64,000 bases of DNA. Origin: an uncultured Gemmiger sp. (GTDB taxonomy: Bacteria > Bacillota > Clostridia > Oscillospirales > Ruminococcaceae). The notes under the pieces were generated by a model. It did not search any database and was not told the DNA's origin. It saw only the letters and a program-made list of their open reading frames with translations. The first letter of the stretch is position 1. The number at the start of each line of letters is the position of its first letter. A program made the translations under genes and the position numbers. Shown here one piece after another: positions 1 to 64,000 of the stretch. Location of the stretch: contig CALXHT010000002.1 in the NCBI GenBank assembly GCA_944388215.1, forward strand, positions 1-64,000, read 5' to 3'.

Positions 1-75
1 CAGGTGGTCACGGCGGTGGCGGACGGCGCGGTGGCCGTCCAGATGGCCGAGGAATACCTGGCGGGACAGCAGTAA
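1..75 (+). CDS. trxB: Thioredoxin reductase, C-terminal end (partial)
   Basis: Only the last 24 codons are present; the gene enters from the left edge. The readable tail begins QVVTAVADGAVAVQMAEEYL and then ends shortly after. This matches the conserved C-terminal helix of FAD-dependent thioredoxin-disulfide reductases, which reads close to RQVVTAxADGAxAA in the family. The family uses NADPH to reduce thioredoxin in the cytoplasm. The CxxC and the FAD and NADPH sites lie outside the window, so a related pyridine nucleotide-disulfide oxidoreductase is possible. It stops at TAA and is followed by a hairpin. Confidence 0.65.
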   Translation, partial: QVVTAVADGAVAVQMAEEYLAGQQ

Positions 76-82
76 AACAGAG

Positions 83-106
83 AACCGGATCCGAGAGGGT
101 CCGGTT
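83..106 (+). terminator. Hairpin after the trxB-like gene
   Basis: AACCGGATCC pairs with GGGTCCGGTT around a short GAGA loop with one weak pair. The T-tract after it is poor (CGTTGCGTT), so termination may be partial. Confidence 0.5.
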
Positions 107-113
107 CGTTGCG

Positions 114-329
114 TTATGGCGTTATGGGAGTGCAGGCACCGCCGTGCGTCCCTGTTCCCCTCTTTGAGTTGAGAAGGTCGGCCTCGGTGCAGTAAAAGGC
201 CGTCCACTGTCCCTGGTAGGTGTCGCAGGGCATGCCGGGAGTGGGGGTGTGGGGCAGCGTGCCCGCCAGCAGCGCCCGGGCGTCCTCCAGAATATAGAGA
301 TTTTCCTGGTATTTGCGGATCTGCAGCAT
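114..329 (-). CDS. Small protein of unknown function (71 aa)
   Basis: I do not recognise this protein. It is supported as a gene by a strong AAGGAGG site nine bases before the ATG and by a good promoter (TTGTAC-17-TATAAT) just upstream. The start reads MLQIRKYQENLYILEDARAL. It has no membrane segment; three cysteines lie in the second half and the tail is Gly/Thr/Pro-rich. It is transcribed divergently from the XRE regulator at 449, and the two promoters share one inverted repeat, so the regulator probably controls it. A toxin or a regulator ligand is conceivable, but nothing in the sequence proves either. Confidence 0.6.
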   Translation of the reverse strand: MLQIRKYQENLYILEDARALLAGTLPHTPTPGMPCDTYQGQWTAFYCTEADLLNSKRGTGTHGGACTPITP

Positions 330-352
330 AAGGCAAAACCTCCTTTTCCCCG

Positions 353-381
353 ATTATACCCTTTTGGGGCGGCGTGTACAA
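353..381 (-). promoter_or_regulatory. Promoter of the 71-aa gene
   Basis: On the minus strand TTGTAC (381-376) is followed after 17 bases by TATAAT (358-353). The -35 overlaps the inverted repeat at 378-393. Confidence 0.65.
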
Positions 382-393
382 GTCCGCACTTGT
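378..393. promoter_or_regulatory. Inverted repeat between divergent promoters, likely XRE operator
   Basis: ACAAGT-CCGC-ACTTGT is a perfect 6-bp inverted repeat. One arm overlaps the -35 of the minus promoter and the other overlaps the -35 of the plus promoter, an arrangement expected for a repressor that controls itself and its neighbour. Confidence 0.55.
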
Positions 394-418
394 GCGCCGC
401 CCCCGCCGCTGGTATAAT
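390..418 (+). promoter_or_regulatory. Promoter of the XRE regulator
   Basis: TTGTGC (390-395), a 17-base spacer and TATAAT (413-418) precede an AAGGAGG ribosome site and the ATG at 449. Confidence 0.7.
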
Positions 419-448
419 AAGGAAACGATCACACAAGGAGGCAGCACT

Positions 449-778
449 ATGGACTGGACATCCATCGGGCGCAACATCCGCCGCTACCGGCTGGAGCGGG
501 ACCTGCGGCAGGAGGACCTGGCCGCGGCGGCGGGGGTCAGCGCCAACTATATGGGCATGGTGGAGCGGGGGGAGAAGACCCCCTCGCTGGAAACGCTGGT
601 GGCCATCCTCAACGCCCTGGAAATCTCCGCCGACATGGTCCTCACCGACGTGGTGGACAGCGGCTACACCGTCAAGCAGTCGCTGCTGGCCGAGCGGGTG
701 GGGCGTCTGCCCGCGGCGGAGCGGGAGCGCATCTACGCGGTGGTGGAGGTGCTGGTGGAGCAGGCCGGCAAGGCTTGA
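449..778 (+). CDS. XRE-family transcriptional regulator (109 aa)
   Basis: This is a small single-domain DNA-binding protein. Residues 6-60 form a Cro/CI-type helix-turn-helix; helices 2 and 3 run from QEDLAAAAGV to NYMGMVERGEK (about 21-43). The rest is a short helical tail likely used for dimerisation. An ATG at 374 in the same frame lies upstream of the -10 box, so the start is put at 449, directly after AAGGAGG. The divergent 71-aa gene and the shared inverted repeat suggest autoregulation. Its stop codon is embedded in the -35 of another promoter (775-803), so its end doubles as regulatory DNA. Confidence 0.85.
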   Translation: MDWTSIGRNIRRYRLERDLRQEDLAAAAGVSANYMGMVERGEKTPSLETLVAILNALEISADMVLTDVVDSGYTVKQSLLAERVGRLPAAERERIYAVVEVLVEQAGKA

Positions 779-898
779 CTTCCCGGCCGGCCGTCAGTAT
801 ACTAAAATGGTAAACCGACAATGCAGCCGGCGGCAACAGGCCGCCGGCTGCTGCTGCGCCGGCTGTCCTTTATAAAAGGATGGCACCGGCGCTTTTTT
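775..898 (+). ncRNA. Candidate small RNA or attenuator leader
   Basis: A near-consensus promoter, TTGACT (775-780), 17 bases, TATACT (798-803), predicts a start near 810. The short transcript would hold a 12-bp GC-rich hairpin (823-834 with 840-851, loop AACAG), then a second hairpin with an ideal T6 tail (856-898), and no convincing reading frame. It is either a self-terminating RNA of about 90 nt or the leader of the MATE gene at 946, expressed only on read-through. No known riboswitch class fits what I can see. Confidence 0.45.
856..898 (+). terminator. Intrinsic terminator upstream of the MATE gene
   Basis: GCGCCGG (856-862) pairs with CCGGCGC (886-892), with an inner TCCTTT/AAAGGA stem, followed by TTTTTT (893-898). 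Confidence 0.8.
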
Positions 899-945
899 GA
901 CGCCCACGGGGCGGATACCACAGAGGAAGGGATGCAACACACACC

Positions 946-1971
946 ATGGACAAAAACGAACTGTTTGCCACCATGCCGGTGCCCCAGGCACTGCGCAGGA
1001 TGATCGTTCCCGCCGCGGTCAGCCAGATCATCGTGCTGGGGGCGGTGCCCACGGTTCTCTCCAACGTCATGTCCAGCCTCGTGCGCAGCATCGGCCATTC
1101 CCGGGAAGCGGGCTTCGGCGTCACGCTGGGGGCGGTGCTCAACATCGTGCTGGACCCGGTGTTCATGTACTGGATTTTGCCCGATGGCCAGCAGGTGCTG
1201 GGCGTAGGGCTGGCCACGCTGGTGTCCAACTGCGTCTCCTTCCTCTACTTCCTGGGCATTTTGTGGGAGATCCGCAGCCGCAACCTGCTCACGGCGGACC
1301 CCCGGGCGGGCCTGCCCCGGTGCAAGACCCTGGTGGCCGTGCTGGGGGTGGGCATCCCCTCCGCCACCACCAGCCTGCTGTTTGACCTCGACTACATGGT
1401 GGTGGACAAACTCATGGTGGCCTACAGCGACGCCGCCCTCGCTGCCATCGGCATCGTGCTCAAGGTGGAGCGCCTGCCCCTCAACACCGGCATCGGCATC
1501 TGCCAGGGCATGGTGCCGCTGGTGGCCTACAACTGCGCCTCGGGGGACCACCGCCGGATGAACGGCTTCATCCGCCTCTCCCTGGCCACCGGCCTGGTGG
1601 TGGCCGCTGTCAGCATCGCGCTGTACGAGCTGTTCACCCCCTGGATCGTCCGGGCCTTCATCGCCGACCCCCAGACGGTGGCCCTGGCCTCCACCTTCCT
1701 GCGCATCCGCATCCTGGCCACGCCGCTGATGTTTTTGAGCTTCTTCACGGTCTACCTGTTCCAGGGCTTCGGCATCGGCCGGGTGGCCATGGTGCTGGCC
1801 ATCCTGCGGTGGGCGGTCTTCAACATCCCCATGCTGGTGCTGCTCAACGCCCTGGTGGGGATGTACGGCATCCTCTGGACCCCCGCCATCGGCGACGGCA
1901 TCACGGTGCTGCTCTCGCTGGCCGCCTACCTGCGCTGGCGTCCCCGGGCCAGGACAGAAACACCCCAATAA
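946..1971 (+). CDS. MATE-family exporter with an internal in-frame deletion (341 aa)
   Basis: MATE proteins export cationic drugs or metabolites in exchange for Na+ or H+ and normally have about 450 residues and 12 helices. This one starts like the family (MDKNELFATMPVPQALRRMI) but jumps at residues 28-31 from the first helix (SQIIVL) to GAVPTVLSNVMSSLVRSIG, which in family members lies about 100 residues further on. Helix 1's end and helices 2-3 or 2-4 of the first bundle are missing, while the second half looks complete to the end. The frame stays open. Family members carry IVL-like residues at both edges, so deletion between short repeats is plausible. Function is doubtful. The ribosome site (AGAGGAAGG) is unusually far from the ATG. 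Confidence 0.7.
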   Translation: MDKNELFATMPVPQALRRMIVPAAVSQIIVLGAVPTVLSNVMSSLVRSIGHSREAGFGVTLGAVLNIVLDPVFMYWILPDGQQVLGVGLATLVSNCVSFLYFLGILWEIRSRNLLTADPRAGLPRCKTLVAVLGVGIPSATTSLLFDLDYMVVDKLMVAYSDAALAAIGIVLKVERLPLNTGIGICQGMVPLVAYNCASGDHRRMNGFIRLSLATGLVVAAVSIALYELFTPWIVRAFIADPQTVALASTFLRIRILATPLMFLSFFTVYLFQGFGIGRVAMVLAILRWAVFNIPMLVLLNALVGMYGILWTPAIGDGITVLLSLAAYLRWRPRARTETPQ

Positions 1972-1975
1972 CACC

Positions 1976-2009
1976 AAAGCGCCCCGGTCTTTTGTCCGGA
2001 GCGCTTTTT
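1976..2009. terminator. Bidirectional terminator between MATE and xdhC
   Basis: AAAGCGCCCCGG (1976-1987) pairs with CCGGAGCGCTTT (1996-2007) with one mismatch. T-runs flank the hairpin on both strands, so it can end the plus-strand MATE gene and the minus-strand molybdenum operon. Confidence 0.8.
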
Positions 2010-2019
2010 GTTTGCAGTT

Positions 2020-2946
2020 TTAGAGGGCACCGTGCCGCCAGCCGATGAGCTGGGCGCAGACCGAGACGGCAATCTCGGCGGGGGTCACCGCCCCGATGGC
2101 AAGGCCGATGGGGGTGACGATGCGCCCGGGGGCGTCGTCATACCCTTCGGCGGCCAGCTCCGCAAAAAGCTTCTCCCGCTTGCGGCGGCTGCCCATAAGG
2201 CCGATGTACCCGGCACCGGTGCCCAGCGCCCACCGCACGGCGGCGCCGTCCCCGGCGTGGCCCCGGGTCATGATGCAGACGGCGTCCCCGGCCCCCGGCG
2301 CCTCTTCCCCGGGAAAAGCCCCGCCCAGGGCGTCAAACCCGGTGCAGACCACCCGCTCGGCGGCGGGAAAACAGGCCGGGTCGGCGTAGTCCGGCCGGTC
2401 GTCCGCCACCAGGTAGCGGTAGTTCAGCTGTTCCAGCAGCCGGGCCACCTCCCGGGCCACATGGCCCCCGCCGATCACAAAGACCCGGCCGGGGGCCAGC
2501 AGCGGCAGTTCCAGCTGCCCGGGCTGCCCGCCCTCCCCGGGGACCGCAAGCCGGGGAGCCCCGCCGTCCAGCGGCAGGCAGAAAAGCCCGTCGCCATGCT
2601 GCCGCAGCCTTTCCAGTGCCGCCTGGAGCGGCCGCGCGTCGGGGAGAGGGGTAAACAGCAGGTCGGTGCTGCCGCCGCAGACCATCCCCACGCCCTGGGG
2701 GTCATTCTCGTTGAGGGAAAAATGCTGCAGCCCCGGCACTGCTTGGCCCCGTATCACTTTCTGGACGCAGTCATATTCCAGCGCACCGCCGCCGATGGTG
2801 CCCGCCAGCCGTCCCGCCGGACCCACCGCCATCATGGCGCCGGGCCGCTGGGGGGCGGAGCCCTGCACCGCTGCCACCGTGACGAGCCAGACCCGCTGGC
2901 CCGCGGCCACGGCCTGCACCGCCGCTTCCCAGAATGTCACCGTCAT
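2020..2946 (-). CDS. xdhC: XdhC/CoxI-family molybdenum hydroxylase maturation protein
   Basis: XdhC proteins bind the molybdenum cofactor, promote addition of the terminal sulfur (or selenium) ligand and hand the cofactor to xanthine-dehydrogenase-type enzymes. The N-terminal XdhC domain shows GSAPQRPGAMM (29-39), GTIGGGALEYD (49-59) and GMVCGGS (87-93). The C-terminal Rossmann domain begins at GRVFVIGGGHVA (about 153-164). The 308-residue length is normal. It is the last gene of the minus-strand operon, 18 bases after modC, with AAGGAGG before the ATG. A location downstream of molybdate uptake and cofactor genes fits the role. No hydroxylase subunit is in the window. Confidence 0.88.
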   Translation of the reverse strand: MTVTFWEAAVQAVAAGQRVWLVTVAAVQGSAPQRPGAMMAVGPAGRLAGTIGGGALEYDCVQKVIRGQAVPGLQHFSLNENDPQGVGMVCGGSTDLLFTPLPDARPLQAALERLRQHGDGLFCLPLDGGAPRLAVPGEGGQPGQLELPLLAPGRVFVIGGGHVAREVARLLEQLNYRYLVADDRPDYADPACFPAAERVVCTGFDALGGAFPGEEAPGAGDAVCIMTRGHAGDGAAVRWALGTGAGYIGLMGSRRKREKLFAELAAEGYDDAPGRIVTPIGLAIGAVTPAEIAVSVCAQLIGWRHGAL

Positions 2947-2964
2947 CGTTGTCCTCCTTCAGGG

Positions 2965-4005
2965 TCATTCCAACAGCAAAACCGCCCGGGGGTCGATGCC
3001 CAGGGCTTCGGGCAGCGCCGCGGGCACCCGGTCCCGGGGCAGCCGCCACCACAGGGGCTCGGCGGCGGGGTCCTGCCCCGCGAACCGGAAAAGATAGCAC
3101 TGCTCAAAGGGCTCCTCCATCGCCCCGGCCCACACCACCGGCCAGCGGTTTTCCCCACAGCCGGGGGCAAAATCGTGGGCCCGCAGTCCCGCGGCGGCCA
3201 GGGTGTCCGGCACCGGTTTTGCGGTGCGCAGCGTGATGCCCCAGGCGGGCACCGCCACCGTCTGGTCGTCGATTTTCCGGGCGTCGGCCACATTCTTGCA
3301 GCCGGTAAGCCGCGCCGCCGCCGCGCTGCCCGGGTCGGCAAAGACGGCCTTGGTGGCGCCGGTGCGCAGCACCCGCCCGCCGTCCAGGATGCAGAGGGTC
3401 TCGCACAGGCGGTAGGCCTCGTCCCGGCTGTGGGTCACCAGAACGGTCTGCCGCCCCACGGTGCGCAGCAGTTCCCGCAGCCGGGGCTGGAGTTTGTCCC
3501 GCAGGGGGGCGTCCAGGGCGGAGAAGGGCTCGTCCAGCAACAGCAGCCGGGGGTCGGCGGCCAGCATCCGGGCCAGGGCCACCCGCTGGGCCTGCCCGCC
3601 GGAAAGCTGGGCCGGACGGCGGTGTTCAAGGCCCCCCAGCTGGAAAAGGTCCACCATTTCCCGGACAATACGGTTTTGCTCGCCGCGGCCGCCCCGGCCG
3701 CGGGCGCCGCAGCGGATGTTTTCCGCCACCGTCATGGTGGGGAAGAGGGCGTAGTGCTGGAAGAGCAGCCCCACCCGGCGCTGCCGGGGCGGCAGGTCGA
3801 TACCCTTTTCCGAATCGAAGAGGACTTCGCCGTCCAGCACGATGCGGCCCCGGTCGGGGCGCTCCACACCCGCGATACAGCGCAGCGTCAGGCTTTTGCC
3901 ACAGCCCGAAGCCCCCAGCAGCCCGGTGAGGGCGGCGTCCGAGTCAAACTGCACCTGCAGCCGGAAGCGGCCCAGCGTCTTTTGGATGTCCACGCAAAGG
4001 CTCAC
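2965..4005 (-). CDS. modC: Molybdate ABC transporter ATP-binding protein
   Basis: This ATPase energises molybdate import with ModB. The start is a GTG at 4005 that overlaps the modB stop (GTGA) and follows AAAGGAGG. The frame is open further upstream, but that part is antisense-like sequence inside modB. The 346-residue protein shows Walker A GASGCGKS (31-38), the Q-loop LLFQHYALFP (80-89), signature QLSGGQ (133-138) and Walker B LLLLDEP (154-160). The Walker A is followed by LTL rather than the usual TTL. The C-terminal third fits the molybdate-binding regulatory domain, though weakly. Sulfate or tungstate transport is the alternative; the moa genes favour molybdate. Confidence 0.85.
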   Translation of the reverse strand: MSLCVDIQKTLGRFRLQVQFDSDAALTGLLGASGCGKSLTLRCIAGVERPDRGRIVLDGEVLFDSEKGIDLPPRQRRVGLLFQHYALFPTMTVAENIRCGARGRGGRGEQNRIVREMVDLFQLGGLEHRRPAQLSGGQAQRVALARMLAADPRLLLLDEPFSALDAPLRDKLQPRLRELLRTVGRQTVLVTHSRDEAYRLCETLCILDGGRVLRTGATKAVFADPGSAAAARLTGCKNVADARKIDDQTVAVPAWGITLRTAKPVPDTLAAAGLRAHDFAPGCGENRWPVVWAGAMEEPFEQCYLFRFAGQDPAAEPLWWRLPRDRVPAALPEALGIDPRAVLLLE

Positions 4006-4667
4006 GGCCTGCCTCCTTTCGCCGGGCGTTCCAGCAGGTTGACGGTGAGCAGCACCGCCACTGAGATGGCAAGGTTCACCCCCACCCAGAACAGCGCCCC
4101 CGCGTCGTCGCCGGTGCGCCACAGCTGGTAGACGGTGGTGGAGATGGTGGCGGTACGCCCCGGCGTGTAGCCGATGAGCATGCTGGTGGCGCCGTATTCG
4201 CCCAGCGCCCGGGCAAAGGCCAGCACCACCCCGGCCAGGATCCCCTGGCGGCAGGCGGGCATCCGCACCCGCCAGAAGAGGAAGGTGCCCGAAAGTCCCA
4301 GCGTCTGCCCGGCCTGGTCGAGGGTTTCGTCAAAGGCCTCGAAGGCGCCCCGGGCCGTGCGGTACATGAGCGGAAAGGCCACCACCGCGGCGGCCAGCAC
4401 GCCGCCGTACCAGGTCATCACAAAGGGGATGCCCCACCGGGCCAGCAGCGCGCCCACGGGGCGCCGGTTGCCGAAGACGAGCAGCAGCAGGTACCCCACC
4501 ACGGTGGGCGGCAGCACCATGGGCAGGGTGAGCAGGGCGTCCAGCACGCCCTTGGCCAGCCGGGGCAGCCGGGCGGCGTAGTAGGCCGCGGCGATGCCCC
4601 CGAAAAAGACCAGCACACAGCTCAGCGCCGCGATGCGCAGGGAATTGAAAAGGGGAAACCAGTCCAT
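4002..4667 (-). CDS. modB: Molybdate ABC transporter permease
   Basis: This 221-residue integral membrane protein has about five or six hydrophobic helices and the CysTW-type permease fold. The cytoplasmic EAA loop that docks on the ATPase is recognisable around DQAGQTLGLSGTFLFWRVRMP, followed by ARALGEYGATSMLIGYTPGRT, a segment typical of ModB. The length is normal. It starts 12 bases after modA with AGGAGG before the ATG and overlaps modC by four bases, so the three subunits are translationally linked. Confidence 0.9.
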   Translation of the reverse strand: MDWFPLFNSLRIAALSCVLVFFGGIAAAYYAARLPRLAKGVLDALLTLPMVLPPTVVGYLLLLVFGNRRPVGALLARWGIPFVMTWYGGVLAAAVVAFPLMYRTARGAFEAFDETLDQAGQTLGLSGTFLFWRVRMPACRQGILAGVVLAFARALGEYGATSMLIGYTPGRTATISTTVYQLWRTGDDAGALFWVGVNLAISVAVLLTVNLLERPAKGGRP

Positions 4668-4679
4668 GGGAAAGCCTCC

Positions 4680-5489
4680 TCAGGGGGCGGAAAAGCCCAC
4701 CGAAGCGAAAATCTTCATCGCCTCGGGGGTGGAGAGGTAGTCAAGAAATGCCGCGGCCTCGTCGGGGTGGGCGGAACCGGCCAGCACCGCCCCGGGGTAG
4801 AGCACCTGCCCGCAGAGTTTGGCGGTGGCGGTGTCCACCACGGTGAGCCCGGCGCTGTAAGCGTCGGTGGCGTAGACGATGCCGCAGTCCACGCTGCCCT
4901 GGGCCACCTGGGCGGTGACTTCCTTCACGTTGGTGCCGTAGGTCAGCACCCCCGCCGACGCCAGGGCCCCCTCGTCCAGGCCGTAGTGGGCGAAGATCTT
5001 CTGGGTGTACTGGCCCACCGGCACGTCGCTGTTGCCCATGGCCAGCAGAACGTCCCCGGCGGCCAGACGCCCGGCCAGGTCGTCAAAGCCCTGGATGGAC
5101 GCGGGATTGCCCTCCGGTACACAGAGGGTCACCCGGTTTTCCAGAAGGTCCAGTCGGGTGGCGGTGTCCACCAGCCCCAGCTCTTCCAGCTGGTCCAGCT
5201 GTTTTTCCGCCGCCGAAAGAAAAACGTCGCAGGCGGCGCCCTCCTCCACCTGGGTTTTCAGCGTGCCGGAGGAGTCAAAGTTGAAGGTCAGCGTCACGCC
5301 GGGATGGGCGGCCTCGTAGGTGTCGGCGATCTCGGTGAGGGTCTCGGTCAGCGACGCCGCCGCAAAGACCACCAGCTCCACCGGCTGCCCGGCGGTTTCC
5401 GCCGTGGAGGCCGAGGCGGCCGGGGTGCCGCACCCGGCCAGGGAAAGGGCGAACAGTGCGGCCAGTGCCGCGGCCAGAAGTTTTTTCAT
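4680..5489 (-). CDS. modA: Molybdate-binding lipoprotein of the ABC transporter
   Basis: ModA captures molybdate outside the cell for ModBC. The start at 5489 follows AAAAGGAG and gives a lipoprotein signal, MKKLLAAALAALFALSLAGC, with lipidated Cys20. A longer frame upstream lacks a signal peptide and runs into the preceding gene. The mature part shows the family pattern: VFAAASLTETLTEIADTY near the start, a FDSSGTLKTQVEEGA segment and a late GIVYATDAYSA segment. Length (269 aa) is normal. The gene sits between the MOSC-MogA fusion and modB in one operon. Confidence 0.9.
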   Translation of the reverse strand: MKKLLAAALAALFALSLAGCGTPAASASTAETAGQPVELVVFAAASLTETLTEIADTYEAAHPGVTLTFNFDSSGTLKTQVEEGAACDVFLSAAEKQLDQLEELGLVDTATRLDLLENRVTLCVPEGNPASIQGFDDLAGRLAAGDVLLAMGNSDVPVGQYTQKIFAHYGLDEGALASAGVLTYGTNVKEVTAQVAQGSVDCGIVYATDAYSAGLTVVDTATAKLCGQVLYPGAVLAGSAHPDEAAAFLDYLSTPEAMKIFASVGFSAP

Positions 5490-5514
5490 GGGGCAATCTC
5501 CTTTTATAAAGCCG

Positions 5515-6486
5515 TCAGGCACCAACCTGCGGGGCTGTTCCCCCTTTTGCATCACGGGCACAGTCCGTCACGGCGCCCCGCAGCAGCGTCAGGGCGTGGG
5601 GCATCTGGTCGAGGAAGACATCCATGCTCTCGTTGCAGGCCTTGGGGCTGCCCGGCAGGTTGATGATCAGCGTCTTGCCCCGGATGACCGACACCCCCCG
5701 CCCCAGCATGGCCCGGGGGGTGATGCGCAGACTGGCCGCCCGGATGGCCTCGGCAATGCCGGGGGCCTGACGCTCCGCCACCGCCAGGGTGGCCTCGGGG
5801 GTCACGTCCCGGGGAGAAAAACCGGTGCCGCCGGTGGTCAGAATCAGGTCGGGCTGCCGCTGGTCACACAGGCGGCGCAGCTCTTTTTCCAGAGCCGGGC
5901 GGCCGTCGGGCAGCAGCAGCGTTTCGATGACCTCATAGCCGTTCTGTGTAAGGCGCTCCACGATGGCGGGGCCGCTTTTATCCTCGCGTTCCCCCGCCGT
6001 GCACCGGTCGGACAGGGTGATCACCGCCGCCTGGAAGGGCAGAGGCTGGGGGCGGGCTTCCACCCGCATCACGTCGCCCACCGCCACCGGGCCGCTCTCC
6101 AGTACCTTGGCAAAGACGCCCTCCCGGGGCATGATGCAGTCCCCCACCCGGTGAAAAATGGCGCAGTGGCTGTGGCACTCCTTGCCGATCTGGGTGATCT
6201 CCAGAAGGGCCTGGCCGCACCGCAGCCGGGTGCCCACCGGCATGGCGCGGAAATCCAGCCCCTCCACCACGAGATTCTCCCCGAAGGCCCCGGGCTGCAC
6301 GTTGGCGCCTTTTGCGTTGAAGGCTGCGATCTTGTCGGCACTGAGCAGGCTCACCTGCCGGTGCCAGTGCCCCGCGTGGGCGTCCCCCGCAAGGCCCCAG
6401 TCGGCCTGCAGCTCGCCCCGGCCCACGTTCACTTTCTCGGTGCCCCGGGCCTTGCTCAGGCAGACCGCCCGTACAATTCCTTCCAT
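5515..6486 (-). CDS. MOSC domain fused to MogA/MoaB-type molybdopterin adenylyltransferase
   Basis: Two molybdenum-cofactor domains are joined. Residues 1-145 are a MOSC domain, a family that binds sulfur carried on cysteine; GLAGDAHAGHWHRQVSLL and IGKECHSHCAIF are typical, with the conserved cysteine in KEC. Residues about 150-310 are a MogA/MoaB domain that activates molybdopterin by adenylylation, with TLSDRCTAGEREDKSGP and the nucleotide-loop TTGGTGFSPRDVTPEAT, then INLPGSPKA near the end. The protein is 323 residues. It starts one base after moaA ends and is the only MogA-type gene here. The MOSC part may act in sulfur or selenium ligand handling, which is inference. Confidence 0.85.
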   Translation of the reverse strand: MEGIVRAVCLSKARGTEKVNVGRGELQADWGLAGDAHAGHWHRQVSLLSADKIAAFNAKGANVQPGAFGENLVVEGLDFRAMPVGTRLRCGQALLEITQIGKECHSHCAIFHRVGDCIMPREGVFAKVLESGPVAVGDVMRVEARPQPLPFQAAVITLSDRCTAGEREDKSGPAIVERLTQNGYEVIETLLLPDGRPALEKELRRLCDQRQPDLILTTGGTGFSPRDVTPEATLAVAERQAPGIAEAIRAASLRITPRAMLGRGVSVIRGKTLIINLPGSPKACNESMDVFLDQMPHALTLLRGAVTDCARDAKGGTAPQVGA

Positions 6487-6487
6487 C

Positions 6488-7450
6488 TTATCCTCCGATC
6501 GTATTCATCGTCTGTTGGCTGCCGTGCCGGGCCCCAAAACAGTGGGCCTCCGGCTTTTCGGCAATGGCCTGCCGGATGGCCGCTTGCAGCGCCTCCGGCC
6601 CGGCGCCGCTGCGCAGAATCTCCCGCAGGTCGATGCCGTCATCATAGCAAAGGCAGGGGCGAAGCATGCCGGTGCAGGTCAGCCGCAGCCGGTCGCAAGA
6701 CGCGCAGAAGCGGTGGGTCACCGCGTCGATAAAGCCGATGCGCCCCGCAAGACCCGCCGCTTTATAATAGTGGGCGGGGCCGTTGCCCCGGTGTTCGCCG
6801 CAGGGGGCAAGGTCGGGCCAGCGGCCGCGCAGCACCGCCAGCACCCGGTCGGCCGTGAGATTCGGGTCAGCCTCCCCCTTGCCGATGGGCATCTCCTCGA
6901 TGAACCGCACGTCCACCCCGGGGTCGGCGGCAAGGTTCGCCAGGGGAATCCACTGGTCGGCAGTCTCGGGCAGCAGCACGGCGTTTACTTTTACCGGCAG
7001 CCGTCCGGCCGCCTGCCGTACCGCGTTCAGCACGACGGCCACCGGGTAGTCCCGGCGGGTCAGGGCGTGGTACTGGTCGTCGTCCAGGGTATCGAGGCTC
7101 ACGTTCACGGCGTCCAGCCCGGCGTCCAGCAGCGCCTCCAGCTGGCCCCCCAGCAACAGGCCGTTGGTGGTCAGCGTCACCTGGCGGGTGCCGGGCAGAT
7201 TTTTGAGCGCCGCCACCAGGGCGGGCACATCCCGGCGCACCAGCGGCTCGCCCCCCGTGAGCTTGAAGGTGTCGATGCCCAGGCTCAGCGCGGCTTTGGC
7301 AATTTCCACGATCTCCTCGTAGCGCAGAATCTCCTCGTGGCGGCGCAGCGGCACCCCCTCGGCGGGCATGCAGTAGCGGCAGCGCAGGTTGCACCGGTCG
7401 GTGAGGGAAATCCGCAGATAGCGGATGACGCGCCCGTAGCGGTCGGTCAT
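6488..7450 (-). CDS. moaA: GTP 3',8-cyclase MoaA
   Basis: MoaA is the radical SAM enzyme that, with MoaC, turns GTP into cyclic pyranopterin monophosphate, the first step of molybdenum cofactor synthesis. The SAM cluster motif is C20-x3-C24-x2-C27 ([14 protein letters not shown]). The second, GTP-binding cluster uses C249, C252 and C266 (FCASC ... GMLRPCL). TGGEPL (65-70) is the usual SAM-binding motif, and the chain ends with the catalytic Gly-Gly tail (TIGG). The length of 320 is typical. It overlaps the moaC stop by four bases. Confidence 0.95.
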
Positions 7451-7929
7451 GGACGGGCCTCCGCCTGATAGTGGCCGCTCTTGCCGCCGGATTTTTCGAG
7501 GAGACGGATGCCGTCAATCCGCATGGCCCGGTCCAGCGCCTTGGCCATATCGTAGACGGTGAGCAGCGCCGTGGACACCCCCGTGAGAGCTTCCATCTCC
7601 ACGCCGGTGGGCCCCACGCACTGGACGGTGCACTCGGCCCGGATGGCGTGCCGGTCTTCCAGCAGTTCAAAGGTCACGGCGCTTTTCGTCAGGTTCAGCC
7701 GGTGGCAGAGGGGGATCAGGTCCGCCGTGTGCTTGGTGGCCATGATGCCCGCCACCTGGGCCACCCCCAGCACGTCGCCCTTTTTGGCGTGCCCGGCGGC
7801 AATGACGGCAAAACAGTCAGGGGACATGGTGATGAACCCCTCCGCCACGGCGGTGCGTCGGGTGGCGGGCTTTTCGCCCACGTCCACCATGACGGCGTTG
7901 CCGGCCGGGTCAATGTGTGTCAGTTCCAT
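7447..7929 (-). CDS. moaC: Cyclic pyranopterin monophosphate synthase MoaC
   Basis: MoaC completes the MoaA reaction by rearranging the cyclic GTP intermediate. The start at 7929 follows AAAGGAG and gives 160 residues, the family length. Diagnostic segments are [13 protein letters not shown] with its conserved lysine and histidines, and the [23 protein letters not shown] stretch (read in two parts: [12 protein letters not shown], then [11 protein letters not shown]). The moaC-moaA overlap is ATGA, so translation is coupled. Confidence 0.95.
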
Positions 7930-7979
7930 AGTTTCTCCTTTATATAACGCCCTGCGGGACTGTTCCCCCTTTTGAACGT

Positions 7980-9008
7980 TTACGCCAGCCCTTTTCCAAA
8001 GCCACAATTCGGAAAATGGCATTCCGGGCAGTTCAGGCAGAGCCCGCCCACGCCCAGCCCGGCCAGCCAGTCGGCCGTCACCGGCACGTCGGCCAGCAGG
8101 CGGGGCAGCACCAGGTCAAAGATGGTCCGCTTGGCGTACATCACGCAGCCGGGCAGTCCGCACACCGGCCGCCCGTCGGCAAGATACCCCAGCATGAACA
8201 TGGCACCCGGCAAAACCGGCGCGCCGTAGCCCACAATGGCGGCACCGCTCTGCCGAATGGCCAGCGGCGTGCGGTCGTCGGGGTCCACGCTCATGCCCCC
8301 GGTGCAGAGGATCATCCCGACGCCGTCCTCCGCCATTTGGCGGATGGCCGCCGTGATGGCAGCGCTGTCGTCCCCCGGGGTGACGTGGGCCGCCATGGTG
8401 CAGCCGTACGCCGCCAGCTTTTCTTCCAGCACCGGCGTGAAGGCGTCCTGAATCAGCCCCTTCTGCACTTCGCTGCCCGTGGTCACCACGCCAAAGGTCC
8501 GCGCCCGGAAGGGCCGCAGCTCCAAAAGGGGTTCCGGCCCGGCCACCTGGCGGGCCTGCTCCATAGCGGTCTTTTCGATCACCAGCGGGATGATGCGGGT
8601 GCCGCAGAGCTTGTCGCCCTTGTGTACGGCAAACCCCGAGGACCGGGTGGCAATCATCATGCGGCCCAGGGCGTTGACGGCCCGGATGCGCTTTGCATCC
8701 ACTAAAAACAGCCCGTCGCAGTCGGCGGAAAGCTCGATCTTGCCTTCTTTCGGCTCCGAGGCGGTCATCTGTTCGTTCCGGCAGAGGTCCCGCAGGATCT
8801 CTGCGGCCTCGTTCTCGTGGAGCATGGATTCGTCCTTCTCCCAGACGTAGAGGTGCTCCTTACCGCAGCGCAGCAGCACGGGGATATCCTCGGGCGTCAC
8901 GATGTGGCCCTTGCGGAAGACCGGGCCTTTGGAGACGCCGGGAATGATCTGGGTAATGTCGTGGCAGAGTACCTGACCCACGGCATCCCGGGTATCAATG
9001 AGTTTCAT
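7980..9008 (-). CDS. MoeA/MogA-type molybdopterin-binding protein with Cys-rich tail
   Basis: This 342-residue protein is related to MoeA-type molybdopterin-binding proteins but is shorter. The molybdopterin-binding domain holds [13 protein letters not shown] and, later, [16 protein letters not shown]. The C-terminus has four cysteines in [18 protein letters not shown] (C-x2-C-x2-C-x4-C), which could bind a metal or act in sulfur/selenium transfer; that is inference. The ATG at 9008 follows GGGAGG; the frame extends upstream without a better site. It heads the operon running to xdhC and is divergent from yqeB. Proteins of this kind occur in selenium-dependent molybdenum hydroxylase loci. Confidence 0.8.
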
Positions 9009-9033
9009 ACGGAGTACCTCCCGAACGGCGCCG

Positions 9034-9062
9034 TTGCACAAAGGGGGCGCCGGTGTTACAAT
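9034..9062 (+). promoter_or_regulatory. Promoter of yqeB
   Basis: TTGCAC (9034-9039), 17 bases, TACAAT (9057-9062), followed by an AAGGGGG-type ribosome site and the ATG at 9090. I see no equally good promoter for the divergent operon. Confidence 0.55.
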
Positions 9063-9089
9063 GGTGTAAAACAAAAAGGGGGAAAGCAG

Positions 9090-9941
9090 ATGCAAACCAA
9101 CAAGGCAGACCGGCCCTGGATTGTCGTCCGGGGGGCCGGGGACCTGGCCACCGGCACGATCTTACGGCTGCACCGGTGCGGCTTCAAAGTACTGGCGCTG
9201 GAATGCGCCGACCCGTCGGCCATCCGGCGCAAGGCGGCCTTCTGCGAGGCGGTCTGGCAGGGCAGCACCACCGTGGAGGGGACTGTCTGCCGCCGCATTG
9301 AAAAGGCGGAAGAAGCCGCCGCCGTCTCCGCCGCGGGGGAAATACCTTTGCTGGTGGACGAGACCTGCGCTGCCGCAAACATCCTGCACCCGGCGGCGGT
9401 GGTGGATGCCATCCTGGCCAAGCGGAATCTCGGCACCCACCGGGCCATAGCGCCCATCACGGTGGGCCTCGGCCCCGGGTTTACGGCGGGGCAGGATGTG
9501 GACGCCGTGGTGGAGACCATGCGGGGACACAAGCTGGGCCGGGTGATCCTGGAGGGCGCGGCCATCCCCAACACCGGCGTGCCGGGCAACATCGGCGGCT
9601 ATACGGCGGAGCGTGTCATCCACGCACCGGCTGCGGGACCCATGGAGTTTGTCCCCGACGAAACCGGCACCCTCATCGATATCGGCGCCGTGGTCCGCAA
9701 GGGCCAGTGCATCGGCCGGGTGGGCGGCGTGGAAGTCCTGGCCACGCTGGACGGCGTGCTGCGGGGCATCATCCGGCAGGGTTATCCCGTCACCAAGGGG
9801 CTCAAAATCGCCGACATCGACCCGCGTATGGAGCAGGTCGCCAACTGCGACACGGTGTCCGACAAGGCCCGGGCCATCGCCGGGGGCGTGGTGGAAGCGC
9901 TGCTCTTCCTCGCCGAGGAGCGGGGCATCCCGCTGCTCTAG
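9090..9941 (+). CDS. yqeB: Selenium-dependent molybdenum cofactor protein YqeB
   Basis: YqeB occurs with selD, yqeC and xdhC-type genes in bacteria that make selenium-dependent molybdenum hydroxylases; its exact reaction is not settled. The N-terminus has a Rossmann-like motif, VVRGAGDLATGT (12-23). Further family features are LVDETCAAA, the LGPGFTAGQDVDAVVET segment, and GNIGGYTAERV. The 283-residue length fits. The start at 9090 follows AAAAAGGGGGAAAG. It runs divergently from the molybdenum operon and convergently toward yqeC with only 27 bases between them and no terminator. Confidence 0.9.
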   Translation: MQTNKADRPWIVVRGAGDLATGTILRLHRCGFKVLALECADPSAIRRKAAFCEAVWQGSTTVEGTVCRRIEKAEEAAAVSAAGEIPLLVDETCAAANILHPAAVVDAILAKRNLGTHRAIAPITVGLGPGFTAGQDVDAVVETMRGHKLGRVILEGAAIPNTGVPGNIGGYTAERVIHAPAAGPMEFVPDETGTLIDIGAVVRKGQCIGRVGGVEVLATLDGVLRGIIRQGYPVTKGLKIADIDPRMEQVANCDTVSDKARAIAGGVVEALLFLAEERGIPLL

Positions 9942-9968
9942 CAAGTGTAGCACATTTCCCGGGCAAAG

Positions 9969-10661
9969 TCACCCGCCCAGCACCCAGGGGGCCAAAAAAG
10001 CGTCCTCTTTTTGCAGCGCCCCCACCTGGCAGTCAAAGCCCTGCCGGGTCAGCGCCGCGGCGGCCTGCCGTCCGGCAGCCAATAACTTTTCATCATCCGC
10101 CTGGTTGAACAGCAGGCGGATGTTTTTTTGCGGCAAAGGACACCGGGCGGCGGCTTCCTCGGCACAAAAACACAATTCCTCCACCCCCACGGGGGTGCGG
10201 GGCGCCTTGGCCCAGGCGGGGTGCAAAGCGTACCGGTGGACCACCTCCTCCACCGGGCGGCCCAGCGCCGAAAGGCCCATAACAATCAGGGCGTGGGTGG
10301 TTTCGGCGGGCAGCACCGGCTCGTCGGGGCGGTGGAGTTTCAGGGGCAGCCGGTGGGCGCCATCCGCCTCGCAGACAATATAGTCCGCCGCCCGGCAGCC
10401 TGCGGCAAAAACTTCAGGGGGCAGGGCGGTCCATTTCTCCCCGGCGGGCACCCCGGCGCAGACGACGCCAGATTCTGCCAGCGCCGCCGCCAACCGGGCC
10501 GCCGTGGGGTCGGCCAGCCGCAGCCGGCAGTCTTCGGGGGCGGCGGGGTAGATGTGGGTGGTGGTGGTCCACAGCACCGAAAAACCGCAAAGGCGGTGCG
10601 CCAGACTGCGCACCGCCGTGGTTTTGCCGCCGGCGCCCAGCACCGCAATGCAGCCTTTCAT
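9969..10661 (-). CDS. yqeC: Selenium cofactor biosynthesis protein YqeC
   Basis: YqeC is a putative nucleotide-binding protein always found with selenium-dependent molybdenum hydroxylase genes. The start MKGCIAVLGAGGKTTAVRSL carries a P-loop-like GAGGKTT (9-15); TTTTHIY and CEADGAHRLPLK (with a conserved EADGA) follow. The 230-residue length is normal. It overlaps the DUF3343 gene by four bases (ATGA), making it the fourth gene of the yedE block. A frame continues upstream but lies within the DUF3343 gene. Confidence 0.9.
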   Translation of the reverse strand: MKGCIAVLGAGGKTTAVRSLAHRLCGFSVLWTTTTHIYPAAPEDCRLRLADPTAARLAAALAESGVVCAGVPAGEKWTALPPEVFAAGCRAADYIVCEADGAHRLPLKLHRPDEPVLPAETTHALIVMGLSALGRPVEEVVHRYALHPAWAKAPRTPVGVEELCFCAEEAAARCPLPQKNIRLLFNQADDEKLLAAGRQAAAALTRQGFDCQVGALQKEDAFLAPWVLGG

Positions 10662-10906
10662 GCGGGGTCCTCCGCGGTGAGCAGGCAGCTGTACTGCCCT
10701 TCCCGCAAGGCGTAGAGTGCCTCCCAGTCCCGGTCGAGACATTCCCGGCAGTCGCTGTCGGCGGTGTACCGCACACAGGTGCCGCAGCTGGAACTCAGCG
10801 CCCGGGGCACCGGCATCATCCGGGCCTGCACGCCCCGTTCCTCCAGCGCCTCGGCGGTGAGCAGGGCGCTCAGGTGGGTGTGGAAGGTGGCAATGTAGTC
10901 CCTCAT
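10658..10906 (-). CDS. DUF3343 protein, putative Se/S carrier
   Basis: DUF3343 proteins are small and often sit beside TusA-like or YedF-like genes; a role in carrying sulfur or selenium has been proposed but is not proven. This one has 82 residues with C41-x2-C44 (SSSCGTCVRY) and C53-x2-C56 (SDCRECL), four cysteines that could carry selenium or bind metal. It overlaps both neighbours by ATGA, so it is co-translated with the TusA-like protein and YqeC. Confidence 0.8.
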   Translation of the reverse strand: MRDYIATFHTHLSALLTAEALEERGVQARMMPVPRALSSSCGTCVRYTADSDCRECLDRDWEALYALREGQYSCLLTAEDPA

Positions 10907-11112
10907 TGTTTCGTCAGGGTCAGCCGGTATTCCTCGTCGGCGGCGGGGGATACCTCCACCGCGTAGCCGCTGTTGTGGGCAAACCGGGTGACGTTTTCCA
11001 CCGAACAGGGGTTATCCAGCAGCACTTCCAGCGTGGAAGGCGCGTCCTTCTGTACAGCCTTCTGCACCATGACCACCGGCATGGGGCAGGACAGTCCTCT
11101 AGCATCGATCAT
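10903..11112 (-). CDS. TusA/SirA-like sulfurtransferase, probable selenium carrier
   Basis: TusA proteins carry sulfur as a persulfide on a conserved cysteine. The motif GLSCPMPVV gives the CPxP signature with C9. A second cysteine, C36 in LDNPCSVENV, and the C-terminal SGYAVEV segment are common in YedF-like members next to yedE. The protein is only 69 residues, so it holds just the TusA domain without the extra domain of full YedF. It overlaps yedE and the DUF3343 gene by four bases each. A role in passing selenium from the transporter to SelD is inferred from context. Confidence 0.85.
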   Translation of the reverse strand: MIDARGLSCPMPVVMVQKAVQKDAPSTLEVLLDNPCSVENVTRFAHNSGYAVEVSPAADEEYRLTLTKQ

Positions 11113-12203
11113 ACGTTCTTCTTCTCCTTTTTATAGAGGTTGGCAACGGAAATCACCGCCAGCAGGATCAGGCATACCAAGACACCCACCCGGCCGGGCA
11201 GCGCCACGCCGCCCGCCGTGAAGGTGCCGTCCGTCATGGCGTCGGCGTTGCCGGCCATGCCGAAGTTGTGGGCCAGGGCGGCGCCCACGATCATGCCCAG
11301 CACGGTGACGGCGCTGTCGCCGTTGCCCTCACCGGCCAGGATCAGCTGGCGCAGGGGGCAACCGCCCAGCAGGATGGAACCCCAGCCTGCCGCCGCCATG
11401 CCGAGAAAGCTCCACAGATAATCGTGGTGGGCCACCGGCTGCACGGCCAGGGTGGGCTGGAACCGGCCCAGGATCAGGTTGCCCACCAGCACCACCACGA
11501 AGATGGCGCCGAAGCCGCTGAGCAGGTTGAAGTCACGGAACATCACGGCATCCCGGATGCCGCCCGCCATGCACAGGCGGCTCTTCTGGGCCAGGGCGCC
11601 CACGGCCAGCCCTGCAATGAGGGCGACGATCCAGGGGGCGTGGCTGGCGCCGGGACCCTCGGTGGAGAAGAGCAGCACCGACGGCACCGCCAGCAGCAAC
11701 ACCAGCAGGGCAATCATGAAGCCGGGCAGCACAAAGCCGTCGGCGGTTTTGACCTTGTAGGCCCGGCCCAGGGAAAAGCCCTTGCGCAGGCAGGCCACGC
11801 CTACGAGGATGCCGCAGACAAAGCCGGCCAGGCCGGCCAGCGCCGTGCCGTCGCCGCCGCCCAGGCGCAGCACCATACGCAGGGGGCAGCCCAGAAAGGC
11901 CAGCGCCCCCACCATGACGATGCCGCCCAGGATAAACCGCAGGGCCGGCGCGGAACCCGCCCGTGCCTTGAACTCCCTGCCCGCCAGCGCCATCACCGTG
12001 GCGCCCAGCACAAGACCGATGATCTCGGGGCGGACATACTGGACCTTGGCCGCATGATGCAGGCCCAGGGAGCCCGAGATATCCCGCAAAAAGCAGGCGA
12101 TGCAGAAGCCCATGTTGCCGGGGTTGCCCAAGGTCACCAGCACCAGGGCCGCCAGGCCCACCACGATGCCGGTGACGGGCACCAGAATGTTGATCTTTTT
12201 CAA
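11109..12203 (-). CDS. yedE: YedE-family putative selenium transporter
   Basis: YedE belongs to the YeeE/YedE family of membrane proteins that bring sulfur or selenium species into cells. The 364-residue protein has about nine or ten hydrophobic helices. Cysteines in or near membrane motifs are FCIACFLRD, FLGCPLRM, SRLCMAGGIRD and LLGGCPLRQ, which is the repeated GCPxR pattern of the family. It starts with TTG at 12203 after AAGGAGG. It leads a block of four overlapping genes (TusA-like, DUF3343, yqeC), which suggests selenium rather than sulfur import. Confidence 0.88.
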   Translation of the reverse strand: MKKINILVPVTGIVVGLAALVLVTLGNPGNMGFCIACFLRDISGSLGLHHAAKVQYVRPEIIGLVLGATVMALAGREFKARAGSAPALRFILGGIVMVGALAFLGCPLRMVLRLGGGDGTALAGLAGFVCGILVGVACLRKGFSLGRAYKVKTADGFVLPGFMIALLVLLLAVPSVLLFSTEGPGASHAPWIVALIAGLAVGALAQKSRLCMAGGIRDAVMFRDFNLLSGFGAIFVVVLVGNLILGRFQPTLAVQPVAHHDYLWSFLGMAAAGWGSILLGGCPLRQLILAGEGNGDSAVTVLGMIVGAALAHNFGMAGNADAMTDGTFTAGGVALPGRVGVLVCLILLAVISVANLYKKEKKNV

Positions 12204-12243
12204 AAACGATTCCTCCTTGTTCTGACTGCTTTTGACTGCGGCG

Positions 12244-12278
12244 TTGCGCGCCGCGCCCTGGCTGTGCTACACTGTAGC
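12244..12278 (+). promoter_or_regulatory. Promoter of the cysteine desulfurase with a small palindrome
   Basis: TTGCGC (12244-12249), 18 bases, TACACT (12268-12273). GCTAC-ACT-GTAGC (12266-12278) lies over the -10 box within a larger CCTGGCT/AGCCAGG repeat and could be an operator. Confidence 0.45.
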
Positions 12279-12308
12279 CAGGATTTCTATGAAGAAAGGG
12301 GCTTTGTC

Positions 12309-13460
12309 ATGCCCGCTGTCTACCTGGATCAGGCCGCCACATCCTTTCCCAAGCCGCCCTGCGTGGCGGATGCCATGGCGGCGTACATCACGCAGGTGGG
12401 CGCCAACGTGAACCGGGGCGTCTACGGCACCGCCCAGCAGGCGGAACGCACCGTGCTGCGGCTGCGCCAGCGGCTCTGCGCGCTGTTTGATTTCGCCGAC
12501 CCCACCCATGTGGTGCTCACCCCCGGCAACACCTGGGGGCTGAACCTGGTGCTGGGCGGGGCGCTGCACCCCGGGGACCACTGCATCGTGTCGGCTATGG
12601 AGCACAACGCCGTCATGCGGCCGCTCCACCGGCTGGCGGGGCAGGGAGTGACCTTCGACCGCATCCCCTGCGACGAAGAAGGCTTTCTCGACCTCTCCGC
12701 CCTGGAAACCCTTTTTCGCCCCAACACAAAACTGGTGGTGCTGGCCCATGCCTCCAACGTGTCGGGCACGGTGCAGGACGCCGCCGCGGTGGGCAGAATC
12801 TGCGCCGCCCACGGGGTGCCCTTCTGTCTCGACGCCGCCCAGACGGCGGGCCATCTGCCCCTTTCCTGTAAAGAGCTGGGCCTGGCAGCCTTGAGCGTGC
12901 CCGCCCACAAGGGGCTCATGGGGCCCCAGGGGCTGGGGGCGCTGCTGCTGGCGCCGAACTTTGCCAGAGCCCTGGACCCTTATGTCACGGGGGGCACCGG
13001 CAGCGCTTCGGACAGCGAGGAACAGCCCGGCTATATGCCGGACAAATTCGAGCCGGGCACCCAGAACCTGCCCGGCATCTACGGCTGGGAGGCGGCGCTG
13101 GCATATCTTGCTGAAATCGGGGTGGAAACAGTCCGCGCCCACGATGTGGCCATCAGCCGCCGGTTCCTGGAAGGACTTTCGACCATCCCCGGCGTGGCGC
13201 TGAAAGGGCCTAAAGACCCCCGGCGCCGGGTGGGGGTGTTCAGCCTGGATTTTGCGGGGCGGGACAACGCCGAGGTGGCCTACCAACTGGAAGCGGACTA
13301 CGGCATCCTGACCCGCTGCGGGCTGCACTGCGCTCCCGCCGCCCACAAAACATTGGGCACCTTTCCCCGGGGCACCGTGCGGTTTTCCACCGGCTGGTTC
13401 ACCAGCGAAGCCGATATTGACGCCGCCCTTGCCGCCATCCGGGCCGTTACCGCAGAATGA
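12309..13460 (+). CDS. Cysteine desulfurase-family aminotransferase (class V)
   Basis: This PLP enzyme probably removes sulfur or selenium from cysteine or selenocysteine. The 383-residue protein begins VYLDQAATSFPKP, the typical opening of the SufS-like group. MEHNAVMRPL contains the PLP-stacking histidine, LDAAQTAGHLPL the PLP-binding aspartate, SVPAHKGLMGPQG the Schiff-base Lys201, and TRCGLHCAP the reactive cysteine (C341, with C337 nearby). The subgroup beside selenium-dependent molybdenum hydroxylase genes in Gram-positives looks like this. It is divergent from yedE and its end overlaps the end of selD by 14 bases. Supplying selenium for SelD is inferred. Confidence 0.85.
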   Translation: MPAVYLDQAATSFPKPPCVADAMAAYITQVGANVNRGVYGTAQQAERTVLRLRQRLCALFDFADPTHVVLTPGNTWGLNLVLGGALHPGDHCIVSAMEHNAVMRPLHRLAGQGVTFDRIPCDEEGFLDLSALETLFRPNTKLVVLAHASNVSGTVQDAAAVGRICAAHGVPFCLDAAQTAGHLPLSCKELGLAALSVPAHKGLMGPQGLGALLLAPNFARALDPYVTGGTGSASDSEEQPGYMPDKFEPGTQNLPGIYGWEAALAYLAEIGVETVRAHDVAISRRFLEGLSTIPGVALKGPKDPRRRVGVFSLDFAGRDNAEVAYQLEADYGILTRCGLHCAPAAHKTLGTFPRGTVRFSTGWFTSEADIDAALAAIRAVTAE

Positions 13461-14493
13461 TCCGCCTGCCGCCCTGCGTCTCGGGCCGCACCACGCCCAC
13501 CCGCTGGGCGCTGGGCACCGCCCCCTGCAAATCGCGGTAAAGGGCGTCGGCGTCCCCGGGGGCTACGGCCATCAGCAGGCCGCCCGCCGTCTGGGGGTCG
13601 TAGAGAACATCCTGTACTTCCAGCGGCACGGCGCCGGGGTCCACCGCAGCCTCGGCATAGTGCCGGTTGCGGTACATCCCCTCGGGCAGCAGGCCCATTT
13701 TGGCAAATTCCAGCGCCGCGGGCAGAATGTCCACCGCGCCGGTGTCGATCTCCAGCTGTACGCCGCTGCCCTGGGCCATCTCGTAGGCGTGGCCCAGAAA
13801 ACCGAAGCCCGTCACATCGGTGCAGGCGTGGACTTCATACCGCACCATGCAGTCCCGGGCCGCCTTGTTTAAGGTGGTCATCAGGGTGTAGGCGGTCTTC
13901 ATCACCTCCGGCGGGCAGAGGTCGGCCTTCGCCGCCGTGGTCAGCACCCCGATGCCCAGGGGTTTTGTGAAGAGCAGCACATCCCCGGGGCGGGCGCCGG
14001 CGTTGGTCAGCACCCGGTCGGGGTGGACAAAACCCGTCACGGCCAGGCCGTATTTCGGCTCCTCGTCCAGGATGCTGTGCCCTCCCGTGATGATGGCCCC
14101 CGCCTCGTAGACCTTGTCGTAGCCGCCCCGCAGCAGGTCATGGACGGCCTCTTTCGGCATGGATTCGGGAATGCACAAAAGATTCAGCGCCAGTTTCGGC
14201 TCGCCTCCCATGGCGTAGACATCACTGAGGGCGTTGGTGGCGGCAATCTGGCCGAAGAGATAGGGATCGTCGGCGATGGGCGGGAAGAAGTCCACCGTCT
14301 GCACCAGGGCCAGCTCGTCGGAAACTTTGTACACCGAGGCGTCGTCGGAGGTATCGAACCCCACCAGCAGGTTGGGGTCGTGACGGGTGCGGATATCCCC
14401 CAGCAGCTGGGCCAGCACGCCGGCGCCCACCTTGGCGCCGCAGCCGGCGCAGTGGGCGAGCTTGGTCAGTTTGATGTTGGGTTCCTGTGACAT
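13447..14493 (-). CDS. selD: Selenide, water dikinase SelD
   Basis: SelD makes selenophosphate from selenide and ATP. The start at 14493 follows GGGAGAGG; 348 residues are normal. The active site is LAHCAGCGAK: Cys18 and Lys21 correspond to E. coli Cys17 and Lys20. The cysteine is an ordinary TGC codon, so this SelD is not itself a selenoprotein. GFDTSDDASVYKV, TGGHSILDEEPKYG and TDVTGFGFLGHAYEM are further family signatures. Since selA, selB and selC are not in the window, selenophosphate may go to the molybdenum cofactor, but they could lie elsewhere. Confidence 0.93.
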   Translation of the reverse strand: MSQEPNIKLTKLAHCAGCGAKVGAGVLAQLLGDIRTRHDPNLLVGFDTSDDASVYKVSDELALVQTVDFFPPIADDPYLFGQIAATNALSDVYAMGGEPKLALNLLCIPESMPKEAVHDLLRGGYDKVYEAGAIITGGHSILDEEPKYGLAVTGFVHPDRVLTNAGARPGDVLLFTKPLGIGVLTTAAKADLCPPEVMKTAYTLMTTLNKAARDCMVRYEVHACTDVTGFGFLGHAYEMAQGSGVQLEIDTGAVDILPAALEFAKMGLLPEGMYRNRHYAEAAVDPGAVPLEVQDVLYDPQTAGGLLMAVAPGDADALYRDLQGAVPSAQRVGVVRPETQGGRRIILR

Positions 14494-14528
14494 GGCGACC
14501 TCTCCCGAAAAAGCGTTATTCCAGCAAA

Positions 14529-14557
14529 AGAATAACACTCCCGCCCCCAAAGGTCAA
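14529..14557 (-). promoter_or_regulatory. Promoter of selD
   Basis: On the minus strand TTGACC (14557-14552), 17 bases, TATTCT (14534-14529), ahead of the selD ATG at 14493. Confidence 0.6.
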
Positions 14558-14564
14558 GTCGGGT

Positions 14565-14593
14565 TTGCGGGGCGGGGGCGGTCATGCTATAAT
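14565..14593 (+). promoter_or_regulatory. Promoter of the two-component system
   Basis: TTGCGG (14565-14570), 17 bases, TATAAT (14588-14593), followed by AAAGGAGG (14612-14619). Back-to-back with the selD promoter. Confidence 0.65.
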
Positions 14594-14627
14594 AAAATGA
14601 AATGGTGTGCGAAAGGAGGCGGTCCGG

Positions 14628-15338
14628 GTGATCCACATTGCCATTGTGGAGGACGACCCCCAGGTGCGGGAGCAGCTGGTGGGCTATGTGCGCCGGTACG
14701 AGCGGCAGTTCGGCAGAATGTTTGATCTGACCACCTTTTCCGACGGGGACGAGATCGTGACGGACTACCGGGCGGTGTACGACATCATCCTGCTGGACAT
14801 CGAGATGCAGCGGATGGACGGCATGACGGCGGCGGAGGCCATCCGCAGGGTGGACAAGGATGTCATCCTGATTTTTATCACCAACATGGCCCAGTTTGCC
14901 ATCCGGGGCTACGCGGTGGACGCCCTGGACTATGTGCTCAAGCCGGTGCCCTACTTTGCCTTTTCCCAGCAGCTGCAGAAGGCGGTGGACCGGCTGCGCA
15001 AGCGGCAGACCGTCTTTCTCACCGTGCCGGTGGAGGGCGGTTTGCGGCGCATTGATGTGTCGGCCCTCTATTACCTGGCCAGCGAGGGCCACTCGGTGCG
15101 GTTCTACACCGAGTACGGGGACTTTTCCGCCCCCGGCAGCCTGAAAAGCTACGAGGAAAAACTGGCGGGCCAGCCCTTTGCCCGGTGCAACAGCGGCTAT
15201 ATCGTCAACCTGGCCCAGGTGCTGGCGGTGCAGCAGAACACCGTCCAGGTGGGGCCCCACCATCTGCAGATCAGCCGTCCCCGCAAGAAGGCCTTCCTGG
15301 AGGCCCTCACCGATTACATCGGAGGGAGCGGAAAATGA
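14628..15338 (+). CDS. LytTR-type response regulator (AgrA-like)
   Basis: The protein has a receiver domain at residues 1-120 and a LytTR DNA-binding domain at about 135-236. Acidic residues 9 and 10 (VEDD), the phosphorylated Asp57 (DIILLDIEM) and Lys in YVLKPV complete the receiver site. A GTG at 14628 after AAAGGAGG is chosen over the ATG at 14607, which lies before the ribosome site. The pattern RRIDVSALYYLASEGHSVRF and PFARCNSGYIVNL is typical of LytTR regulators in peptide-pheromone and bacteriocin circuits. Its stop overlaps the kinase start (ATGA). The target genes are unknown; no peptide gene is evident beside it. Confidence 0.9.
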   Translation: MIHIAIVEDDPQVREQLVGYVRRYERQFGRMFDLTTFSDGDEIVTDYRAVYDIILLDIEMQRMDGMTAAEAIRRVDKDVILIFITNMAQFAIRGYAVDALDYVLKPVPYFAFSQQLQKAVDRLRKRQTVFLTVPVEGGLRRIDVSALYYLASEGHSVRFYTEYGDFSAPGSLKSYEEKLAGQPFARCNSGYIVNLAQVLAVQQNTVQVGPHHLQISRPRKKAFLEALTDYIGGSGK

Positions 15339-16612
15339 TCCTGCCTGATATTCCCCGGCTCTACACCGCCCTGGCCGAGTGGCTGGCCTGCCTGCTCTAT
15401 GTGCTGGCGCTGCCCCGGCGGTTCGGCAAGGGGGCCGCGGCGGCCATCAGCACCGGGGCCCTGGCGGTGCTGGGGGTGTTTTTGCATCTCACCGGCGATG
15501 TGCCGCTGGTGTGGTGGATCCCCTGCATGGGGGCGGCGGTGGGCATGATGTACGCCTTCCTCTTTCTCTGCTGCGAGATTCACCCCCGGGAGGCGGGGTA
15601 CACCTGCGCCCGGGCCTTCATTCTGGCGGAGTTTGCCGCCAGCCTGGAATGGCAGATCCACTGTGTGCTCTGGCCGGGGCGCAGCCCCTGGGCGGTGCCC
15701 TCCCTGGTGCTGCTGGCGATGGTGTACAGCCTTGTGTACAGCTTTGCGGGCTGGTACGATTTCCGCCACCGGCGGCCCGAGCGGGGGATGGAGATCACCC
15801 GGCGGGCGCTGTTCAGCGCGGTGATCATGGCGGCGGTGGCCTTTGCGGTGAGCAATCTGGCCTTCACCCAGGATGGCCAGGCCACCTTCACGGTGTTTTA
15901 TATCCGCACGCTGGTGGACCTGGCGGGGGTGCTGGTGCTGTCGCTGCAGCAGGACCAGCTGCGGGAGGACTGGCTCCACCGGGAGCTGGAAGCCATGGAC
16001 AACGTGCTGCACCGCCAGTACGAGCAGTACCAGCAGAGCCGGGAGAGCATCCGGCTCATCAACCGGCACTGCCACGATCTGAAACTGCAGATCGCGGCCA
16101 TCCGGGCGGAGCACGACCCCGGCAAGCGGGCGGCGGCGCTGGACGAGATGGAGAGCGGCATCCGGATGTACGAGGCCCAGAACAAGACGGGCAACCCGGT
16201 GCTGGACACGCTGCTCACCGCCAAGAGCCTCTACTGCCAGCAGCACGACATCAACTTCACCTGCGTGGCGGACGGGCATCTTCTGGACTTCATGCCCACG
16301 GGGGATATCTGCACCATTGTGGGCACGGCGCTGGACAACGCCACCGAGAGCGTCCAGACGCTGCACGATGCCGACAAGCGGCTGATCCGGGTGGCCATCT
16401 TTGCCCAGCACGGCTTTGTGATGCTGCGGTTCGAGAACTACTGCGAGGTGCCGGTGCAGCTGGACGCCGACGGCATGCCGCCCCACGGCTACGGGGTGCG
16501 CACGGTCCGGGCGGCGGCGGAGAAGTACGGCGGCACCGTGACGGTGCACTGCAAGGACGGCTGGTTCATCCTGCGGGTGCTGCTGCCCGCGGCGGGTTCC
16601 AGTGCAAAATAG
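15335..16612 (+). CDS. GHKL sensor histidine kinase (AgrC-like)
   Basis: The 425-residue protein has about six hydrophobic helices in residues 10-205, a dimerisation segment around NRHCHDLKLQI with the likely phosphorylated His247, and a C-terminal ATP-binding domain. The N-box is GTALDNATESV (Asn335) and the G-box is PPHGYGVRTV (about 383-390). This is the AgrC-like layout that reads small extracellular ligands through membrane helices. It is translationally coupled to the response regulator and followed by a strong terminator. Confidence 0.88.
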   Translation: MILPDIPRLYTALAEWLACLLYVLALPRRFGKGAAAAISTGALAVLGVFLHLTGDVPLVWWIPCMGAAVGMMYAFLFLCCEIHPREAGYTCARAFILAEFAASLEWQIHCVLWPGRSPWAVPSLVLLAMVYSLVYSFAGWYDFRHRRPERGMEITRRALFSAVIMAAVAFAVSNLAFTQDGQATFTVFYIRTLVDLAGVLVLSLQQDQLREDWLHRELEAMDNVLHRQYEQYQQSRESIRLINRHCHDLKLQIAAIRAEHDPGKRAAALDEMESGIRMYEAQNKTGNPVLDTLLTAKSLYCQQHDINFTCVADGHLLDFMPTGDICTIVGTALDNATESVQTLHDADKRLIRVAIFAQHGFVMLRFENYCEVPVQLDADGMPPHGYGVRTVRAAAEKYGGTVTVHCKDGWFILRVLLPAAGSSAK

Positions 16613-16625
16613 GGAAAAACTGCAG

Positions 16626-16659
16626 ACCGGTCTGTGCATAATGCACAGACCGGTTTTTT
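16626..16659 (+). terminator. Terminator of the two-component operon
   Basis: ACCGGTCTGTGCAT (16626-16639) pairs with ATGCACAGACCGGT (16641-16654), followed by TTTTTT. Confidence 0.85.
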
Positions 16660-16883
16660 GTGGGGGTTCGACACACTGCACAAAGAAAGACCCGGAAAAC
16701 CTGTAAGAATTGCACAATACATTTTTGCCCAAAAAGGGGATTGTGAACAAAGTGTGTCACAAAAATGACAGTTTTTGCAAAGGGTGTAGAAATTCTTTGT
16801 GGAAATCGTTATAGTAATTTTGTTTCAATGAAGGGAGCGCGCGGCCCTTCATCCCAAAATGTACAACAAGGAGGAAGAAAAAC
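16660..16883 (+). promoter_or_regulatory. AT-rich leader region of the membrane GH3 gene
   Basis: This 224-base stretch is clearly more AT-rich than the genes around it. GACACACT near 16669 and AGTGTGTC near 16751 form a distant inverted repeat, TGTCA-N6-TGACA lies at about 16756-16771, and TATAGT (16810-16815) is a possible -10 without a clear -35. A perfect 8-bp hairpin, ATGAAGGG (16828-16835) with CCCTTCAT (16845-16852), sits 16 bases before the AAGGAGG site. The elements suggest regulated expression, but I cannot assign a factor. Confidence 0.4.
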
Positions 16884-19808
16884 ATGTTGGCTATCAATAT
16901 GGATGATGTCCTGAACGTGCTGAACACGGTAGCCCCCTACCTGATCGGGTTTGCCGTGGTTCTGGTGCTGGCCATCATCGTTATGATCGCCTGCCAAAAG
17001 CTGGGCAAAGCCAAGAAATATCTGATCCGCAGTCAGGCGGGTCTGGCCATTCTGCTGGCCTTCGGCATCGTTGCCAACCTGGTGGCATTCGGACCCATGT
17101 CCACCATGATTTCCCTGGCCACCGGCGGCGGCACCATCTCGGAGGAATCCACCGATGCTGCCACCGAACTGTGCACCGACATTGCGGAAGAGGGCATCGT
17201 GCTGCTGAAGAATGACGACAGCACCCTGCCCCTGGCGTCGGGCGACAACGTGAACGTCTTCGGCTGGGCGTCCATCAATCCCTGCTACGGCGGCACCGGT
17301 TCCGGCGCCCTGAGCGACGCCTTCCCCATGGTCAGCCTGCTGGACGGCCTGCGCGGCGCGGGCCTCAACCCCAACCAGGAACTGATCGACTTCTACACCA
17401 ACTACAAGGCAGACCGTCCCGAAGTGGGCATGTGGGCCGGCGACTGGACGCTGCCTGAGCCCGCCGCCAGCCTCTACACCGACGAGCTCATGAACAGCGC
17501 CAAGGAGTACTCCGACACGGCCATCATCGTGATCACCCGCGTCGGCGGCGAAGGCGCCGACCTGCCCACCGACATGGCCGCTCTGGCCGCCGGCACCGCC
17601 GAGGACGTGGGCTACGACCAGGTGTATGACGACACCCTCAACGAGGGCAACGACTGGGACGAGGGCGACACCTACCTGAACCTGACCAACCAGGAAGAGG
17701 CCATGGTGGACCTGGTCTGCAAGAACTTCGACAAGGTCGTCGTGGTGTACAACGGCGCCAACACCATGGAGCTGGGCTTCGTGGATCAGTACCCCCAGAT
17801 CAAGAGCGTGCTGTGGTGCCCCGGTGCCGGCCAGTCCGGCTTCAGCGGCCTGGGCAACATCATCGCCGGTGCGGTGAACCCCTCCGCCAAGACCACCGAT
17901 ACCTTCGTCTATGACCTGACCGCCACCCCCACCTTCAACAACTTCGGCATGATGCACTACACCAACATGGACGAGTTCGCAGTGGACGATACCCTGCCCT
18001 CCTTCGTCAACTACGTGGAGGACATCTACGTCGGCTACAAGTTCTATGAGACCGCTGCGGCAGAAGGCCTCATCGACTACGACAAGACCGTGCAGTATCC
18101 CTTCGGCTACGGCCTGTCCTACACCACCTTCAGCCAGACCCTCAACGACGTGACCGAAGCGGACGGCGTCATCACCGTCAGCGCCACCGTCACCAACACC
18201 GGCTCTGTGGCCGGCAAGGACGTGGTGGAAGTCTACTACAACCCGCCCTACACCAACGGCGGCATCGAGAAGGCCTCCGCCAACCTCATCGGCTTCGCCA
18301 AGACCCAGACCCTGGAGCCCGGCGCCAGTGAGGATGTGACCGTCACCTTCAACGTGGAGGATATGGCCTCCTACGATGACAAGACCGCCAAGGCCTACGT
18401 GCTGGAAGCCGGCGACTACGTCATCTCCATCAACTCGGATTCCCACACCGTCATCGACAGCAAGACCTACAACGTCCCCGCCACCATCACCTACAGCGGC
18501 GACAACAAGCGCTCCAGCGATGAAGTCACCGCCACCAACCAGTTCGACTATGCCCGCGGCACGGCCACCTATCTGTCCCGTGCGGATCATTTCGCCAACT
18601 ACGCCGAAGCCACCGCGGCCCCGGCCAGCTACGAGATGCCCGCCGACTCCAAGGCGACCTTCTGCAACATCTCCAACTACGACGCCACCACCGATGACGA
18701 TCCCGACGCCGAGGCCCCTGTGACCGGCGCGGACGGCGATGTCCAGCTGGTGGATCTGCGCGGCCTGGACTACGACGATCCCATGTGGGACAGCCTGCTG
18801 GACCAGCTCACCGTGGAGGAAATGAACTCCCTGATTTCCCTGGGCGGCTACCAGACCAACAGCATCGACAGCATCGGCAAGGTGCGCACCAACGACTGCG
18901 ACGGTCCCGCCTCCATCAACAACAACTTCACCGGCACCGGTTCCATCGGCTTCCCGGCCGCTGTGATGATCGCCAACACCTGGAACGTGGATATCGCCAC
19001 CTCCTTCGGCGACAGCATCGGTCAGATGGCCGAGGAGATGGATGTCTCCGGCTGGTACGCGCCCGCCATGAACATCCACCGCTCTGCCTTCGCCGGCCGT
19101 AACTTCGAGTACTACTCCGAGGACGGCTTCCTCTCCGGCCAGATGGCGGCCCATGCGGTCCAGGGTGCTGCGACCCACGGCGTCTACGCCTACGTCAAGC
19201 ACTTCGCCATGAACGACCAGGAGACCAACCGCTGCGGCATGCTCTGCACCTGGAGCACCGAGCAGGCCATCCGTGAGATCTACCTCAAGCCCTTCGAGAT
19301 CGCCATCAAGCAGGGCGGCGCCCAGGCTGTCATGTCCTCCTTCAACTACATCGGCAACCGCTGGGCCGGCGGCACCAAGGAACTGTGCCAGACCGTCCTG
19401 CGTGACGAATGGGGCTTCCAGGGCTTCGTGCTCACCGACTACTTCGGTGTGTACGGCTACATGAGCGCTGATCAGGGCGTGCGCAACGGCACCGACTGCA
19501 TGCTGGTCAACTATCCCACCGAGACCAGCATGGTGGGCAGCCTGACCGACGGCAACATCAGCAACAGCGGTCTGCAGGCCATGCGCACCGCCACCCACAA
19601 CATCCTCTACACCGTGGTCAACTCCCGTGCCTACACCGAGGAGAACCTCAACCCCGGCATGCCTGCCTGGCAGATCGGCGCCATCACCATCGACGTGGTG
19701 CTGGTCCTGATCATTGTGGGTCTGGAAGTCGGTGTGGTCAGGAAAGGCTACACCAAGCGCAAGGAGGAAGAGGCCAAAGCCACCGTGCAGGAGAACACCG
19801 AGGCCTGA
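16884..19808 (+). CDS. Membrane-anchored GH3 glycosidase with reversed domain order (974 aa)
   Basis: GH3 enzymes release beta-linked sugars such as glucose or xylose. Here the usual C-terminal sandwich domain comes first, then a fibronectin-III-like domain (about 410-540), then the barrel (about 610-930). The likely nucleophile is Asp852 in FVLTDYFGVYGY; Glu223 in VGGEGAD is the candidate acid/base. Hydrophobic segments lie at about 19-38 and 50-72 and at about 930-955, so both ends look membrane-attached. The reversed order is known for some rumen and gut GH3 enzymes. Arginine is mostly CGC/CGT and codons are biased, suggesting high expression. The ATG follows AAGGAGG. Confidence 0.88.
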   Translation: MLAINMDDVLNVLNTVAPYLIGFAVVLVLAIIVMIACQKLGKAKKYLIRSQAGLAILLAFGIVANLVAFGPMSTMISLATGGGTISEESTDAATELCTDIAEEGIVLLKNDDSTLPLASGDNVNVFGWASINPCYGGTGSGALSDAFPMVSLLDGLRGAGLNPNQELIDFYTNYKADRPEVGMWAGDWTLPEPAASLYTDELMNSAKEYSDTAIIVITRVGGEGADLPTDMAALAAGTAEDVGYDQVYDDTLNEGNDWDEGDTYLNLTNQEEAMVDLVCKNFDKVVVVYNGANTMELGFVDQYPQIKSVLWCPGAGQSGFSGLGNIIAGAVNPSAKTTDTFVYDLTATPTFNNFGMMHYTNMDEFAVDDTLPSFVNYVEDIYVGYKFYETAAAEGLIDYDKTVQYPFGYGLSYTTFSQTLNDVTEADGVITVSATVTNTGSVAGKDVVEVYYNPPYTNGGIEKASANLIGFAKTQTLEPGASEDVTVTFNVEDMASYDDKTAKAYVLEAGDYVISINSDSHTVIDSKTYNVPATITYSGDNKRSSDEVTATNQFDYARGTATYLSRADHFANYAEATAAPASYEMPADSKATFCNISNYDATTDDDPDAEAPVTGADGDVQLVDLRGLDYDDPMWDSLLDQLTVEEMNSLISLGGYQTNSIDSIGKVRTNDCDGPASINNNFTGTGSIGFPAAVMIANTWNVDIATSFGDSIGQMAEEMDVSGWYAPAMNIHRSAFAGRNFEYYSEDGFLSGQMAAHAVQGAATHGVYAYVKHFAMNDQETNRCGMLCTWSTEQAIREIYLKPFEIAIKQGGAQAVMSSFNYIGNRWAGGTKELCQTVLRDEWGFQGFVLTDYFGVYGYMSADQGVRNGTDCMLVNYPTETSMVGSLTDGNISNSGLQAMRTATHNILYTVVNSRAYTEENLNPGMPAWQIGAITIDVVLVLIIVGLEVGVVRKGYTKRKEEEAKATVQENTEA

Positions 19809-19859
19809 TGCCCCGCTTCTGATACGGACATCCTCTGAAACTTCCGTCTAAGGATCACT

Positions 19860-19910
19860 GGCTGCGCCTGGTTTCTGCTGACAGGCAGACGCCGGGCGCA
19901 GCCCTCTTTT
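19860..19910 (+). terminator. Terminator between the two GH3 genes
   Basis: GGCTGCGCC (19860-19868) pairs perfectly with GGCGCAGCC (19895-19903), followed by CTCTTTT. Read-through may feed the second GH3 gene, for which I see no clear promoter. Confidence 0.7.
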
Positions 19911-19930
19911 GTTAAGGAGCATCTGTAACT

Positions 19931-22363
19931 ATGCCTGATGTCAAAAGCATAATCCGGGAACTGTCGCTGGAACAGAAATGCGCCCTGCTTTCCGGCGGGG
20001 ATACCTTCCAGAGCCGGGGCCTGCCCCAGTTCGGCATCCCGTCCATCTGGCTGTCCGACGGCCCCCACGGCGTGCGCAAGCAGGCGGGCGCCAGCGACCA
20101 CCTGGGCATCAACCCCAGCGAGCCGGCCACCTGTTTCCCCACGGCGTCGGCGGTGGCCTCCAGCTGGGACCCCGCCCTGGGCGAGGAGATGGGCCAGGCC
20201 CTGGGCCAGGAGGCGGCCGCCCAGAACGTGGCGGTGCTGCTGGGCCCCGGCCTCAACGTGAAGCGCAGCCCGCTGTGCGGACGCAACTTCGAGTATTTCT
20301 CGGAGGACCCCTACCTGGCGGGCAAGATGGCGGCATCCTACATCCGCGGTATCCAGAAAAACGGCATCGCGGCCTGCCCCAAGCACTTTGCCGCCAACAA
20401 CCAGGAGCTGCGCCGGATGGCCAGCGATTCCATCGTGGATGAGCGCACCCTGCGGGAACTCTACCTGACCAACTTCGAGATCGCCGTCACCGAGGGTCAT
20501 CCCAAGACCATCATGACCAGCTACAACCTCATCAACGGCACCTACGCCAACGAGAACGCCCATCTTCTGCAGGAGATCCTGCGGGACACCTGGGGCTTTG
20601 ACGGCGCGGTGGTCACCGACTGGGGCGGTTCCAACGACCATGCCCTGGGCGTGAAGAACGGCTCCACGCTGGAGATGCCCGCCCCGGGCCTGGATTCCGC
20701 CCGGGAGCTGTGCAAGGCCGTGAAGGACGGCCGCATCTCCGAGGTGGACATCAACGTCCGGCTGGAGGAGCTGCTCAACCTCATCAACGACACCACCGGC
20801 GCCCTGGAAAAGGCGCCCAAGACCATCGACTGGGAGGCCCACCACGCCCTGGCCCGCAAGGCCGCGGCGGAGAGCATCGTCCTGCTGAAGAACAAGGGCG
20901 ACCTGCTGCCCCTGGACCCCGAGGCCAAGATCGCCGTCATCGGCGACTTCGCCCAGACGCCCCGGTATCAGGGCGCCGGGTCCAGCGTGGTCAACGCCCC
21001 CAAGGTGGACAGCTTCCTGCAGGTCTTCGAGGAGAGCGGCCTGCACAGCGTGGGCTTTGCCCAGGGCTTCAACCGCCAGGGCAAACCGGACCCCTCCCTC
21101 CAGTCGAAAGCCGTGGAGCTGGCGGCCCAGGCCGACGTGGTGCTGCTCTTCCTGGGCCTCGACGAGGTGAAGGAGAGCGAGGGTCTTGACCGCAGCGACA
21201 TGAAGCTGGCCAAGAACCAGATCGACCTGCTGCTGGCCATCCACCGGGTGAACCCCAAGCTGGTGGTCATCCTCAGCAGCGGCAGCGCCGTGGAGACCGG
21301 CTGGCAGAGCCACTGCCAGGGCCTGCTGTGGGCGGGCCTGGGCGGCCAGGCCGGCGCCGGCGCCGTGCTGGATGTGCTCACCGGCAAGGTGAACCCCGGC
21401 GGCCATCTGGCCGAGACCTGGCCGCTGCACATGGAGGAGAACCCCTCCTACCACAACTTCGGCGGCCCGGGCCGCAACGTGGAGTACCGGGAGGGCCTCT
21501 ATGTGGGCTACCGCTACTACCAGACCGCCGGTGTGCCGGTGGCCTATCCCTTCGGCTACGGCCTGTCCTACACCACCTTTGCCTACAGCAACCTGACCGC
21601 CACCCCCAACGGTGTGACGGTGACGGTGGAAAACACCGGCGACCGCGCCGGCGACGAGGTGGTACAGGTCTACATCGCCAAACCCGACGCGAAGATTTTC
21701 CGTCCTGCCCAGGAGCTGAAAGGCTTCCTGCGGGTGCACCTGGAGGCTGGGGAGAGCCGCACGGTGACCATCCCGCTGGACGACAAGGCCTTCCGCTACT
21801 GGAACGACCCCGCCGGCCGCTGGGCCGTGGAGGGCGGCAGCTATGAGGTCCGGGTGGGCGGCTCCAGCGCCGACATCCAGCTGACCGCCACCGTAACGGT
21901 GGCCGCCTCCGGGGACGCCAACCCCTACGAGGGGCTGACCCTGCCCCACTACCAGAGCGGCCAGGTCCAGGATGTGCCCGACGAGGAATTCACCGCGCTG
22001 CTGGGCCATCCTATCCCGGTGTCCAAGGTGGCCATCGACCGCAACATGACGCTGGGGGAGATCGGCCATGCCCGCAGCCCGCTGGGCTGGCTGGTGCATG
22101 TGATCCACAAGCATCTGCTCATGAAGAGCCTGGAGAGCGGCACCCCCGACCTGAACCTGCTGTTCAACTACAACATGCCGCTGCGTGCCATCGCCAAAAT
22201 GACGGGCGGCATCGTCAGCATGGGCATGGTGGACGCCCTGGTCATGGAGCTCAAGGGCTTCTGGATCATCGGCATCGTGCGTCTGCTGGTGGAATTCGTG
22301 AAAAATGACCGCGCCAACAAGGCGATGGAAAAGCGCCTGGCGGAAGGAGGACACAAGCAATGA
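19931..22363 (+). CDS. GH3 beta-glucosidase-type glycosidase with C-terminal extension (810 aa)
   Basis: This is a standard-order GH3 enzyme without a signal peptide, so probably cytoplasmic. The barrel occupies about 1-290 with KHFAANNQE and the nucleophile Asp230 in AVVTDWGGS. The sandwich domain follows, with the KESEGLDRSD motif supplying the likely acid/base Glu417. The FnIII-like domain follows PFGYGLSYTTF at about 540. Beyond it are some 130 extra residues with two hydrophobic stretches (around LGWLVHVIHKHLL and GFWIIGIVRLLVEFV), which may bring the enzyme to the membrane. It overlaps the GtrA-like gene by ATGA. Confidence 0.88.
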   Translation: MPDVKSIIRELSLEQKCALLSGGDTFQSRGLPQFGIPSIWLSDGPHGVRKQAGASDHLGINPSEPATCFPTASAVASSWDPALGEEMGQALGQEAAAQNVAVLLGPGLNVKRSPLCGRNFEYFSEDPYLAGKMAASYIRGIQKNGIAACPKHFAANNQELRRMASDSIVDERTLRELYLTNFEIAVTEGHPKTIMTSYNLINGTYANENAHLLQEILRDTWGFDGAVVTDWGGSNDHALGVKNGSTLEMPAPGLDSARELCKAVKDGRISEVDINVRLEELLNLINDTTGALEKAPKTIDWEAHHALARKAAAESIVLLKNKGDLLPLDPEAKIAVIGDFAQTPRYQGAGSSVVNAPKVDSFLQVFEESGLHSVGFAQGFNRQGKPDPSLQSKAVELAAQADVVLLFLGLDEVKESEGLDRSDMKLAKNQIDLLLAIHRVNPKLVVILSSGSAVETGWQSHCQGLLWAGLGGQAGAGAVLDVLTGKVNPGGHLAETWPLHMEENPSYHNFGGPGRNVEYREGLYVGYRYYQTAGVPVAYPFGYGLSYTTFAYSNLTATPNGVTVTVENTGDRAGDEVVQVYIAKPDAKIFRPAQELKGFLRVHLEAGESRTVTIPLDDKAFRYWNDPAGRWAVEGGSYEVRVGGSSADIQLTATVTVAASGDANPYEGLTLPHYQSGQVQDVPDEEFTALLGHPIPVSKVAIDRNMTLGEIGHARSPLGWLVHVIHKHLLMKSLESGTPDLNLLFNYNMPLRAIAKMTGGIVSMGMVDALVMELKGFWIIGIVRLLVEFVKNDRANKAMEKRLAEGGHKQ

Positions 22364-22908
22364 AACTGTGGAACGCCTTTGCCGAAAAACACCCCGCCGC
22401 CGCCCAATGGGTGCGGGAGGGCGGACTTTTCGTCATCGTCAGCAACCTGATCACGGTGCTCAAGTACCTGCTGCTGCAGTTTTTGCCCGCGGCCTTCGCG
22501 GGGCTGGGGGACGCCAGCTTCGGCTGGCCCGGCATCCCGCTGACGCTGTTCGGCGAGACCTTCCAGTGGAACATCCTGGGCTATGACCAGGAACACGGCG
22601 GCCTTGCCTACTTCTGCGCCTACATGGTGGCCATGGTCATCGGCGAGTGCATCAACTTCCCCATCCAGCGCAACTTCGTCTTCCGCTCCAAGGGCAAGCT
22701 GGGCCCCCAGATCGGCTGGTATCTGGCCGCCTTCTGCCTCATCACCTGCATCGTCAACTCCATCAACTGCATCTGGGTGGCGGTGACCGGCCTGCTGGTG
22801 CCCGACTTCATCTATAACATCGGCACCACCGTCCTCAACGGCGGCATCTCCATGGTGGTCTTCTTCTTCGTGAACAAGAAGATCTTCCCCGCCGCCAAGC
22901 AGAACTGA
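22360..22908 (+). CDS. GtrA-like small membrane protein (182 aa)
   Basis: GtrA-like proteins are four-helix membrane proteins thought to flip or hold polyprenyl-linked sugars. This one has helices around 22-45, 78-100, 116-140 and 150-172, and the family hallmark of Asn, Phe and basic residues, NFPIQRNFVFRSKG, after helix 2. At 182 residues it is longer than typical GtrA (about 120-140) because of the first loop. It is coupled to the GH3 gene by a four-base overlap, which links it to glycan handling. The substrate is unknown. Confidence 0.75.
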   Translation: MKLWNAFAEKHPAAAQWVREGGLFVIVSNLITVLKYLLLQFLPAAFAGLGDASFGWPGIPLTLFGETFQWNILGYDQEHGGLAYFCAYMVAMVIGECINFPIQRNFVFRSKGKLGPQIGWYLAAFCLITCIVNSINCIWVAVTGLLVPDFIYNIGTTVLNGGISMVVFFFVNKKIFPAAKQN

Positions 22909-22931
22909 GACATTCCCTTTCTTCCCATAGA

Positions 22932-22975
22932 AAAGCGCCTCGCGGGCGGAAATGAACCGCGGGGCGCTTTGTTTG
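22932..22975. terminator. Bidirectional terminator, GtrA-like gene / MATE-LysR chimera
   Basis: AAAGCGCC (22932-22939) pairs with GGCGCTTT (22963-22970) and the stem continues inward through CGCGG/CCGCG. A/T runs flank both sides of two convergent genes. Confidence 0.8.
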
Positions 22976-22977
22976 TT

Positions 22978-23775
22978 TCAGGGCAGCCAGTCCATCCAGC
23001 TGCGGGCAAAAAGATTGTCCTTCAGGCAGACAAAATAGAAGGCCCCATGCAGCGGGATGCCCGCCAGATCGAACCGGGCCAGGCGGCCCCCGGCCAGTTC
23101 CCGGGCCACCGCCGCCTCGTAGAGGAAGCTCACCCCCAGCCCGTCGGCGGCCAGCGCCTTCAGGATGGCAAAGTCGCTTAGGGTGGCGGCGCCCACCACG
23201 CCCCAGTCCAGCCCCACGATGAAGACGGCGTCCAGAATGATGTTGGTCACGGCGCCGATGCCGGTGACGCACATGTCCAGCACCGGCTTGCCGGACACCC
23301 GCACGAAGTCGCAGAACAGCTGGGACAGCCCCTGGAAAAGGCATCCCAGCGCCACGATGCGGTAGTAGGCGATGGCGTAGGGGTAGGCGGTGTCGGTGAC
23401 GCCGAAAAGCACCAGCAGCGGGTCGGCCAGCACCAGCAGAAAGACGGTGAGCAAAATTTCCCGGCCGCAGACCAGCACAAAGGCGTTGCCGAAGGCCTTG
23501 TGCATCCGCTTGGTCTCCCCCTGGCCGGAGAGCAGGCTGAAGAAGGTGGCGCCGCCGGCGCTGCACATCAGCCCGAAGGCCATCATCATGTAGGAGAGGG
23601 GGAAGCAGACCGACAGGCCCGCCAGCGCGGAGGTGCCGTTGACGTTGCCCACGAACATCCGGTCCACGATGTTGTAGATGGCGGTGATGAGCAGCGAGAT
23701 GGCGGCGGGAATGGAAAACCGCAGAATCATGGGGAACAGTTTGCCGTGGAGATAGTCCACCTGGTTTGCCTGCAT
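22978..23775 (-). CDS. Chimera: MATE N-terminal half fused to a LysR C-terminus (265 aa)
   Basis: Residues 1 to about 196 are the first half of a MATE exporter: ISLLITAIYNIVDRMFVGN, CSAGGATFFSLLSGQGE and AVTNIILDAVFIVGLDWGVVGAA are family landmarks. From about residue 197 (near 23187) the sequence changes to LSDFAILKALAADGLGVSFL, then VARELAGGRLARFDL, which is the end of a LysR effector domain. The second MATE bundle and the LysR DNA-binding domain are missing. The frame is intact, with GGAGG before the ATG. A deletion that joined a MATE gene to a tandem LysR gene explains it. Transport activity is unlikely. An assembly fault is the other explanation. Confidence 0.75.
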   Translation of the reverse strand: MQANQVDYLHGKLFPMILRFSIPAAISLLITAIYNIVDRMFVGNVNGTSALAGLSVCFPLSYMMMAFGLMCSAGGATFFSLLSGQGETKRMHKAFGNAFVLVCGREILLTVFLLVLADPLLVLFGVTDTAYPYAIAYYRIVALGCLFQGLSQLFCDFVRVSGKPVLDMCVTGIGAVTNIILDAVFIVGLDWGVVGAATLSDFAILKALAADGLGVSFLYEAAVARELAGGRLARFDLAGIPLHGAFYFVCLKDNLFARSWMDWLP

Positions 23776-23793
23776 AGCAAGACCTCCGTAAAA

Positions 23794-23823
23794 AGTTTAG
23801 TTTCCTAAGTATCGGGGGCGCAA
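23794..23823 (-). promoter_or_regulatory. Promoter and MarR operator of the chimeric MATE gene
   Basis: The operator AGTTTAG-TTTC-CTAAGTA (23794-23811) repeats the site upstream of marR. On the minus strand TTGCGC (23823-23818) and TAAACT (23799-23794) with 18 bases between form a promoter fully covered by it. Confidence 0.6.
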
Positions 23824-23850
23824 AAGCGCTGCCGGGAAAAACCGGCAGCG
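23821..23850 (-). terminator. Terminator of marR
   Basis: CGCTGCCGG (23827-23835) pairs with CCGGCAGCG (23842-23850); read on the minus strand it is followed by CTTTTG. Confidence 0.55.
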
Positions 23851-23854
23851 GGAT

Positions 23855-24277
23855 TCAGTGCATATTGTCCAGCATTTGTTCAATGACCCGGAAGAAGACC
23901 TCCAGGTCGTCGGCGTCCACGCCCCGGGTCAGCTCGGCCTCCAGCCCCTGGATGTCGGCCATGACGGCGGCACGGTAGGCCAGGGCCTTGTCGGTGACGA
24001 CGATCCGCTTGCGGCGGGCGTCCCGGGGCAGGGGTTCCCGGCGGATGAGGCCGTCCCGCTCCATGGATTTGAGCAGCTGGGTGGCGGTGGAGGGGCGCAG
24101 GCTGAACTCGTCCTCGATATCCTTCTGGAAGACATCGTCCTGCTGGGCCAGCAGAAAGTGCAGCGCCCGCCCCTGGGACCCGCTCATCCTGCCGCGGGTG
24201 GAAAAGGCGTCGATGCGGCGGCGCAGCTTGTTGGACAGCTTGCTCACATACCGCGCGGCGTGACGGTCGTGCTGCAT
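23855..24277 (-). CDS. MarR-family transcriptional regulator
   Basis: This 140-residue protein has the MarR winged helix: FQKDIEDEFSLRPSTATQLL as the recognition part, then MERDGLIRREPLPRDARRKR as the wing with its basic tip, and helical ends for dimerisation. MarR proteins repress nearby efflux genes and release DNA when a phenolic or drug-like ligand binds. The 18-bp site found both at its own promoter and before the MATE chimera shows the likely regulon. AGGAGG precedes the ATG. Confidence 0.9.
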   Translation of the reverse strand: MQHDRHAARYVSKLSNKLRRRIDAFSTRGRMSGSQGRALHFLLAQQDDVFQKDIEDEFSLRPSTATQLLKSMERDGLIRREPLPRDARRKRIVVTDKALAYRAAVMADIQGLEAELTRGVDADDLEVFFRVIEQMLDNMH

Positions 24278-24292
24278 GGTTCTTCCTCCTTA

Positions 24293-24310
24293 TACTTAGT
24301 TTCCTAAGTA
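24293..24310. promoter_or_regulatory. MarR operator upstream of marR
   Basis: TACTTAG-TTTC-CTAAGTA is a 7-4-7 inverted repeat directly after the marR -10 box. Fifteen consecutive bases, TTAGTTTCCTAAGTA, recur at 23797-23811. Confidence 0.7.
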
Positions 24311-24339
24311 AAGATAGCCCAAAATCCCGCCCCTGTCAA
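24311..24339 (-). promoter_or_regulatory. Promoter of marR
   Basis: On the minus strand TTGACA (24339-24334), 17 bases, TATCTT (24316-24311). The -35 lies inside the loop of the serine dehydratase terminator. Confidence 0.7.
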
Positions 24340-24347
24340 GGGGCGGG
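24321..24347 (-). terminator. Terminator of the serine dehydratase operon
   Basis: AGGGGCGGG (24339-24347) pairs with CCCGCCCCT (24326-24334); on the minus strand ATTTT follows. It overlaps the marR promoter. Confidence 0.65.
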
Positions 24348-24401
24348 CGGGGAAATGTTGAACAGTCTGGTTTCGGCGGCGCGGGAAACCTTGGCAACCC
24401 T

Positions 24402-25280
24402 TTAGCCGAACACCTGTTTGCGCAAACGGCAGGCGGTGGGGGTGGCGGCAAGGCCCCCCTCGGCGGTCTCCTTCAGGGTGGGGGACATGGTGTTGCCCAC
24501 CCTGCGCATGGCCACGATGACCTCGTCGGCGGGGATGCGGCTGGAAATGCCCGCCAGGGCCAGTTCCGCCGCCATGAAGGCGATGGCCGCCCCGGCGGCG
24601 TTGCGCTTGATGCAGGGAATTTCCACCAGCCCGGCCACCGGGTCGCAGACCAGCCCCAGCTGGCTCTTCAGGGCGATGGCCACCGCGTCGTCCAGCATCT
24701 GGGGCGTGCCGCCCGAAAGTTCCACCAGCGCGGCGGCCGCCATGGCGGCGGCGCTGCCGCACTCTGCCTGGCAGCCCCCCTGGGCCCCGGCCAGACAGGC
24801 GTTCTCGGCAATGACCAGCCCCACGGCGCTGGCGGTGAACATGCTCATGACGCAGTCGTGTTCGGCGGCGCCCCGCTCCTCCATGGTGAGCAGCACGGCG
24901 GGCAGGATGCCGCAGCTGCCCGCGGTGGGAGCCGCCACAATGCGGCCCATGGCGGCGTTCAGTTCGCTGACGGCCAGCGCCCGGTAGAGCGCCCCGCCCA
25001 GCACCGGCCCGGTGAGGTTCTGCCCTGCCTCCACCCGGCGGCGCATCTTGGCGGCGTCCCCGCCGGTGAGGCCGCTGGTGGACCGCAGGTCGGGGTCACA
25101 GCCCGGCTCGATGCAGGCCGCCATGACCCGGAAGTTTTCCTCCATGTGGCGGAACACTTCCTCCTCGGTCTGTTCCAACTGGGCGGCCTGCTGGCGCAGC
25201 ACCAGCGCCGACAGCGGTTCGCCCGCCTGCTCGGCGGCCAGGACCAGCCCGGCCAGGGAATGGTAGTTCAGTTCTTCCAT
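24402..25280 (-). CDS. sdaAA: L-serine dehydratase, iron-sulfur-dependent, alpha subunit
   Basis: The two-subunit enzyme converts L-serine to pyruvate and ammonia with a [4Fe-4S] cluster. The alpha subunit has 292 residues. APTAGSCGILPAVLL, QGGCQAECGSAAAMAAAALV (residues around the cluster) and VCDPVAGLVEIPCIKRN hold the conserved cysteines. TPTACRLRKQVFG closes the chain in the normal way. It lies 16 bases downstream of the beta-subunit gene, and a terminator follows. Confidence 0.95.
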   Translation of the reverse strand: MEELNYHSLAGLVLAAEQAGEPLSALVLRQQAAQLEQTEEEVFRHMEENFRVMAACIEPGCDPDLRSTSGLTGGDAAKMRRRVEAGQNLTGPVLGGALYRALAVSELNAAMGRIVAAPTAGSCGILPAVLLTMEERGAAEHDCVMSMFTASAVGLVIAENACLAGAQGGCQAECGSAAAMAAAALVELSGGTPQMLDDAVAIALKSQLGLVCDPVAGLVEIPCIKRNAAGAAIAFMAAELALAGISSRIPADEVIVAMRRVGNTMSPTLKETAEGGLAATPTACRLRKQVFG

Positions 25281-25296
25281 GGCGTCCTCCTTTCCT

Positions 25297-25953
25297 TCAG
25301 GGCAGCAGCATGACGCAGAGCAGCACGGCGGGCAGCGCCCGGATGCGGGCGGCCAGGATCTCGTCCAGCCCGCCGTCCATCTCGATGGTCATGACGGCCT
25401 CCCCGCCCTTCTGCCGGCGGGAGAGGGAAAAATTGCAGATGTTCACGCCCCGGTCGGCCAGGATGTCGGTGACCTGGGCGATGACGCCGGGGCGGTCCCG
25501 GTGCTGCACGATGAGGCTGGGATGCTGGCCGCTGATCCGCACCGGCATGCCGTTGATGGCGTCGATGAGGATGTTGCCCCCGCCGATGCTGCATCCCCGC
25601 ACCGTCACGGTGCCGCCCCCGCGTCCCGTCAGGGTGAGCAGGGCGGTGTTGGGGTGACCTTCGGGCAGCTCCCCGGTGGAAAGGTCGATGGCCAGCCCTT
25701 CCTCCCGGGCGATCCGGGGCGAAAGCCGCAGCCGGGCGTCGTCGGGGTCCATGCCCAGGATGCCGGCGATGAGGGCCTTGTCGGTGCCGTGGCCCTTGTA
25801 GGTCTTGGCAAAACTGCCGTAGAGTACGATTTTGGCGGCGACGGGCTGGTCCTGCAGCAGCTGCCGGGCAATGTGCCCGATGCGCGCCGCCCCCGCCGTG
25901 TGGCTGCTGGAGGGACCGATCATGACCGGCCCGATGATGTCGAATACGTTCAC
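25297..25953 (-). CDS. sdaAB: L-serine dehydratase, beta subunit
   Basis: The GTG at 25953 follows AAAGGGGTGG and gives 218 residues, the family length; an in-frame ATG 15 codons upstream lacks a ribosome site. The N-terminal part starts MNVFDIIGPVMIGPSSSHTA (the serine-dehydratase SSSHT motif). The C-terminal ACT domain begins near SLIVQHRDRPGVIAQVTDIL, which may sense serine. It is the first gene of the sda operon. Confidence 0.93.
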   Translation of the reverse strand: MNVFDIIGPVMIGPSSSHTAGAARIGHIARQLLQDQPVAAKIVLYGSFAKTYKGHGTDKALIAGILGMDPDDARLRLSPRIAREEGLAIDLSTGELPEGHPNTALLTLTGRGGGTVTVRGCSIGGGNILIDAINGMPVRISGQHPSLIVQHRDRPGVIAQVTDILADRGVNICNFSLSRRQKGGEAVMTIEMDGGLDEILAARIRALPAVLLCVMLLP

Positions 25954-25986
25954 AATACTTTCCACCCCTTTCCGGAATATGGGCAA

Positions 25987-26015
25987 ATTGTACCACAACC
26001 GGGCCGCAAAAACAA
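25987..26015 (-). promoter_or_regulatory. Promoter of the sda operon
   Basis: On the minus strand TTGTTT (26015-26010), 17 bases, TACAAT (25992-25987). Confidence 0.6.
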
Positions 26016-26030
26016 CCGCCGCGCCCCGGG

Positions 26031-26059
26031 TTCCGGCCGGCGGGGAAATATGCTATAAT
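26031..26059 (+). promoter_or_regulatory. Promoter of the intact MATE gene
   Basis: TATAAT (26054-26059) is perfect; the -35, TTCCGG (26031-26036, 17-base spacer), is weak. Confidence 0.5.
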
Positions 26060-26095
26060 AAAACAGAATCTGTGGTATAGGAAAGGAAGAGAACT

Positions 26096-27487
26096 ATGGC
26101 ATCGACCTCCCACGGCGGCCAGGTGGATTTTTCCACCGGCGATGTGCGCCGCGGCATCCTGGACGTGGCCGCCCCCATGCTGGTGGCCCAGGTGCTCAAT
26201 CTTTTGTACAACATTGTGGACCGCATCTACATCGGCAAGATCCCCGGCGAGGGTACCCTGGCCCTGGCCGGACTGGGCCTGTGTTTCCCCATCGTCACAC
26301 TGGTCACGGCGTTTGCCAACCTGTTCGGGGTGGGCGGGGCGCCGCTCTGCTCCATCGCCCGGGGCCAGAAGGACGATAAAACCGCCGGCAAGATCATGGC
26401 CAACGCCTACTTCATGCTGGTGGTCTGCGGGCTGGTGCTCACCGTGGTGGGGCTGGTCTTCCACAAACCGGTGCTCTACCTCTTCGGCGCCAGCGACGAC
26501 ACCTACCGCTACGCCGCCGACTATCTGGTCATCTACCTGCTGGGCACCGTCTTCGTCATGACCTCCCTGGGCCTCAACCCCTACATCAACAGCCAGGGCT
26601 TCGCCCGCATCGGCATGCTCACCGTGCTGCTGGGCGCCGCCGCCAACATCGTGCTGGACCCCATCCTCATCTACCTGTGCGGGCTGGGCGTGCGGGGCGC
26701 CGCCATCGCCACCGTCATCTCCCAGGGGCTCTCCGCCGCCTGGGTGCTGCGGTTTTTGACCGGCCCCCAAACCGAGCTGCGCCTGGTCTTCCGGGGCTTT
26801 TCCCCCGACTGGGCCTGCATCCGCCGCATCACGGCGCTGGGCACCTCCAGCTTTGTCATGTCCTTCACCGACAGCCTCGTTCAGGTGGCCTGCAATGCCA
26901 CGCTGCGCACCTTCGGCGGCGATTTGTACATCAGCGTCATGACGGTCATCAACTCGGTGCGCCAGATCGCCCAGACCCCCGTCATGGCCCTCACCGACGG
27001 CGCCTCCCCGGTGATCAGCTACAACTACGGCGCCCGCAATGTGCCCCGGGTGCGCAAGGCCATCCGCTTCATGACCCAGCTGGGCTTCGGCTACACCATG
27101 CTGATCTGGGCCCTCATCTCGCTGTTCCCGTCGGCCTTCATCATGATCTTCAACCATGACCCCGACCTGCTCACCGCCGCCGTGCCGTCGCTGCACATCT
27201 ACTTCTTCGGCTTCGTCATGATGGCCTTCCAGTTCAGCGGCCAGAGCGTCTTCAAGTCGCTGAACAAGCCCAAGATGGCCATCTTCTTCTCGCTGCTGCG
27301 CAAGGCCATCATCGTGGTGCCGCTGACCCTGCTGCTGCCCCGCATTGCCGGGCTGGGCGGCAACGGCGTCTTCCTGGCGGAACCCATCTCCAACTTCATC
27401 GGCGGCCTTGCCTGCTACATCACCATGCGCTGCACCGTCATGCCGGAACTGAAACGGATGGAAGCCCCCGCGGAGGCCGCCCGTTGA
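26096..27487 (+). CDS. MATE-family multidrug/metabolite exporter (full length)
   Basis: At 463 residues with about 12 helices this is a complete MATE protein. Family landmarks are VLNLLYNIVDRIYIGKI, FGVGGAPLCSIARGQKD and NIVLDPILIYLCGLGVRGAA in the first half, and ALTDGASPVISYNYGARN in the second. It is the only one of three MATE genes here without a rearrangement. The ATG follows GAAAGGAAGAG. Its stop overlaps a TTG start of the GNAT gene, so the two may work together, for example in detoxification. Confidence 0.92.
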   Translation: MASTSHGGQVDFSTGDVRRGILDVAAPMLVAQVLNLLYNIVDRIYIGKIPGEGTLALAGLGLCFPIVTLVTAFANLFGVGGAPLCSIARGQKDDKTAGKIMANAYFMLVVCGLVLTVVGLVFHKPVLYLFGASDDTYRYAADYLVIYLLGTVFVMTSLGLNPYINSQGFARIGMLTVLLGAAANIVLDPILIYLCGLGVRGAAIATVISQGLSAAWVLRFLTGPQTELRLVFRGFSPDWACIRRITALGTSSFVMSFTDSLVQVACNATLRTFGGDLYISVMTVINSVRQIAQTPVMALTDGASPVISYNYGARNVPRVRKAIRFMTQLGFGYTMLIWALISLFPSAFIMIFNHDPDLLTAAVPSLHIYFFGFVMMAFQFSGQSVFKSLNKPKMAIFFSLLRKAIIVVPLTLLLPRIAGLGGNGVFLAEPISNFIGGLACYITMRCTVMPELKRMEAPAEAAR

Positions 27488-27978
27488 CCCCCCTCTCGGT
27501 CCGCCCCGCCAACCCCGGCGACCTGTCCGCTCTGGCGGAAATCTACCGCGCCGCCCGGGCCTTCATGGCAGCCCACGGCAACCCCACCCAGTGGGGGACC
27601 ACCGACCCGCGGCCCGAACTCCTGCGGCAGGACATCGCCCAAGAGCAGCTCTATGTGCTGTGTGACGGGGACACGCCCCACGCCGCCTTTGCCCTGGTGC
27701 CGGGGGCGGACCCCACCTACGCCGTCATTGACGGCGCCTGGCTCAGCGATGAACCTTACGCCACCATCCACCGGCTGGGCAGCGACGGCCGCTGCCACGG
27801 CGTCTTTGCAACGGCCCTGGCCTTTGCGGCGGCCCGGCAGCCCCATCTGCGCATCGACACCCATGCCGACAACCACATCATGCAGAAACTTATCGCCCGG
27901 GCGGGCTTTCGCTACTGCGGCATCATCCATGTGGCGGACGGCAGCCCGCGCCTTGCCTACGAACGCCTGCCCGGCTAA
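27484..27978 (+). CDS. GNAT-family N-acetyltransferase
   Basis: The 164-residue protein has a GNAT fold: VRPANPGDLSALAEIYRAAR at the start, a central strand pair and RIDTHADNHIMQKLIARAGF, the conserved segment near the acetyl-CoA site, followed by YCGIIHVADGSPRLAYERL. Substrate unknown. The start is a TTG at 27484 inside TTGA, overlapping the MATE stop. Confidence 0.8.
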   Translation: MTPLSVRPANPGDLSALAEIYRAARAFMAAHGNPTQWGTTDPRPELLRQDIAQEQLYVLCDGDTPHAAFALVPGADPTYAVIDGAWLSDEPYATIHRLGSDGRCHGVFATALAFAAARQPHLRIDTHADNHIMQKLIARAGFRYCGIIHVADGSPRLAYERLPG

Positions 27979-27999
27979 GGGTAGAAGGAGGGAGCCCTC

Positions 28000-29754
28000 A
28001 TGCTGCAAACGCTGCTGACCCCGGCGGGGGAGCGCCTGTCCGGCACACCCTGGCCGGACTATCCGCGTCCCCAGTTCCGGCGGGCGGGGTGGATGAACCT
28101 CAACGGCTTGTGGGAGTTTGCCGTCACCGACGGCGGCAAACTCCCCACCGAATTTCCCCGGGAAATCCTCGTCCCTTTCTGCCCCGAGTGCACCCTCTCG
28201 GGCATCGGCGCCCACTACGGCGAGGGCCAGACGCTGTGGTACCGGCGGCGGTTCACCCTGCCGGAAGGCTTTGCCAAAGACCGGGTGGTGCTGCACATCG
28301 GGGCGGCGGACCAGCTGCTGGGGGCCTGGTGCAGCGGTACGCCGGTGGGCCGCCATCTGGGCGGCTACGAATCCATGACCTTTGACCTCACCGACGCCCT
28401 GCGTCCCGGGGAGAACGACCTGGTACTGCGGGTGCGGGACGATCTGCGCAGCACGGTGCTGCCCTATGGCAAGCAGGTGTTGCAGCGGGGCGGCATGTGG
28501 TACACGCCGGTGTCGGGGATCTGGCAGACCGTCTGGCTGGAAAGTCTGCCCGCCCACGCCATTCCCGGGCTCACCATCCGGGCGGACGACCGGGTGGCCC
28601 TGCTGGATACCGGCGACTCCACCCAGGAGGGCACCGTCACGGTGCAGACACCCCAGGGCCCGCTGACGGTGCCGCTGCGCACGGGGCGGGCGGCCATCCG
28701 GCCCGAGGCGCCCCGGCTGTGGAGCCCCGCCGACCCCTACCTCTATGAATTCGCCATCGACACCCCCACCGACCATGTGGAGAGCTACTTTGCCCTGCGC
28801 AAGCTGACCATCGGGCAGGCCGGGGGCCATCCGCGGCTCTGCCTCAACGGCGAGCCGGTGTTTTTCCACGGGGTGCTGGACCAGGGCTACTACTCCGACG
28901 GTCTCTTCACCCCGGCGGCCCCCGCCTGCTACGAGCAGGACATCCGCACCATGCAGGACTTGGGGTTCAACACGCTGCGCAAGCACATCAAGGTGGAGCC
29001 GGAGATTTTCTACTGGCTCTGCGATAAACTGGGGATGTTCGTCTTCCAGGACATGGTCAACAACGGCGATTACGCCTACTGGCGGGACACCGTCTGGCCC
29101 ACCCTGGGATTGCAGCGCCGCCGCAGCGACGCCCGGATGCACCCCGACCAGAAGACCCGCCAGGCCTTCTACGACGGCATGGCAGCCACGGTGGCCCAGC
29201 TGGGGAATCACCCCTGCATCGTCTGCTGGACCATCTTCAACGAGGGTTGGGGGCAGTTTGCCTCCTCGGCGGCCTATGCCCGGCTGCGGCAGCTGGACGA
29301 TTCCCGCTTCATCGACACCACCTCGGGCTGGTTCCGGGGCGGCGACACCGACGTGGACAGCCGCCACATTTATTACGGCCCCTGGCGGCTGCGGGCCAAG
29401 GACAAACCCCTGGTGCTCTCCGAGTTCGGCGGCTGCTGCCTCGCGGTGGAGGGCCACCGCTTCAACCCCGACAAAAGCTACGGCTACAGCACCAGCCACA
29501 GCCCGGCGGAGCTGCAGCAGGCGCTGAACCGGCTCTACACAAAAAAGGTGCTGCCCGCGGTGGCGAAAGGTCTCTGCGGGGCCATCTACACCCAGCTATC
29601 CGACGTGGAGGACGAGATCAACGGCCTGGTGACCTACGACCGCCGCGTGGTAAAACCCGACCCCGGCGCGATGCGGGCGCTGGCCGGGCAGCTGCAACGG
29701 GCCTTTGCCGCATCCTGTACCGGAAAGGAGCTTACCCATGCCCACCCACAGTGA
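28000..29754 (+). CDS. Glycoside hydrolase family 2 protein (584 aa)
   Basis: GH2 enzymes include beta-galactosidases, glucuronidases and mannosidases. Order: sugar-binding sandwich (about 30-180, with GLWEFAVTDGG and RDDLRST), immunoglobulin-like domain (about 185-280) and barrel (about 285-560). The likely acid/base is Glu415 in TIFNEGWGQF and the nucleophile Glu475 in LVLSEFGG. At 584 residues it lacks the extra C-terminal domains of LacZ and has no signal peptide, so it is a short cytoplasmic form. The substrate cannot be read from the sequence. RBS GGAGGG precedes the ATG. Its last 17 bases overlap the fbp start. Confidence 0.88.
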   Translation: MLQTLLTPAGERLSGTPWPDYPRPQFRRAGWMNLNGLWEFAVTDGGKLPTEFPREILVPFCPECTLSGIGAHYGEGQTLWYRRRFTLPEGFAKDRVVLHIGAADQLLGAWCSGTPVGRHLGGYESMTFDLTDALRPGENDLVLRVRDDLRSTVLPYGKQVLQRGGMWYTPVSGIWQTVWLESLPAHAIPGLTIRADDRVALLDTGDSTQEGTVTVQTPQGPLTVPLRTGRAAIRPEAPRLWSPADPYLYEFAIDTPTDHVESYFALRKLTIGQAGGHPRLCLNGEPVFFHGVLDQGYYSDGLFTPAAPACYEQDIRTMQDLGFNTLRKHIKVEPEIFYWLCDKLGMFVFQDMVNNGDYAYWRDTVWPTLGLQRRRSDARMHPDQKTRQAFYDGMAATVAQLGNHPCIVCWTIFNEGWGQFASSAAYARLRQLDDSRFIDTTSGWFRGGDTDVDSRHIYYGPWRLRAKDKPLVLSEFGGCCLAVEGHRFNPDKSYGYSTSHSPAELQQALNRLYTKKVLPAVAKGLCGAIYTQLSDVEDEINGLVTYDRRVVKPDPGAMRALAGQLQRAFAASCTGKELTHAHPQ

Positions 29755-31708
29755 ACATCTGCGGTATCTGCGCTTGCTGGCGCAGCAGTTTCCCACGGTG
29801 GCGGCGGCCGCCAGCGAGATCATCCGCATCGAGGCGGTGCTCCAGCTGCCCAAGGGCACCGAGCACTTCATGAGCGATCTGCACGGCGAGCACGAGGCCT
29901 TTGTGCACATTTTGAACAGTGCGTCGGGGGTCATCCGCGAGAAGATCGACACGGTGCTGGGGGATTCGGTCTCCCCGGCGGAGCGGGCCGACCTGGCCAC
30001 CCTCATCTACTACCCGGCCCAGAAGCTGCCCGAGCTGAAAGCCGAGCAGACCGATCTGGCAGGGTGGTACCGGGTGACGCTCTTGCGGCTCATCGAGCTG
30101 TGCCGGTTTGTCTCCAGCAAGCACACCCGGGCCCATGTGCGGGCGGGCCTGCCGGAAAGCTGTGCCTACATCCTGGACGAGCTGCTCCACGCCCATTTCG
30201 AGGACCACGACAAGGACCGCTACTACGGCCAGATCATCGACAGCATGCTGCGCCACGACCGGGCGGACGCCTACATCACGCGCCTGTGCGAGATCATCAA
30301 GTGGCTGGCGGTGGACCGGCTGCACATTGTGGGGGACCTGTTCGACCGCGGCCCCCGGCCGGACCGCATCCTCGACAGCCTGATGACCCACCACCAGGTG
30401 GATATCCAGTGGGGCAACCACGACGTGGTGTGGATGGGGGCGGCGGCGGGCAGCCCCCTCTGCATCCTGACGGTGCTCAAAACCACCCTGGCCTACAACA
30501 ACACCGACACCCTGGAAAGAGGCTACGGCATCAGCCTGCGGCAGCTGGAGCGGTTTGCCCAGCGCACCTACGGCGCTTCCGACGTGACCCGCTGGCTGCC
30601 CCACACCGACGCCCGCAACGCGGCGGCGGGGGACCTGACGGCCACGGCGCGGATGCACAAGGCGGTGACGATCCTCATGCTCAAGCTGGAATCGGAGGTC
30701 ATCGAGCGCAACCCCGACTTCCGCATGGAGCAGCGGGACTGGCTGAAACGCATCGACTGGGAAAAGGGCACGGTGCGCTGCGGGGACAACGAGTACCTCC
30801 TGCTCGACCGGGATTTTCCCACCGTGACGCCGGAAAATCCCACGGCCCTCACCGCCGAGGAGCAGCAGGTGATGGACGGTCTGGTCCGCGCCTTTGCCGA
30901 GAGCGAGCGGCTCCAGCGGCACGTGCAGTTTCTGTACGCCCACGGGGCGCTTTATAAGATCTGCAACGGGAACCTGCTCTACCACGGGGCGGTGCCCATG
31001 ACCCAGGACGGCGAATTTGCCGCCCACGTCTATGAAGGCCATTCCTGGAGCGGCAAGGCGCTGTTTGACTACTGCGACCGGCGGGCCCGGCAGGGGTATT
31101 TTGCCCCGGCGGGCAGCGCGGCGCGGCAGGCGGGGCAGGATTTTCTGTGGTATCTGTGGTGCGGGGCGCAGTCGCCGCTCTTCGGCCGCAGCGCCATGAC
31201 GACCTTCGAGCGGCTCTACATTGCCGACCCCGCCACCCATGTGGAGGTGAAGGACCCCTACTACCGGCTCATCGACCGGCCCGAGACGGCGGACAAGATC
31301 CTGGCGGCCTTCGGGCTGCACGGCGAAGGCTGCCACATCGTCAACGGCCATGTGCCGGTGCGGGCCATCGAGGGGGAAAGCCCGGTGAAGGGCGGCGGCA
31401 AGCTCATCATCATCGACGGTGGCTTCTGCCGGGCCTATCACCAGCGCACCGGCATTGCGGGGTACACGCTGGTCTACAATTCCCGGGGACTGATCCTGCG
31501 CACCCACCAGCCCTTTGAGAGCATGGAGAAGGCCATCCACGAGGACGAGGACATCGCCAGCAAGAGCGAGTATATCTACACGGCGCCCCGGCGCATCCAG
31601 GTGGCGGACACCGACGAGGGTGTGCGCAAGCGGGAGCGTGTGCGGGACCTGGAGGCCCTGGTCAAGGCCTACGAGTGCGGCCTGATTCCCCAGGGCCTGC
31701 GGGTGTAA
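29738..31708 (+). CDS. fbp: Fructose-1,6-bisphosphatase, class III
   Basis: This gluconeogenic phosphatase converts fructose-1,6-bisphosphate to fructose-6-phosphate. Class III enzymes are long, calcineurin-like and typical of Bacillota. The 656-residue chain shows FMSDLHGEHEAF, VGDLFDRGP and QWGNHDVVWMG, the metal-binding blocks, then VNGHVPV and IIDGGFCRAYH. The start at 29738 has AAAGGAG before it; an in-frame ATG at 29705 lies inside the GH2 gene and is less likely. Confidence 0.95.
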   Translation: MPTHSEHLRYLRLLAQQFPTVAAAASEIIRIEAVLQLPKGTEHFMSDLHGEHEAFVHILNSASGVIREKIDTVLGDSVSPAERADLATLIYYPAQKLPELKAEQTDLAGWYRVTLLRLIELCRFVSSKHTRAHVRAGLPESCAYILDELLHAHFEDHDKDRYYGQIIDSMLRHDRADAYITRLCEIIKWLAVDRLHIVGDLFDRGPRPDRILDSLMTHHQVDIQWGNHDVVWMGAAAGSPLCILTVLKTTLAYNNTDTLERGYGISLRQLERFAQRTYGASDVTRWLPHTDARNAAAGDLTATARMHKAVTILMLKLESEVIERNPDFRMEQRDWLKRIDWEKGTVRCGDNEYLLLDRDFPTVTPENPTALTAEEQQVMDGLVRAFAESERLQRHVQFLYAHGALYKICNGNLLYHGAVPMTQDGEFAAHVYEGHSWSGKALFDYCDRRARQGYFAPAGSAARQAGQDFLWYLWCGAQSPLFGRSAMTTFERLYIADPATHVEVKDPYYRLIDRPETADKILAAFGLHGEGCHIVNGHVPVRAIEGESPVKGGGKLIIIDGGFCRAYHQRTGIAGYTLVYNSRGLILRTHQPFESMEKAIHEDEDIASKSEYIYTAPRRIQVADTDEGVRKRERVRDLEALVKAYECGLIPQGLRV

Positions 31709-31729
31709 CGGGGTAAAAAACCGGACGGC

Positions 31730-31759
31730 GGGCCGCCCGGCAGGGCGGCCCCCTGTTTT
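31730..31759 (+). terminator. Terminator of fbp
   Basis: GGGCCGCCC (31730-31738) pairs with GGGCGGCCC (31743-31751), loop GGCA, then CCTGTTTT. Confidence 0.75.
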
Positions 31760-31924
31760 GTGAAAGTTGTAAAATCTGCGCGGAAACGGGCAAAAATTCT
31801 TCCTTTTTTTGTCGGAATATGGTATGCTGGAAGTACCTATCAAGATGGGGGTCATGCCCCCGGGCGCCGCTGGCAGGGCTGCGGCCCCTGCCCGGAAGTT
31901 CTGCCCGCCGAAGGAGGAACCCGT
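31760..31924 (+). promoter_or_regulatory. Promoter and structured leader of the surface-protein gene
   Basis: An extended -10 (TGGTATGCT, with TATGCT at 31823-31828) is the best promoter sign; the -35 is poor. The leader of about 90 nt contains GGGGG-TCATG-CCCCC and further GC-rich inverted repeats before AAGGAGG and the ATG at 31925. I see no known riboswitch consensus. Confidence 0.4.
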
Positions 31925-34921
31925 ATGAAAAAAACCATTGTAAGTCTCTTCTGCGTCCTGGCGCTCTGCCTGGGCCTGCTGCCTGTTACGGCGCTGGCGG
32001 CGGGAGAAGGTGCGCCTGATACACTTTGGGTAGGGGAGACACAAATTACCGCGAGCGGCTATTGGACAACAGATGCCAATGGCAAACTGTCCGCTGGCAA
32101 CGAGAACAACTACAATGTCTACTACGACGGCAACGGTACCCTGACACTGAATAATGCGAACATCCAAGGCGGGAATGATTCACAAAATCCGCAACCTAAA
32201 GACTACGGAATTTACGCTGCGCCCACAGGCAATCAATCGGTTTCTCTAACAATCAAATTGATTGGCAGCAATACAGTCAAAGGGCACAGCGGGATTTGTG
32301 TTGAAGCATCCGGCGGTGATTCAACTCTGATCATTCAATCCGACGGGAATGATCCGAAGGGTAGCCTTGAAGCTATTGGCAGCGACTGGAACGGAATTAC
32401 CATCTCCAGCGATTCAGGCAATGCCTCTCTGACAATCAACAATGCTTCTGTTGTAGCAAATTCTGAAAAACAGAGTAGTCACGGAGTCAGCATAATGAGC
32501 AGGAGTAGTACTGAACTTTCTCTTACAGTCAACGGTGGAAGTTTGACCGCCAAAGGCACCTGTGGAATTTTCTATTCTTCGTTCTCTGGAACGAACCCAA
32601 GCACTTCCTTGACGGTTAGTGACAGTGCATTGATTAAAGCCATACCAAATATCAGTGCATCCGTGGCAAGTAAACCTACCCCGCAAGGCGACGGCATCGT
32701 ATTTGACGGTACGGAAGGCACCGTGTACGGCGATGTGACCCTGGATGAATCCCTCACCGTGGGCGCAGGCGAAACCCTGACCATCCCGGAGGGGTCTACC
32801 CTCAACACCAACGGCAACCTGAACAACAACGGCACCATCACCATCGAGAACGGCGGCACCCTGACCGGCGGCGACGCCATCAACAACGGCGGCACCATCA
32901 ACGTGGAGAACGGCGGCAACCTGGAAGGCAAACCCACCGGCAGCGGCACAGTCGTTTACGCCCCCGCCATCACCACCGAAAGTCCTCTGCCCGAAGGCAC
33001 AGTGGGCCAGCCTTACACCGCGAAGCTGCAAGCCACCGGCAATAACATTACATGGAGCGCCAGCGGTTTGCCCGCCGGTCTGACGCTGAACGCTGCCACT
33101 GGCGAGATCACTGGCACCCCCACCACGGCGGGGCAATCCACTGTTACGGTCACCGCCGCCAACAGCGCGGGCAGCATCGAAAAAAACTTCACGCTGAACA
33201 TCAAGGCTGTCCCAGTCACCTCCGTGAGGCTGGACCAGGACACCCTCTCTCTGGTAGTGGACGGCACCGGCACCCTTAAAGCCACTGTCGCCCCGGAGAA
33301 CGCCACCAACAAGGATGTAACCTGGGAAAGCAGCGACGCTACCGTTGCCACGGTGGACGAAAAAGGAAACGTCAAAGCCGTGAAGGCTGGCAAAGCCATC
33401 ATCACCGCCACAGCGGCGGACGGCAGCGGCCAGAAAGCCACCTGCACCGTCACCGTCACCGACAAAACCTACACCCTCTCCGCGACCCCGGCCGCGCTGG
33501 ATTTCGGCGCCGCCCAGGTCGGCTACGCCCAGCCTGACCCCCAGACCGTCACCATCACCAATACCGGCAACCAGTCCGTGACCCTCAACCCGCCCTCCGC
33601 CGCCAACTTCCAGGTGGGCGCGCTGTCCGGGACCGAACTGGCACCCAACGGCACCGCCACCTTTACGGTCCAGCCCAAGGCGGGCCTGGCCGTGGGCAAG
33701 TATGAGGAAAAACTGACCGTCAGCAACCAAAACGCCGGTGAAGTCAAACTCACCCTCAACTTTACGGTCAACCCGGTGCCCGTCTCCGGCCTGACGCTGG
33801 ACAAAAACACCCTCGCCCTCTTTGCGGGGGACAGTGCCACCCTCACCGCCGCCGTGACCCCCGATAACGCCACCAACAAGACCCTGACCTGGACCAGCAG
33901 CAATACGGCCGTGGCCACGGTGGACCAGAGCGGCAAGGTCACCGCCGTGGCCCCCGGCACCGCCGCCATCACCGTCACCACCAACGACGGCAGCGGCAAG
34001 GTCGCCTCCTGCCCCGTCACCGTCACCGCCAAGACCTACGCCCTCACCATCGACCCGGCGGCCATCGGCTTCGGCACCGTGCAGCCCGGCTACACCCAGC
34101 CTGCCGCCCGGGAAATCACCGTCAGGAACACCGGCAACCAGACCCTGACCCTCACCCAGCCCACCGCCACCAAATACCTGGTGGGCAGCCTCAGCCGGCT
34201 CACCCTGGCCCCCGGCGAAACCGCCACCTTCACGGTGCAGCCCAAGGCCGACCAGCCCGTGGCCGTCTACAACGAAACCATCCTGGTGGTGGGCAACGGC
34301 GGCGCAGGGGCCAGCCTCAACCTCTCCTTCACGGTGGAAAAGGCTTCCGGCACCTCCTCCGGCGGGGCTTCCTCCTCTTCCTCCGCCACAACCACCACCG
34401 AAAAACGCACCCTCCACTTTGATACCAACGGCGGCCTGCCCCTGGACGATGTGGTCCGCGGCCTGGGCGCCCCCGTGGAACTGTGGCCCTACACCCCCGT
34501 GCGGGCGGGCTACCTCTTCCAGGGCTGGTACGCCGACCAGGCCCTGACCCAGGCCGTCAGCAGTGTGGTCCTTACGAAAGACACCACCATCTATGCCAAG
34601 TGGGCCGTGGACCCCGCCGCCACCGCCGCCCCGAGCGGCAGCGGTTCCGGTTCGGGCAGTTCCGGCAGCTCCGGCAAGGGCAGCGGCAGCCAGGGCGGTA
34701 CCACCATCACCGTCACCCCGGCCCCCACCGCCAGCCCCACGCCCACCCCGGAACCTACGGCGACCCCCACCCCCGAACCCACCGCCACCCCCGAGGCCTC
34801 GGCGGAACCTGAAACCGATACAGACACTGCCTCCTTCCCGGTGGTGCCTGTGGCCGCCGGCGTCATCGTGCTGGTGGTGCTGGTGGGCGGCATCGCCATC
34901 TACCGCCGCTTCCACGACTAA
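31925..34921 (+). CDS. Mosaic cell-surface protein with Ig-like repeats (998 aa)
   Basis: Signal peptide 1-26 (MKKTIVSLFCVLALCLGLLP, cleavage near ALAAG). About 27-290 is a beta-rich, likely beta-helix region; then repeats such as NGNLNNNGTITIENGGTL; a putative Ig domain (SGLPAGLTLNAATGEITGTP); two Big2-type domains (about 425-510 and 620-700, e.g. LTWTSSNTAVATVDQSGKV) alternating with two DFG/TNTGNQ-type domains; an InlB-like B repeat (about 830-900, GYLFQGWYAD); a Ser/Gly then Pro/Thr/Glu linker; and a helix at about 970-990 with a short basic tail. There is no LPXTG. Codons 35-260 are AT-richer (two 60-base stretches counted 42% GC versus 70% later), which suggests a swapped N-terminal module. 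Function: probably adhesion. Confidence 0.85.
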   Translation: MKKTIVSLFCVLALCLGLLPVTALAAGEGAPDTLWVGETQITASGYWTTDANGKLSAGNENNYNVYYDGNGTLTLNNANIQGGNDSQNPQPKDYGIYAAPTGNQSVSLTIKLIGSNTVKGHSGICVEASGGDSTLIIQSDGNDPKGSLEAIGSDWNGITISSDSGNASLTINNASVVANSEKQSSHGVSIMSRSSTELSLTVNGGSLTAKGTCGIFYSSFSGTNPSTSLTVSDSALIKAIPNISASVASKPTPQGDGIVFDGTEGTVYGDVTLDESLTVGAGETLTIPEGSTLNTNGNLNNNGTITIENGGTLTGGDAINNGGTINVENGGNLEGKPTGSGTVVYAPAITTESPLPEGTVGQPYTAKLQATGNNITWSASGLPAGLTLNAATGEITGTPTTAGQSTVTVTAANSAGSIEKNFTLNIKAVPVTSVRLDQDTLSLVVDGTGTLKATVAPENATNKDVTWESSDATVATVDEKGNVKAVKAGKAIITATAADGSGQKATCTVTVTDKTYTLSATPAALDFGAAQVGYAQPDPQTVTITNTGNQSVTLNPPSAANFQVGALSGTELAPNGTATFTVQPKAGLAVGKYEEKLTVSNQNAGEVKLTLNFTVNPVPVSGLTLDKNTLALFAGDSATLTAAVTPDNATNKTLTWTSSNTAVATVDQSGKVTAVAPGTAAITVTTNDGSGKVASCPVTVTAKTYALTIDPAAIGFGTVQPGYTQPAAREITVRNTGNQTLTLTQPTATKYLVGSLSRLTLAPGETATFTVQPKADQPVAVYNETILVVGNGGAGASLNLSFTVEKASGTSSGGASSSSSATTTTEKRTLHFDTNGGLPLDDVVRGLGAPVELWPYTPVRAGYLFQGWYADQALTQAVSSVVLTKDTTIYAKWAVDPAATAAPSGSGSGSGSSGSSGKGSGSQGGTTITVTPAPTASPTPTPEPTATPTPEPTATPEASAEPETDTDTASFPVVPVAAGVIVLVVLVGGIAIYRRFHD

Positions 34922-34948
34922 ACCGGCGTATCTGAATCCGCCATAAAA

Positions 34949-34989
34949 CAACCCCGCCCCGCGCTGCATCCAGCGCGGGGCGGGGTTTT
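34949..34989. terminator. Strong bidirectional terminator
   Basis: CCCCGCCCCGCGCTG (34952-34966) pairs with CAGCGCGGGGCGGGG (34971-34985), loop CATC, TTTT on the plus side and an A-rich run on the other. It ends the surface gene and the convergent ABC operon. Confidence 0.88.
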
Positions 34990-35005
34990 GCGTATTCAGG
35001 AAAGT

Positions 35006-35734
35006 TCAGGCGTCGTGCTGTCCGAACTGCAGATAGTGCTGGGGGTCCCAGCCGCAGGCTTTGGCCATGCGGGTCAGCAGGGTGTCCCCGGCCTCGTGGA
35101 GTTCCTCCACCAGCACGTCCTCGGCGATGCGCCCGGCGTGTACGATGATGGCCCGGTCGAGGAAATGCTCCACGTCCTCCAGGTAATGGGTGGTGAGCAG
35201 GATGGTCTCGCCGCCCCGCAGCGTGCCGCTCATCAGCTTGAGGAAATCCTTCCGGGTGAAGGGGTCCTTGCCCAGGAACGGCTCGTCCATCAGGTAGTAG
35301 TCGGCGTGCTTGGCAAAGCCGGCGGCCAGCTCCACCCGGGCCTTCTGCCCTGTGGAGAGATGCCCGATCACGTCCCGGCCCGAAAGGCTGAAAAAGTCGA
35401 GGAATTCCTTGTACCGCACCTCGTCGAAGGCGGGGTTCAGGTCGGCCAGCATGGCGCCGTACTCCGCCGCCGTCAGGGTGGGGTAGTAGCTGCCCTCGCC
35501 GGTGATGTAGCTGATCCGCTCATACTGGGCCGCCGCGGGCTTGCCGTCAAAAAGTGCCTCCCCTTTGGCGGGCAAAAGCCCTGCCATGGAGCGCAGAAGG
35601 GTGGTCTTGCCGGCGCCGTTTTCCCCCAGAATGCCCACGATCTGGCCCTCCGGCACCGTGAAATCCGCACCCAGCAGGCCCACCTCGGCCCCGTGTTTGC
35701 GGTAGGTTTTCCGCAGATTCTTTACTTCGATCAT
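35006..35734 (-). CDS. ABC transporter ATP-binding protein of the GntR-linked operon
   Basis: This 242-residue ATPase has Walker A GENGAGKT (37-44), a modified signature HLSTGQKARVELA, Walker B YYLMDEP and the switch histidine in LLTTHYLED. It resembles the YtrB/bacitracin-exporter-like group that works with GntR/YtrA regulators. The expected aspartate or glutamate after Walker B is present (DEP). It is the last of four coupled genes and starts inside the stop of the 471-aa gene (ATGA). The only membrane partner in the operon is the six-helix protein at 38570. Confidence 0.9.
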   Translation of the reverse strand: MIEVKNLRKTYRKHGAEVGLLGADFTVPEGQIVGILGENGAGKTTLLRSMAGLLPAKGEALFDGKPAAAQYERISYITGEGSYYPTLTAAEYGAMLADLNPAFDEVRYKEFLDFFSLSGRDVIGHLSTGQKARVELAAGFAKHADYYLMDEPFLGKDPFTRKDFLKLMSGTLRGGETILLTTHYLEDVEHFLDRAIIVHAGRIAEDVLVEELHEAGDTLLTRMAKACGWDPQHYLQFGQHDA

Positions 35735-37146
35735 GGCAGCAGTCCTCCGTCCTTTTGCAGTGTGTCAAAGGTGATGTACCGGTCGTCGTGCAGGTTGCGG
35801 GTGGTGTAAAAGCGCGCCCAGTCCCGCTCGCTGCCGGTCTGCAGCTTGCCGATGTAGGTCACATGGCCGCTGTCCAGCTCCACCACCCGCAGCTCGATGG
35901 AGTCCTCGGTGGGGGAGCGCAGCGTGGCGCTGCCGCCGATGTTATAGACATACTCGCTCTTGGCCAGCAGCATCTTGTCCCCGGCTTCGTTCAGCGCCAC
36001 CGCGTCGGGCCGCAGGAAAATGTCGTCCTCCATCAGCTTTGCCAGCGTGAATTTTCCGTTCTCTGCCCGCAGCAGCACCAGCCAGCCGTCTTCCGCTGTG
36101 ATGGTCAGGAAGGCTTCGCTGTCGGTGGTGCGGGGCAGCAGTCTCGTGGTGGCCGGAAGAATGTCCGACCAGTCCTCCGCCTCGCCCAGTTCCCGGTGAT
36201 CGGTGCAGCTGCCCGCCGCGTTCACCAGGTCGGCACAGAGCATATTCTCCGCCGTGCGGTAGAGAAGCAGCGTGGACCCGTCCGCCATGGATGCCCCGGC
36301 CAGCGCCTCCTGGGCGTCCTCGGGGCAGTAGAAGGGCTCCAGCGTGCCGAATTCGGTGGAGGCGCAGAGCACCTCCCGGTCACGGACCAGCCCGTCCCGG
36401 GGCAGGGCGGCGACCTCGTCCAGCGTCAGCCCCTTCGCCCGGTAGAGCCCCGGCGCCCGGCCCAGGGTGTCCTGCTCCCAGCAGACGCCGTACCCGGCGC
36501 CCAGCGCAAAGCAGCTGCCCCCGGTGGGGTCGAAGGACCAGGCGGTCTCGGTTTCCATGCCGGCACCGTTCCAGTGGAAGTCGTAGCCGCCGTCCAGCTC
36601 GCTCACCCGCACCGTGTCGGGGCGCACAATGGCCGAGGCGGTGGCGTAGGTGTCGGCGTCGGTTTCCCCGGCAGCCAGCCGGATGACGGTATTGTCGGGC
36701 AGCTGCAAAGTGTACATCCGCAGCACCCGCTCCACCGGCACCGAGAGGATCTTGCTGCCGTCCGAGCCCGACCCCGTGAAGGTGGCTGCGGCGTTGAGGG
36801 TGTCCCGGTCTTCCGGCGGTGCCACATAGCTGCGGCTCACCAGGTACCAGGGGCGCAGCCCCTGCTCCACGGCGCGGTAGGGGGCGTCCAGCTCCATGCT
36901 GGCCCGGATGGCGCCGTCCTGCAATGTGAAGTGGAGCAGGTCATACCCGCCGCGCCAGGCGATCTGCCCCGACAGGGTGAACCCCGTAAGCTCCGAGGCG
37001 TCGGCGATCTGGTCCTGCAGCGTGGGGGTGATAGCCCGCCAGCCGCTCTGCAGCCAGAGGGACGCCCCGCCCACCGCCACCAGCGCCGCGGCGGTGAGCA
37101 CCGCCAGCCCCGCCAGGGGGTGAAAACGTTTCTGCCCGTTTTTCAT
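35731..37146 (-). CDS. Membrane-anchored exported protein, paralogue A (471 aa)
   Basis: I do not recognise a named family. The N-terminus has basic residues and one helix (about 11-32, HPLAGLAVLTAAALVAVGG), so it is a single-pass protein with an outside domain of about 435 residues rich in beta strands. It is a paralogue of the next gene upstream: both hold WEQDxLGRAPGLYR, DEIAALPRDG or DEVAALPRDG, STEFGTLEPFYCPEDA and a final RDWxxxY segment. Repeated strand-turn units suggest a beta-propeller. It overlaps both neighbours by ATGA. A sensing or modulating role for the ABC complex is inferred. Confidence 0.8.
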   Translation of the reverse strand: MKNGQKRFHPLAGLAVLTAAALVAVGGASLWLQSGWRAITPTLQDQIADASELTGFTLSGQIAWRGGYDLLHFTLQDGAIRASMELDAPYRAVEQGLRPWYLVSRSYVAPPEDRDTLNAAATFTGSGSDGSKILSVPVERVLRMYTLQLPDNTVIRLAAGETDADTYATASAIVRPDTVRVSELDGGYDFHWNGAGMETETAWSFDPTGGSCFALGAGYGVCWEQDTLGRAPGLYRAKGLTLDEVAALPRDGLVRDREVLCASTEFGTLEPFYCPEDAQEALAGASMADGSTLLLYRTAENMLCADLVNAAGSCTDHRELGEAEDWSDILPATTRLLPRTTDSEAFLTITAEDGWLVLLRAENGKFTLAKLMEDDIFLRPDAVALNEAGDKMLLAKSEYVYNIGGSATLRSPTEDSIELRVVELDSGHVTYIGKLQTGSERDWARFYTTRNLHDDRYITFDTLQKDGGLLP

Positions 37147-38555
37147 GCGAGGGAACCTCCTTCCAGCGGGTCAAAGGTCAGGTAGCGGGTCTTCTGCTGG
37201 TAGCTGTACCCGTCGTAGTACTGGCCCCAGTCCCGTTCGGTGCCGGTGTGCAGCAGGCCCTGGTAGCGGGTGCCGCCTGCCAGCGGACGGACTTCCAGCA
37301 GGATGCCGTCATCCGGCGGGTTGCCCACATCGGGGGCGGGCAGCGAAGTGTAGTGGTACCAGCCCAGCAGCAGGGCGTTGCCCTCGGCGTTGAGCACCGC
37401 CGCCGCGGCGGTGTTGGCGGGGGCCTGGTCCTCACAGTGGACGATGGTGAACTGGCCGTCCTCCGCCCGGAGCGCCGCCAGTTTGGAAGTGCGCTGTTCC
37501 GTCCCCGAGGGGCTCATGGTCATGGCGGTCAGGCTGACCACTGCGTCCCGGTCGGTGGTGCGGGTGTTGAGCCCGCCGGAGTAGTAGTCTGCCACCGGCA
37601 GGGTGGTTACCTGCTGGTGGTCGGTGCGGTTGCCGTCCCCGTCCACCAGGTCGGCCCACACCGTGTTGTCGGCGTCCAGATAGAGCAGCAGGGAGTACCC
37701 GTCCGCCATGGCCGCGCCGGTCAGGGCGTGCACGGCGTCCTCGGGGCAGTAGAAGGGCTCCAGCGTGCCGAACTCGGTGGAGCCGCAGAGGATCTCCTCC
37801 CCGCCGCGGGTGCCGTCCCGGGGCAGGGCGGCGATTTCGTCGGTGGTCAGGCCGTATATACGGTAGAGCCCCGGCGCCCGGCCCAGGTAGTCCTGCTCCC
37901 AGCAGACCACCGGCACGCCGTCCAGCGCAAAGGGACGCTGATCCACCACAGTGTCCGGCCAGCTGGCCCGGGCGTCGTCGTCAGGCTCGGTCCAGGTGTA
38001 GTCATAGCGGTTGTCCAGCTCGTAGGGGTGGTCGGTGACCCAGCTCTCCACCATCACCGGGTCCTCCAACGTGTACTCCCCGGCGGAGATCCGAACATAC
38101 CGCTCCTCCGCCCCGGGAAACTGCACCTTCAGGGTGTACATCCGGTCCAGCCGGGTGGCCACCGTGTCCAGCGTGCGGGGGCCCGCGCTGAACTGGGGCA
38201 CCTCGCTGGCGCCGCGGTCGGCGCCGGCCCGCTCCGCCGTGGCGATGGCGTAGGTCTGGTCGGTGTTCACGATGGGCCGGTTGAGGAAGGGGGCCTCCCC
38301 GTCGCCGAAGACCATGGCGGTGTCCAGATAGCCGTCGTGCAGCGAAAAATGCAGGCTGTCCGTCAGGTGGTTCCAGTTGATCCGGCCGTTCAGGGTGAAC
38401 CCCCGCAGGGCGGCGGGGTCCCCGGCCAGGTCCTCCAGCGTCACATCCACGGCCCGCCAGCCCAGCCGCAGCCAGAGGGTGCCGGCCACCAGCAGGGCCA
38501 GGGCCAGCGCGCCCAGGGCGAAAAAGGTGCGGCGGAATCGGTTGGTTTTGGGCAT
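37143..38555 (-). CDS. Membrane-anchored exported protein, paralogue B (470 aa)
   Basis: This is the sister of the preceding entry: MPKTNRFRRTFFALGALALA begins a single anchor helix (about 10-30), followed by an exported beta-rich region. Shared blocks are LGWRA near the helix, FTLNGRINWNHLTDSLHFSL (FTLSGQIAWRGGYDLLHFTL in paralogue A), WEQDYLGRAPGLYRIYGLTT, ILCGSTEFGTLEPFYCPEDA and ALTGAAMADGYSLLLYLDAD. The start at 38555 follows AAAGGAGG; a long frame extends into the next gene but has no start signal. Family unknown. The pair probably arose by tandem duplication. Confidence 0.8.
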   Translation of the reverse strand: MPKTNRFRRTFFALGALALALLVAGTLWLRLGWRAVDVTLEDLAGDPAALRGFTLNGRINWNHLTDSLHFSLHDGYLDTAMVFGDGEAPFLNRPIVNTDQTYAIATAERAGADRGASEVPQFSAGPRTLDTVATRLDRMYTLKVQFPGAEERYVRISAGEYTLEDPVMVESWVTDHPYELDNRYDYTWTEPDDDARASWPDTVVDQRPFALDGVPVVCWEQDYLGRAPGLYRIYGLTTDEIAALPRDGTRGGEEILCGSTEFGTLEPFYCPEDAVHALTGAAMADGYSLLLYLDADNTVWADLVDGDGNRTDHQQVTTLPVADYYSGGLNTRTTDRDAVVSLTAMTMSPSGTEQRTSKLAALRAEDGQFTIVHCEDQAPANTAAAAVLNAEGNALLLGWYHYTSLPAPDVGNPPDDGILLEVRPLAGGTRYQGLLHTGTERDWGQYYDGYSYQQKTRYLTFDPLEGGSLA

Positions 38556-38569
38556 ACAGACCCCTCCTT

Positions 38570-39352
38570 TCAGGCCGGTTCGGCGCGGCGGATGGCCCGC
38601 AGCGCCCACCACAGGCTGAACACCACCAGCACCACCAGCACCGGGACGGTCCGGGAGAGATCCCGGCCCAGGCTTTCGTTGAAGCCGAACTGGATGTAAT
38701 ACTGTTCGCTCCGCAGCAGCGTCAGGCAGCAGACGCCGCACACCGCCCCGATGACCACCGCCGCACCCCGGCGCCAGCCCCGGTGGAGCCGCACACAGGT
38801 CAGCAGCAGGGCGGCGGCCAGCAGCGTTACCACCAGCAGGGCCAGCTGCAAGGGATTCCGGGGCAGCAGCCAGTAGATGGAATCGCTGAGCAGTACCTGC
38901 TCGTAAAGGCTCTGGGCGGGCATGGCGGCGCCCAGTTTTTCGAGAGACCGGGCGGAATCCATCGCCTGCACCGGGAAGAAGTAGACAATGTAGAGCACTA
39001 CCTGCAGTGCCGCCACCCCCAGCTGCAGCACAGCGGCGGTGAGCACCTGGGCGGCCAGCCGGGCGGCGGGGGACATGGGCAGCGTCAGCCAGGTGTAGCT
39101 GCACTTGGAGCGCTTCCAGTCATTGACGGCGGGCCCGGCCAGCAGCCCCGCCAGCAGAAAGACCAGCAGGAACACCCAGAGCTGCATGCCTTCCTCATAG
39201 CAGGCGGCCAGCCCCATGCCCAGCATCTGGGGCCGGGAGGCCTGCCACAGCAGCACGGCCAGCTGTTCCGCCGCAAAGGCGGCACACAGGATGCCGTAGG
39301 CCCGGCGGGCCAGCCGCCAGTTCCACCCGGCCAGCGAAAGAATCTGTCTCAT
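38570..39352 (-). CDS. Six-helix membrane protein, probable ABC permease subunit
   Basis: The 260-residue protein has about six hydrophobic helices (near 17-36, 54-74, 102-124, 165-185, 194-211, 233-252) and a segment DWKRSKCSYTWLTLPMSPAARL after helix 2 that resembles ABC-2-type permeases of bacitracin/antibiotic export systems. A TTG two codons upstream is too close to the AAAGGAG site, so ATG at 39352 is chosen. It is the first gene after the GntR-operator promoter at 39384-39414. Confidence 0.75.
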   Translation of the reverse strand: MRQILSLAGWNWRLARRAYGILCAAFAAEQLAVLLWQASRPQMLGMGLAACYEEGMQLWVFLLVFLLAGLLAGPAVNDWKRSKCSYTWLTLPMSPAARLAAQVLTAAVLQLGVAALQVVLYIVYFFPVQAMDSARSLEKLGAAMPAQSLYEQVLLSDSIYWLLPRNPLQLALLVVTLLAAALLLTCVRLHRGWRRGAAVVIGAVCGVCCLTLLRSEQYYIQFGFNESLGRDLSRTVPVLVVLVVFSLWWALRAIRRAEPA

Positions 39353-39383
39353 ACCCAATACTCCTTTTCTCGTTGTCCGGCAA

Positions 39384-39414
39384 GCGTATTACTTGGCTAA
39401 TACACATGCCGCAA
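39384..39414 (-). promoter_or_regulatory. GntR operator and promoter of the ABC operon
   Basis: GCGTATTA-CTTGGC-TAATACAC (39384-39405) matches the operator at 39827. On the minus strand TTGCGG (39414-39409), 17 bases, TAATAC (39391-39386): the operator covers the -10. Confidence 0.7.
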
Positions 39415-39419
39415 AAAAA

Positions 39420-39797
39420 TCATTCGTCGCCCCACAGCTCGCTCACCAGGGCGATCACCTTCTTGTAGCTGAGCTGGTTTTCCTTGGCCTCGTCCACAAA
39501 CCGCTGCACCAGCCCCCGGGTCAGCTCCTCCTCGATGGCCCCCCGCAGCGCCGGCGTCAGCCGCACCACGCTGCCGTTGTTGCCGTCGGTGTAGAGGTAG
39601 CCCTCCTCGGTCATCAGGCGGTAGGCCTTCTGGGCGGTGTTGGGATTGATGCCGGTCTGGGCCGCCAGCTCCCGGCGGCTGGGCATGGGGTCGCCGTCCT
39701 GGACGGTGCCCAGCAGGATCTGCCGTTTGAGGTACTCCGCGATCTGCTGATAGACGGGCGCGCGGTCGTGGAACCGCAGCCCGCTGAAACTGACCAT
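39420..39797 (-). CDS. GntR-family regulator, YtrA-like (125 aa)
   Basis: Residues 8-75 form the GntR winged helix: APVYQQIAEYLKRQI, MPSRRELAAQTGINPNTAQKA and YRLMTEEGYLYTDGNNGSVV. The short helical tail of about 45 residues and the small size identify the YtrA group, whose members repress ABC transporter operons and themselves. The ATG at 39797 is the first start inside the promoter; upstream codons lie before the -10. Two 22-bp operators sharing GTATTA-N6-TA(A/G)TACAC sit at its own promoter and at that of the ABC operon. Confidence 0.9.
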   Translation of the reverse strand: MVSFSGLRFHDRAPVYQQIAEYLKRQILLGTVQDGDPMPSRRELAAQTGINPNTAQKAYRLMTEEGYLYTDGNNGSVVRLTPALRGAIEEELTRGLVQRFVDEAKENQLSYKKVIALVSELWGDE

Positions 39798-39826
39798 GGG
39801 ATCACCTGCCTTTCTGTGTCGTTTGA

Positions 39827-39859
39827 GTGTATTATACCCGTAGTACACGAGCCTGTCAA
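39827..39859 (-). promoter_or_regulatory. GntR promoter with overlapping operator
   Basis: A consensus promoter on the minus strand: TTGACA (39859-39854), 17 bases, TATAAT (39836-39831). The operator GTGTATTA-TACCCG-TAGTACAC (39827-39848) covers the -10 and part of the spacer. Confidence 0.8.
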
Positions 39860-40041
39860 CCCCGGTTGTCGCCCTACGGCAGGCGGCAAAGGGCCGTTCG
39901 GGGGCGTTTTGGGGCCAAAAGGGCGGATTCCGGCGCAAAAACAGGGCAGTTTCCACAAAGTTGACACAATATTTTCAGCACTTTGTTACGATTGGCGCCT
40001 ACAATAGCGATAAAACCGTGTAAAGGGGGAGACATTTTTCT

Positions 40042-41232
40042 ATGATAACGGTGGAACACCTGACCAAACGGTACGGCGACTTCACGGCGGTGGACGACAT
40101 TTCCTTCACCATCGGGGAGGGCCATATCTACGGCTTTCTGGGTCCCAACGGTGCCGGCAAATCCACGACGATGAACATCATGACGGGGTGCCTGGCGGCC
40201 ACGTCCGGCGAGGTGAAGATCGACGGGTACGACATCTTCGAGCAGGCACGGCAGGCCAAGCAGTGCATCGGCTACCTGCCGGAGATCCCGCCGCTCTACA
40301 CCGACGAGACGCCCCGGGAGTATCTGCGCTTTGTGGCGGAGGCCAAGGGCATTGCGGGCAAGGAGATCCCCGGCGAGGTGGACCGGGTCATCGGGGAGGC
40401 CGGCCTGACCCAGATGCAGGAGCGGCTGATCCGCAACCTGTCCAAGGGCTACCGGCAGCGTGTGGGCATTGCCCAGGCGCTGCTGGGCAATCCGCGGTAC
40501 ATCATCCTGGACGAGCCCACGGTGGGCCTGGACCCCTTGCAGATCATCGAGATCCGCGACCTGATCCGGCAGCTGGGGCAAAAGCATACCGTCATTCTGA
40601 GTTCCCACATCCTCAGCGAGGTGCAGGCCATCTGCGAGAGCGTGCTGATCATCGCCCACGGCAAGCTGGTGGCCTTTGACACGCCCCAGAACCTGGAGCG
40701 CCGCCTGGCCGAGAACAACCGCCTGACCATTACGGCGGAATGCGGCGAGGAGCAGCTCCGCGCCATCCTGGACGGCACCGAAGCGGTGGCCTCCTACACG
40801 GTGGACGCGGTGCCCCAGCCCGCGCTGCCCGCCGCGGCCGAACCTGCCGAAAAGGCAGAGGCGCCCACCGAGGGCGCCGAAACCGCCCCTGCCGCGGCCG
40901 AACCTGCCGCCGAAGCGGAAGTACCCACCGAATCCGAGCCCGCCGCCGAAATCCCGCCGGAGGACGGCGAGACCACCCTGGCGGCTCCCGCCGAACTGCC
41001 CGGCGCCGCGCTGGCCGCAGAACCCGAGGCCCCGGCGGTCTGCCAGGCCACCCTGACGCTGGCCGGTGACCCGGCGGCTGCCTGCCGCGCGGTCTTCTTC
41101 GCCTTTGCGGGGGCTGGCTGCGCGCTGCTCCAGATGACCCCCATCAAGGCGGATCTGGAAAACATCTTCATTGAACTGACCGAGGACGAACCGTCCGGAA
41201 AGGAGGCGACAGCCCATGAAAGCGGTGTTTAA
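40042..41232 (+). CDS. ABC transporter ATPase, GldA-like, with low-complexity insert
   Basis: Residues 1-230 are a normal ABC ATPase: Walker A GPNGAGKS (34-41), signature NLSKGYRQRVG, Walker B YIILDEPTVGLDP and switch ILSSHIL. The C-terminal domain, which ends LLQMTPIKADLENIFIEL as in the family, is split by about 80 residues (about 253-335) almost entirely Ala, Pro, Glu and Thr. The insert contains a near-duplicated unit (AAAEPAEKAEAPTE and AAAEPAAEAEVPTE). It may be a flexible linker. The gene starts an operon of four with Gld-like export genes. A TTGACA lies at 39961 but no -10 at the right distance, so the promoter is unclear. Confidence 0.88.
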   Translation: MITVEHLTKRYGDFTAVDDISFTIGEGHIYGFLGPNGAGKSTTMNIMTGCLAATSGEVKIDGYDIFEQARQAKQCIGYLPEIPPLYTDETPREYLRFVAEAKGIAGKEIPGEVDRVIGEAGLTQMQERLIRNLSKGYRQRVGIAQALLGNPRYIILDEPTVGLDPLQIIEIRDLIRQLGQKHTVILSSHILSEVQAICESVLIIAHGKLVAFDTPQNLERRLAENNRLTITAECGEEQLRAILDGTEAVASYTVDAVPQPALPAAAEPAEKAEAPTEGAETAPAAAEPAAEAEVPTESEPAAEIPPEDGETTLAAPAELPGAALAAEPEAPAVCQATLTLAGDPAAACRAVFFAFAGAGCALLQMTPIKADLENIFIELTEDEPSGKEATAHESGV

Positions 41233-42079
41233 ACATGAACTGAGCCTCTACTACCACGGGCTGCTGGCCTATGTGTTCGGGGCGTTTTTGCTGGAATTCA
41301 TCGGCATCGGCGCCATGATGTACAACATCAACCGGGCCGTGGCCAACTTTGAGTATGCCCTGGGCACCTTCTGCATCGGCTTTGTGGCGCTGGTGCCCAT
41401 CCTGACCATGCGGGTGCTGGCCGAGGAGAAAAAGCAGAAGACCGACCAGCTGCTGTCGCTGCTGCCCATCACCGGGGTGGACATCGTGCTGGGCAAGTAC
41501 TTTGCCATGGCCGTCGTCTTTGTGGCGCCCATGATCGTGGCCTGCGTCTATCCCTTCATCTTCTCGCTCTACGGCGATGTCTACCTGCCCACCTCCTACG
41601 GCGCGCTGTTCGCCTTCATCTGCTTGGGGCTGGCCCTCATCGCCATCGGCATGTTCATCTCCTCCCTCACCGAATCCCAGGGCATGGCCGCCGGCATCTG
41701 TGTGGTGGTCATGCTGTTCTGCTACTACAGCGCCAGCCTTGCCGACTACATCTCCTCCACCGCCTTCAACGTGGCGGCGCTGCTGGTGCTGTCGGCGCTG
41801 CTGGCCCTCATCGTGCGCAAACTCACCCGGTCCGACGCGGCAGGGCTCATCATTCTGGTGCTCTGCGTGGCGGCGGTGGGCATCACCTGGCTGGTCAGCC
41901 CCGATTCCCTGGAAACGCTGCTGCCCGACCTGATGAACAAACTGTCTCTGTTTGAGCGGTTCTACACCTTCGTCAACGGCGTCTTCGACGTGACCGCCAT
42001 CGTCTACTACGCCAGCGTGGCGGTGTTCTTTCTGTTCCTCTGCGTACAATCCTGGGAGAAAAAGAGGTATAACGGATGA
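41216..42079 (+). CDS. ABC-2-type permease, GldF-like
   Basis: This 287-residue protein has six helices and the motif VLAEEKKQKTDQLLSLLPIT after the second helix, found in GldF/NatB-like permeases (usually EExxxGTxExLLxxP). It overlaps the ATPase gene by 17 bases and the next gene by four. With the ATPase it forms the core of the transporter. Gliding is not implied: such gene sets occur widely in non-gliding Bacillota. Confidence 0.88.
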   Translation: MKAVFKHELSLYYHGLLAYVFGAFLLEFIGIGAMMYNINRAVANFEYALGTFCIGFVALVPILTMRVLAEEKKQKTDQLLSLLPITGVDIVLGKYFAMAVVFVAPMIVACVYPFIFSLYGDVYLPTSYGALFAFICLGLALIAIGMFISSLTESQGMAAGICVVVMLFCYYSASLADYISSTAFNVAALLVLSALLALIVRKLTRSDAAGLIILVLCVAAVGITWLVSPDSLETLLPDLMNKLSLFERFYTFVNGVFDVTAIVYYASVAVFFLFLCVQSWEKKRYNG

Positions 42080-43542
42080 AAAACAGCTTACAAACCAAAT
42101 GGCGGGCCGCCCTGGCCCGCAACCGGCAGGCGCTGACCACCCGCACGGCCCGGGTGGGCGGCTACAGCTTCGTGATGAGCCTGGTGGTGCTGGCCATCCT
42201 CATCGCGGTGAACGTGCTGGCCTCCAAGCTGCCCACCAGCTGGACCCAGTTTGATATCTCGGCCGCCCAGCTCTACTCCCTCACCTCCGACACCAAGGTG
42301 GTGGTCACCAACCTGCAGCAGGACGTGACCATCTACTGGATCTGCCAGGCCGGCAAGGAGGATACCGTCACCGAAAAGCTGCTGGACCGGTACGCCGAAC
42401 TTTCCGACCACATCCATGTGGAGAAGAAGGACCCCGATGTCTATCCCACCTTCGCCCAGCAGTACACCGACGAGACGGTGGCCAACAACTCGCTGGTGGT
42501 GGAATCCGGCGACAAGAACCGCTACATCGGCTATGACCAGATCTACCAGGTGGAGGCCGGCGACTACTACAGCGGCGGCTCGGTGTCCCAGTCCTTTGAC
42601 GGCGAGGGTCAGATCACCTCGGCCATCGACTATGTGATCAGCACCGACCTGCCCCAGGTCTACCTGCTCAGCGGCCACGGCGAATCTGCCCCCTCGGACA
42701 CGTTGTCCGACGAGCTGACCCGCAGCAACTACGAGACGGTGTCGGACTTCTCGCTGCTCAACGTGGACGCCATCCCCGACGACTGTGACCTGCTGCTCAT
42801 CAACGCCCCCACCAGTGATATCTCCGACGAGGAGCTCACCATGCTGCGGGACTACGTGCAGAACGGCGGCAAGCTGATGGTGCTCTCCGGGCCCCAGAAG
42901 GACGCCGACCTGCCCAACCTGCAGGCGCTGCTTTCCGACTACGGCGTCACCGCCACCGACGGCGTGGTGGTGGACCCCAACCGGGACTACTACGCCTTCA
43001 CGGCGCCCTACGTGCTGATGCCAGAGATTGAATCCTCCGACATCACCGATCCCCTCACCGAGGGCGACTACCATGTGATCGTGCCCATCGCCCAGGGCCT
43101 GACGGTGGGCGAAGCCTCCAACGGCGCCACCGTGACGCCGCTGCTCAAGACCTCGTCGGATGCCTTCTCCAAGGCGGCGGGCTACGCCATGACCACCTAC
43201 GACAAGGAGGACGGCGACACCGACGGTCCCTTCACGCTGGCAGTCTCCATCGAGGACGCCTCGGGCGGCCGGATCTTCTGGGCGGCCAGTGACTATCTGC
43301 TGGACGATCTGTACAACTCCTACTCCTCCGGCGCCAACCTGGACTTCGTCATGAACGGCATGTCCTGGATGATCGGCCAGACGGACGGTGTCTCCATCCG
43401 CAGCAAGTCGCTGGACTACAACTATCTGACCATCAGTTCTTCGTCGGCGGCCTGGCTCAAGGTCTGCATGATCGGCATCATTCCCGTCTGCTTCCTGCTG
43501 CTGGGCGTGGATGAAGTAGTGCGCAGGAGGAAAAAGGTATGA
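42076..43542 (+). CDS. GldG-like ABC-associated exported protein
   Basis: The 488-residue protein has one helix near the N-terminus (about 29-50), an exported region and a last helix at about 460-480 (WLKVCMIGIIPVCFLLLGVD) with a basic end. The region after helix 1 (DISAAQLYSLTSDTKVVVTNL) and VYLLSGHGESAPSD and LLLINAPTSDISDEEL are typical of the GldG/ABC-type uncharacterised family. It overlaps both neighbours by four bases. Its function in the complex is not known. Confidence 0.85.
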   Translation: MKNSLQTKWRAALARNRQALTTRTARVGGYSFVMSLVVLAILIAVNVLASKLPTSWTQFDISAAQLYSLTSDTKVVVTNLQQDVTIYWICQAGKEDTVTEKLLDRYAELSDHIHVEKKDPDVYPTFAQQYTDETVANNSLVVESGDKNRYIGYDQIYQVEAGDYYSGGSVSQSFDGEGQITSAIDYVISTDLPQVYLLSGHGESAPSDTLSDELTRSNYETVSDFSLLNVDAIPDDCDLLLINAPTSDISDEELTMLRDYVQNGGKLMVLSGPQKDADLPNLQALLSDYGVTATDGVVVDPNRDYYAFTAPYVLMPEIESSDITDPLTEGDYHVIVPIAQGLTVGEASNGATVTPLLKTSSDAFSKAAGYAMTTYDKEDGDTDGPFTLAVSIEDASGGRIFWAASDYLLDDLYNSYSSGANLDFVMNGMSWMIGQTDGVSIRSKSLDYNYLTISSSSAAWLKVCMIGIIPVCFLLLGVDEVVRRRKKV

Positions 43543-44879
43543 ATCGACAGAAAAAACTGGTCGTCCTGATCGGCGTTCTGGTGGTGCTCTGCGCTGTCAT
43601 CGCCATCGTGTCGGGGGTGCAGAAGCACATCGACACCATCTCCACGGTGGATGAGGAGATCTACGCCACCGCCGAGAGCGCTCTCACCGACGTTTCCTGG
43701 ACCAAGGACGGCAGCACGCTCCACTTCGTGAAGGAAAACGACACCTGGCAGGATGCCTCGGACGCCGACTTCCCCATCGACCAGGACAAGATGAGCGACT
43801 TCCTGGACCATTTCGAGAGCGTCCACGCCAGCTTCATCATTGAGAATGTGGAGGACTACGGCCAGTACGGGCTGGACAATCCCTCCTGCACCATCACCTT
43901 CACCAGTGCGGACGGCGCCGCCACCCTGCAGATGGGCGACTACTCCACCATGGACGAAAAGCGCTACCTGACCCTGGGGGACGGCACGGTCTACCTGGTG
44001 GACGATGACCCCGAGCAGTATATCGCCTCCGACCGGGACGACCTGATGCGCCAGGACACCATCCCCGATTACGACACGCTGGATTCCATCGTGGCCACCG
44101 GGGAGAGCGCCTTCACGGTGGAGCACCACCCCGATGAGGACCTGACCTACACCGACGCCTACGAGTATTATCTGAACGATAACGGCAGCTACAAGGCCCT
44201 TTCCACCAGCAAGGTGGAGGACTTCATGACGACGCTGAAGGACCTGGACCGCACCGACTACAAGACCTACACGGCCGACGATTCGGTGCTGGCGGACTAC
44301 GGCCTGGACGCGCCGGCGGTGACCTTCACGGTGAGCTACACCACCGAGGATAAGGAGCAGGGCAGCTTCTCCCTGGCCTTCGGCAAGAAGGGGGACAACT
44401 GCTATATGCGGATGGACGATTCGCCCATCATCTACGCGGTGGACAGCGACACCTACACCAATGACATTGCCGACACCGGCTACGACACGCTGCGCCCCGA
44501 CGAGGTGCTGAAGCTGAACTGGGACGACGTGAAGAGCATCGACTTCACCATCGACGGCACCACCTACACGGTGGAGAAGAAGGGCGATACCTACAAGATC
44601 GGCGACGACGTGGTGGAGTTTGACGACGTGCAGAGCGCGGTGGACGGGCTGAAGGTCAACGAGTTCAACACCGAGACGCCCGCCAAGAAGGAGGAAGCCT
44701 CCTTCACGGTGCATCTGGACAACGACAGCTTCCCCCAGCTGGCGGTGACCATGTACCAGTACGACGGCGACAACTGCCTGGTCCAGCTGGACGGCACCAC
44801 GCTGGGCTATGTATCCCGGTCGCTGGTGGTGGACCTGACCGAGGCGGTGAACGCCATCACGCTGGGGCTGGACAGCTGA
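43539..44879 (+). CDS. DUF4340 domain protein
   Basis: DUF4340 proteins occur beside GldG-like genes. This 446-residue one has a single N-terminal helix (about 8-26) and an exported acidic domain. Repeated pieces of about 130 residues (DYGQYGLDNPSCTITFTSAD, ADYGLDAPAVTFTVSYTTED) show the pattern YGLDxP-x-TxTFT characteristic of the domain. It is the last gene of the operon and is followed by a near-perfect terminator. Cytoplasmic functions are unlikely. Confidence 0.88.
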   Translation: MNRQKKLVVLIGVLVVLCAVIAIVSGVQKHIDTISTVDEEIYATAESALTDVSWTKDGSTLHFVKENDTWQDASDADFPIDQDKMSDFLDHFESVHASFIIENVEDYGQYGLDNPSCTITFTSADGAATLQMGDYSTMDEKRYLTLGDGTVYLVDDDPEQYIASDRDDLMRQDTIPDYDTLDSIVATGESAFTVEHHPDEDLTYTDAYEYYLNDNGSYKALSTSKVEDFMTTLKDLDRTDYKTYTADDSVLADYGLDAPAVTFTVSYTTEDKEQGSFSLAFGKKGDNCYMRMDDSPIIYAVDSDTYTNDIADTGYDTLRPDEVLKLNWDDVKSIDFTIDGTTYTVEKKGDTYKIGDDVVEFDDVQSAVDGLKVNEFNTETPAKKEEASFTVHLDNDSFPQLAVTMYQYDGDNCLVQLDGTTLGYVSRSLVVDLTEAVNAITLGLDS

Positions 44880-44937
44880 AATCGCCTGCGGCGCATCTCC
44901 GCAGGAACGGACCGGTTTGAAATCCTTCCAACAGCCA

Positions 44938-44975
44938 GAGAGCTCCGTGCCCGAAAGGGCACGGAGCTCTCTTTG
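44938..44975 (+). terminator. Terminator of the Gld-like operon
   Basis: GAGAGCTCCGTGCCC (44938-44952) pairs perfectly with GGGCACGGAGCTCTC (44957-44971), loop GAAA, then TTTG. Confidence 0.85.
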
Positions 44976-45143
44976 TATCAGAAAACTTGACAAAACCCCG
45001 GAAGTGTCAGGACACCGGGGCCAAAATAACAGTGTTTTCGACGGGTTTCGCAGTGGTATGCTATACATGATATGCGGCCGCGTGCATAACAGGGCACCCC
45101 GGCCGCGTACAAAAGGACTAGCAATATTTGGAGGTGCACCCTT
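44976..45143 (+). promoter_or_regulatory. Upstream region of the radical SAM gene
   Basis: CCCCG-N3-GTGTC-AG-GACAC-CGGGG (44996-45020) is a hairpin-like palindrome. An extended -10, TGGTATGCT (45054-45062), is the best promoter sign. CGGCCGCGT occurs twice (45075-45083 and 45100-45108). GGAGG precedes the ATG at 45144. The palindrome or repeats may bind the neighbouring TetR protein. Confidence 0.4.
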
Positions 45144-46502
45144 ATGGCACAGAATCCGTCGCTCAAGAACGCCGCCATGGCGGCCGGGCTGGAGCAGGTC
45201 CTGCACTATCTGGAAAAGGACCCTGAAACCAACATTCCCAAGATCATGAAACTCATCGATACCGTCACGCCCAAGGACTGGTATACCAAGCAGCGGGCGG
45301 GATTCCGCCAGGCCATCGAGGAGAAGAACAACTGGTACCAGCTCATCATGAAGGTGTACGAGCTGGACCCGGGGGTGCGGCAGGCCTTTTTCCGCAACTT
45401 CATCCTCAACGCCAGCCTGCTGGGCAGCGCCCGGCAGGACGAGGTGAGCCGCAGGGAAAACTGCAACGTGCCCTGGGCCATCCTGCTGGACCCCACCTCG
45501 GCGTGCAACATGCACTGCACGGGCTGCTGGGCGGCGGAGTACGGCAACCGGCTCAACCTGACCTTTGAGGAACTGGATTCCATCGTCACCCAGGGCAAGG
45601 AACTGGGCACCTACATGTACATCTTCACGGGCGGCGAGCCGCTGGTGCGCAAGAAGGATGTCATCGCCCTCTGCGAGAAGCACAGCGACTGCGAATTCCT
45701 CAGCTTCACCAACGGCACCCTCATCGACGAGGACTTCTGCCAGCAGATGCTGCGGGTGAAGAACTTTGTGCCGGCCTTCAGCCTGGAGGGCTTCGAGGAG
45801 GCCAACGACTCCCGCCGCGGCCAGGGCGCCTATGAGAAGGTCCAGAAGGCCATGAAACTGCTGAAAGCCCACAAGCTGCCCTTCGGCATCTCGGCCTGCT
45901 ACACCAGCGCCAACTACGCCGATATCAGCAGCGAAGCCTTCTTTGATTCCCTCATCCAGGCGGGTGCGCTGTTTGTCTGGTTCTTCCACTACATGCCGGT
46001 GGGCAGCGGGGCCGCGCCCCAGCTGCTGCCCACCCCGGAACAGCGCACCGAGGTCTACAACCGCATCCGCGCCTTCCGCAAGACCAAGCCCATCTTCTCG
46101 ATGGACTTCCAGAACGACGCCGAGTATGTGGGCGGCTGCATCGCGGGCGGCCGGCGCTACCTGCACATCAACGCCCGGGGCGATGTGGAGCCCTGCGTCT
46201 TCATCCACTATTCCAACGTGAACATCCGCAACTGCACGCTGCTGGAAGCGCTGAAATCGCCGATTTTCATGGCCTACCACGACGGCCAGCCCTTCAACGG
46301 CAACATGCTGCGCCCCTGCCCCATGCTGGAAAACCCCGAAAAACTGCGGGCCATGGTCCACGCCACCGGCGCCGTCTCCACCGACTACGAATCCCCCGAG
46401 GCGGTGGACACCCTCTGCGACCGCACCACCCCCTATGCCGAAGCCTGGAAGCCCCAGGCCGACAAGCTGTGGAGCGAGAGCCACCCCGGAAAAGCAGAAT
46501 GA
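45144..46502 (+). CDS. Radical SAM/SPASM-type enzyme (452 aa)
   Basis: After about 100 helical residues comes the radical SAM site C121-x3-C125-x2-C128 (DPTSACNMHCTGCWAAEYGN) and FTGGEPL. The end has extra cysteines (GGCIAGGRRY, DVEPCVFIHYSNVNI, NIRNCTL, LRPCPMLE) like SPASM or twitch domains that hold auxiliary iron-sulfur clusters. The product and substrate are not known; the group occurs in gut Bacillota next to TetR genes. AAGAACAAC and acidic blocks give no further clue. It converges on the TetR gene with six bases between. Confidence 0.85.
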   Translation: MAQNPSLKNAAMAAGLEQVLHYLEKDPETNIPKIMKLIDTVTPKDWYTKQRAGFRQAIEEKNNWYQLIMKVYELDPGVRQAFFRNFILNASLLGSARQDEVSRRENCNVPWAILLDPTSACNMHCTGCWAAEYGNRLNLTFEELDSIVTQGKELGTYMYIFTGGEPLVRKKDVIALCEKHSDCEFLSFTNGTLIDEDFCQQMLRVKNFVPAFSLEGFEEANDSRRGQGAYEKVQKAMKLLKAHKLPFGISACYTSANYADISSEAFFDSLIQAGALFVWFFHYMPVGSGAAPQLLPTPEQRTEVYNRIRAFRKTKPIFSMDFQNDAEYVGGCIAGGRRYLHINARGDVEPCVFIHYSNVNIRNCTLLEALKSPIFMAYHDGQPFNGNMLRPCPMLENPEKLRAMVHATGAVSTDYESPEAVDTLCDRTTPYAEAWKPQADKLWSESHPGKAE

Positions 46503-46508
46503 CCCCCC

Positions 46509-47054
46509 TCAGGAACGGAAGATGTGCCCCCAGGGATTCTGGAAGAGCAGCCAGTACAGCTGGTTGACCAGGGCTTCCTTCTCGGCGTCGGTGCGCACCT
46601 GCTGCTCCATCAGCAGCCCCGAGATGCCGCAGGCGTAAAAGGTGAGGAAGGCCCCCTCGTCGGCGGGGGACATGGCCAGGTTGGGATGCATGCGGTGGAG
46701 CATATCCTGCAGGTAGGTGGTGAACACCTGCACCAGCCGCCGCTCCAGCTGTTCCCGCCATCTGCTGGCCAGAAGGTGCTGCAGCGTCTGGCGGTGCTCC
46801 GCCGTGTAGTCCACAAAGAGCCGCAGCGCCTTGCGGGGGTCCTCGGTGCGCAGGCTTTCCTCCATCAGGTGCTGGGCGCCCTGGCGGGTCCACCAGTCCA
46901 CCACGTCCAGCACATCCTCAAAATGGTAGTAAAAGGTCTGGCGGCTGATGCCGCACAGCGTCACCAGCTCCTTGACGGTGATCTTTTCGAGGCTCTTTTT
47001 CTCCAGCAGCCGGAGCAATGTCTCGGTGATCTCCCGCTTCACATCTGCGCCCAT
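46509..47054 (-). CDS. TetR-family transcriptional regulator
   Basis: The start at 47054 follows AAAGGGAGGGAAGG and gives 181 residues. Helices 1-4 hold the HTH: ITETLLRLLEKKSLEKITVK, then ELVTLCGISRQTFYYHFEDV, with the YYHF signature. The ligand domain is helical with Trp-rich start. It faces the radical SAM gene tail to tail, so that gene is its likely but unproven target. Confidence 0.88.
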   Translation of the reverse strand: MGADVKREITETLLRLLEKKSLEKITVKELVTLCGISRQTFYYHFEDVLDVVDWWTRQGAQHLMEESLRTEDPRKALRLFVDYTAEHRQTLQHLLASRWREQLERRLVQVFTTYLQDMLHRMHPNLAMSPADEGAFLTFYACGISGLLMEQQVRTDAEKEALVNQLYWLLFQNPWGHIFRS

Positions 47055-47084
47055 GGTTCCTTCCCTCCCTTTCTGTATTCGGCT

Positions 47085-47113
47085 ATTGTAGCACAAAGTT
47101 CCTGTTGCGTCAA
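47085..47113 (-). promoter_or_regulatory. Promoter of the TetR gene
   Basis: On the minus strand TTGACG (47113-47108), 17 bases, TACAAT (47090-47085). The T-tail of the nan terminator ends just upstream of the -35. Confidence 0.65.
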
Positions 47114-47116
47114 AAC

Positions 47117-47155
47117 AAAAACGCCCTGCTGTTCTGCACAGCAGAGCGTTTTTTT
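47117..47155 (-). terminator. Terminator of the nan operon
   Basis: AACGC and CTGCTGT (47120-47133) pair with ACAGCAG and GCGTT (47138-47150); the minus-strand tail reads TTTTTGTTTT. An opposite T-run could also stop plus-strand transcripts. Confidence 0.75.
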
Positions 47156-47168
47156 GTATGCGGAAGTT

Positions 47169-48080
47169 TCAGGAATGGAGCAGGTACCACACGGCCCCCA
47201 CCAGCCCGGCGTCATTCTGCAGCGCCGCGGCGGTGACGGTGAGCCCCTCGGCAAAGGCGGGCATGACGGCGGCCTTCACCTTGCGCTCCAGCGGCTGGAT
47301 CAGCAGCTCCTGCTGGGCGCTGACGCCGCCCCCCACCAGGATGCGCTGGGGGTTGAAGATGTGCACCATCCCCGCCAGACCCTGGGCGATCTCGTCGATC
47401 CACCCGTCCAGCAGGGCCAGCACGTCGGCGCGGCCCTCCCGGGCAGCCCCGAAGATGGCCCGCCCGTCGGTGAGCGCCGGGTCCATGGCTTTGGCAGCCC
47501 GGACCAGCGCCGTGGTGGAGGCGTACCGCTCCCAGCAGCCCTTGGCGCCGCAGGTGCAGTCCACCCCGTCGATGGCGTGGGTGCGGTAGTGGCCCATCTC
47601 GCCGCCCAGGCCCCGGGCGCCTTCCAGCAGCCGCCCGCCGGTGAGGATGCCCCCGCCGATGCCGGTGCCGATGGTGATGCCGATGACATCGGTGCAGCCC
47701 TTGGCCGCACCCACCCAGGCTTCGCCCAGGCACATGCAGTTGGCGTCGTTGGCCACTGTGACGGGCAGGTGGAAGTCCTCCTCCAGACGGGCCTTGATGG
47801 GGGCGCCCACCCAGCCGGGCAGGCTGCCGCAGGTGCCCGCCACGATGCCCTGGCGGCTGTCGATCTGGCCGGTGGCGGACACGCCGATGCCGGAAAGACT
47901 GTCCCGCCGCCCGGCGGTGAAGTCGGCGGCGGCTGCCCGCACGGTGTCCAGGATGGGAGTGCGGTAGTTGTCAAAGCTGACGCTGCGCTCCGCCCGGTCC
48001 AGCACGGCGCCGGTCTCATCCACGAGGCCCAGCTTCGCCGCCGTGCCGCCGATGTCGATGCCCAGATAGAGTTTGCTCAT
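47169..48080 (-). CDS. nanK: ROK-family kinase, probable N-acetylmannosamine kinase
   Basis: ROK kinases phosphorylate sugars; beside nanE and nanA this one probably makes ManNAc-6-phosphate. DIGGTAAKLGL (9-19) is the ATP phosphate motif, DANCMCLGEAWVGAA and ITIGTGIGGGI follow, and CTCGAKGCWERY is the ROK zinc motif. Length 303 is typical. It is the last gene of the minus-strand nan operon. Glucokinase activity cannot be excluded by sequence alone. Confidence 0.85.
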   Translation of the reverse strand: MSKLYLGIDIGGTAAKLGLVDETGAVLDRAERSVSFDNYRTPILDTVRAAAADFTAGRRDSLSGIGVSATGQIDSRQGIVAGTCGSLPGWVGAPIKARLEEDFHLPVTVANDANCMCLGEAWVGAAKGCTDVIGITIGTGIGGGILTGGRLLEGARGLGGEMGHYRTHAIDGVDCTCGAKGCWERYASTTALVRAAKAMDPALTDGRAIFGAAREGRADVLALLDGWIDEIAQGLAGMVHIFNPQRILVGGGVSAQQELLIQPLERKVKAAVMPAFAEGLTVTAAALQNDAGLVGAVWYLLHS

Positions 48081-48090
48081 GGCTGCTCCT

Positions 48091-48792
48091 TTATTTCAGG
48101 TCCTGGATGGCCGCGGTGAACCGGGCCGTGATCTCGGCGGGACGGGTGATGGCACCGCCCACCACCAGGGCGTAGGCACCGGCCTCCAGCGCCTTGCGGG
48201 CCTGCTCGGGGTAGTGGATGTGCCCCTCGGCGATGACCTTGGCCGGGCACTCTTTGGCCAGCTTGGCCACGAAGTCGAAGTCGATGTCGTTGATGCCGGT
48301 GGTCTCAGGGGTGTAGCCCCGCATGGTGGTGCCCACAAAGTCGGCCCCCGCTTCGGCGCAGGCCATGGCCTCCTCAAAGGTGGCAATGTCCGCCATCAGC
48401 AGCTGGTCGGGGTACTTGGCCTTGACCTCCCGGATGAACTCCGGCGCGGTCTTGCCGTCGGGGCGCAGGGCGCTGGTGCCCTGCACGGCCAGAATGTCCA
48501 CGCCGCAGGCCACCAGGGCGTCCACCTCGGCCATCGTCACGGTGATGTACATGGGGGTGCCGGGATAATCCTTTTTGATGATGCCGATCACCGGCAGGTC
48601 CACCACCGCCTTGATCTGGGTGATGTCCCGCACGGTGTTGGCGCGGATGCCCACCGCCCCGCTCATGGCGGCGGCCTTGGCCATCAGCGGCATGACGCCG
48701 CCCTCGGGGGTATACAGGGGCTCGTTCTCCAGCGCCTGGCAGGAGACGATGAGCCCGTGATGGATCTGGTTGAAAATCTGTTCCTTGTTCAT
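48091..48792 (-). CDS. nanE: N-acetylmannosamine-6-phosphate 2-epimerase
   Basis: NanE interconverts ManNAc-6-P and GlcNAc-6-P. The 233-residue barrel has VSCQALENEPLY, GAVGIRAN, PVIGIIKKDY (catalytic lysine region), MADIATFEEA, VGTTMRGYT and VIAEGHIHYPEQARKAL (conserved Glu). GGAGC lies about ten bases before the ATG at 48792; an upstream GTG is too close to it. Ten bases separate it from nanK. Confidence 0.93.
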   Translation of the reverse strand: MNKEQIFNQIHHGLIVSCQALENEPLYTPEGGVMPLMAKAAAMSGAVGIRANTVRDITQIKAVVDLPVIGIIKKDYPGTPMYITVTMAEVDALVACGVDILAVQGTSALRPDGKTAPEFIREVKAKYPDQLLMADIATFEEAMACAEAGADFVGTTMRGYTPETTGINDIDFDFVAKLAKECPAKVIAEGHIHYPEQARKALEAGAYALVVGGAITRPAEITARFTAAIQDLK

Positions 48793-48808
48793 CGAAAACA
48801 CGCTCCTT

Positions 48809-49258
48809 TTACAGCATCTCGATCTTCACCACGGCCTTGCGGACGTGGTCGCACCCGGGGGTGCGGCAGCTGGGTTTGTGGGGCTCGCCGGGGAAAAAGA
48901 GGGCAAACCGTCCCTCGCCCAGCTCACCGCCCGCCTGCTCGGGCCCGGTCACGAACCCGGCGTCGGCGGCCTCGTCGTAGGGCTTGTCCTCGGTGCCGGA
49001 GACCGCCCAGCCCCAGTGCTCCGACCCGGTGAGGTCGATCTGCAGATCGGCGTAGCGGCGGTGGTACTCGAAGGCGGCGCCCTCGGCGTCCCGCAGGTCG
49101 GCGTCCATCACGTTGATGAACACCTTTTCCCCGGCCACCTCGGTGCGGCCGTTGGGAAGATCCCCTACAGTATAATGCTGCAGCCAGTCAATGGCAAGGT
49201 CCAGATGGGGGTGCAGGCCGCGGTAGCGGGAAAGATTTTCCAGCGTATCGGTGATCAT
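48809..49258 (-). CDS. nanQ: YhcH/YjgK/YiaL (NanQ-like) family protein
   Basis: These small cupin-fold proteins accompany nan genes; the E. coli homologue YhcH/NanQ speeds up sialic acid anomerisation. The 149-residue protein has GDLPNGRTEVAGEKVFINVM near the start, then EYHRRYADLQIDLTGSEHWG (conserved His, Glu and Asp positions) and FALFFPGEPHKPSC (metal-site His). It overlaps nothing; nanA lies 72 bases upstream. Confidence 0.85.
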   Translation of the reverse strand: MITDTLENLSRYRGLHPHLDLAIDWLQHYTVGDLPNGRTEVAGEKVFINVMDADLRDAEGAAFEYHRRYADLQIDLTGSEHWGWAVSGTEDKPYDEAADAGFVTGPEQAGGELGEGRFALFFPGEPHKPSCRTPGCDHVRKAVVKIEML

Positions 49259-49330
49259 AGTCGGTCCTTTCCGGGGAAGGTCCCCAAACAGGGACAGGCT
49301 CCCCTGCCACCAGGGAAGCCTGCCGCCGGA

Positions 49331-50269
49331 TTATAACGTCTGGATCTCGGCCAGGGCGCTCTCGATCATCGCCTGGGCCGCCGCCACGACGGGCTCATCG
49401 GAGGCCGCCAGGTTGGGCAGCGGCGGCCGCACGCCGCCCAGCTCCAGGCCGTACATGCGGCGCAGAATCTCCTTCTGCACGGCGTACAGGTTGCCGTGGG
49501 CCTCGCACATCTTGTAGATGATGCGGTCGGCCAGGTACTGCACGTGGCGGGCCTTGGTGATCTCGCCCTTGCCCAGCAGCTCGTTCATCTTGAGGAACAG
49601 TTCCGGCATGACGGCGTAGGTGCCGCCGATGCCGCCGTCGGCGCCCATGACCCGGCCCGAGACAAACTGCTCGTCGGGGCCGTTGAACACCGCGAAGCCG
49701 TCCTCGCCCCGGGCGGCGATGCCCGCATCCTTGAACATCTGGATGTCCTGCACCGGCATGGAGGAGTTCTTCACCGCGATGACGTTGGGGTTCTTGAGCA
49801 TCTCCTCCAGCAGCGGCATGGTCAGGGCGGTGCCGGCCAGCTGGGGAATGTTGTAGATGACGAATTCGGTGTGGGGGGCCGCGGCGCTCATGGCGTTCCA
49901 GTAGTCGGCGATGGCGTAGTTGGGCAGGTGGAAGTAGATGGGCGGGATGGCCGCGATGGCATCCACGCCGCAGCGCTCCGCATGGGCGGCCAGCTCGGCG
50001 CTGTCGGCGGTGTTGTTGCAGGCGATGTGGGCAATGACGGTGATCTTGCCCTTGGCCTCGCTCATGACGGCTTCCAGCACGGCCTTGCGCTCCGCCACGC
50101 TCTGGTAGATGCACTCGCCGGAGGAACCGCCCACATAGACGCCCTTGACGCCCTTGGCGATCAGGTGGCGGGTCAGGGCCCTGACGCCCTCGGTGGAGAT
50201 GGCTCCGTCCTTGTCATAGCAGGCATAGAACGCCGGAATGACGCCGCGGTATTTGTTGATATCTTTCAT
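49331..50269 (-). CDS. nanA: N-acetylneuraminate lyase
   Basis: NanA splits sialic acid into pyruvate and N-acetylmannosamine. The 312-residue barrel carries the pyruvate-binding GSSGE (48-52), Tyr139 in FVIYNIPQLAG and the Schiff-base Lys167 in NVIAVKNSS. Further downstream FNGPDEQFVSGRVMGADGGI is typical of sialate lyases rather than dihydrodipicolinate synthase. AAGGAGC precedes the ATG. Confidence 0.93.
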   Translation of the reverse strand: MKDINKYRGVIPAFYACYDKDGAISTEGVRALTRHLIAKGVKGVYVGGSSGECIYQSVAERKAVLEAVMSEAKGKITVIAHIACNNTADSAELAAHAERCGVDAIAAIPPIYFHLPNYAIADYWNAMSAAAPHTEFVIYNIPQLAGTALTMPLLEEMLKNPNVIAVKNSSMPVQDIQMFKDAGIAARGEDGFAVFNGPDEQFVSGRVMGADGGIGGTYAVMPELFLKMNELLGKGEITKARHVQYLADRIIYKMCEAHGNLYAVQKEILRRMYGLELGGVRPPLPNLAASDEPVVAAAQAMIESALAEIQTL

Positions 50270-50307
50270 AGTTGCAGTTTGCTCCTTCCGAAATGACCTG
50301 CAAAAGG

Positions 50308-50330
50308 GGGCGGCCCGGGGCGGGCCGCCC
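50308..50330 (-). terminator. Hairpin inside the nan operon (nanA side)
   Basis: GGGCGGCCC (50308-50316) pairs with GGGCCGCCC (50322-50330); on the minus strand CCTTTTG follows. It separates transport from catabolic genes and may cause partial termination or stabilise the upstream message. Confidence 0.5.
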
Positions 50331-50351
50331 GCGGAAAAACAGTGGGGAAAA

Positions 50352-51191
50352 TCAGCCCTTGACGGCGCCCATGGCGATGCCCTGGGTGAAGTATTTCTGG
50401 AACGCCAGGAAGACCGCGATGATGGGGATAGCGGCCAGGGCGGCGCCCGCCATGATGAGGCCGTAGTCGTTGGACATTTCCGCCTGGATCTTGGCGATGC
50501 CCAGCGAGATGGTCAGGCTCTTGGTGGAGTTCAGCATGATCAGCTGCAGGAAGTAGTCGTTCCAGCTGTTGATGAAGGTGAAGATGGCCAGCGCGCCGAT
50601 GCCGGGGGTGACCATGGGCAGCACCACACTGACGAAGGTGCGGATCTCGCCGGCACCGTCGATGCGGGCAGCCTCGATCATCTCACCGGGGATGGTCTCG
50701 CTGAACTGCTTCATCAGGAAGATGCCGAAGGGCCAGCCTACCGTGGGCAGAATGACCGCCCACAGGGTGTCGTGCAGGCCCAGGAAGCTCATCTCCTTGA
50801 GCAGGGGGATCAGGATGACCTGCTTGGGCAGGGCCATAGCGCAGATCATGATGCTGAAGATCAGTGCCCGGCCGGGGAACCGCTTCTTGGCCAGCACGTA
50901 GCCCGCCATGGCGGCGGTGATGCAGGTCAGCGCCATGGCCGCCACGGCCATGAGCACGGTGTTGCCCAGCCAGAGCAGGGCGGGATTGTCAAACAGGCGC
51001 TGGTAGTTGTCCAGCGTGGGGGCGGTGGGGAACCAGACCGGCGGGTTGGCGTTCACCGCCACCCGGTCCTTGAAGGAACCGGTGACGATCCAGTACAGCG
51101 GGAAGATGAAGAAGACCGCCAGCAGGAAGAGCACGATGTCCACGATCACCTTGCCGGGCGTGAGCTTTTTGCTTTGTACCGTTGTTTCCAT
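50352..51191 (-). CDS. Sugar ABC transporter permease, MalG-like (sialic acid)
   Basis: The 279-residue protein has six helices and the cytoplasmic EAA loop EAARIDGAGEIRTFVSVVLP, the mark of MalG-type permeases. The ATG at 51191 follows GAGGAGGT. It pairs with the MalF-like permease upstream. The matching ATPase is absent, as usual in Gram-positive sugar importers served by a shared MsmX-type ATPase. Sialic acid is inferred from the operon. Confidence 0.85.
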   Translation of the reverse strand: METTVQSKKLTPGKVIVDIVLFLLAVFFIFPLYWIVTGSFKDRVAVNANPPVWFPTAPTLDNYQRLFDNPALLWLGNTVLMAVAAMALTCITAAMAGYVLAKKRFPGRALIFSIMICAMALPKQVILIPLLKEMSFLGLHDTLWAVILPTVGWPFGIFLMKQFSETIPGEMIEAARIDGAGEIRTFVSVVLPMVTPGIGALAIFTFINSWNDYFLQLIMLNSTKSLTISLGIAKIQAEMSNDYGLIMAGAALAAIPIIAVFLAFQKYFTQGIAMGAVKG

Positions 51192-51204
51192 AGGGCGCAC
51201 CTCC

Positions 51205-52164
51205 TCAATCGCCGGAGCCGGAACCGGCTACCTTGAACTGGATGGCCGACAGCACCGCGATGATGATGGCCAGGATAACGCCCATGGCGTCACCGTAGCC
51301 GTAATCGTTGAGCTTGAAGGCCTGATAGTAGATGTAGTACATGATGGTATCGGTGGCGTGGTTGGGACCGCCGCTGGTCAACAGCTGGATCAGCGCGTAG
51401 CACTGGAAGGTGTTGATGGTGGTGATGACCAGGATGTACAGCGTGGTGGGCATGATCTGGGGCCACTTGATGTGCCAGAAGACCTGGAAGTTGTTGGCGC
51501 CGTCCACCTCGGCGGCGTCAATGAGGGAGGGGTCCACGTTGCCCAGGGCGGCGATGTACAGCACGATGGGCTGGCCGATGGAGGTGGTGAAGAGGATCAG
51601 GATGATGCAGCCCAGGGCGAAGCGGGCATCGCCCAGCCAGCTGATGTTCTGGTCGATGACGCCGGTGGCGCCCAGCACGTAGTTGACAAGGCCGGTGTAC
51701 TTGTTGAACATCCACTTCCAGACCACGGCCACGGCCACGGTGCCGGTGACCACGGGCAGGTAGAAGATGCAGCGGAAGAAGCTGCGCTTGAAGGAAGAGA
51801 ACTTGTAGACCACCGAGCTGACCCACAGCGAGAAGGCGGTGACGGTGGGCACCGCCACGATGACCAGGATGAAGGTGTTCACCAGGGCCTTGAGGAAGAC
51901 GGGATCCTGGAACATCTTGATGTACTGGTCAAAGGCCACGAAGGTGAGCGGCTTGCCCATGCGGTAGTCGAAGAAGCTGGTGACCAGGCACATGACCATG
52001 GGCACCACCACGAAGAGCACAAAGAAGAACAGGGCGGGCAGCAGGAAGAGGTAGGCAGCCAGCGTCTGCTGGCGCACCAGGGCGGAGTTGCGGAAGGTGC
52101 CCTTGTTGTAGACGAGCACCTCGCCGCCGGCGGCAGCGGGCTTTGCCTTGGGTGTAGAGGCCAT
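51205..52164 (-). CDS. Sugar ABC transporter permease, MalF-like (sialic acid)
   Basis: The 319-residue protein starts at 52164 after AAAGGAGGG. After a 30-residue cytoplasmic lead come six helices and the EAA-type loop DAAEVDGANNFQVFWHIKWP. It lies 13 bases before the MalG-like gene. Substrate as for its partner. Confidence 0.85.
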   Translation of the reverse strand: MASTPKAKPAAAGGEVLVYNKGTFRNSALVRQQTLAAYLFLLPALFFFVLFVVVPMVMCLVTSFFDYRMGKPLTFVAFDQYIKMFQDPVFLKALVNTFILVIVAVPTVTAFSLWVSSVVYKFSSFKRSFFRCIFYLPVVTGTVAVAVVWKWMFNKYTGLVNYVLGATGVIDQNISWLGDARFALGCIILILFTTSIGQPIVLYIAALGNVDPSLIDAAEVDGANNFQVFWHIKWPQIMPTTLYILVITTINTFQCYALIQLLTSGGPNHATDTIMYYIYYQAFKLNDYGYGDAMGVILAIIIAVLSAIQFKVAGSGSGD

Positions 52165-52253
52165 AGGAGAGGCCCTCCTTTCCGTTACGAGGGGGCAGCG
52201 CCGCGGGCCGCGGGGTCCGGAACACTGCGGAAAAAAGATTCTGGCACAAGGAG

Positions 52254-52282
52254 GCCCCCGCTCCGTCGTGGGGAACGGGGGC
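52254..52282 (-). promoter_or_regulatory. Intercistronic hairpin between binding protein and permeases
   Basis: GCCCCCG (52254-52260) pairs with CGGGGGC (52276-52282). It lies in a 202-base gap and probably gives more binding protein than permease by RNA processing or partial termination. Confidence 0.4.
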
Positions 52283-52366
52283 ACACACTCCTTTCTGAAA
52301 CGGGGGCGTTCAGCCGGTCAGCGGACGGCGGTGTGCCGTGCCGGGGACAGTGGTTTTGGCTGAAAC

Positions 52367-53731
52367 TCAGGCGGCCGCAGCGGCCAGGGCGTCGTTGCTG
52401 GTGGTGGTGTAGGTAGCCACCGCATCGTCCACGCTGGTGCCGGTGAAGATCTGCTGGAGCATATTCCACCAGGCGGTGCGCTGCTCGGCCCAGCCGGCGG
52501 TCACGGGGTAGTAGTCGCCCAGGTACTGCATGAAGCTGGAGAACTGGGCCATGCGCTCCTCATCCTCGGTGCCGGTGTAGACATCGCCGAAGGAGGCGCG
52601 AACCGGGAAGAAGCCGGTCAGACGGACGCTCTCGGGACCCTGCTCGGGATCGTCGCAGAGGAACTTGATGAATTCCTTGGCAGCGGCGGCCTTGGCGTCG
52701 TCGCCGTTGTCGAAGATGCCGAAGCCCCAGATGCCGCCGCACAGCTCAGGCACGCCGTCGTCGGAGGGGAAGGCGGCCGCCATGGGAGTGAAGGTGACGG
52801 AGGAAGCGTACTGGGCCTGGTTGGAGGCGTTCCAGCACAGCGTCATGGCCACGGTGCCGTTGGCAAAGAGCTGCAGCTCGTCGGAGGCCTGGGCGGCGGC
52901 GTCATGGCTGATCAGGCCCTCGTTGGACCAGTCCAGCAGCTGCTGCAGGGCCTTCTTGTTGGCGTCGCTGTCGGTGGTGTAGGCGGTGTGGTCGGCGTTG
53001 GTGAACTGGCCGCTGTAGAGGTTGTTCACCAGGGCGCGGGTGCCCTGGTCGCCGCCCTGGCCGCCGCAGTAGACGATCATGGTGGTGTCCACGCCGCTGT
53101 CCTTCAGGGCCTTCAGGGCCTTCTCGAAGTTCTCGGTAGTCCAGGTGCCGTCCTCGTTGATGTACTGCAGCGCGTCGGCCGCCTCAAACATCTCCTTGTT
53201 GATGGCCATGGTGTGGGTGGTCATGCACAGGGGATACTCATAGTACTTGCCGTCGGCGCCCTTGCAGGCGTTCACAACACTCTGGCTCACGGCAGAGATG
53301 TCCGCCACGGCGTCATCGGTCCACAGATCGCTGATATCCAGCATCTTGCCCTTGGCGCCCCAGTTGGAGACCAGGCGCTCGGGACCTTCCATGACGATGT
53401 CGGGGGTGGTGCCCGCCTCGATGGCGGCGGTGACCTGGTCGTCACCGTTGGTGTAGTCCAGATATTCCACCGTCACGTTGATGCCGGGGTGGCTCTCCTG
53501 GAACTTGGCGATCATGCTGTCCACCGCTTCGGCGTCGCCGAACTTGCCGATGGGGTAGGTCCACATGGTGATGTCCGCAGAGGTGGTATCACCGGAAGTC
53601 TCCCCGGTGGCTGCCGTAGAGGTGGACGAGGCCTGGGACTCCGTCGCGGTGGAGCTGGTGGCGCCGCCGCAGCCTGCCAGCAGGCCGGCGGTCATGCCGG
53701 CGGCCAGAAGCAAAGACAACTGCTTTTTCAT
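52367..53731 (-). CDS. Sugar-binding lipoprotein of the sialic acid ABC transporter
   Basis: The chain starts MKKQLSLLLAAGMTAGLLAG with lipidated Cys21, then a Ser/Thr-rich linker (22-50) and a family 1 solute-binding fold (ITMWTYPIGKFGDAEAVDSM, then NGTVAMTLCWNASN and GGIWGFGIFDNGD). At 454 residues the size is typical. It is the first gene of the nan operon, under the promoter at 53799-53827. The ligand is inferred from nanA/nanE/nanK. Confidence 0.85.
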   Translation of the reverse strand: MKKQLSLLLAAGMTAGLLAGCGGATSSTATESQASSTSTAATGETSGDTTSADITMWTYPIGKFGDAEAVDSMIAKFQESHPGINVTVEYLDYTNGDDQVTAAIEAGTTPDIVMEGPERLVSNWGAKGKMLDISDLWTDDAVADISAVSQSVVNACKGADGKYYEYPLCMTTHTMAINKEMFEAADALQYINEDGTWTTENFEKALKALKDSGVDTTMIVYCGGQGGDQGTRALVNNLYSGQFTNADHTAYTTDSDANKKALQQLLDWSNEGLISHDAAAQASDELQLFANGTVAMTLCWNASNQAQYASSVTFTPMAAAFPSDDGVPELCGGIWGFGIFDNGDDAKAAAAKEFIKFLCDDPEQGPESVRLTGFFPVRASFGDVYTGTEDEERMAQFSSFMQYLGDYYPVTAGWAEQRTAWWNMLQQIFTGTSVDDAVATYTTTSNDALAAAAA

Positions 53732-54272
53732 GTTTTTCTCCTTCTCATATGGGTGATGATAGATGGGGGCGGAGGGCTCCGCCCGCCTGACAGTTCCTAT
53801 TTTAGAAAATTTTTTTCCATTTGTCCAGATACTTTTTCACCAATGTTTCCACGATTTTCTGTGAATAATGTACAATAAATTTTCAACTTGTTCGTTTTTG
53901 TTGCCGATTTGTAAGGAATTCCATGAAAAGAACCCTTCAAAACCGGGAAAACCGGCCCGCCCGGAAGGCAGAAAAATGAAAAGGATTTGCATTTTCAGGC
54001 GCGGCCGGCCCTCTGCACTGCCGCCGCACCCTCCGGCGGGGCAGCGGGACCGCCCGGGGAAACCGTTGCCGGGAAAGGACGGAAAAAACGACAACCGGCA
54101 ATTTTTTGCGGCTTTCTGTACATAGTGTACAAAAAAATAATTCGATTTGTGGCAGGTTGAGATACTTGCCAAACGAACTTTTTTTGAGTATACTGGTGGT
54201 AGAAAAAAAGTTTCATTTGAAATAAGCCGCCACACACAGGATGTACAATACCATAAAAGGAGAATGCCAAGG
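53732..54272. promoter_or_regulatory. Divergent control region of the nan operon and rpiR-like gene
   Basis: The nan promoter on the minus strand is TGGACA (53827-53822), 17 bases, TAAAAT (53804-53799). The rpiR-like promoter is TTGCCA (54166-54171), 17 bases, TATACT (54189-54194), with palindrome TTTCA-TT-TGAAA (54211-54222) after its -10. TGTACA occurs at 53869, 54117, 54126 and 54242; the middle pair is the palindrome TGTACATAGTGTACA. TTGCCGG (54066-54072) with CCGGCAA (54095-54101) and T6 is a terminator-like hairpin of unknown parent transcript. The 53880-54060 part shows no convincing gene. Confidence 0.55.
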
Positions 54273-55118
54273 ATGAATTCCTGCAATTTCTGGGAACTGC
54301 TTCGCTCCCGATACAACGAGCTCACGCGGTCGGGGCGGCGGGTGGCCGACTACCTGACCCAGCACGCCGAGGAGGCCCAGTACCTGTCCATCTCGTCGCT
54401 GGCGGGGGAGTGCGGTGTGGCCGAAGCCACCATCTTCCGGTTCTGCCGGTCGCTGGGCTTTGACGGCTACAACGAGATGAAGATCTCCCTGGCCCAGGCC
54501 AACGCCATCCCCACGGCGGGCAACAACAAGCTGGAGCCCGGCACCGACACGGCCACCCTGTGCACCCACGCCAGCGCCGTGGCGCTGGAGGCCATCAACG
54601 GCACCCGCACGGTGCTGGATCCCGACGCCATCGACCGGGCAGCCACCCTGCTGCAGCGGGCACGGCAGGTCTTCTGTTTCGGCCAGGGCGGCAGCCAGAT
54701 CCTGGCCAACGATATCTGGGCCCGGTTTGCCACCATCTCCACCAAGTTCCACACCGCCGGCGACAGCCATATGCAGACCATCGCCGCCAGCCTGATGGTG
54801 CCGGAGGACGTGGTGCTGTTTGTCTCCTACTCGGGGGCCACCCGGGACATGATGGAGACGCTGCGCATCGTGAAGGAGAACAGCGCCAAGGTCATTCTGC
54901 TGACCCACTACGCCGACGCCCCCGGCACCGCCCTGGCGGACGTGGTGCTGCTGTGCGGCGCCAAGGAAAGCCCGCTGGACGGCGGCAGCGTGGCGGCCAA
55001 GATCGCCGTGCTTTTTGTGGCGGAGGTGCTGGTGCTGCGCTTCACGCTGGACAACCAGGAACTGACCACCATCGCCCGGGAGCGCACCAGCCGGGCGCTG
55101 GCCCCCAAACTGCTGTAA
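54273..55118 (+). CDS. RpiR-family regulator, probable sialic acid regulator
   Basis: The 281-residue protein has an N-terminal RpiR helix-turn-helix (LSISSLAGECGVAEATIFRF, then CRSLGFDGYNEMK) and a C-terminal SIS sugar-phosphate domain (about 115-255) with FGQGGSQILANDI and FVSYSGATRDMMETL. RpiR regulators of nan genes in other bacteria sense ManNAc-6-P or GlcN-6-P. The ATG at 54273 is about ten bases from AAAAGGAG, better placed than the ATG at 54264. It is divergent from the nan operon. Confidence 0.88.
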   Translation: MNSCNFWELLRSRYNELTRSGRRVADYLTQHAEEAQYLSISSLAGECGVAEATIFRFCRSLGFDGYNEMKISLAQANAIPTAGNNKLEPGTDTATLCTHASAVALEAINGTRTVLDPDAIDRAATLLQRARQVFCFGQGGSQILANDIWARFATISTKFHTAGDSHMQTIAASLMVPEDVVLFVSYSGATRDMMETLRIVKENSAKVILLTHYADAPGTALADVVLLCGAKESPLDGGSVAAKIAVLFVAEVLVLRFTLDNQELTTIARERTSRALAPKLL

Positions 55119-55124
55119 ACCGCG

Positions 55125-55157
55125 CCGGCGGACGCCCCAGGGTGTCCGCCGGGTTTT
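55125..55157 (+). terminator. Terminator of the rpiR-like gene
   Basis: CCGGCGGAC (55125-55133) pairs with GTCCGCCGG (55144-55152), then GTTTT. Confidence 0.8.
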
Positions 55158-55179
55158 GCCTTTTCCCGGGCAAAGCGGC

Positions 55180-55208
55180 TGGCACCCCGCCGCCCGGCGT
55201 GGTATAAT
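55180..55208 (+). promoter_or_regulatory. Promoter of the EamA-family gene
   Basis: TATAAT (55203-55208) is perfect; the -35, TGGCAC (55180-55185, 17-base spacer), is weak. Confidence 0.5.
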
Positions 55209-55263
55209 AGGGTCGGCAGCCCGGCAAGGGCTGTACTTTTTGCAGTAAGGGAAGCGTTTTCCC

Positions 55264-55677
55264 ATGTGGTTTGTCTTTGCGCTGGGGTCCTCGGTCTTTG
55301 CGGCGCTCACCTCCATCCTGGCCAAAATCGGCATCGACGGCGTCAACTCCAACCTGGCCACGGCGGTGCGCACCACCGTGGTGCTCATCATGGCCTGGGG
55401 CATGGTCTTTCTCACCCACACCCAGGGCGGTCTTCTGCAGATTGGCCGCCGCAGCGGCCTGTTCCTGATCCTGTCGGGGCTGGCCACCGGGGTGTCCTGG
55501 CTGTGCTACTACAAGGCCCTGCAGCTGGGCCCCGCCAGCAAGGTGGTGCCCATCGACAAGCTCAGCGTGGTCATCACGCTGGTGCTGGCGGCGCTGCTCC
55601 TCCACGAGGGTGTTACCGTCAAGTCGGCGCTGGGCTGTGTGCTCATCGGCGCCGGCACGCTGCTCATGGTGATGTGA
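55264..55677 (+). CDS. Single-domain EamA-family membrane protein (137 aa)
   Basis: The protein holds one EamA unit: about four to five helices, with SVFAALTSILAKIGIDGVNS at the start and SWLCYYKALQLGPASKVVPI and LHEGVTVKSALGCVLIGAGT near the end. Full EamA transporters have two units (about 290 residues), but one-unit members that dimerise are known. The ATG at 55264 has only a moderate AGGGAAG site. Substrate unknown. Confidence 0.82.
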   Translation: MWFVFALGSSVFAALTSILAKIGIDGVNSNLATAVRTTVVLIMAWGMVFLTHTQGGLLQIGRRSGLFLILSGLATGVSWLCYYKALQLGPASKVVPIDKLSVVITLVLAALLLHEGVTVKSALGCVLIGAGTLLMVM

Positions 55678-55700
55678 AACACAGATCGGTCTGCCCGACA

Positions 55701-55736
55701 AAAAACCTCCCCGCTCATCTGAGCGGGGAGGTTTTT
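55701..55736. terminator. Bidirectional terminator, EamA / alcohol dehydrogenase
   Basis: ACCTCCCCGCTCA (55705-55717) pairs with TGAGCGGGGAGGT (55720-55732), with A5 before and T5 after, between convergent genes. Confidence 0.88.
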
Positions 55737-55742
55737 GCGTTT

Positions 55743-56777
55743 TCAGCAGCGGATGGCCACCTTGATGACACCGTCCCGGCGGTGTTCAAACAGGTCGTAG
55801 GCCGCCTCGATGTCGGCAAGATCGAAGGTGTGGGTGATCAGCGGGGTGGTGTCCAGCTTGCCCGCCGCGATCAGGTCCAGCGTCTCCCGGCAGTGACAGC
55901 CGTCCACGCCGCCCGTCTTGAAGGTCAGGTTCTTGCCGTACATCTCGGGCAGCGGCAGCACCTGGGGCGCGTCGTAGAGGGCCACCACCGTCACGATGGC
56001 GTTGGGCCGGGCGCACTGCCAGGCCAGCCGGAAAGTTTCGTCGCTGCCCGCCACCTCCAGCACCGCGTCGGCGCCGCCGTGGTCGCTGTGGGCCTGCACA
56101 AAATCGCAAAGCCCCTCCGGCGGAGCGGTGAGCACCCCGGGATAGTGAGCCTGCACAAAGGCCAGGCGGTCGGCGTCCTTGTCGCAGACGATGATGCGTT
56201 TGGGGCCGTAAAGCTGCACGCACTGCAGCGTGCACAGCCCCGTGGGCCCGGCCCCCAGGATCAGCACGGTGTCCTCCGGCGTGATCTCGGAAATCTGCGC
56301 CGCCCAGTAGCCGGTGGCCAGAATGTCCCCCACAAACAGCGCCTGTTCGTCGGTGACGGCGTCGGGAATCTTCGTCAGCCCCTGGTCGGCGTAGGGCACC
56401 CGCACATATTCCGCCTGGCCGCCGTCGATGCGGCAGCCCAGGGCCCAGCCGCCCTCCGGGTCGGTGCAGTTGTTCACCCAGCCGTGGCGGCAGAAAAAGC
56501 AGTCCCCGCAGAAGGTCTCCACATTCACCGCCACCCGGTCGCCGGGGCGCACCGAGGTCACCGCGGCGCCCACCTGCTCCACGATGCCCACCATCTCGTG
56601 GCCCACCGTGATGCCCGGCACCGCCCGGGACACCGAGCCGTGCTTGATGTGCAGATCACTGGTGCAGATGCTGCCCAGCGTCACCTTCACGATGGCGTCC
56701 CGGTCGTTCTGCAGAACCGGTTTCGGTTTGTCCAGCAGGGCAAAGGTGCCCTCTTTTACATAGGTGTATGCCAGCAT
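55743..56777 (-). CDS. Zinc-dependent alcohol dehydrogenase (MDR family)
   Basis: This 344-residue enzyme has the catalytic zinc ligands Cys38 (LGSICTSDLHI) and His60-Glu61 (GHEMVG) and the structural zinc set C90, C93, C96 and C104 (FCGDCFFCRHGWVNNC). The NAD(P) site is VLILGAGPTGLCTLQ. It fits the butanediol/threonine/secondary-alcohol group; the exact substrate is open. The start at 56777 follows AAAGGAGG; the upstream extension lacks one. Confidence 0.9.
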   Translation of the reverse strand: MLAYTYVKEGTFALLDKPKPVLQNDRDAIVKVTLGSICTSDLHIKHGSVSRAVPGITVGHEMVGIVEQVGAAVTSVRPGDRVAVNVETFCGDCFFCRHGWVNNCTDPEGGWALGCRIDGGQAEYVRVPYADQGLTKIPDAVTDEQALFVGDILATGYWAAQISEITPEDTVLILGAGPTGLCTLQCVQLYGPKRIIVCDKDADRLAFVQAHYPGVLTAPPEGLCDFVQAHSDHGGADAVLEVAGSDETFRLAWQCARPNAIVTVVALYDAPQVLPLPEMYGKNLTFKTGGVDGCHCRETLDLIAAGKLDTTPLITHTFDLADIEAAYDLFEHRRDGVIKVAIRC

Positions 56778-56836
56778 GGCGCATGCCTCCTTTGCTTCTA
56801 TCCTAGCACAGCGGCGCCCCAAAAGCCATAGGCAGA

Positions 56837-56870
56837 GAAAAATCCCCCGGCCCAGAGGGACCGGGGGAGT
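56837..56870 (-). terminator. Terminator of lgt
   Basis: TCCCCCGG (56843-56850) pairs with CCGGGGGA (56861-56868); on the minus strand TTTTTC follows. Confidence 0.75.
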
Positions 56871-56877
56871 TACTGCA

Positions 56878-57669
56878 TTACCGGGATTGCGGGGAAATAC
56901 GCCGCAGGCTCAGCGCCGCCGTCAGCACAAGGCCCGCCAGGATGCAGGCTGCGCTGATCCACTGGGCGCCGGACAGCGGCCCGGCCAGGCCCCGGGCGGC
57001 GTCGCCCCGGAAGCATTCGGTGCAAAACCGCAGCGCGCCGTAGCCCATGAGATAGAGGGCCAGCCGCCGGCCGGGGGTACGGTAGACGGGGAGCATCAGC
57101 AGCCCGAAGATAACCAGGTCCCCGGCGGATTCCATCAGCTGCACCGGCACCAGCGGGATGCCCGCGGGGGCAAAACCGCCCTCCGGGTAGCAGACACCCA
57201 GCCAGCTGTCGGTGGGGCGGCCGTAGCAGCAGCCCGCGCAGAAGCAGCCCACCCGGCCGATGGCATGCACCAGCGGCACGGCGGGCAGAAAGACGGTTTC
57301 CAGCTGGGCAAACCGGGCGCGCCGGGTGATGAGCACCCACACAAGGCAGACCAGCCCGCCGATGAGCCCGCCGTAAAAGACCAGCCCGCCGTAGAGGTAG
57401 TGCTGCAGAAAGAGCTGGGGATTCTCCCAGAAATGGGGCAGATCCTGTACCAACCAGGGCCACACCAGTGCCAGAGAATACAATTTGGCGCCGATCAGGG
57501 CACCGGCGCCAAACAGGATGTAGATGCGGGAGACACGCTCCGGTTCCAGGGCGGGTTCTGCCAGCCGGGCGCGGCTGCGGCAGAGCAGCCAGCCCAGTAC
57601 GGCGCCCACCGCCATCAGAAGGCCGTAGACGGGATAGTCGCGGAAACCGATGTGAATGTAGGGGAGCAT
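56878..57669 (-). CDS. lgt: Prolipoprotein diacylglyceryl transferase
   Basis: Lgt attaches diacylglycerol to the lipobox cysteine of lipoprotein precursors such as ModA and the sugar-binding protein here. The 263-residue membrane protein begins MLPYIHIGFRDYPVYGLLMA and has seven helices. The signature region is HAIGRVGCFCAGCCYGRP (135-152): the conserved Arg139 is kept, but the usual GNFxNxE is replaced by a Cys-rich form seen in divergent Clostridial members. No strong ribosome site precedes the ATG; it may be coupled to the small gene upstream. Confidence 0.85.
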   Translation of the reverse strand: MLPYIHIGFRDYPVYGLLMAVGAVLGWLLCRSRARLAEPALEPERVSRIYILFGAGALIGAKLYSLALVWPWLVQDLPHFWENPQLFLQHYLYGGLVFYGGLIGGLVCLVWVLITRRARFAQLETVFLPAVPLVHAIGRVGCFCAGCCYGRPTDSWLGVCYPEGGFAPAGIPLVPVQLMESAGDLVIFGLLMLPVYRTPGRRLALYLMGYGALRFCTECFRGDAARGLAGPLSGAQWISAACILAGLVLTAALSLRRISPQSR

Positions 57670-57682
57670 ACCGGGCGGTACA

Positions 57683-57970
57683 TCAGGCCGTCATGGCGCT
57701 CAGACCGCCGGCAGCACCCAGGCAGCCGACGCAGGCCACGCAGCTGACAAAGAAGATGGCGCTCAGGATCACGCCGATCAGGGAGACCACAAAGCCGCCG
57801 GTGCGCAGGCCTTCATTGAAGCCGGCTTTCTTGGAATTGCTGGCCAGTACCAGGCCCACGATGCCCAGAATCAGGCCGACAATGGAAGAAATGGAGAAGA
57901 AGGACAAAATAATGGAAATGATGCCGCAGACCAGGCTGCCGATGGCCGCATTTTTACCGGGAACATTCAT
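57683..57970 (-). CDS. DUF4190-like small membrane protein (95 aa)
   Basis: This small protein has two hydrophobic segments (about 8-42 and 58-90), Gly-rich, with the motif AAIGSLVCGIISIILSFFSI and LRTGGFVVSLIGVILSAIFF, as in DUF4190. It has no charged functional site. AGGAGG precedes the ATG. A promoter and a 12-bp hairpin lie upstream. Function unknown; it precedes lgt by 13 bases. Confidence 0.75.
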   Translation of the reverse strand: MNVPGKNAAIGSLVCGIISIILSFFSISSIVGLILGIVGLVLASNSKKAGFNEGLRTGGFVVSLIGVILSAIFFVSCVACVGCLGAAGGLSAMTA

Positions 57971-57994
57971 ACAAAAAACCTCCTCAAATCATAA

Positions 57995-58055
57995 AGACCT
58001 GTTACCGAAACAATGGTAACAGGTCTATTTTACCATTCCTGCGGCAAACCGTCAA
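57995..58055 (-). promoter_or_regulatory. Promoter and 5' hairpin of the DUF4190-like gene
   Basis: On the minus strand TTGACG (58055-58050), 17 bases, TAAAAT (58032-58027). Directly after it AGACCTGTTACC (57995-58006) and GGTAACAGGTCT (58015-58026) form a perfect 12-bp stem at the start of the transcript: an operator, stabilising stem or attenuator. Confidence 0.6.
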
Positions 58056-58100
58056 TGAAACAGGGCGCTTTTTGCAGAAAATGTGTGAAAATTGAGGAAT

Positions 58101-59237
58101 TTATGGCCGGCCGGCGGTGCAGCGGGAAGTCTGGTCCCGTTTGCGCTGCACATCGGCCCGCACCAGCCGGTAGAGGGTGGCGGTGACGGGCACCGCCAGC
58201 AGCATGCCCGCGATGCCGCCGATGCCGCCGCCCAAGGTTACGGCGGTGAGCACCCAGATGCCGGGCAGCCCGATGGAGGTGCCCACCACCCGGGGGTAGA
58301 TCAGGTTGCCCTCCAGCTGCTGGAGGATGGCGATGAAGATAAGAAAGCCCACCGCCTGCAGCGGGTTGACGGTGAGGATCATGAAGGCACCGATGCCCGC
58401 GCCCAGATAGGCGCCCACCACGGGCAGCAGGGCGGTGGCGCCCACCAGGGTGCCGATCATGGGGGCGTAGGGCAGCCGGAAGAGCAGCATGCCCAGCGTG
58501 CAGAGCACCCCGATGATGATGGCCTCGGTGAACTGCCCTACGAAGAATTTGGTGAAGGTGTCATGGGCGGTGGCCAGCACATACCACAGCCGGTCACAGA
58601 AGGGGGCGGGCAGGTAGGTATCGGCCAGGGCGCGGAACTGGCGGCCCAGGCGCTCCTTGCCGGCCAGCAGGTAGAGGGCGAAGATCACCGCGATGACCAC
58701 CTGCATGAGGATGCCGCCCAGACTGCTGAGCAGCGCGAAGGCGGAGGAGAAGACGTTGCCCACGCCGGAGGTCAGGTAGGTGGTGGCCTTTTGCAGCAGC
58801 TCGGGCCAGTTGAGGTTGAGGGAGCGCAGCCAGCTTTCCAGCTGGGGCATGTCGATGTCCAGGGAGTCCAGCCAGTTGAGGAAGGCGTTGACGGCGGGGG
58901 GCACGTTGACCAGCATGACCCGGAAGGCGTCCACCAGCTGGGGAATGATGAGAACCACCAGCAGGGCGGCCACCACGGCGATGATGACCAGCGCCCCGGT
59001 GATGCTGATGGCCCGGCGGGCGGGGTAGAGGCGGGAACGGGCATCACGCAGCGGGGACAGGGTTTCCAGGCGGGAGACCAGGATGTTCAGCACATAGGCC
59101 ACGCCGCAGCCCAGCAGCAGGGGCATGAGCAGCGAGAAGAACAGCCGGATGCCGCCGAAGAGGGCGTCGCTGTATTTGAGGGCCAGCAGTACCAGGGCAA
59201 CGGCCGCCAGGTAGAGCCAGGGCTTTTTGTTCTGCAT
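58101..59237 (-). CDS. AI-2E family transporter (PerM/TqsA-like)
   Basis: The 378-residue protein has about seven or eight helices, with the family segment VVGAYLGAGIGAFMILTVNP and the C-terminal block EGNLIYPRVVGTSIGLPGIW, which are typical. Members export small molecules or act as Na+/H+ antiporters, and AI-2 is proven for few. The start at 59237 follows AAAGG. A promoter lies at 59276-59304. Confidence 0.88.
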   Translation of the reverse strand: MQNKKPWLYLAAVALVLLALKYSDALFGGIRLFFSLLMPLLLGCGVAYVLNILVSRLETLSPLRDARSRLYPARRAISITGALVIIAVVAALLVVLIIPQLVDAFRVMLVNVPPAVNAFLNWLDSLDIDMPQLESWLRSLNLNWPELLQKATTYLTSGVGNVFSSAFALLSSLGGILMQVVIAVIFALYLLAGKERLGRQFRALADTYLPAPFCDRLWYVLATAHDTFTKFFVGQFTEAIIIGVLCTLGMLLFRLPYAPMIGTLVGATALLPVVGAYLGAGIGAFMILTVNPLQAVGFLIFIAILQQLEGNLIYPRVVGTSIGLPGIWVLTAVTLGGGIGGIAGMLLAVPVTATLYRLVRADVQRKRDQTSRCTAGRP

Positions 59238-59275
59238 GGGAAAGTCCTTTCTGCGCAAGGCAAGGTGATGGTATT

Positions 59276-59304
59276 ACTATACCCTATGCCGCCCCGGCGC
59301 GCAA
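59276..59304 (-). promoter_or_regulatory. Promoter of the AI-2E-family gene
   Basis: On the minus strand TTGCGC (59304-59299), 17 bases, TATAGT (59281-59276). Confidence 0.55.
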
Positions 59305-59325
59305 GGGACAAAGGGGGCAAAGTGT

Positions 59326-59360
59326 ACAAAAGCGGCCCCGCCGGGCAGGCGGAGCCGCTT
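59326..59360 (-). terminator. Terminator of the 431-aa gene
   Basis: AAGCGGC (59330-59336) pairs with GCCGCTT (59354-59360), with CGCC/GGCG inside; on the minus strand TTTTG follows. Confidence 0.7.
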
Positions 59361-59371
59361 GAAACAAAGGA

Positions 59372-60667
59372 TCAGCCGGGCAGGAAAGGACTGTCGGCGG
59401 GGCCCAGCAGCAGGACATCGGCGTCGGAGGAAGTCAGGGACACCGGGCAGAGCAGCAGCCCCGGCAGGTTCACAGGGCTGCCGTCGCTGTTGGTGGCGGG
59501 AATGTCGGTGGGGGTCAGCGTCCAGCGGGGCAGGCCGTCCTTGTCGCAGAGGGCCAGCCCCATGCCGTCAAACTGTTCCCACTGGGGGCAGTCCAGGGTG
59601 CCCCACGGGGTCTTCAGCCGGTAGCCGGGCAGGGCGGCATCCCAGTCCAGCGTGTAGGAATCGTCGGAATCCAGGAAGGTGGTCCAGGACCCCTTGGGCG
59701 GGTCCATCGCCAGCCGCTGGGCGGCGCCGGGGGCAGGTTCCAGCATCTGCACCCGCAGACTGCCGTCGGTGGCGCGGTAGGTCACCACACAGCAGCCGCT
59801 GCCCGACCACTGGGCGTGGAACTCCCCGGTGGACGGAAAGGCGAAATTCCCCACGCTGTCACTGGAAAAGGCTTGGGTGAGCCCCAGATAGTTCACCTGC
59901 ACCGAGCTGGAACCGTCGGGGTTGGTGAGGGTGTAGCTCCGGAACCCCCAATAGGAAGGCAGAAGCACCACCTGGGTGCAGAGCACCACGGCGAGGGACA
60001 GCAGCCCCACCACCAGATGGCGGCGACGGCGGGGCGGCCGGGCACTGCGGAAAAACCGGGCGTCCTGTACCTGCTCCTGCAGCCGTCCGTAGAGCCGGGG
60101 ACCTTCCCCGAAGCAGGCGTCGTCGGGGATGGGCACGATCCGCGGGTGCTTCCAGCTGCCCCAGATCAGCACAGTCCAGCCCACAAACCGCTGCACCATG
60201 ATGATATCCTCCACCGCCAGGTCCTCCTCCCCGCGGGTGGTGACCAGATGGAGCCGGTCAGGGTAGAGGGTGCCGTCCTGCAGACGGCCCAGGGCGCGCC
60301 GCAGCAAAAGGCGCAGCGGGAAGTCCTTCAGCGCCAACAGGAAGAGGAAAGCAAAAACAAGGGGCCAGAAAAACTGCAAAGGGGAGGCCTGCTCCTGGTC
60401 CAGCAGCATCCGGCAGGCGTTCACAAAGCAGGCCAGCAGACCGAACAGCGCCGCCGCGCCGATGATCCGCCGCACCAGCGTGCGCCGGGGCATGGCCCGG
60501 CCGGCCATCCAGGTCGCCAGCAGGGCCTGGGGGTCCCGGGACAAGGCACCGGGGGCCAGGTCGGCCCAGCAGTCCCACGGCGGCGCGGGCTGGTTTGGCT
60601 GTGCGGCGGGTGTGACCGCCGCCGGTTCTGCCGGTTCGGCCGCCGGGGTGGGATGCAATTCTTCCAT
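59372..60667 (-). CDS. Three-helix membrane protein, sister of the XRE/Asp-box protein (431 aa)
   Basis: Residues 1-60 are Pro/Ala-rich. Helices lie at about 67-88 and 97-113, a cytoplasmic domain at 115-215 (LYPDRLHLVTTRGEEDLAVE, then VGWTVLIWG), a third helix at about 217-237, and an outside domain at 240-431. The cytoplasmic and outside parts match the 773-aa neighbour: CCVVTYRATDG (its CCAITYQTTDG), MGLALCDKDGLPRWT (its LGVALCDEDGLPHWT) and LLCPVS in both. The HTH and Asp-boxes of the neighbour are missing. Start at 60667 after AAAGGAGGG. No known family recognised. Confidence 0.75.
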   Translation of the reverse strand: MEELHPTPAAEPAEPAAVTPAAQPNQPAPPWDCWADLAPGALSRDPQALLATWMAGRAMPRRTLVRRIIGAAALFGLLACFVNACRMLLDQEQASPLQFFWPLVFAFLFLLALKDFPLRLLLRRALGRLQDGTLYPDRLHLVTTRGEEDLAVEDIIMVQRFVGWTVLIWGSWKHPRIVPIPDDACFGEGPRLYGRLQEQVQDARFFRSARPPRRRRHLVVGLLSLAVVLCTQVVLLPSYWGFRSYTLTNPDGSSSVQVNYLGLTQAFSSDSVGNFAFPSTGEFHAQWSGSGCCVVTYRATDGSLRVQMLEPAPGAAQRLAMDPPKGSWTTFLDSDDSYTLDWDAALPGYRLKTPWGTLDCPQWEQFDGMGLALCDKDGLPRWTLTPTDIPATNSDGSPVNLPGLLLCPVSLTSSDADVLLLGPADSPFLPG

Positions 60668-60688
60668 GGCAAACCCTCCTTTCCCCTT

Positions 60689-60717
60689 ATTGTACACCCG
60701 GAAAATCTCCGGCACAA
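60689..60717 (-). promoter_or_regulatory. Promoter of the 431-aa gene
   Basis: On the minus strand TTGTGC (60717-60712), 17 bases, TACAAT (60694-60689). Confidence 0.6.
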
Positions 60718-60724
60718 GGGCGGG

Positions 60725-63046
60725 TCAGGCAATGTCGCGCACTTCCTCCAGCGTCCAGGGGCCCGTCAGGCTGTCCGCGGTGAAGGCGGCCTCCTGGTGG
60801 CCGCCGGGGGCCTGGGTCAGCGTCAGCCGCCAGCCGTCGTCTGCCTTCTCCAGGCGGTCCACCTTGTTCAGCCAGTAGAACTCCCGGTCCGCCAGCAGGG
60901 TCATCCGCTCTTCGTCGGTCAGGCTGTCGTTGTCCCAGGGCATCTTTGCCCGCTGCCAGCTGGCGCCGCCGTCCCGGCTCACAAAAACGTCGATCCAGCC
61001 CGATTCAAACTGGGAACACCGGGTGGCTACGGCGGTCTGCTCGTCGTAGAATACCACCCCGCTGAGCAGTTCGGACTGGCTTTCCCCGGGCAGGGCGCAA
61101 TGCTCCCAGCTGATGCCGCCGTCCCGGGTGACGCCGATGGCCATCCCCATGCCGGTGCCCATCGACCAGTCGGTGCAGACGCCGTACCAGCCGAAAGTAT
61201 CGTCCAGGAAGCCCAGACTGCGCTGGGAGACATCGTGCACCCCCTCGAACTCCTCCAGCGGCACCTCCTGCCAGCTGGCACCCCGGTCGCGGGTCAGGTG
61301 GAGGGTGACCTGCTGCACCTCGTTGTTGCGGGTGGTGGTCAGGAAGGCGCCCAGGTTGTCGGTCATGACGCAGGGCTGGATGTCGTCGGTGGTGCGCACC
61401 TCCTCGCTGCCTTCCATCGCCTTGCTGAAGGTGGCGCCGCCGTCCCAGGTGAAATAGACGCCGTCGGTGCGCACCGTATAGTCCTTCTCGCCCGAGAAGT
61501 CGGGCGGTGTCTCGGCCAGCGCCTGCTGCTGGGCCTGCCGGGCGGCCTCCTCCTCGGGGCTGGGCAGGCCCAGAGCTTCCCGCAGGTCCCGCACCTGATC
61601 CTCCTCGCTGTAGTAGTGCAGCGTCACCGCCTCGGTGGCCGCCATGGACACCGGGCAGAGGATCAGCGACCCGTCGGGGTCCGGCCCGTTCTCGGCGTCG
61701 TAGTCCCGGCCCAGCACCACCGTCCAGTGGGGCAGGCCGTCCTCGTCACAGAGGGCCACCCCCAGCGTGCCGAACTGCACGGTCTCGCTGTAGATCTGGC
61801 CGTAATCCGGCGACGAGGCGTCCCACAGGATCTGGATGTTCCCCGAACCGGGCTCGCTGCGCAGCGTCGCGCCGGGGTTTACGGCGTCCTCGTACTGCCG
61901 CCAGGTTCCCTGGAGCAGCGGCGCCACATTGTAGTAGCTTACTCCCGACCCCCGGTCGCCGTAGGTGGCCAGAAACACATGGGTGGTGCCGTCGGTGGTC
62001 TGGTAGGTGATGGCGCAGCAATCCCCCGTCATCCACTGCTTTTTCATCCGGCCCACCGCCGGGTAGGGGAAGGTATCGCCGCTGTGCAGGTCGGTGACCA
62101 TGCCGGTCTCGGGGTCCCGGCGGAGCATCAGCAGCGTGCCGGTGGGGGAGATCGTCCCCGCAAAGCCCAGCGTGGGGGCCAGCGCCAGCGGAAAGACCAC
62201 CGCTGCCGTCACGGCCAGGGCGATCAGGGCGGGGACCTGCCGCAGCCGGGGCGTGCGGGGGTCGCCGTCGGTGCAGGCCTCCGGCACCCGCAGCCGCAGA
62301 TGGTCCTGCAGGGCGTGGGCGGACTGGGTGCAGCTGTCGTCGGGCACCGTCACAGCCAGCGGGACAAGGCTTCGCTCCCACACCAGCACGGTGCAGCCCC
62401 GGTAGCGCCGCACCAGCGCCAGGTCACCGTAGGGCAGCAGGACGCCGTCCTCCCGGCGCAGCTCCTCCGCATACAGGGTACAGGCGGGCATGCGGCACAG
62501 CTCCCTGCCCAGCCGGGACCGAAGCCAGGGGGTCAGGGCCGCAAAGCCCAGCAGCACCAGCCCCGCCGCCAGGGCGGCCAGTGCCAGCGGGTCGGTGGGG
62601 CTGCCGCCGAAAAAGTCCTGCACGCTCAATCCTATGCCCGCGGCAAGACCCGCCACCCCCAGCAGGGGCAGGCCCAGCCGCCGCCGGCGCACCTCGGGCA
62701 GCTGACGGCAGGCCAGCACCGCGGCGTTGCGCTCGGCGCGGGTGGGACGACGGTGGGGTACCCGGGCCAGCGCCGGTTCCTCCGGCCGGGAGGCGGCGGG
62801 CGGGACCGGTTCGGACGCCTCCCCGGCGGCGGGCCCGGGCGCTTCCCCGGCCAGCAGGGCGTCCACCGTGACCCCCAGGGCGGCGGCCAGGTCGGGCAGC
62901 AGCACAATGTCCGGCAGGCCCTGGCCGGTCTCCCATTTGCTCACCGCGCGGTTGGTGATCCCCAGCTTTTCGGCCAGCTGCTGCTGGGTCAGGCCGCGGG
63001 CCCGCCGCGCCGCCGCAATGAAAGCACCGATCTTTTTGGCATCCAT
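60725..63046 (-). CDS. Membrane-bound XRE regulator with external Asp-box domain (773 aa)
   Basis: Order: XRE helix-turn-helix (5-60, LTQQQLAEKLGITNRAVSKW), Pro/Ala linker, helices at about 125-143 and 153-172, a cytoplasmic domain at 175-265 (LYAEELRREDGVLLPYGDLA, like the neighbour), a third helix at 272-292, an outside domain at 300-480 related to the 431-aa protein, a charged linker (480-515) and a C-terminal part with four Asp-boxes: TWDGGATF (533-540), TRDRGASW (585-592), TRDGGISW (640-647) and SRDGGASW (690-697). Asp-boxes belong to sialidase-like and Ycf48-like beta-propellers; no sialidase Arg triad is evident. The layout suggests a one-component sensor that binds DNA while in the membrane. 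AAAGGAGG precedes the ATG. Confidence 0.82.
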   Translation of the reverse strand: MDAKKIGAFIAAARRARGLTQQQLAEKLGITNRAVSKWETGQGLPDIVLLPDLAAALGVTVDALLAGEAPGPAAGEASEPVPPAASRPEEPALARVPHRRPTRAERNAAVLACRQLPEVRRRRLGLPLLGVAGLAAGIGLSVQDFFGGSPTDPLALAALAAGLVLLGFAALTPWLRSRLGRELCRMPACTLYAEELRREDGVLLPYGDLALVRRYRGCTVLVWERSLVPLAVTVPDDSCTQSAHALQDHLRLRVPEACTDGDPRTPRLRQVPALIALAVTAAVVFPLALAPTLGFAGTISPTGTLLMLRRDPETGMVTDLHSGDTFPYPAVGRMKKQWMTGDCCAITYQTTDGTTHVFLATYGDRGSGVSYYNVAPLLQGTWRQYEDAVNPGATLRSEPGSGNIQILWDASSPDYGQIYSETVQFGTLGVALCDEDGLPHWTVVLGRDYDAENGPDPDGSLILCPVSMAATEAVTLHYYSEEDQVRDLREALGLPSPEEEAARQAQQQALAETPPDFSGEKDYTVRTDGVYFTWDGGATFSKAMEGSEEVRTTDDIQPCVMTDNLGAFLTTTRNNEVQQVTLHLTRDRGASWQEVPLEEFEGVHDVSQRSLGFLDDTFGWYGVCTDWSMGTGMGMAIGVTRDGGISWEHCALPGESQSELLSGVVFYDEQTAVATRCSQFESGWIDVFVSRDGGASWQRAKMPWDNDSLTDEERMTLLADREFYWLNKVDRLEKADDGWRLTLTQAPGGHQEAAFTADSLTGPWTLEEVRDIA

Positions 63047-63275
63047 CGTCCGTTCCTCCTTTGCTGGTTTTCAGTCTACACCCCGCCGGTTGGATTTGCA
63101 AGGAACGCCGTGTGGAAGCGCTCCACGCAGCGTGGACCCGCCGGGAAAAGGGCGGAAAAACGCGGAAAAGAGGCCCCTGCCCGGCGCGGCGGCCACCAGT
63201 CTTCGCCAAACTGCCCAAAGAACGCGGGGAAAATTGAGCACCCTGCTGAAAAAACGGCGGGAACGCCCCGGGTGG
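63047..63275. other. Intergenic region between the XRE/Asp-box gene and the licT-like gene
   Basis: A minus-strand promoter for the 773-aa gene lies here: TTGCAA (63101-63096), 17 bases, TAGACT (63078-63073). GTGGA-AGCGC-TCCAC (about 63112-63126) is a small palindrome. I see no gene in the rest. Confidence 0.5.
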
Positions 63276-63305
63276 TTGACTTTCGGGGGGCGGGTATGGT
63301 ATTGT
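63276..63305 (+). promoter_or_regulatory. Promoter of the licT-like gene
   Basis: TTGACT (63276-63281), 18 bases, TATTGT (63300-63305) with an extended -10 (TGGTATTGT). Confidence 0.55.
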
Positions 63306-63341
63306 CTACACAGATAAAGCAAGCGGCCGAGGGGCCTTGTT

Positions 63342-63432
63342 GGATTGTTACCGGTAAAGCGGGCTAGACCAACTCCGTTAGGATCTTTTTCTGGTGTCAG
63401 GAATGGGATTTTAGGGGGCTGGTTATTTTTTT
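63342..63432 (+). promoter_or_regulatory. RAT antiterminator and leader terminator
   Basis: The stretch from GGATTGTTACCGGTAAAGC to GGGCTAGACC (63342-63370) fits the ribonucleic antiterminator bound by BglG/LicT proteins. Its 3' part (ACCAACTCC, 63368-63376) can instead pair with GGGGCTGGT (around 63415-63423), which runs into TTATTTTTTTT, forming a terminator. The regulator downstream can therefore control its own message. Confidence 0.75.
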
Positions 63433-63465
63433 TGTCCGTCCCGGGCGGAGAAAGGGGGCGACGGA

Positions 63466-64000
63466 ATGCGCATCAAGAAGGTCATCAACAACAACATCCT
63501 CTGTGTGATCGACGAAAAAGGCAACGAGATGATCGTCACCGGCAAGGGGCTGGGGTTTGGCCGCAAGGTGGCGCAGTTCGTGGACCCCGCGGCGGTGGAA
63601 AAGGTCTACCGCATGGAGGACCGCACCGGGCAGCGGCGGCTGCGGGAGCTGGTGGAGCAGATCCCCATCGAGCATCTCGAACTGACCGAGGCGATGATCG
63701 CCGAGATCCGGGCGACCATCCATCAGCCCCTCAACGAAAGCCTGCTCATCACGCTGGCGGACCACATCAGCTTTGCCATCCAGCGCAAGGAACAGGGCAT
63801 CGAGTTCCAGAACCCGCTGGCGGGCAGCGTTCTCTGTTACTATCCCACCGAGTACCAGCTGGGCCAGCGGTGTCTGGCCATGGTGAAGGAGCGGTGCGGG
63901 GTGGAGCTGAACGGCGACGAGGCGTCCTTCATTGCGCTGCACATCGTCAACGCCGAGCTCAACACCGACATGAGCGAGATGTACGACATCACCCGCCTCA
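63466..64000 (+). CDS. licT: BglG/LicT-family transcriptional antiterminator (partial)
   Basis: The gene runs off the right edge after 178 codons. Residues 1-55 form the RNA-binding domain (MRIKKVINNNILCVIDEKGN, then GKGLGFGRK). A PRD1 domain follows with its regulatory histidines His100 in LADHISFAIQR and His159 in FIALHIVNAEL, which are phosphorylated by the PTS in this family. PRD2 would lie outside the window. GAAAGGGGGCG precedes the ATG. A beta-glucoside or similar PTS operon downstream is likely but unseen. Confidence 0.9.
   Translation, partial: MRIKKVINNNILCVIDEKGNEMIVTGKGLGFGRKVAQFVDPAAVEKVYRMEDRTGQRRLRELVEQIPIEHLELTEAMIAEIRATIHQPLNESLLITLADHISFAIQRKEQGIEFQNPLAGSVLCYYPTEYQLGQRCLAMVKERCGVELNGDEASFIALHIVNAELNTDMSEMYDITRL

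Follow-up and report, generated by a model that had tools for sequence, protein, structure and literature searches.

Predicted transmembrane XRE regulator with an outside Asp-box module and an HTH-less neighbour in an uncultured Gemmiger

The window analysed here, 64,000 nucleotides of contig CALXHT010000002.1 from an uncultured Gemmiger sp., a gut bacterium, encodes two adjacent membrane proteins, P1 and P2 (Table 1). Judged from its sequence, P1 is a new modular variant of membrane-bound gene regulators. We consider it fairly probable that P1 is a transmembrane one-component XRE regulator that activates its own P1–P2 unit and that P2 modulates P1.

Results

P1 has, in order from the N-terminus, an XRE helix-turn-helix (HTH) domain, two transmembrane (TM) helices, a YcxB-like middle domain, a third TM helix, a sensor domain, and an Asp-box domain. 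The recognition helix, TNRAVSKWE, contains Asn32. AlphaFold modelled residues 1–60 with pLDDT of 79–88, and Foldseek with the P1 model returned matches to XRE structures; mean pLDDT was 45.4 for P1 and 49.5 for P2, each run from only three sequences, and the models were poor outside the HTH. A further hydrophobic match at residues 47–65 falls within the HTH, so three segments lie outside it, the last followed by about 480 residues. The loop between helices 1 and 2 is short and has no K or R, and its flanks are basic, the positive-inside charge pattern. Because of the three helices, this charge pattern, and the finding of the same Asp-box module, in other genomes, on proteins whose N-terminus bears a lipobox or anchor, we infer that the Asp-box region faces outward and the HTH inward, with helix count placing the two ends of P1 on opposite sides of the membrane. 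Pfam, hydropathy, and motif matching thus recovered the parts named in a sequence-only reading of this DNA (an XRE domain, three helices, a middle domain, and an external region with four Asp-boxes), and its proposal of a membrane-tethered XRE regulator is supported by the HTH_3 match, the helices, the charge pattern, and the proteins elsewhere that join this module to a lipobox or anchor.

The middle domain is YcxB-like (PF14317), a relationship newly recognised here by profile–profile comparison. Against YcxB-type proteins, the TM hairpin with the middle domain gave an E-value of 3.7e-9 and the middle domain alone 3.6e-7; the helices alone gave 0.003, the comparison against the sensor alignment gave 0.022, and one reversed and eight shuffled controls were all 0.23 or worse (all single-comparison E-values). 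Pfam called YcxB in three of 12 members, and a Pfam search with P1 alone gave no YcxB match for its own copy. In YcxB-like proteins, as in P1, a small beta-rich domain comes after a TM hairpin, but the four compared (L102, L104, and L108, above the Pfam cut-off, and L110, just below it) are only 162–213 aa long and lack an HTH or large outside domain. The middle domain, which we take to be PH-like, is predicted by the topology to be cytoplasmic.

Table 1. Features of the P1–P2 locus (window positions)
Feature	Position	Strand	Basis
P1 gene, 773 aa, ATG start	60725..63046	(-)	open reading frame, Pfam, hydropathy
XRE/Cro-type HTH of P1, residues 10-63	62858..63019	(-)	Pfam HTH_3, E 5.5e-15
P1 TM helices 1 and 2 (hairpin), residues 124-142 / 154-172	62531..62677	(-)	hydropathy
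P1 middle domain, YcxB-like, residues ~188-262	62261..62485	(-)	profile-profile comparison with YcxB-type proteins
P1 TM helix 3, residues 271-289	62180..62236	(-)	hydropathy
P1 outside sensor domain, residues ~298-478	61613..62155	(-)	alignment of family copies
P1 outside Asp-box domain, residues ~516-773	60728..61501	(-)	Pfam BNR, BNR_2, Sortilin-Vps10
Asp-box 1, TWDGGATF, residues 533-540	61427..61450	(-)	motif match
Asp-box 2, TRDRGASW, residues 585-592	61271..61294	(-)	motif match
Asp-box 3, TRDGGISW, residues 640-647	61106..61129	(-)	motif match
Asp-box 4, SRDGGASW, residues 690-697	60956..60979	(-)	motif match
P2 gene, 431 aa, ATG at 60667	59372..60667	(-)	open reading frame, hydropathy, alignment
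P2 sensor-domain copy, residues ~244-420	59408..59938	(-)	alignment
Predicted XRE operator, palindrome TCCACGCTGCGTGGA, 90 nt before P1 start codon	63122..63136	(-)	conservation across members
Possible second operator (candidate), degenerate, 3/10 fixed positions mismatched	63102..63116	(-)	sequence match, without control
Predicted P1 core promoter, TTGCAA-17-TAGACT	63073..63101	(-)	sequence match
P2 promoter-like site, TTGTGC-17-TACAAT, in 57-nt gap after P1	60689..60717	(-)	by eye
Probable terminator, 13-bp stem-loop, -27.3 kcal/mol, T-rich tail, just after P2 stop	59330..59360	(-)	folding energy

The predicted operator is a 15-bp palindrome with the consensus TCYACG-N3-CGTRGA. It occurs without mismatch in the window, G220, G262, and G031a and with one mismatch in G269 and G013, beginning 89–97 nt before the start codon in all of these. 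Within one mismatch, it was thus found upstream of six of the 10 XRE members tested and none of four HTH-less genes; the upstream regions tested of G031b, G115, G010, and G069 had no such site, although G069 has a weaker version with three mismatches. G000, G220, and G262 each hold one exact copy, at the P1-type gene. Genome-wide counts were at chance level and a reversed control pattern was equally frequent, so only placement, not number, is informative; the window itself has one match within one mismatch against 0.44 expected. The palindrome lies 20–21 bp from the −35 box in five of six sensor-carrying XRE genes. The spacing at 13 other XRE loci counts against activation, since the best −35 box there stands 0–44 bp away (19–21 in three). 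Across related XRE regulators, the operator half-site follows the Asn or Asp of the recognition helix; the p value of 0.0014 for this test is post hoc, because the C-type operator pattern was set down after seeing examples, and the loci are not independent. Together, palindrome placement and half-site tracking point to autoregulation by P1, probably activation. Two stretches earlier put forward as XRE binding sites resemble instead the −35/−10 core promoters of P1 and P2, and the likely operator lies upstream of the former; no palindrome was found near the P2 site.

The stem-loop after P2, which was absent from the list of a simple terminator scan, is a probable terminator closing the P1–P2 unit. 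Because of it, the genes for an AI-2E transporter and Lgt were set aside as part of the transcript, although read-through is possible. There was no Rfam match in positions 58900–64000.

In the mechanism that we propose, the sensor and Asp-box domains would take an extracellular or cell-wall ligand, and the signal would pass through TM helix 3 to the cytoplasmic YcxB-like domain and then, by way of the helical hairpin, reach the XRE domain. An XRE dimer would bind the palindrome, and a weak second site near −43 may aid binding. The operator lies about 63 bp before the predicted P1 transcription start, which suggests, but does not prove, that P1 activates its own unit, which the terminator would end. 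P2, probably expressed from the same unit, would modulate P1 by pairing with it, using the middle and outside domains common to both. The sequence itself gives the homologies, domain order, operator conservation, lineage history, and the terminator-like stem; ligand binding, topology, binding as a dimer, activation, and contact between P1 and P2 are predictions from it.

Many XRE proteins act as repressors, and P1 could be a negative autoregulator that, from the upstream palindrome and the weak second site, holds its promoter down until an outside signal releases it. The degenerate candidate second operator lies 20 bp further downstream and abuts the −35 box, and in some related XRE loci the operator site stands directly against a −35-like box, with a gap of 0. 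However, the second site is weakly matched, and in sensor-carrying members the best-conserved site is clear of the core promoter, an activator-like arrangement, and we regard repression as rather unlikely.

P2 lies downstream of P1 on the same strand, after a gap of 57 nt. It comprises two TM helices, a YcxB-like domain, a further TM helix, and the sensor domain, with neither HTH nor Asp-box. The two proteins align over 286 columns with 29% identity (E 1e-20) and have the blocks CCxxTYxxTDG, ALCDxDGLPxWT, and LCPVS in common. P2 had no Pfam match at E 1 and no Asp-box by motif match, and its poor model had no Foldseek match at E 0.001. These results bear out the earlier description of P2 as sharing middle and outside domains with P1 but lacking HTH and Asp-boxes; of the two outside domains, the first is the shared one. 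In G249 a relative is 65–66% identical to P2, and at the LicT / AI-2E transporter locus, where P2 also lies, the HTH-less relatives in G249 and G267 retain the Asp-box; the tree groups P2 with G249 (support 100/100). P2 belongs to this HTH-less lineage, and since these relatives keep the Asp-box, P2 itself has most likely lost it. That same history would fit P2 being a decaying relic, its Asp-box lost in the window species and little function left. Against this, its frame is intact and 96% identical in a second genome of the species, a ribosome-site-like stretch precedes it, and it has a promoter-like site and a terminator-like stem; we think decay rather unlikely.

P1-type and P2-type genes occur together in two of the 35 genus genomes, both of the window species, and therefore the pairing is not conserved. 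P1-type genes stand without a P2-type gene in G269 and G262, and the reverse holds in G249 and G267, genomes that are 68–93% complete. This distribution, with the promoter-like site of P2's own, argues against P2 as an obligate co-component, of the kind that VtrC is to VtrA or ToxS to ToxR, with the two outside domains forming one receptor. The layout otherwise resembles the co-component arrangement described in PMC9214523, in that a membrane regulator has an adjacent membrane partner without a DNA-binding domain, here on the same strand, sharing membrane and outside domains with P1, and with a single terminator-like stem after both genes. In those systems, however, the partner is lipocalin-like, whereas P2 is a homologue of the membrane and outside parts of P1. 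We judge an obligate partnership to be distinctly unlikely, and we retain modulation of P1 by P2 as the preferred reading.

The sensor domain, close in extent to the residues 300–480 that the sequence-only reading had singled out, showed no significant match in Pfam or PDB. The family has no name, and copies occur in eight of the genera sampled from the bacterial family. A relationship to DUF5412 was rejected (0.2% probability in hhalign of the sensor alignment against one DUF5412 sequence), as were extra Asp-box blades (0.1%, no match, in a profile comparison of both alignments). The Asp-box domain had profile matches to xyloglucanase, Ycf48, sortilin, and sialidase propellers. The pattern [ST]-x-D-x-G-x-x-[WF] occurred four times in P1 residues 291–773, whereas 5000 shuffles averaged 0.04 copies and reached two at most, and a looser pattern gave one more, at residue 412 inside the sensor domain. 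The repeats and their Trp/Asp/Gly pattern are as in the propellers of Ycf48, sortilin, xyloglucan hydrolases, and sialidases, but in P1 the module is joined to a DNA-binding membrane protein, and at about 258 residues it appears short compared with larger propellers. It is very improbable that the outside part is a sialidase- or xyloglucanase-like enzyme rather than a receptor: despite the profile matches to sialidases and to xyloglucan hydrolases (best E 2e-10), Asp-boxes are structural and, in line with the earlier doubt about sialidase activity, P1 has no FRIP-like F/Y-R-I-P sialidase (GH33) motif outside the membrane, the sole match being LRVP at residue 252, inside.

Discussion

The sequence-only reading could match P1 to no named system, but P1 falls under the published definition of transmembrane transcription regulators (TTRs), which asks for a predicted DNA-binding domain and one or more TM regions within a single protein (PMC10269533), having an HTH_3 domain (E 5.5e-15) and three TM segments. 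As a sign that it would control transcription from the membrane, P1 has the operator-like palindrome. Among 27 XRE entries examined from the bacterial family, 24 have at least one hydrophobic segment. Membrane-anchored XRE regulators thus look common in this family, and we therefore regard P1 as a new variant of TTRs and not a new kind. TTRs are assumed to respond to outside signals, and in approximately 57% nothing apart from the DNA-binding domain is recognised; P1 differs from those described in its two-domain outside input with an Asp-box module and in the YcxB-like domain between its helices, and the words propeller, XRE, and HTH_3 are absent from the main text as available (PMC10269533).

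A known parallel is BcrR of Enterococcus and Clostridium perfringens, a TM-anchored XRE protein that stimulates transcription and, like P1, has an N-terminal XRE domain and a membrane anchor (PMC13384398, PMC3435297, PMC3968067, each as partly available). BcrR is 207 aa long in C. perfringens and is described as sensing bacitracin through four TM helices, with no outside domain described in these portions of the papers, unlike P1 with its three helices and long outside region; its partner entry in the table of PMC10269533 is Na. Our literature search, which mostly lacked subscription papers and lacked all of bioRxiv, found no description of an XRE/Asp-box membrane regulator with an outside domain.

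At this locus a predicted operator and a small closed transcription unit are combined with a sensor domain and an Asp-box module on the outside and a relay domain on the inside, so that signalling directly from outside to DNA can be put to the test in Gram-positive gut bacteria. More tentatively, P1 may belong to a modular regulator family with a constant core (XRE, hairpin, YcxB-like domain, and helix), sensor and Asp-box domains that are fused or split, HTH-less partners or decoys, and a helix–palindrome code (Asn TCNACG, Asp TCNACC). HTH-less homologues and split versions offer natural experiments on the sensing and relay parts. The parts are modular, being divided between adjacent genes in two other genera; separate HTH-sensor and Asp-box genes do occur in G069 and, in another form, in G031. 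The concern that the fusion is a one-off did not hold, as it is found in three species, namely the window species, one with about 55% identity, and one with 41%.

Domain architecture and distribution of P1 and P2

The membrane-tethered XRE regulator (P1) and its adjacent relative lacking a helix-turn-helix (HTH) and Asp-boxes (P2) probably form a closed two-gene unit, because just past the P2 stop codon lies a 13-bp stem-loop (-27.3 kcal/mol) ending in a T-rich tract. The genes are 57 nt apart, and a near-identical stem-loop occupies the same place in the species' second genome. The element was absent from the output of a simple terminator scan.

Coordinates of the two genes, the predicted operator and neighboring features in the window
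Feature	Coordinates	Strand	Description
P1 gene	60725-63046	-	773 aa; right end of window
P2 gene	59372-60667	-	431 aa; ATG at 60667, stop ending at 59372
Predicted P1 operator	63122-63136	-	TCYACG-N3-CGTRGA
LicT/BglG-type antiterminator, start	63466-64000	+	CAT_RBD and PRD domains; divergent from P1
AI-2E-type transporter, DUF4190-like protein, Lgt	56878-59258	-	past the stem-loop
Open frame	59816-63367	+	1183 aa; antisense to P1 and P2

The sequence-only reading had described P1 as an XRE domain, three helices, a middle domain and four Asp-boxes, and this architecture is real. Pfam HTH_3 matches residues 10-63 (E 5.5e-15), hydrophobic segments lie at 124-142, 154-172 and 271-289, and Asp-boxes occur at 533, 585, 640 and 690, compared with two at most in shuffled sequence. 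P2 has the P1 layout from the first helix through the end of the sensor domain, the first outside domain common to both. Lysine and arginine make up 15% of the N-terminal part of P1, 15% between helices 2 and 3, and 6.6% past helix 3; the corresponding values in P2 are 6.3% (a less basic N-terminal stretch), 18.3% and 4.6%. With three membrane crossings, the HTH would share the cytoplasmic side with the middle domain, and the remainder would face outward. AlphaFold models (mean pLDDT 45.4 and 49.5) lend support to the HTH only.

By profile comparison, the middle domain of both proteins is YcxB-like. Pfam YcxB matches three of 12 family members (best E 9.7e-4), with no match to P1's own middle domain. 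Against four YcxB-type proteins of related genomes (three over the Pfam cut-off, one just under), profile-profile alignment gave single-comparison E-values of 3.7e-9 for the hairpin plus domain and 3.6e-7 when the helices were left out. Controls gave 0.54 (reversed), 0.23-0.73 (eight shuffles), 0.003 (helices alone) and 0.022 (P1-type middle domain versus sensor alignment). We take the fold of this domain to be PH-like.

The sensor domain spans ~180-190 residues. The HMM search that the sequence-only reading had proposed gave no significant match in Pfam (best 0.2), and no significant PDB sequence match was found (best E 2.6). Of 247 genomes sampled from the bacterial family, 10 matched a 14-row profile of the domain; one match (G223, at E 4.9e-4) falls in a frame unlike a gene of the P1/P2 family, and the others represent nine genomes in eight genera. 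It occurred in two of 295 genomes in the order sample, both within the bacterial family, and in two of 391 in the class sample, one of them outside it (G909, where the protein has 293 aa and three hydrophobic segments), each of the three counts taking in the window's genome. For the Asp-box domain, the C-terminal outside module of P1, Pfam returns the BNR, sortilin and Ycf48 families, and a PDB profile search returns xyloglucan hydrolases, sialidases, Ycf48 and sortilin (best 2e-10).

Fused and split arrangements

Parts of P1 other than the HTH were matched in 12 of 35 genus genomes. Complete XRE-sensor-Asp-box proteins are present in the window's genome, G220 (same species, 97%), G269 (55%; on the same contig as L043, an uncultured Gemmiger protein-search match) and G262 (41%). 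Proteins with sensor and Asp-boxes and without HTH occur in G249, G267 and, diverged, G263, while G255 has a sensor and no Asp-box in a frame near a contig end whose start is possibly cut. Asp-box proteins without sensor have a lipobox-like start in G151, G251 and G266, and in G261 the frame as read starts at such a motif. The stand-alone Asp-box proteins of other species of the genus (L051, L073, L074, L075) have their lipobox-like motif close to the start, and their N-terminal region has no blastp similarity to the sensor domain.

Other genera showed further combinations. G031 has two adjoining genes that both encode an XRE domain and membrane core; the sensor is on one and the Asp-box domain on the other. 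G069 has an XRE-sensor gene, then a same-strand Asp-box gene with a signal-sequence-like start, and G116 an Asp-box protein with a single N-terminal hydrophobic segment. In G115 and G010, XRE and sensor precede a different C-terminal region, which by sequence is another swapped outside module. This region is ~270 aa long (L047:6374-7198, L048:6250-7065), with no Pfam match at E 0.1. The sensor was also found in G013 (XRE present), G060 and G169, the last two with no XRE match in their surroundings. No Asp-box gene was detected by blastp (1e-3) within the 10-12 kb fetched around the sensor genes of G013, G060, G169, G115 and G010.

A predicted operator upstream of XRE members

We searched the 200 nt before the start of ten XRE members for TCYACG-N3-CGTRGA. 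The palindrome occurs without mismatch in the window, G220, G262 and G031a (one of the two G031 XRE genes) and with one mismatch in G269 and G013, beginning 89-97 nt before the start in all six. Three mismatches were found at -102 in G069 and at -122 in G010 (P 0.04 and 0.12, respectively, versus resampled sequence), and five in G031b and G115. Four HTH-less genes from three species had four or five.

The palindrome lies 20-21 bp from the best -35 box in the window, G269, G262, G031a and G069; for G013 the script picked another box. This spacing is a feature of sensor-carrying members rather than of XRE regulators here in general, because 13 other XRE loci showed gaps anywhere between 0 and 44 bp, three of them at 19-21. 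Another 20-21 bp beyond the palindrome lies a degenerate second copy, an uncontrolled observation; it departs from the pattern at 3-4 of 10 positions in the window, G269, G262 and G031a, and at 5-6 in G069 and G013. Genome-wide, the exact palindrome occurs once each in the window's genome, G220 and G262, at the P1-type gene; G031 has two copies, one of them at the family gene; G267 has one, on a different contig from the family gene; and the G269 and G249 genomes have none. Only its position is informative, because a reversed control pattern equally occurs (0-3 per genome).

Recognition-helix residues support the palindrome as the predicted XRE binding site, because they track half-site type. 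We surveyed the sequence upstream of 37 distinct HTH-bearing frames (loci L003-L036 and L079-L122). Among 12 frames with Asn after the recognition-helix T/S, nine had a TCNACG-type palindrome (≤1 mismatch), none TCNACC and three neither; among 17 with Asp, seven had the TCNACC type, one TCNACG and nine neither. With a same-species duplicate removed, the contrast is 8:0 versus 1:7 (Fisher p 0.0014, for a post hoc pattern in related loci). Eight frames have another residue, including the G069 member (Ser), which fits a looser TCNACG pattern with ≤1 mismatch. Across XRE regulators of the bacterial family, Asn versus Asp tracks TCNACG versus TCNACC.

History of P2 and its pairing with P1

A tree of the shared region grouped P2 with G249 (100/100), then with G267 and G255 (100/99). 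P1, G269 and G262 fell apart from this group, with the grouping among these three not resolved. In G249 and G267, the gene is single, Asp-box-bearing and placed between a LicT-type gene and an AI-2E transporter, which is the P2 locus. The simplest reading of these sequences is that P2 is an old resident of the locus that lost its Asp-boxes, and that, in the window species, a gene of the P1 type either arrived or persisted next to it. The sequence-only reading had presented the two as a pair; counted across the genus, both types occur together in two of 35 genomes, from one species, so the pairing is not preserved. We note that genomes with a single kind are 68-93% complete, so absences of the other kind are not certain.

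Putative mechanism and relation to known systems

The sensor and Asp-box domains would recognize a ligand outside the cell and send the signal from helix 3 through the YcxB-like domain and hairpin to the XRE domain. An XRE dimer would act on the promoter of its own P1-P2 unit. Activation is the probable outcome, given a main site ~63 bp upstream of the predicted transcription start. P2, without an HTH, may pair with P1 and tune its output. Sequence shows the order of the domains, how the proteins are related and that the operator is conserved; topology, activation, ligand and pairing are inferences.

P1 is a predicted transmembrane transcription regulator as defined in PMC10269533 (DNA-binding domain plus transmembrane region). 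By analogy, P1 appears to share the working principle of BcrR (PMC3435297, PMC3968067, PMC13384398) but differs from it in layout. P1-P2 resemble co-component systems of the VtrA/VtrC and ToxR/ToxS type as described in PMC9214523, but without preserved pairing. No published case of P1's feature combination was found in the partially covered literature searched. Membrane-anchored XRE regulators look ordinary in the bacterial family: at least one hydrophobic segment was found in 24 of 27 XRE rows chosen by HTH similarity to P1, by a simple scan that can fire inside the HTH. P1 is a real, well-supported variant of transmembrane regulators, built on a scaffold of a common class.

Neighboring genes and antisense frame

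Homologs of the AI-2E-type transporter and Lgt occur in G267 in the same order as in the window, and in G249 the transporter lies beside the family gene. The open frame on the strand opposite P1 and P2 resembles a shadow frame of G+C-rich DNA; relatives have long open stretches too.
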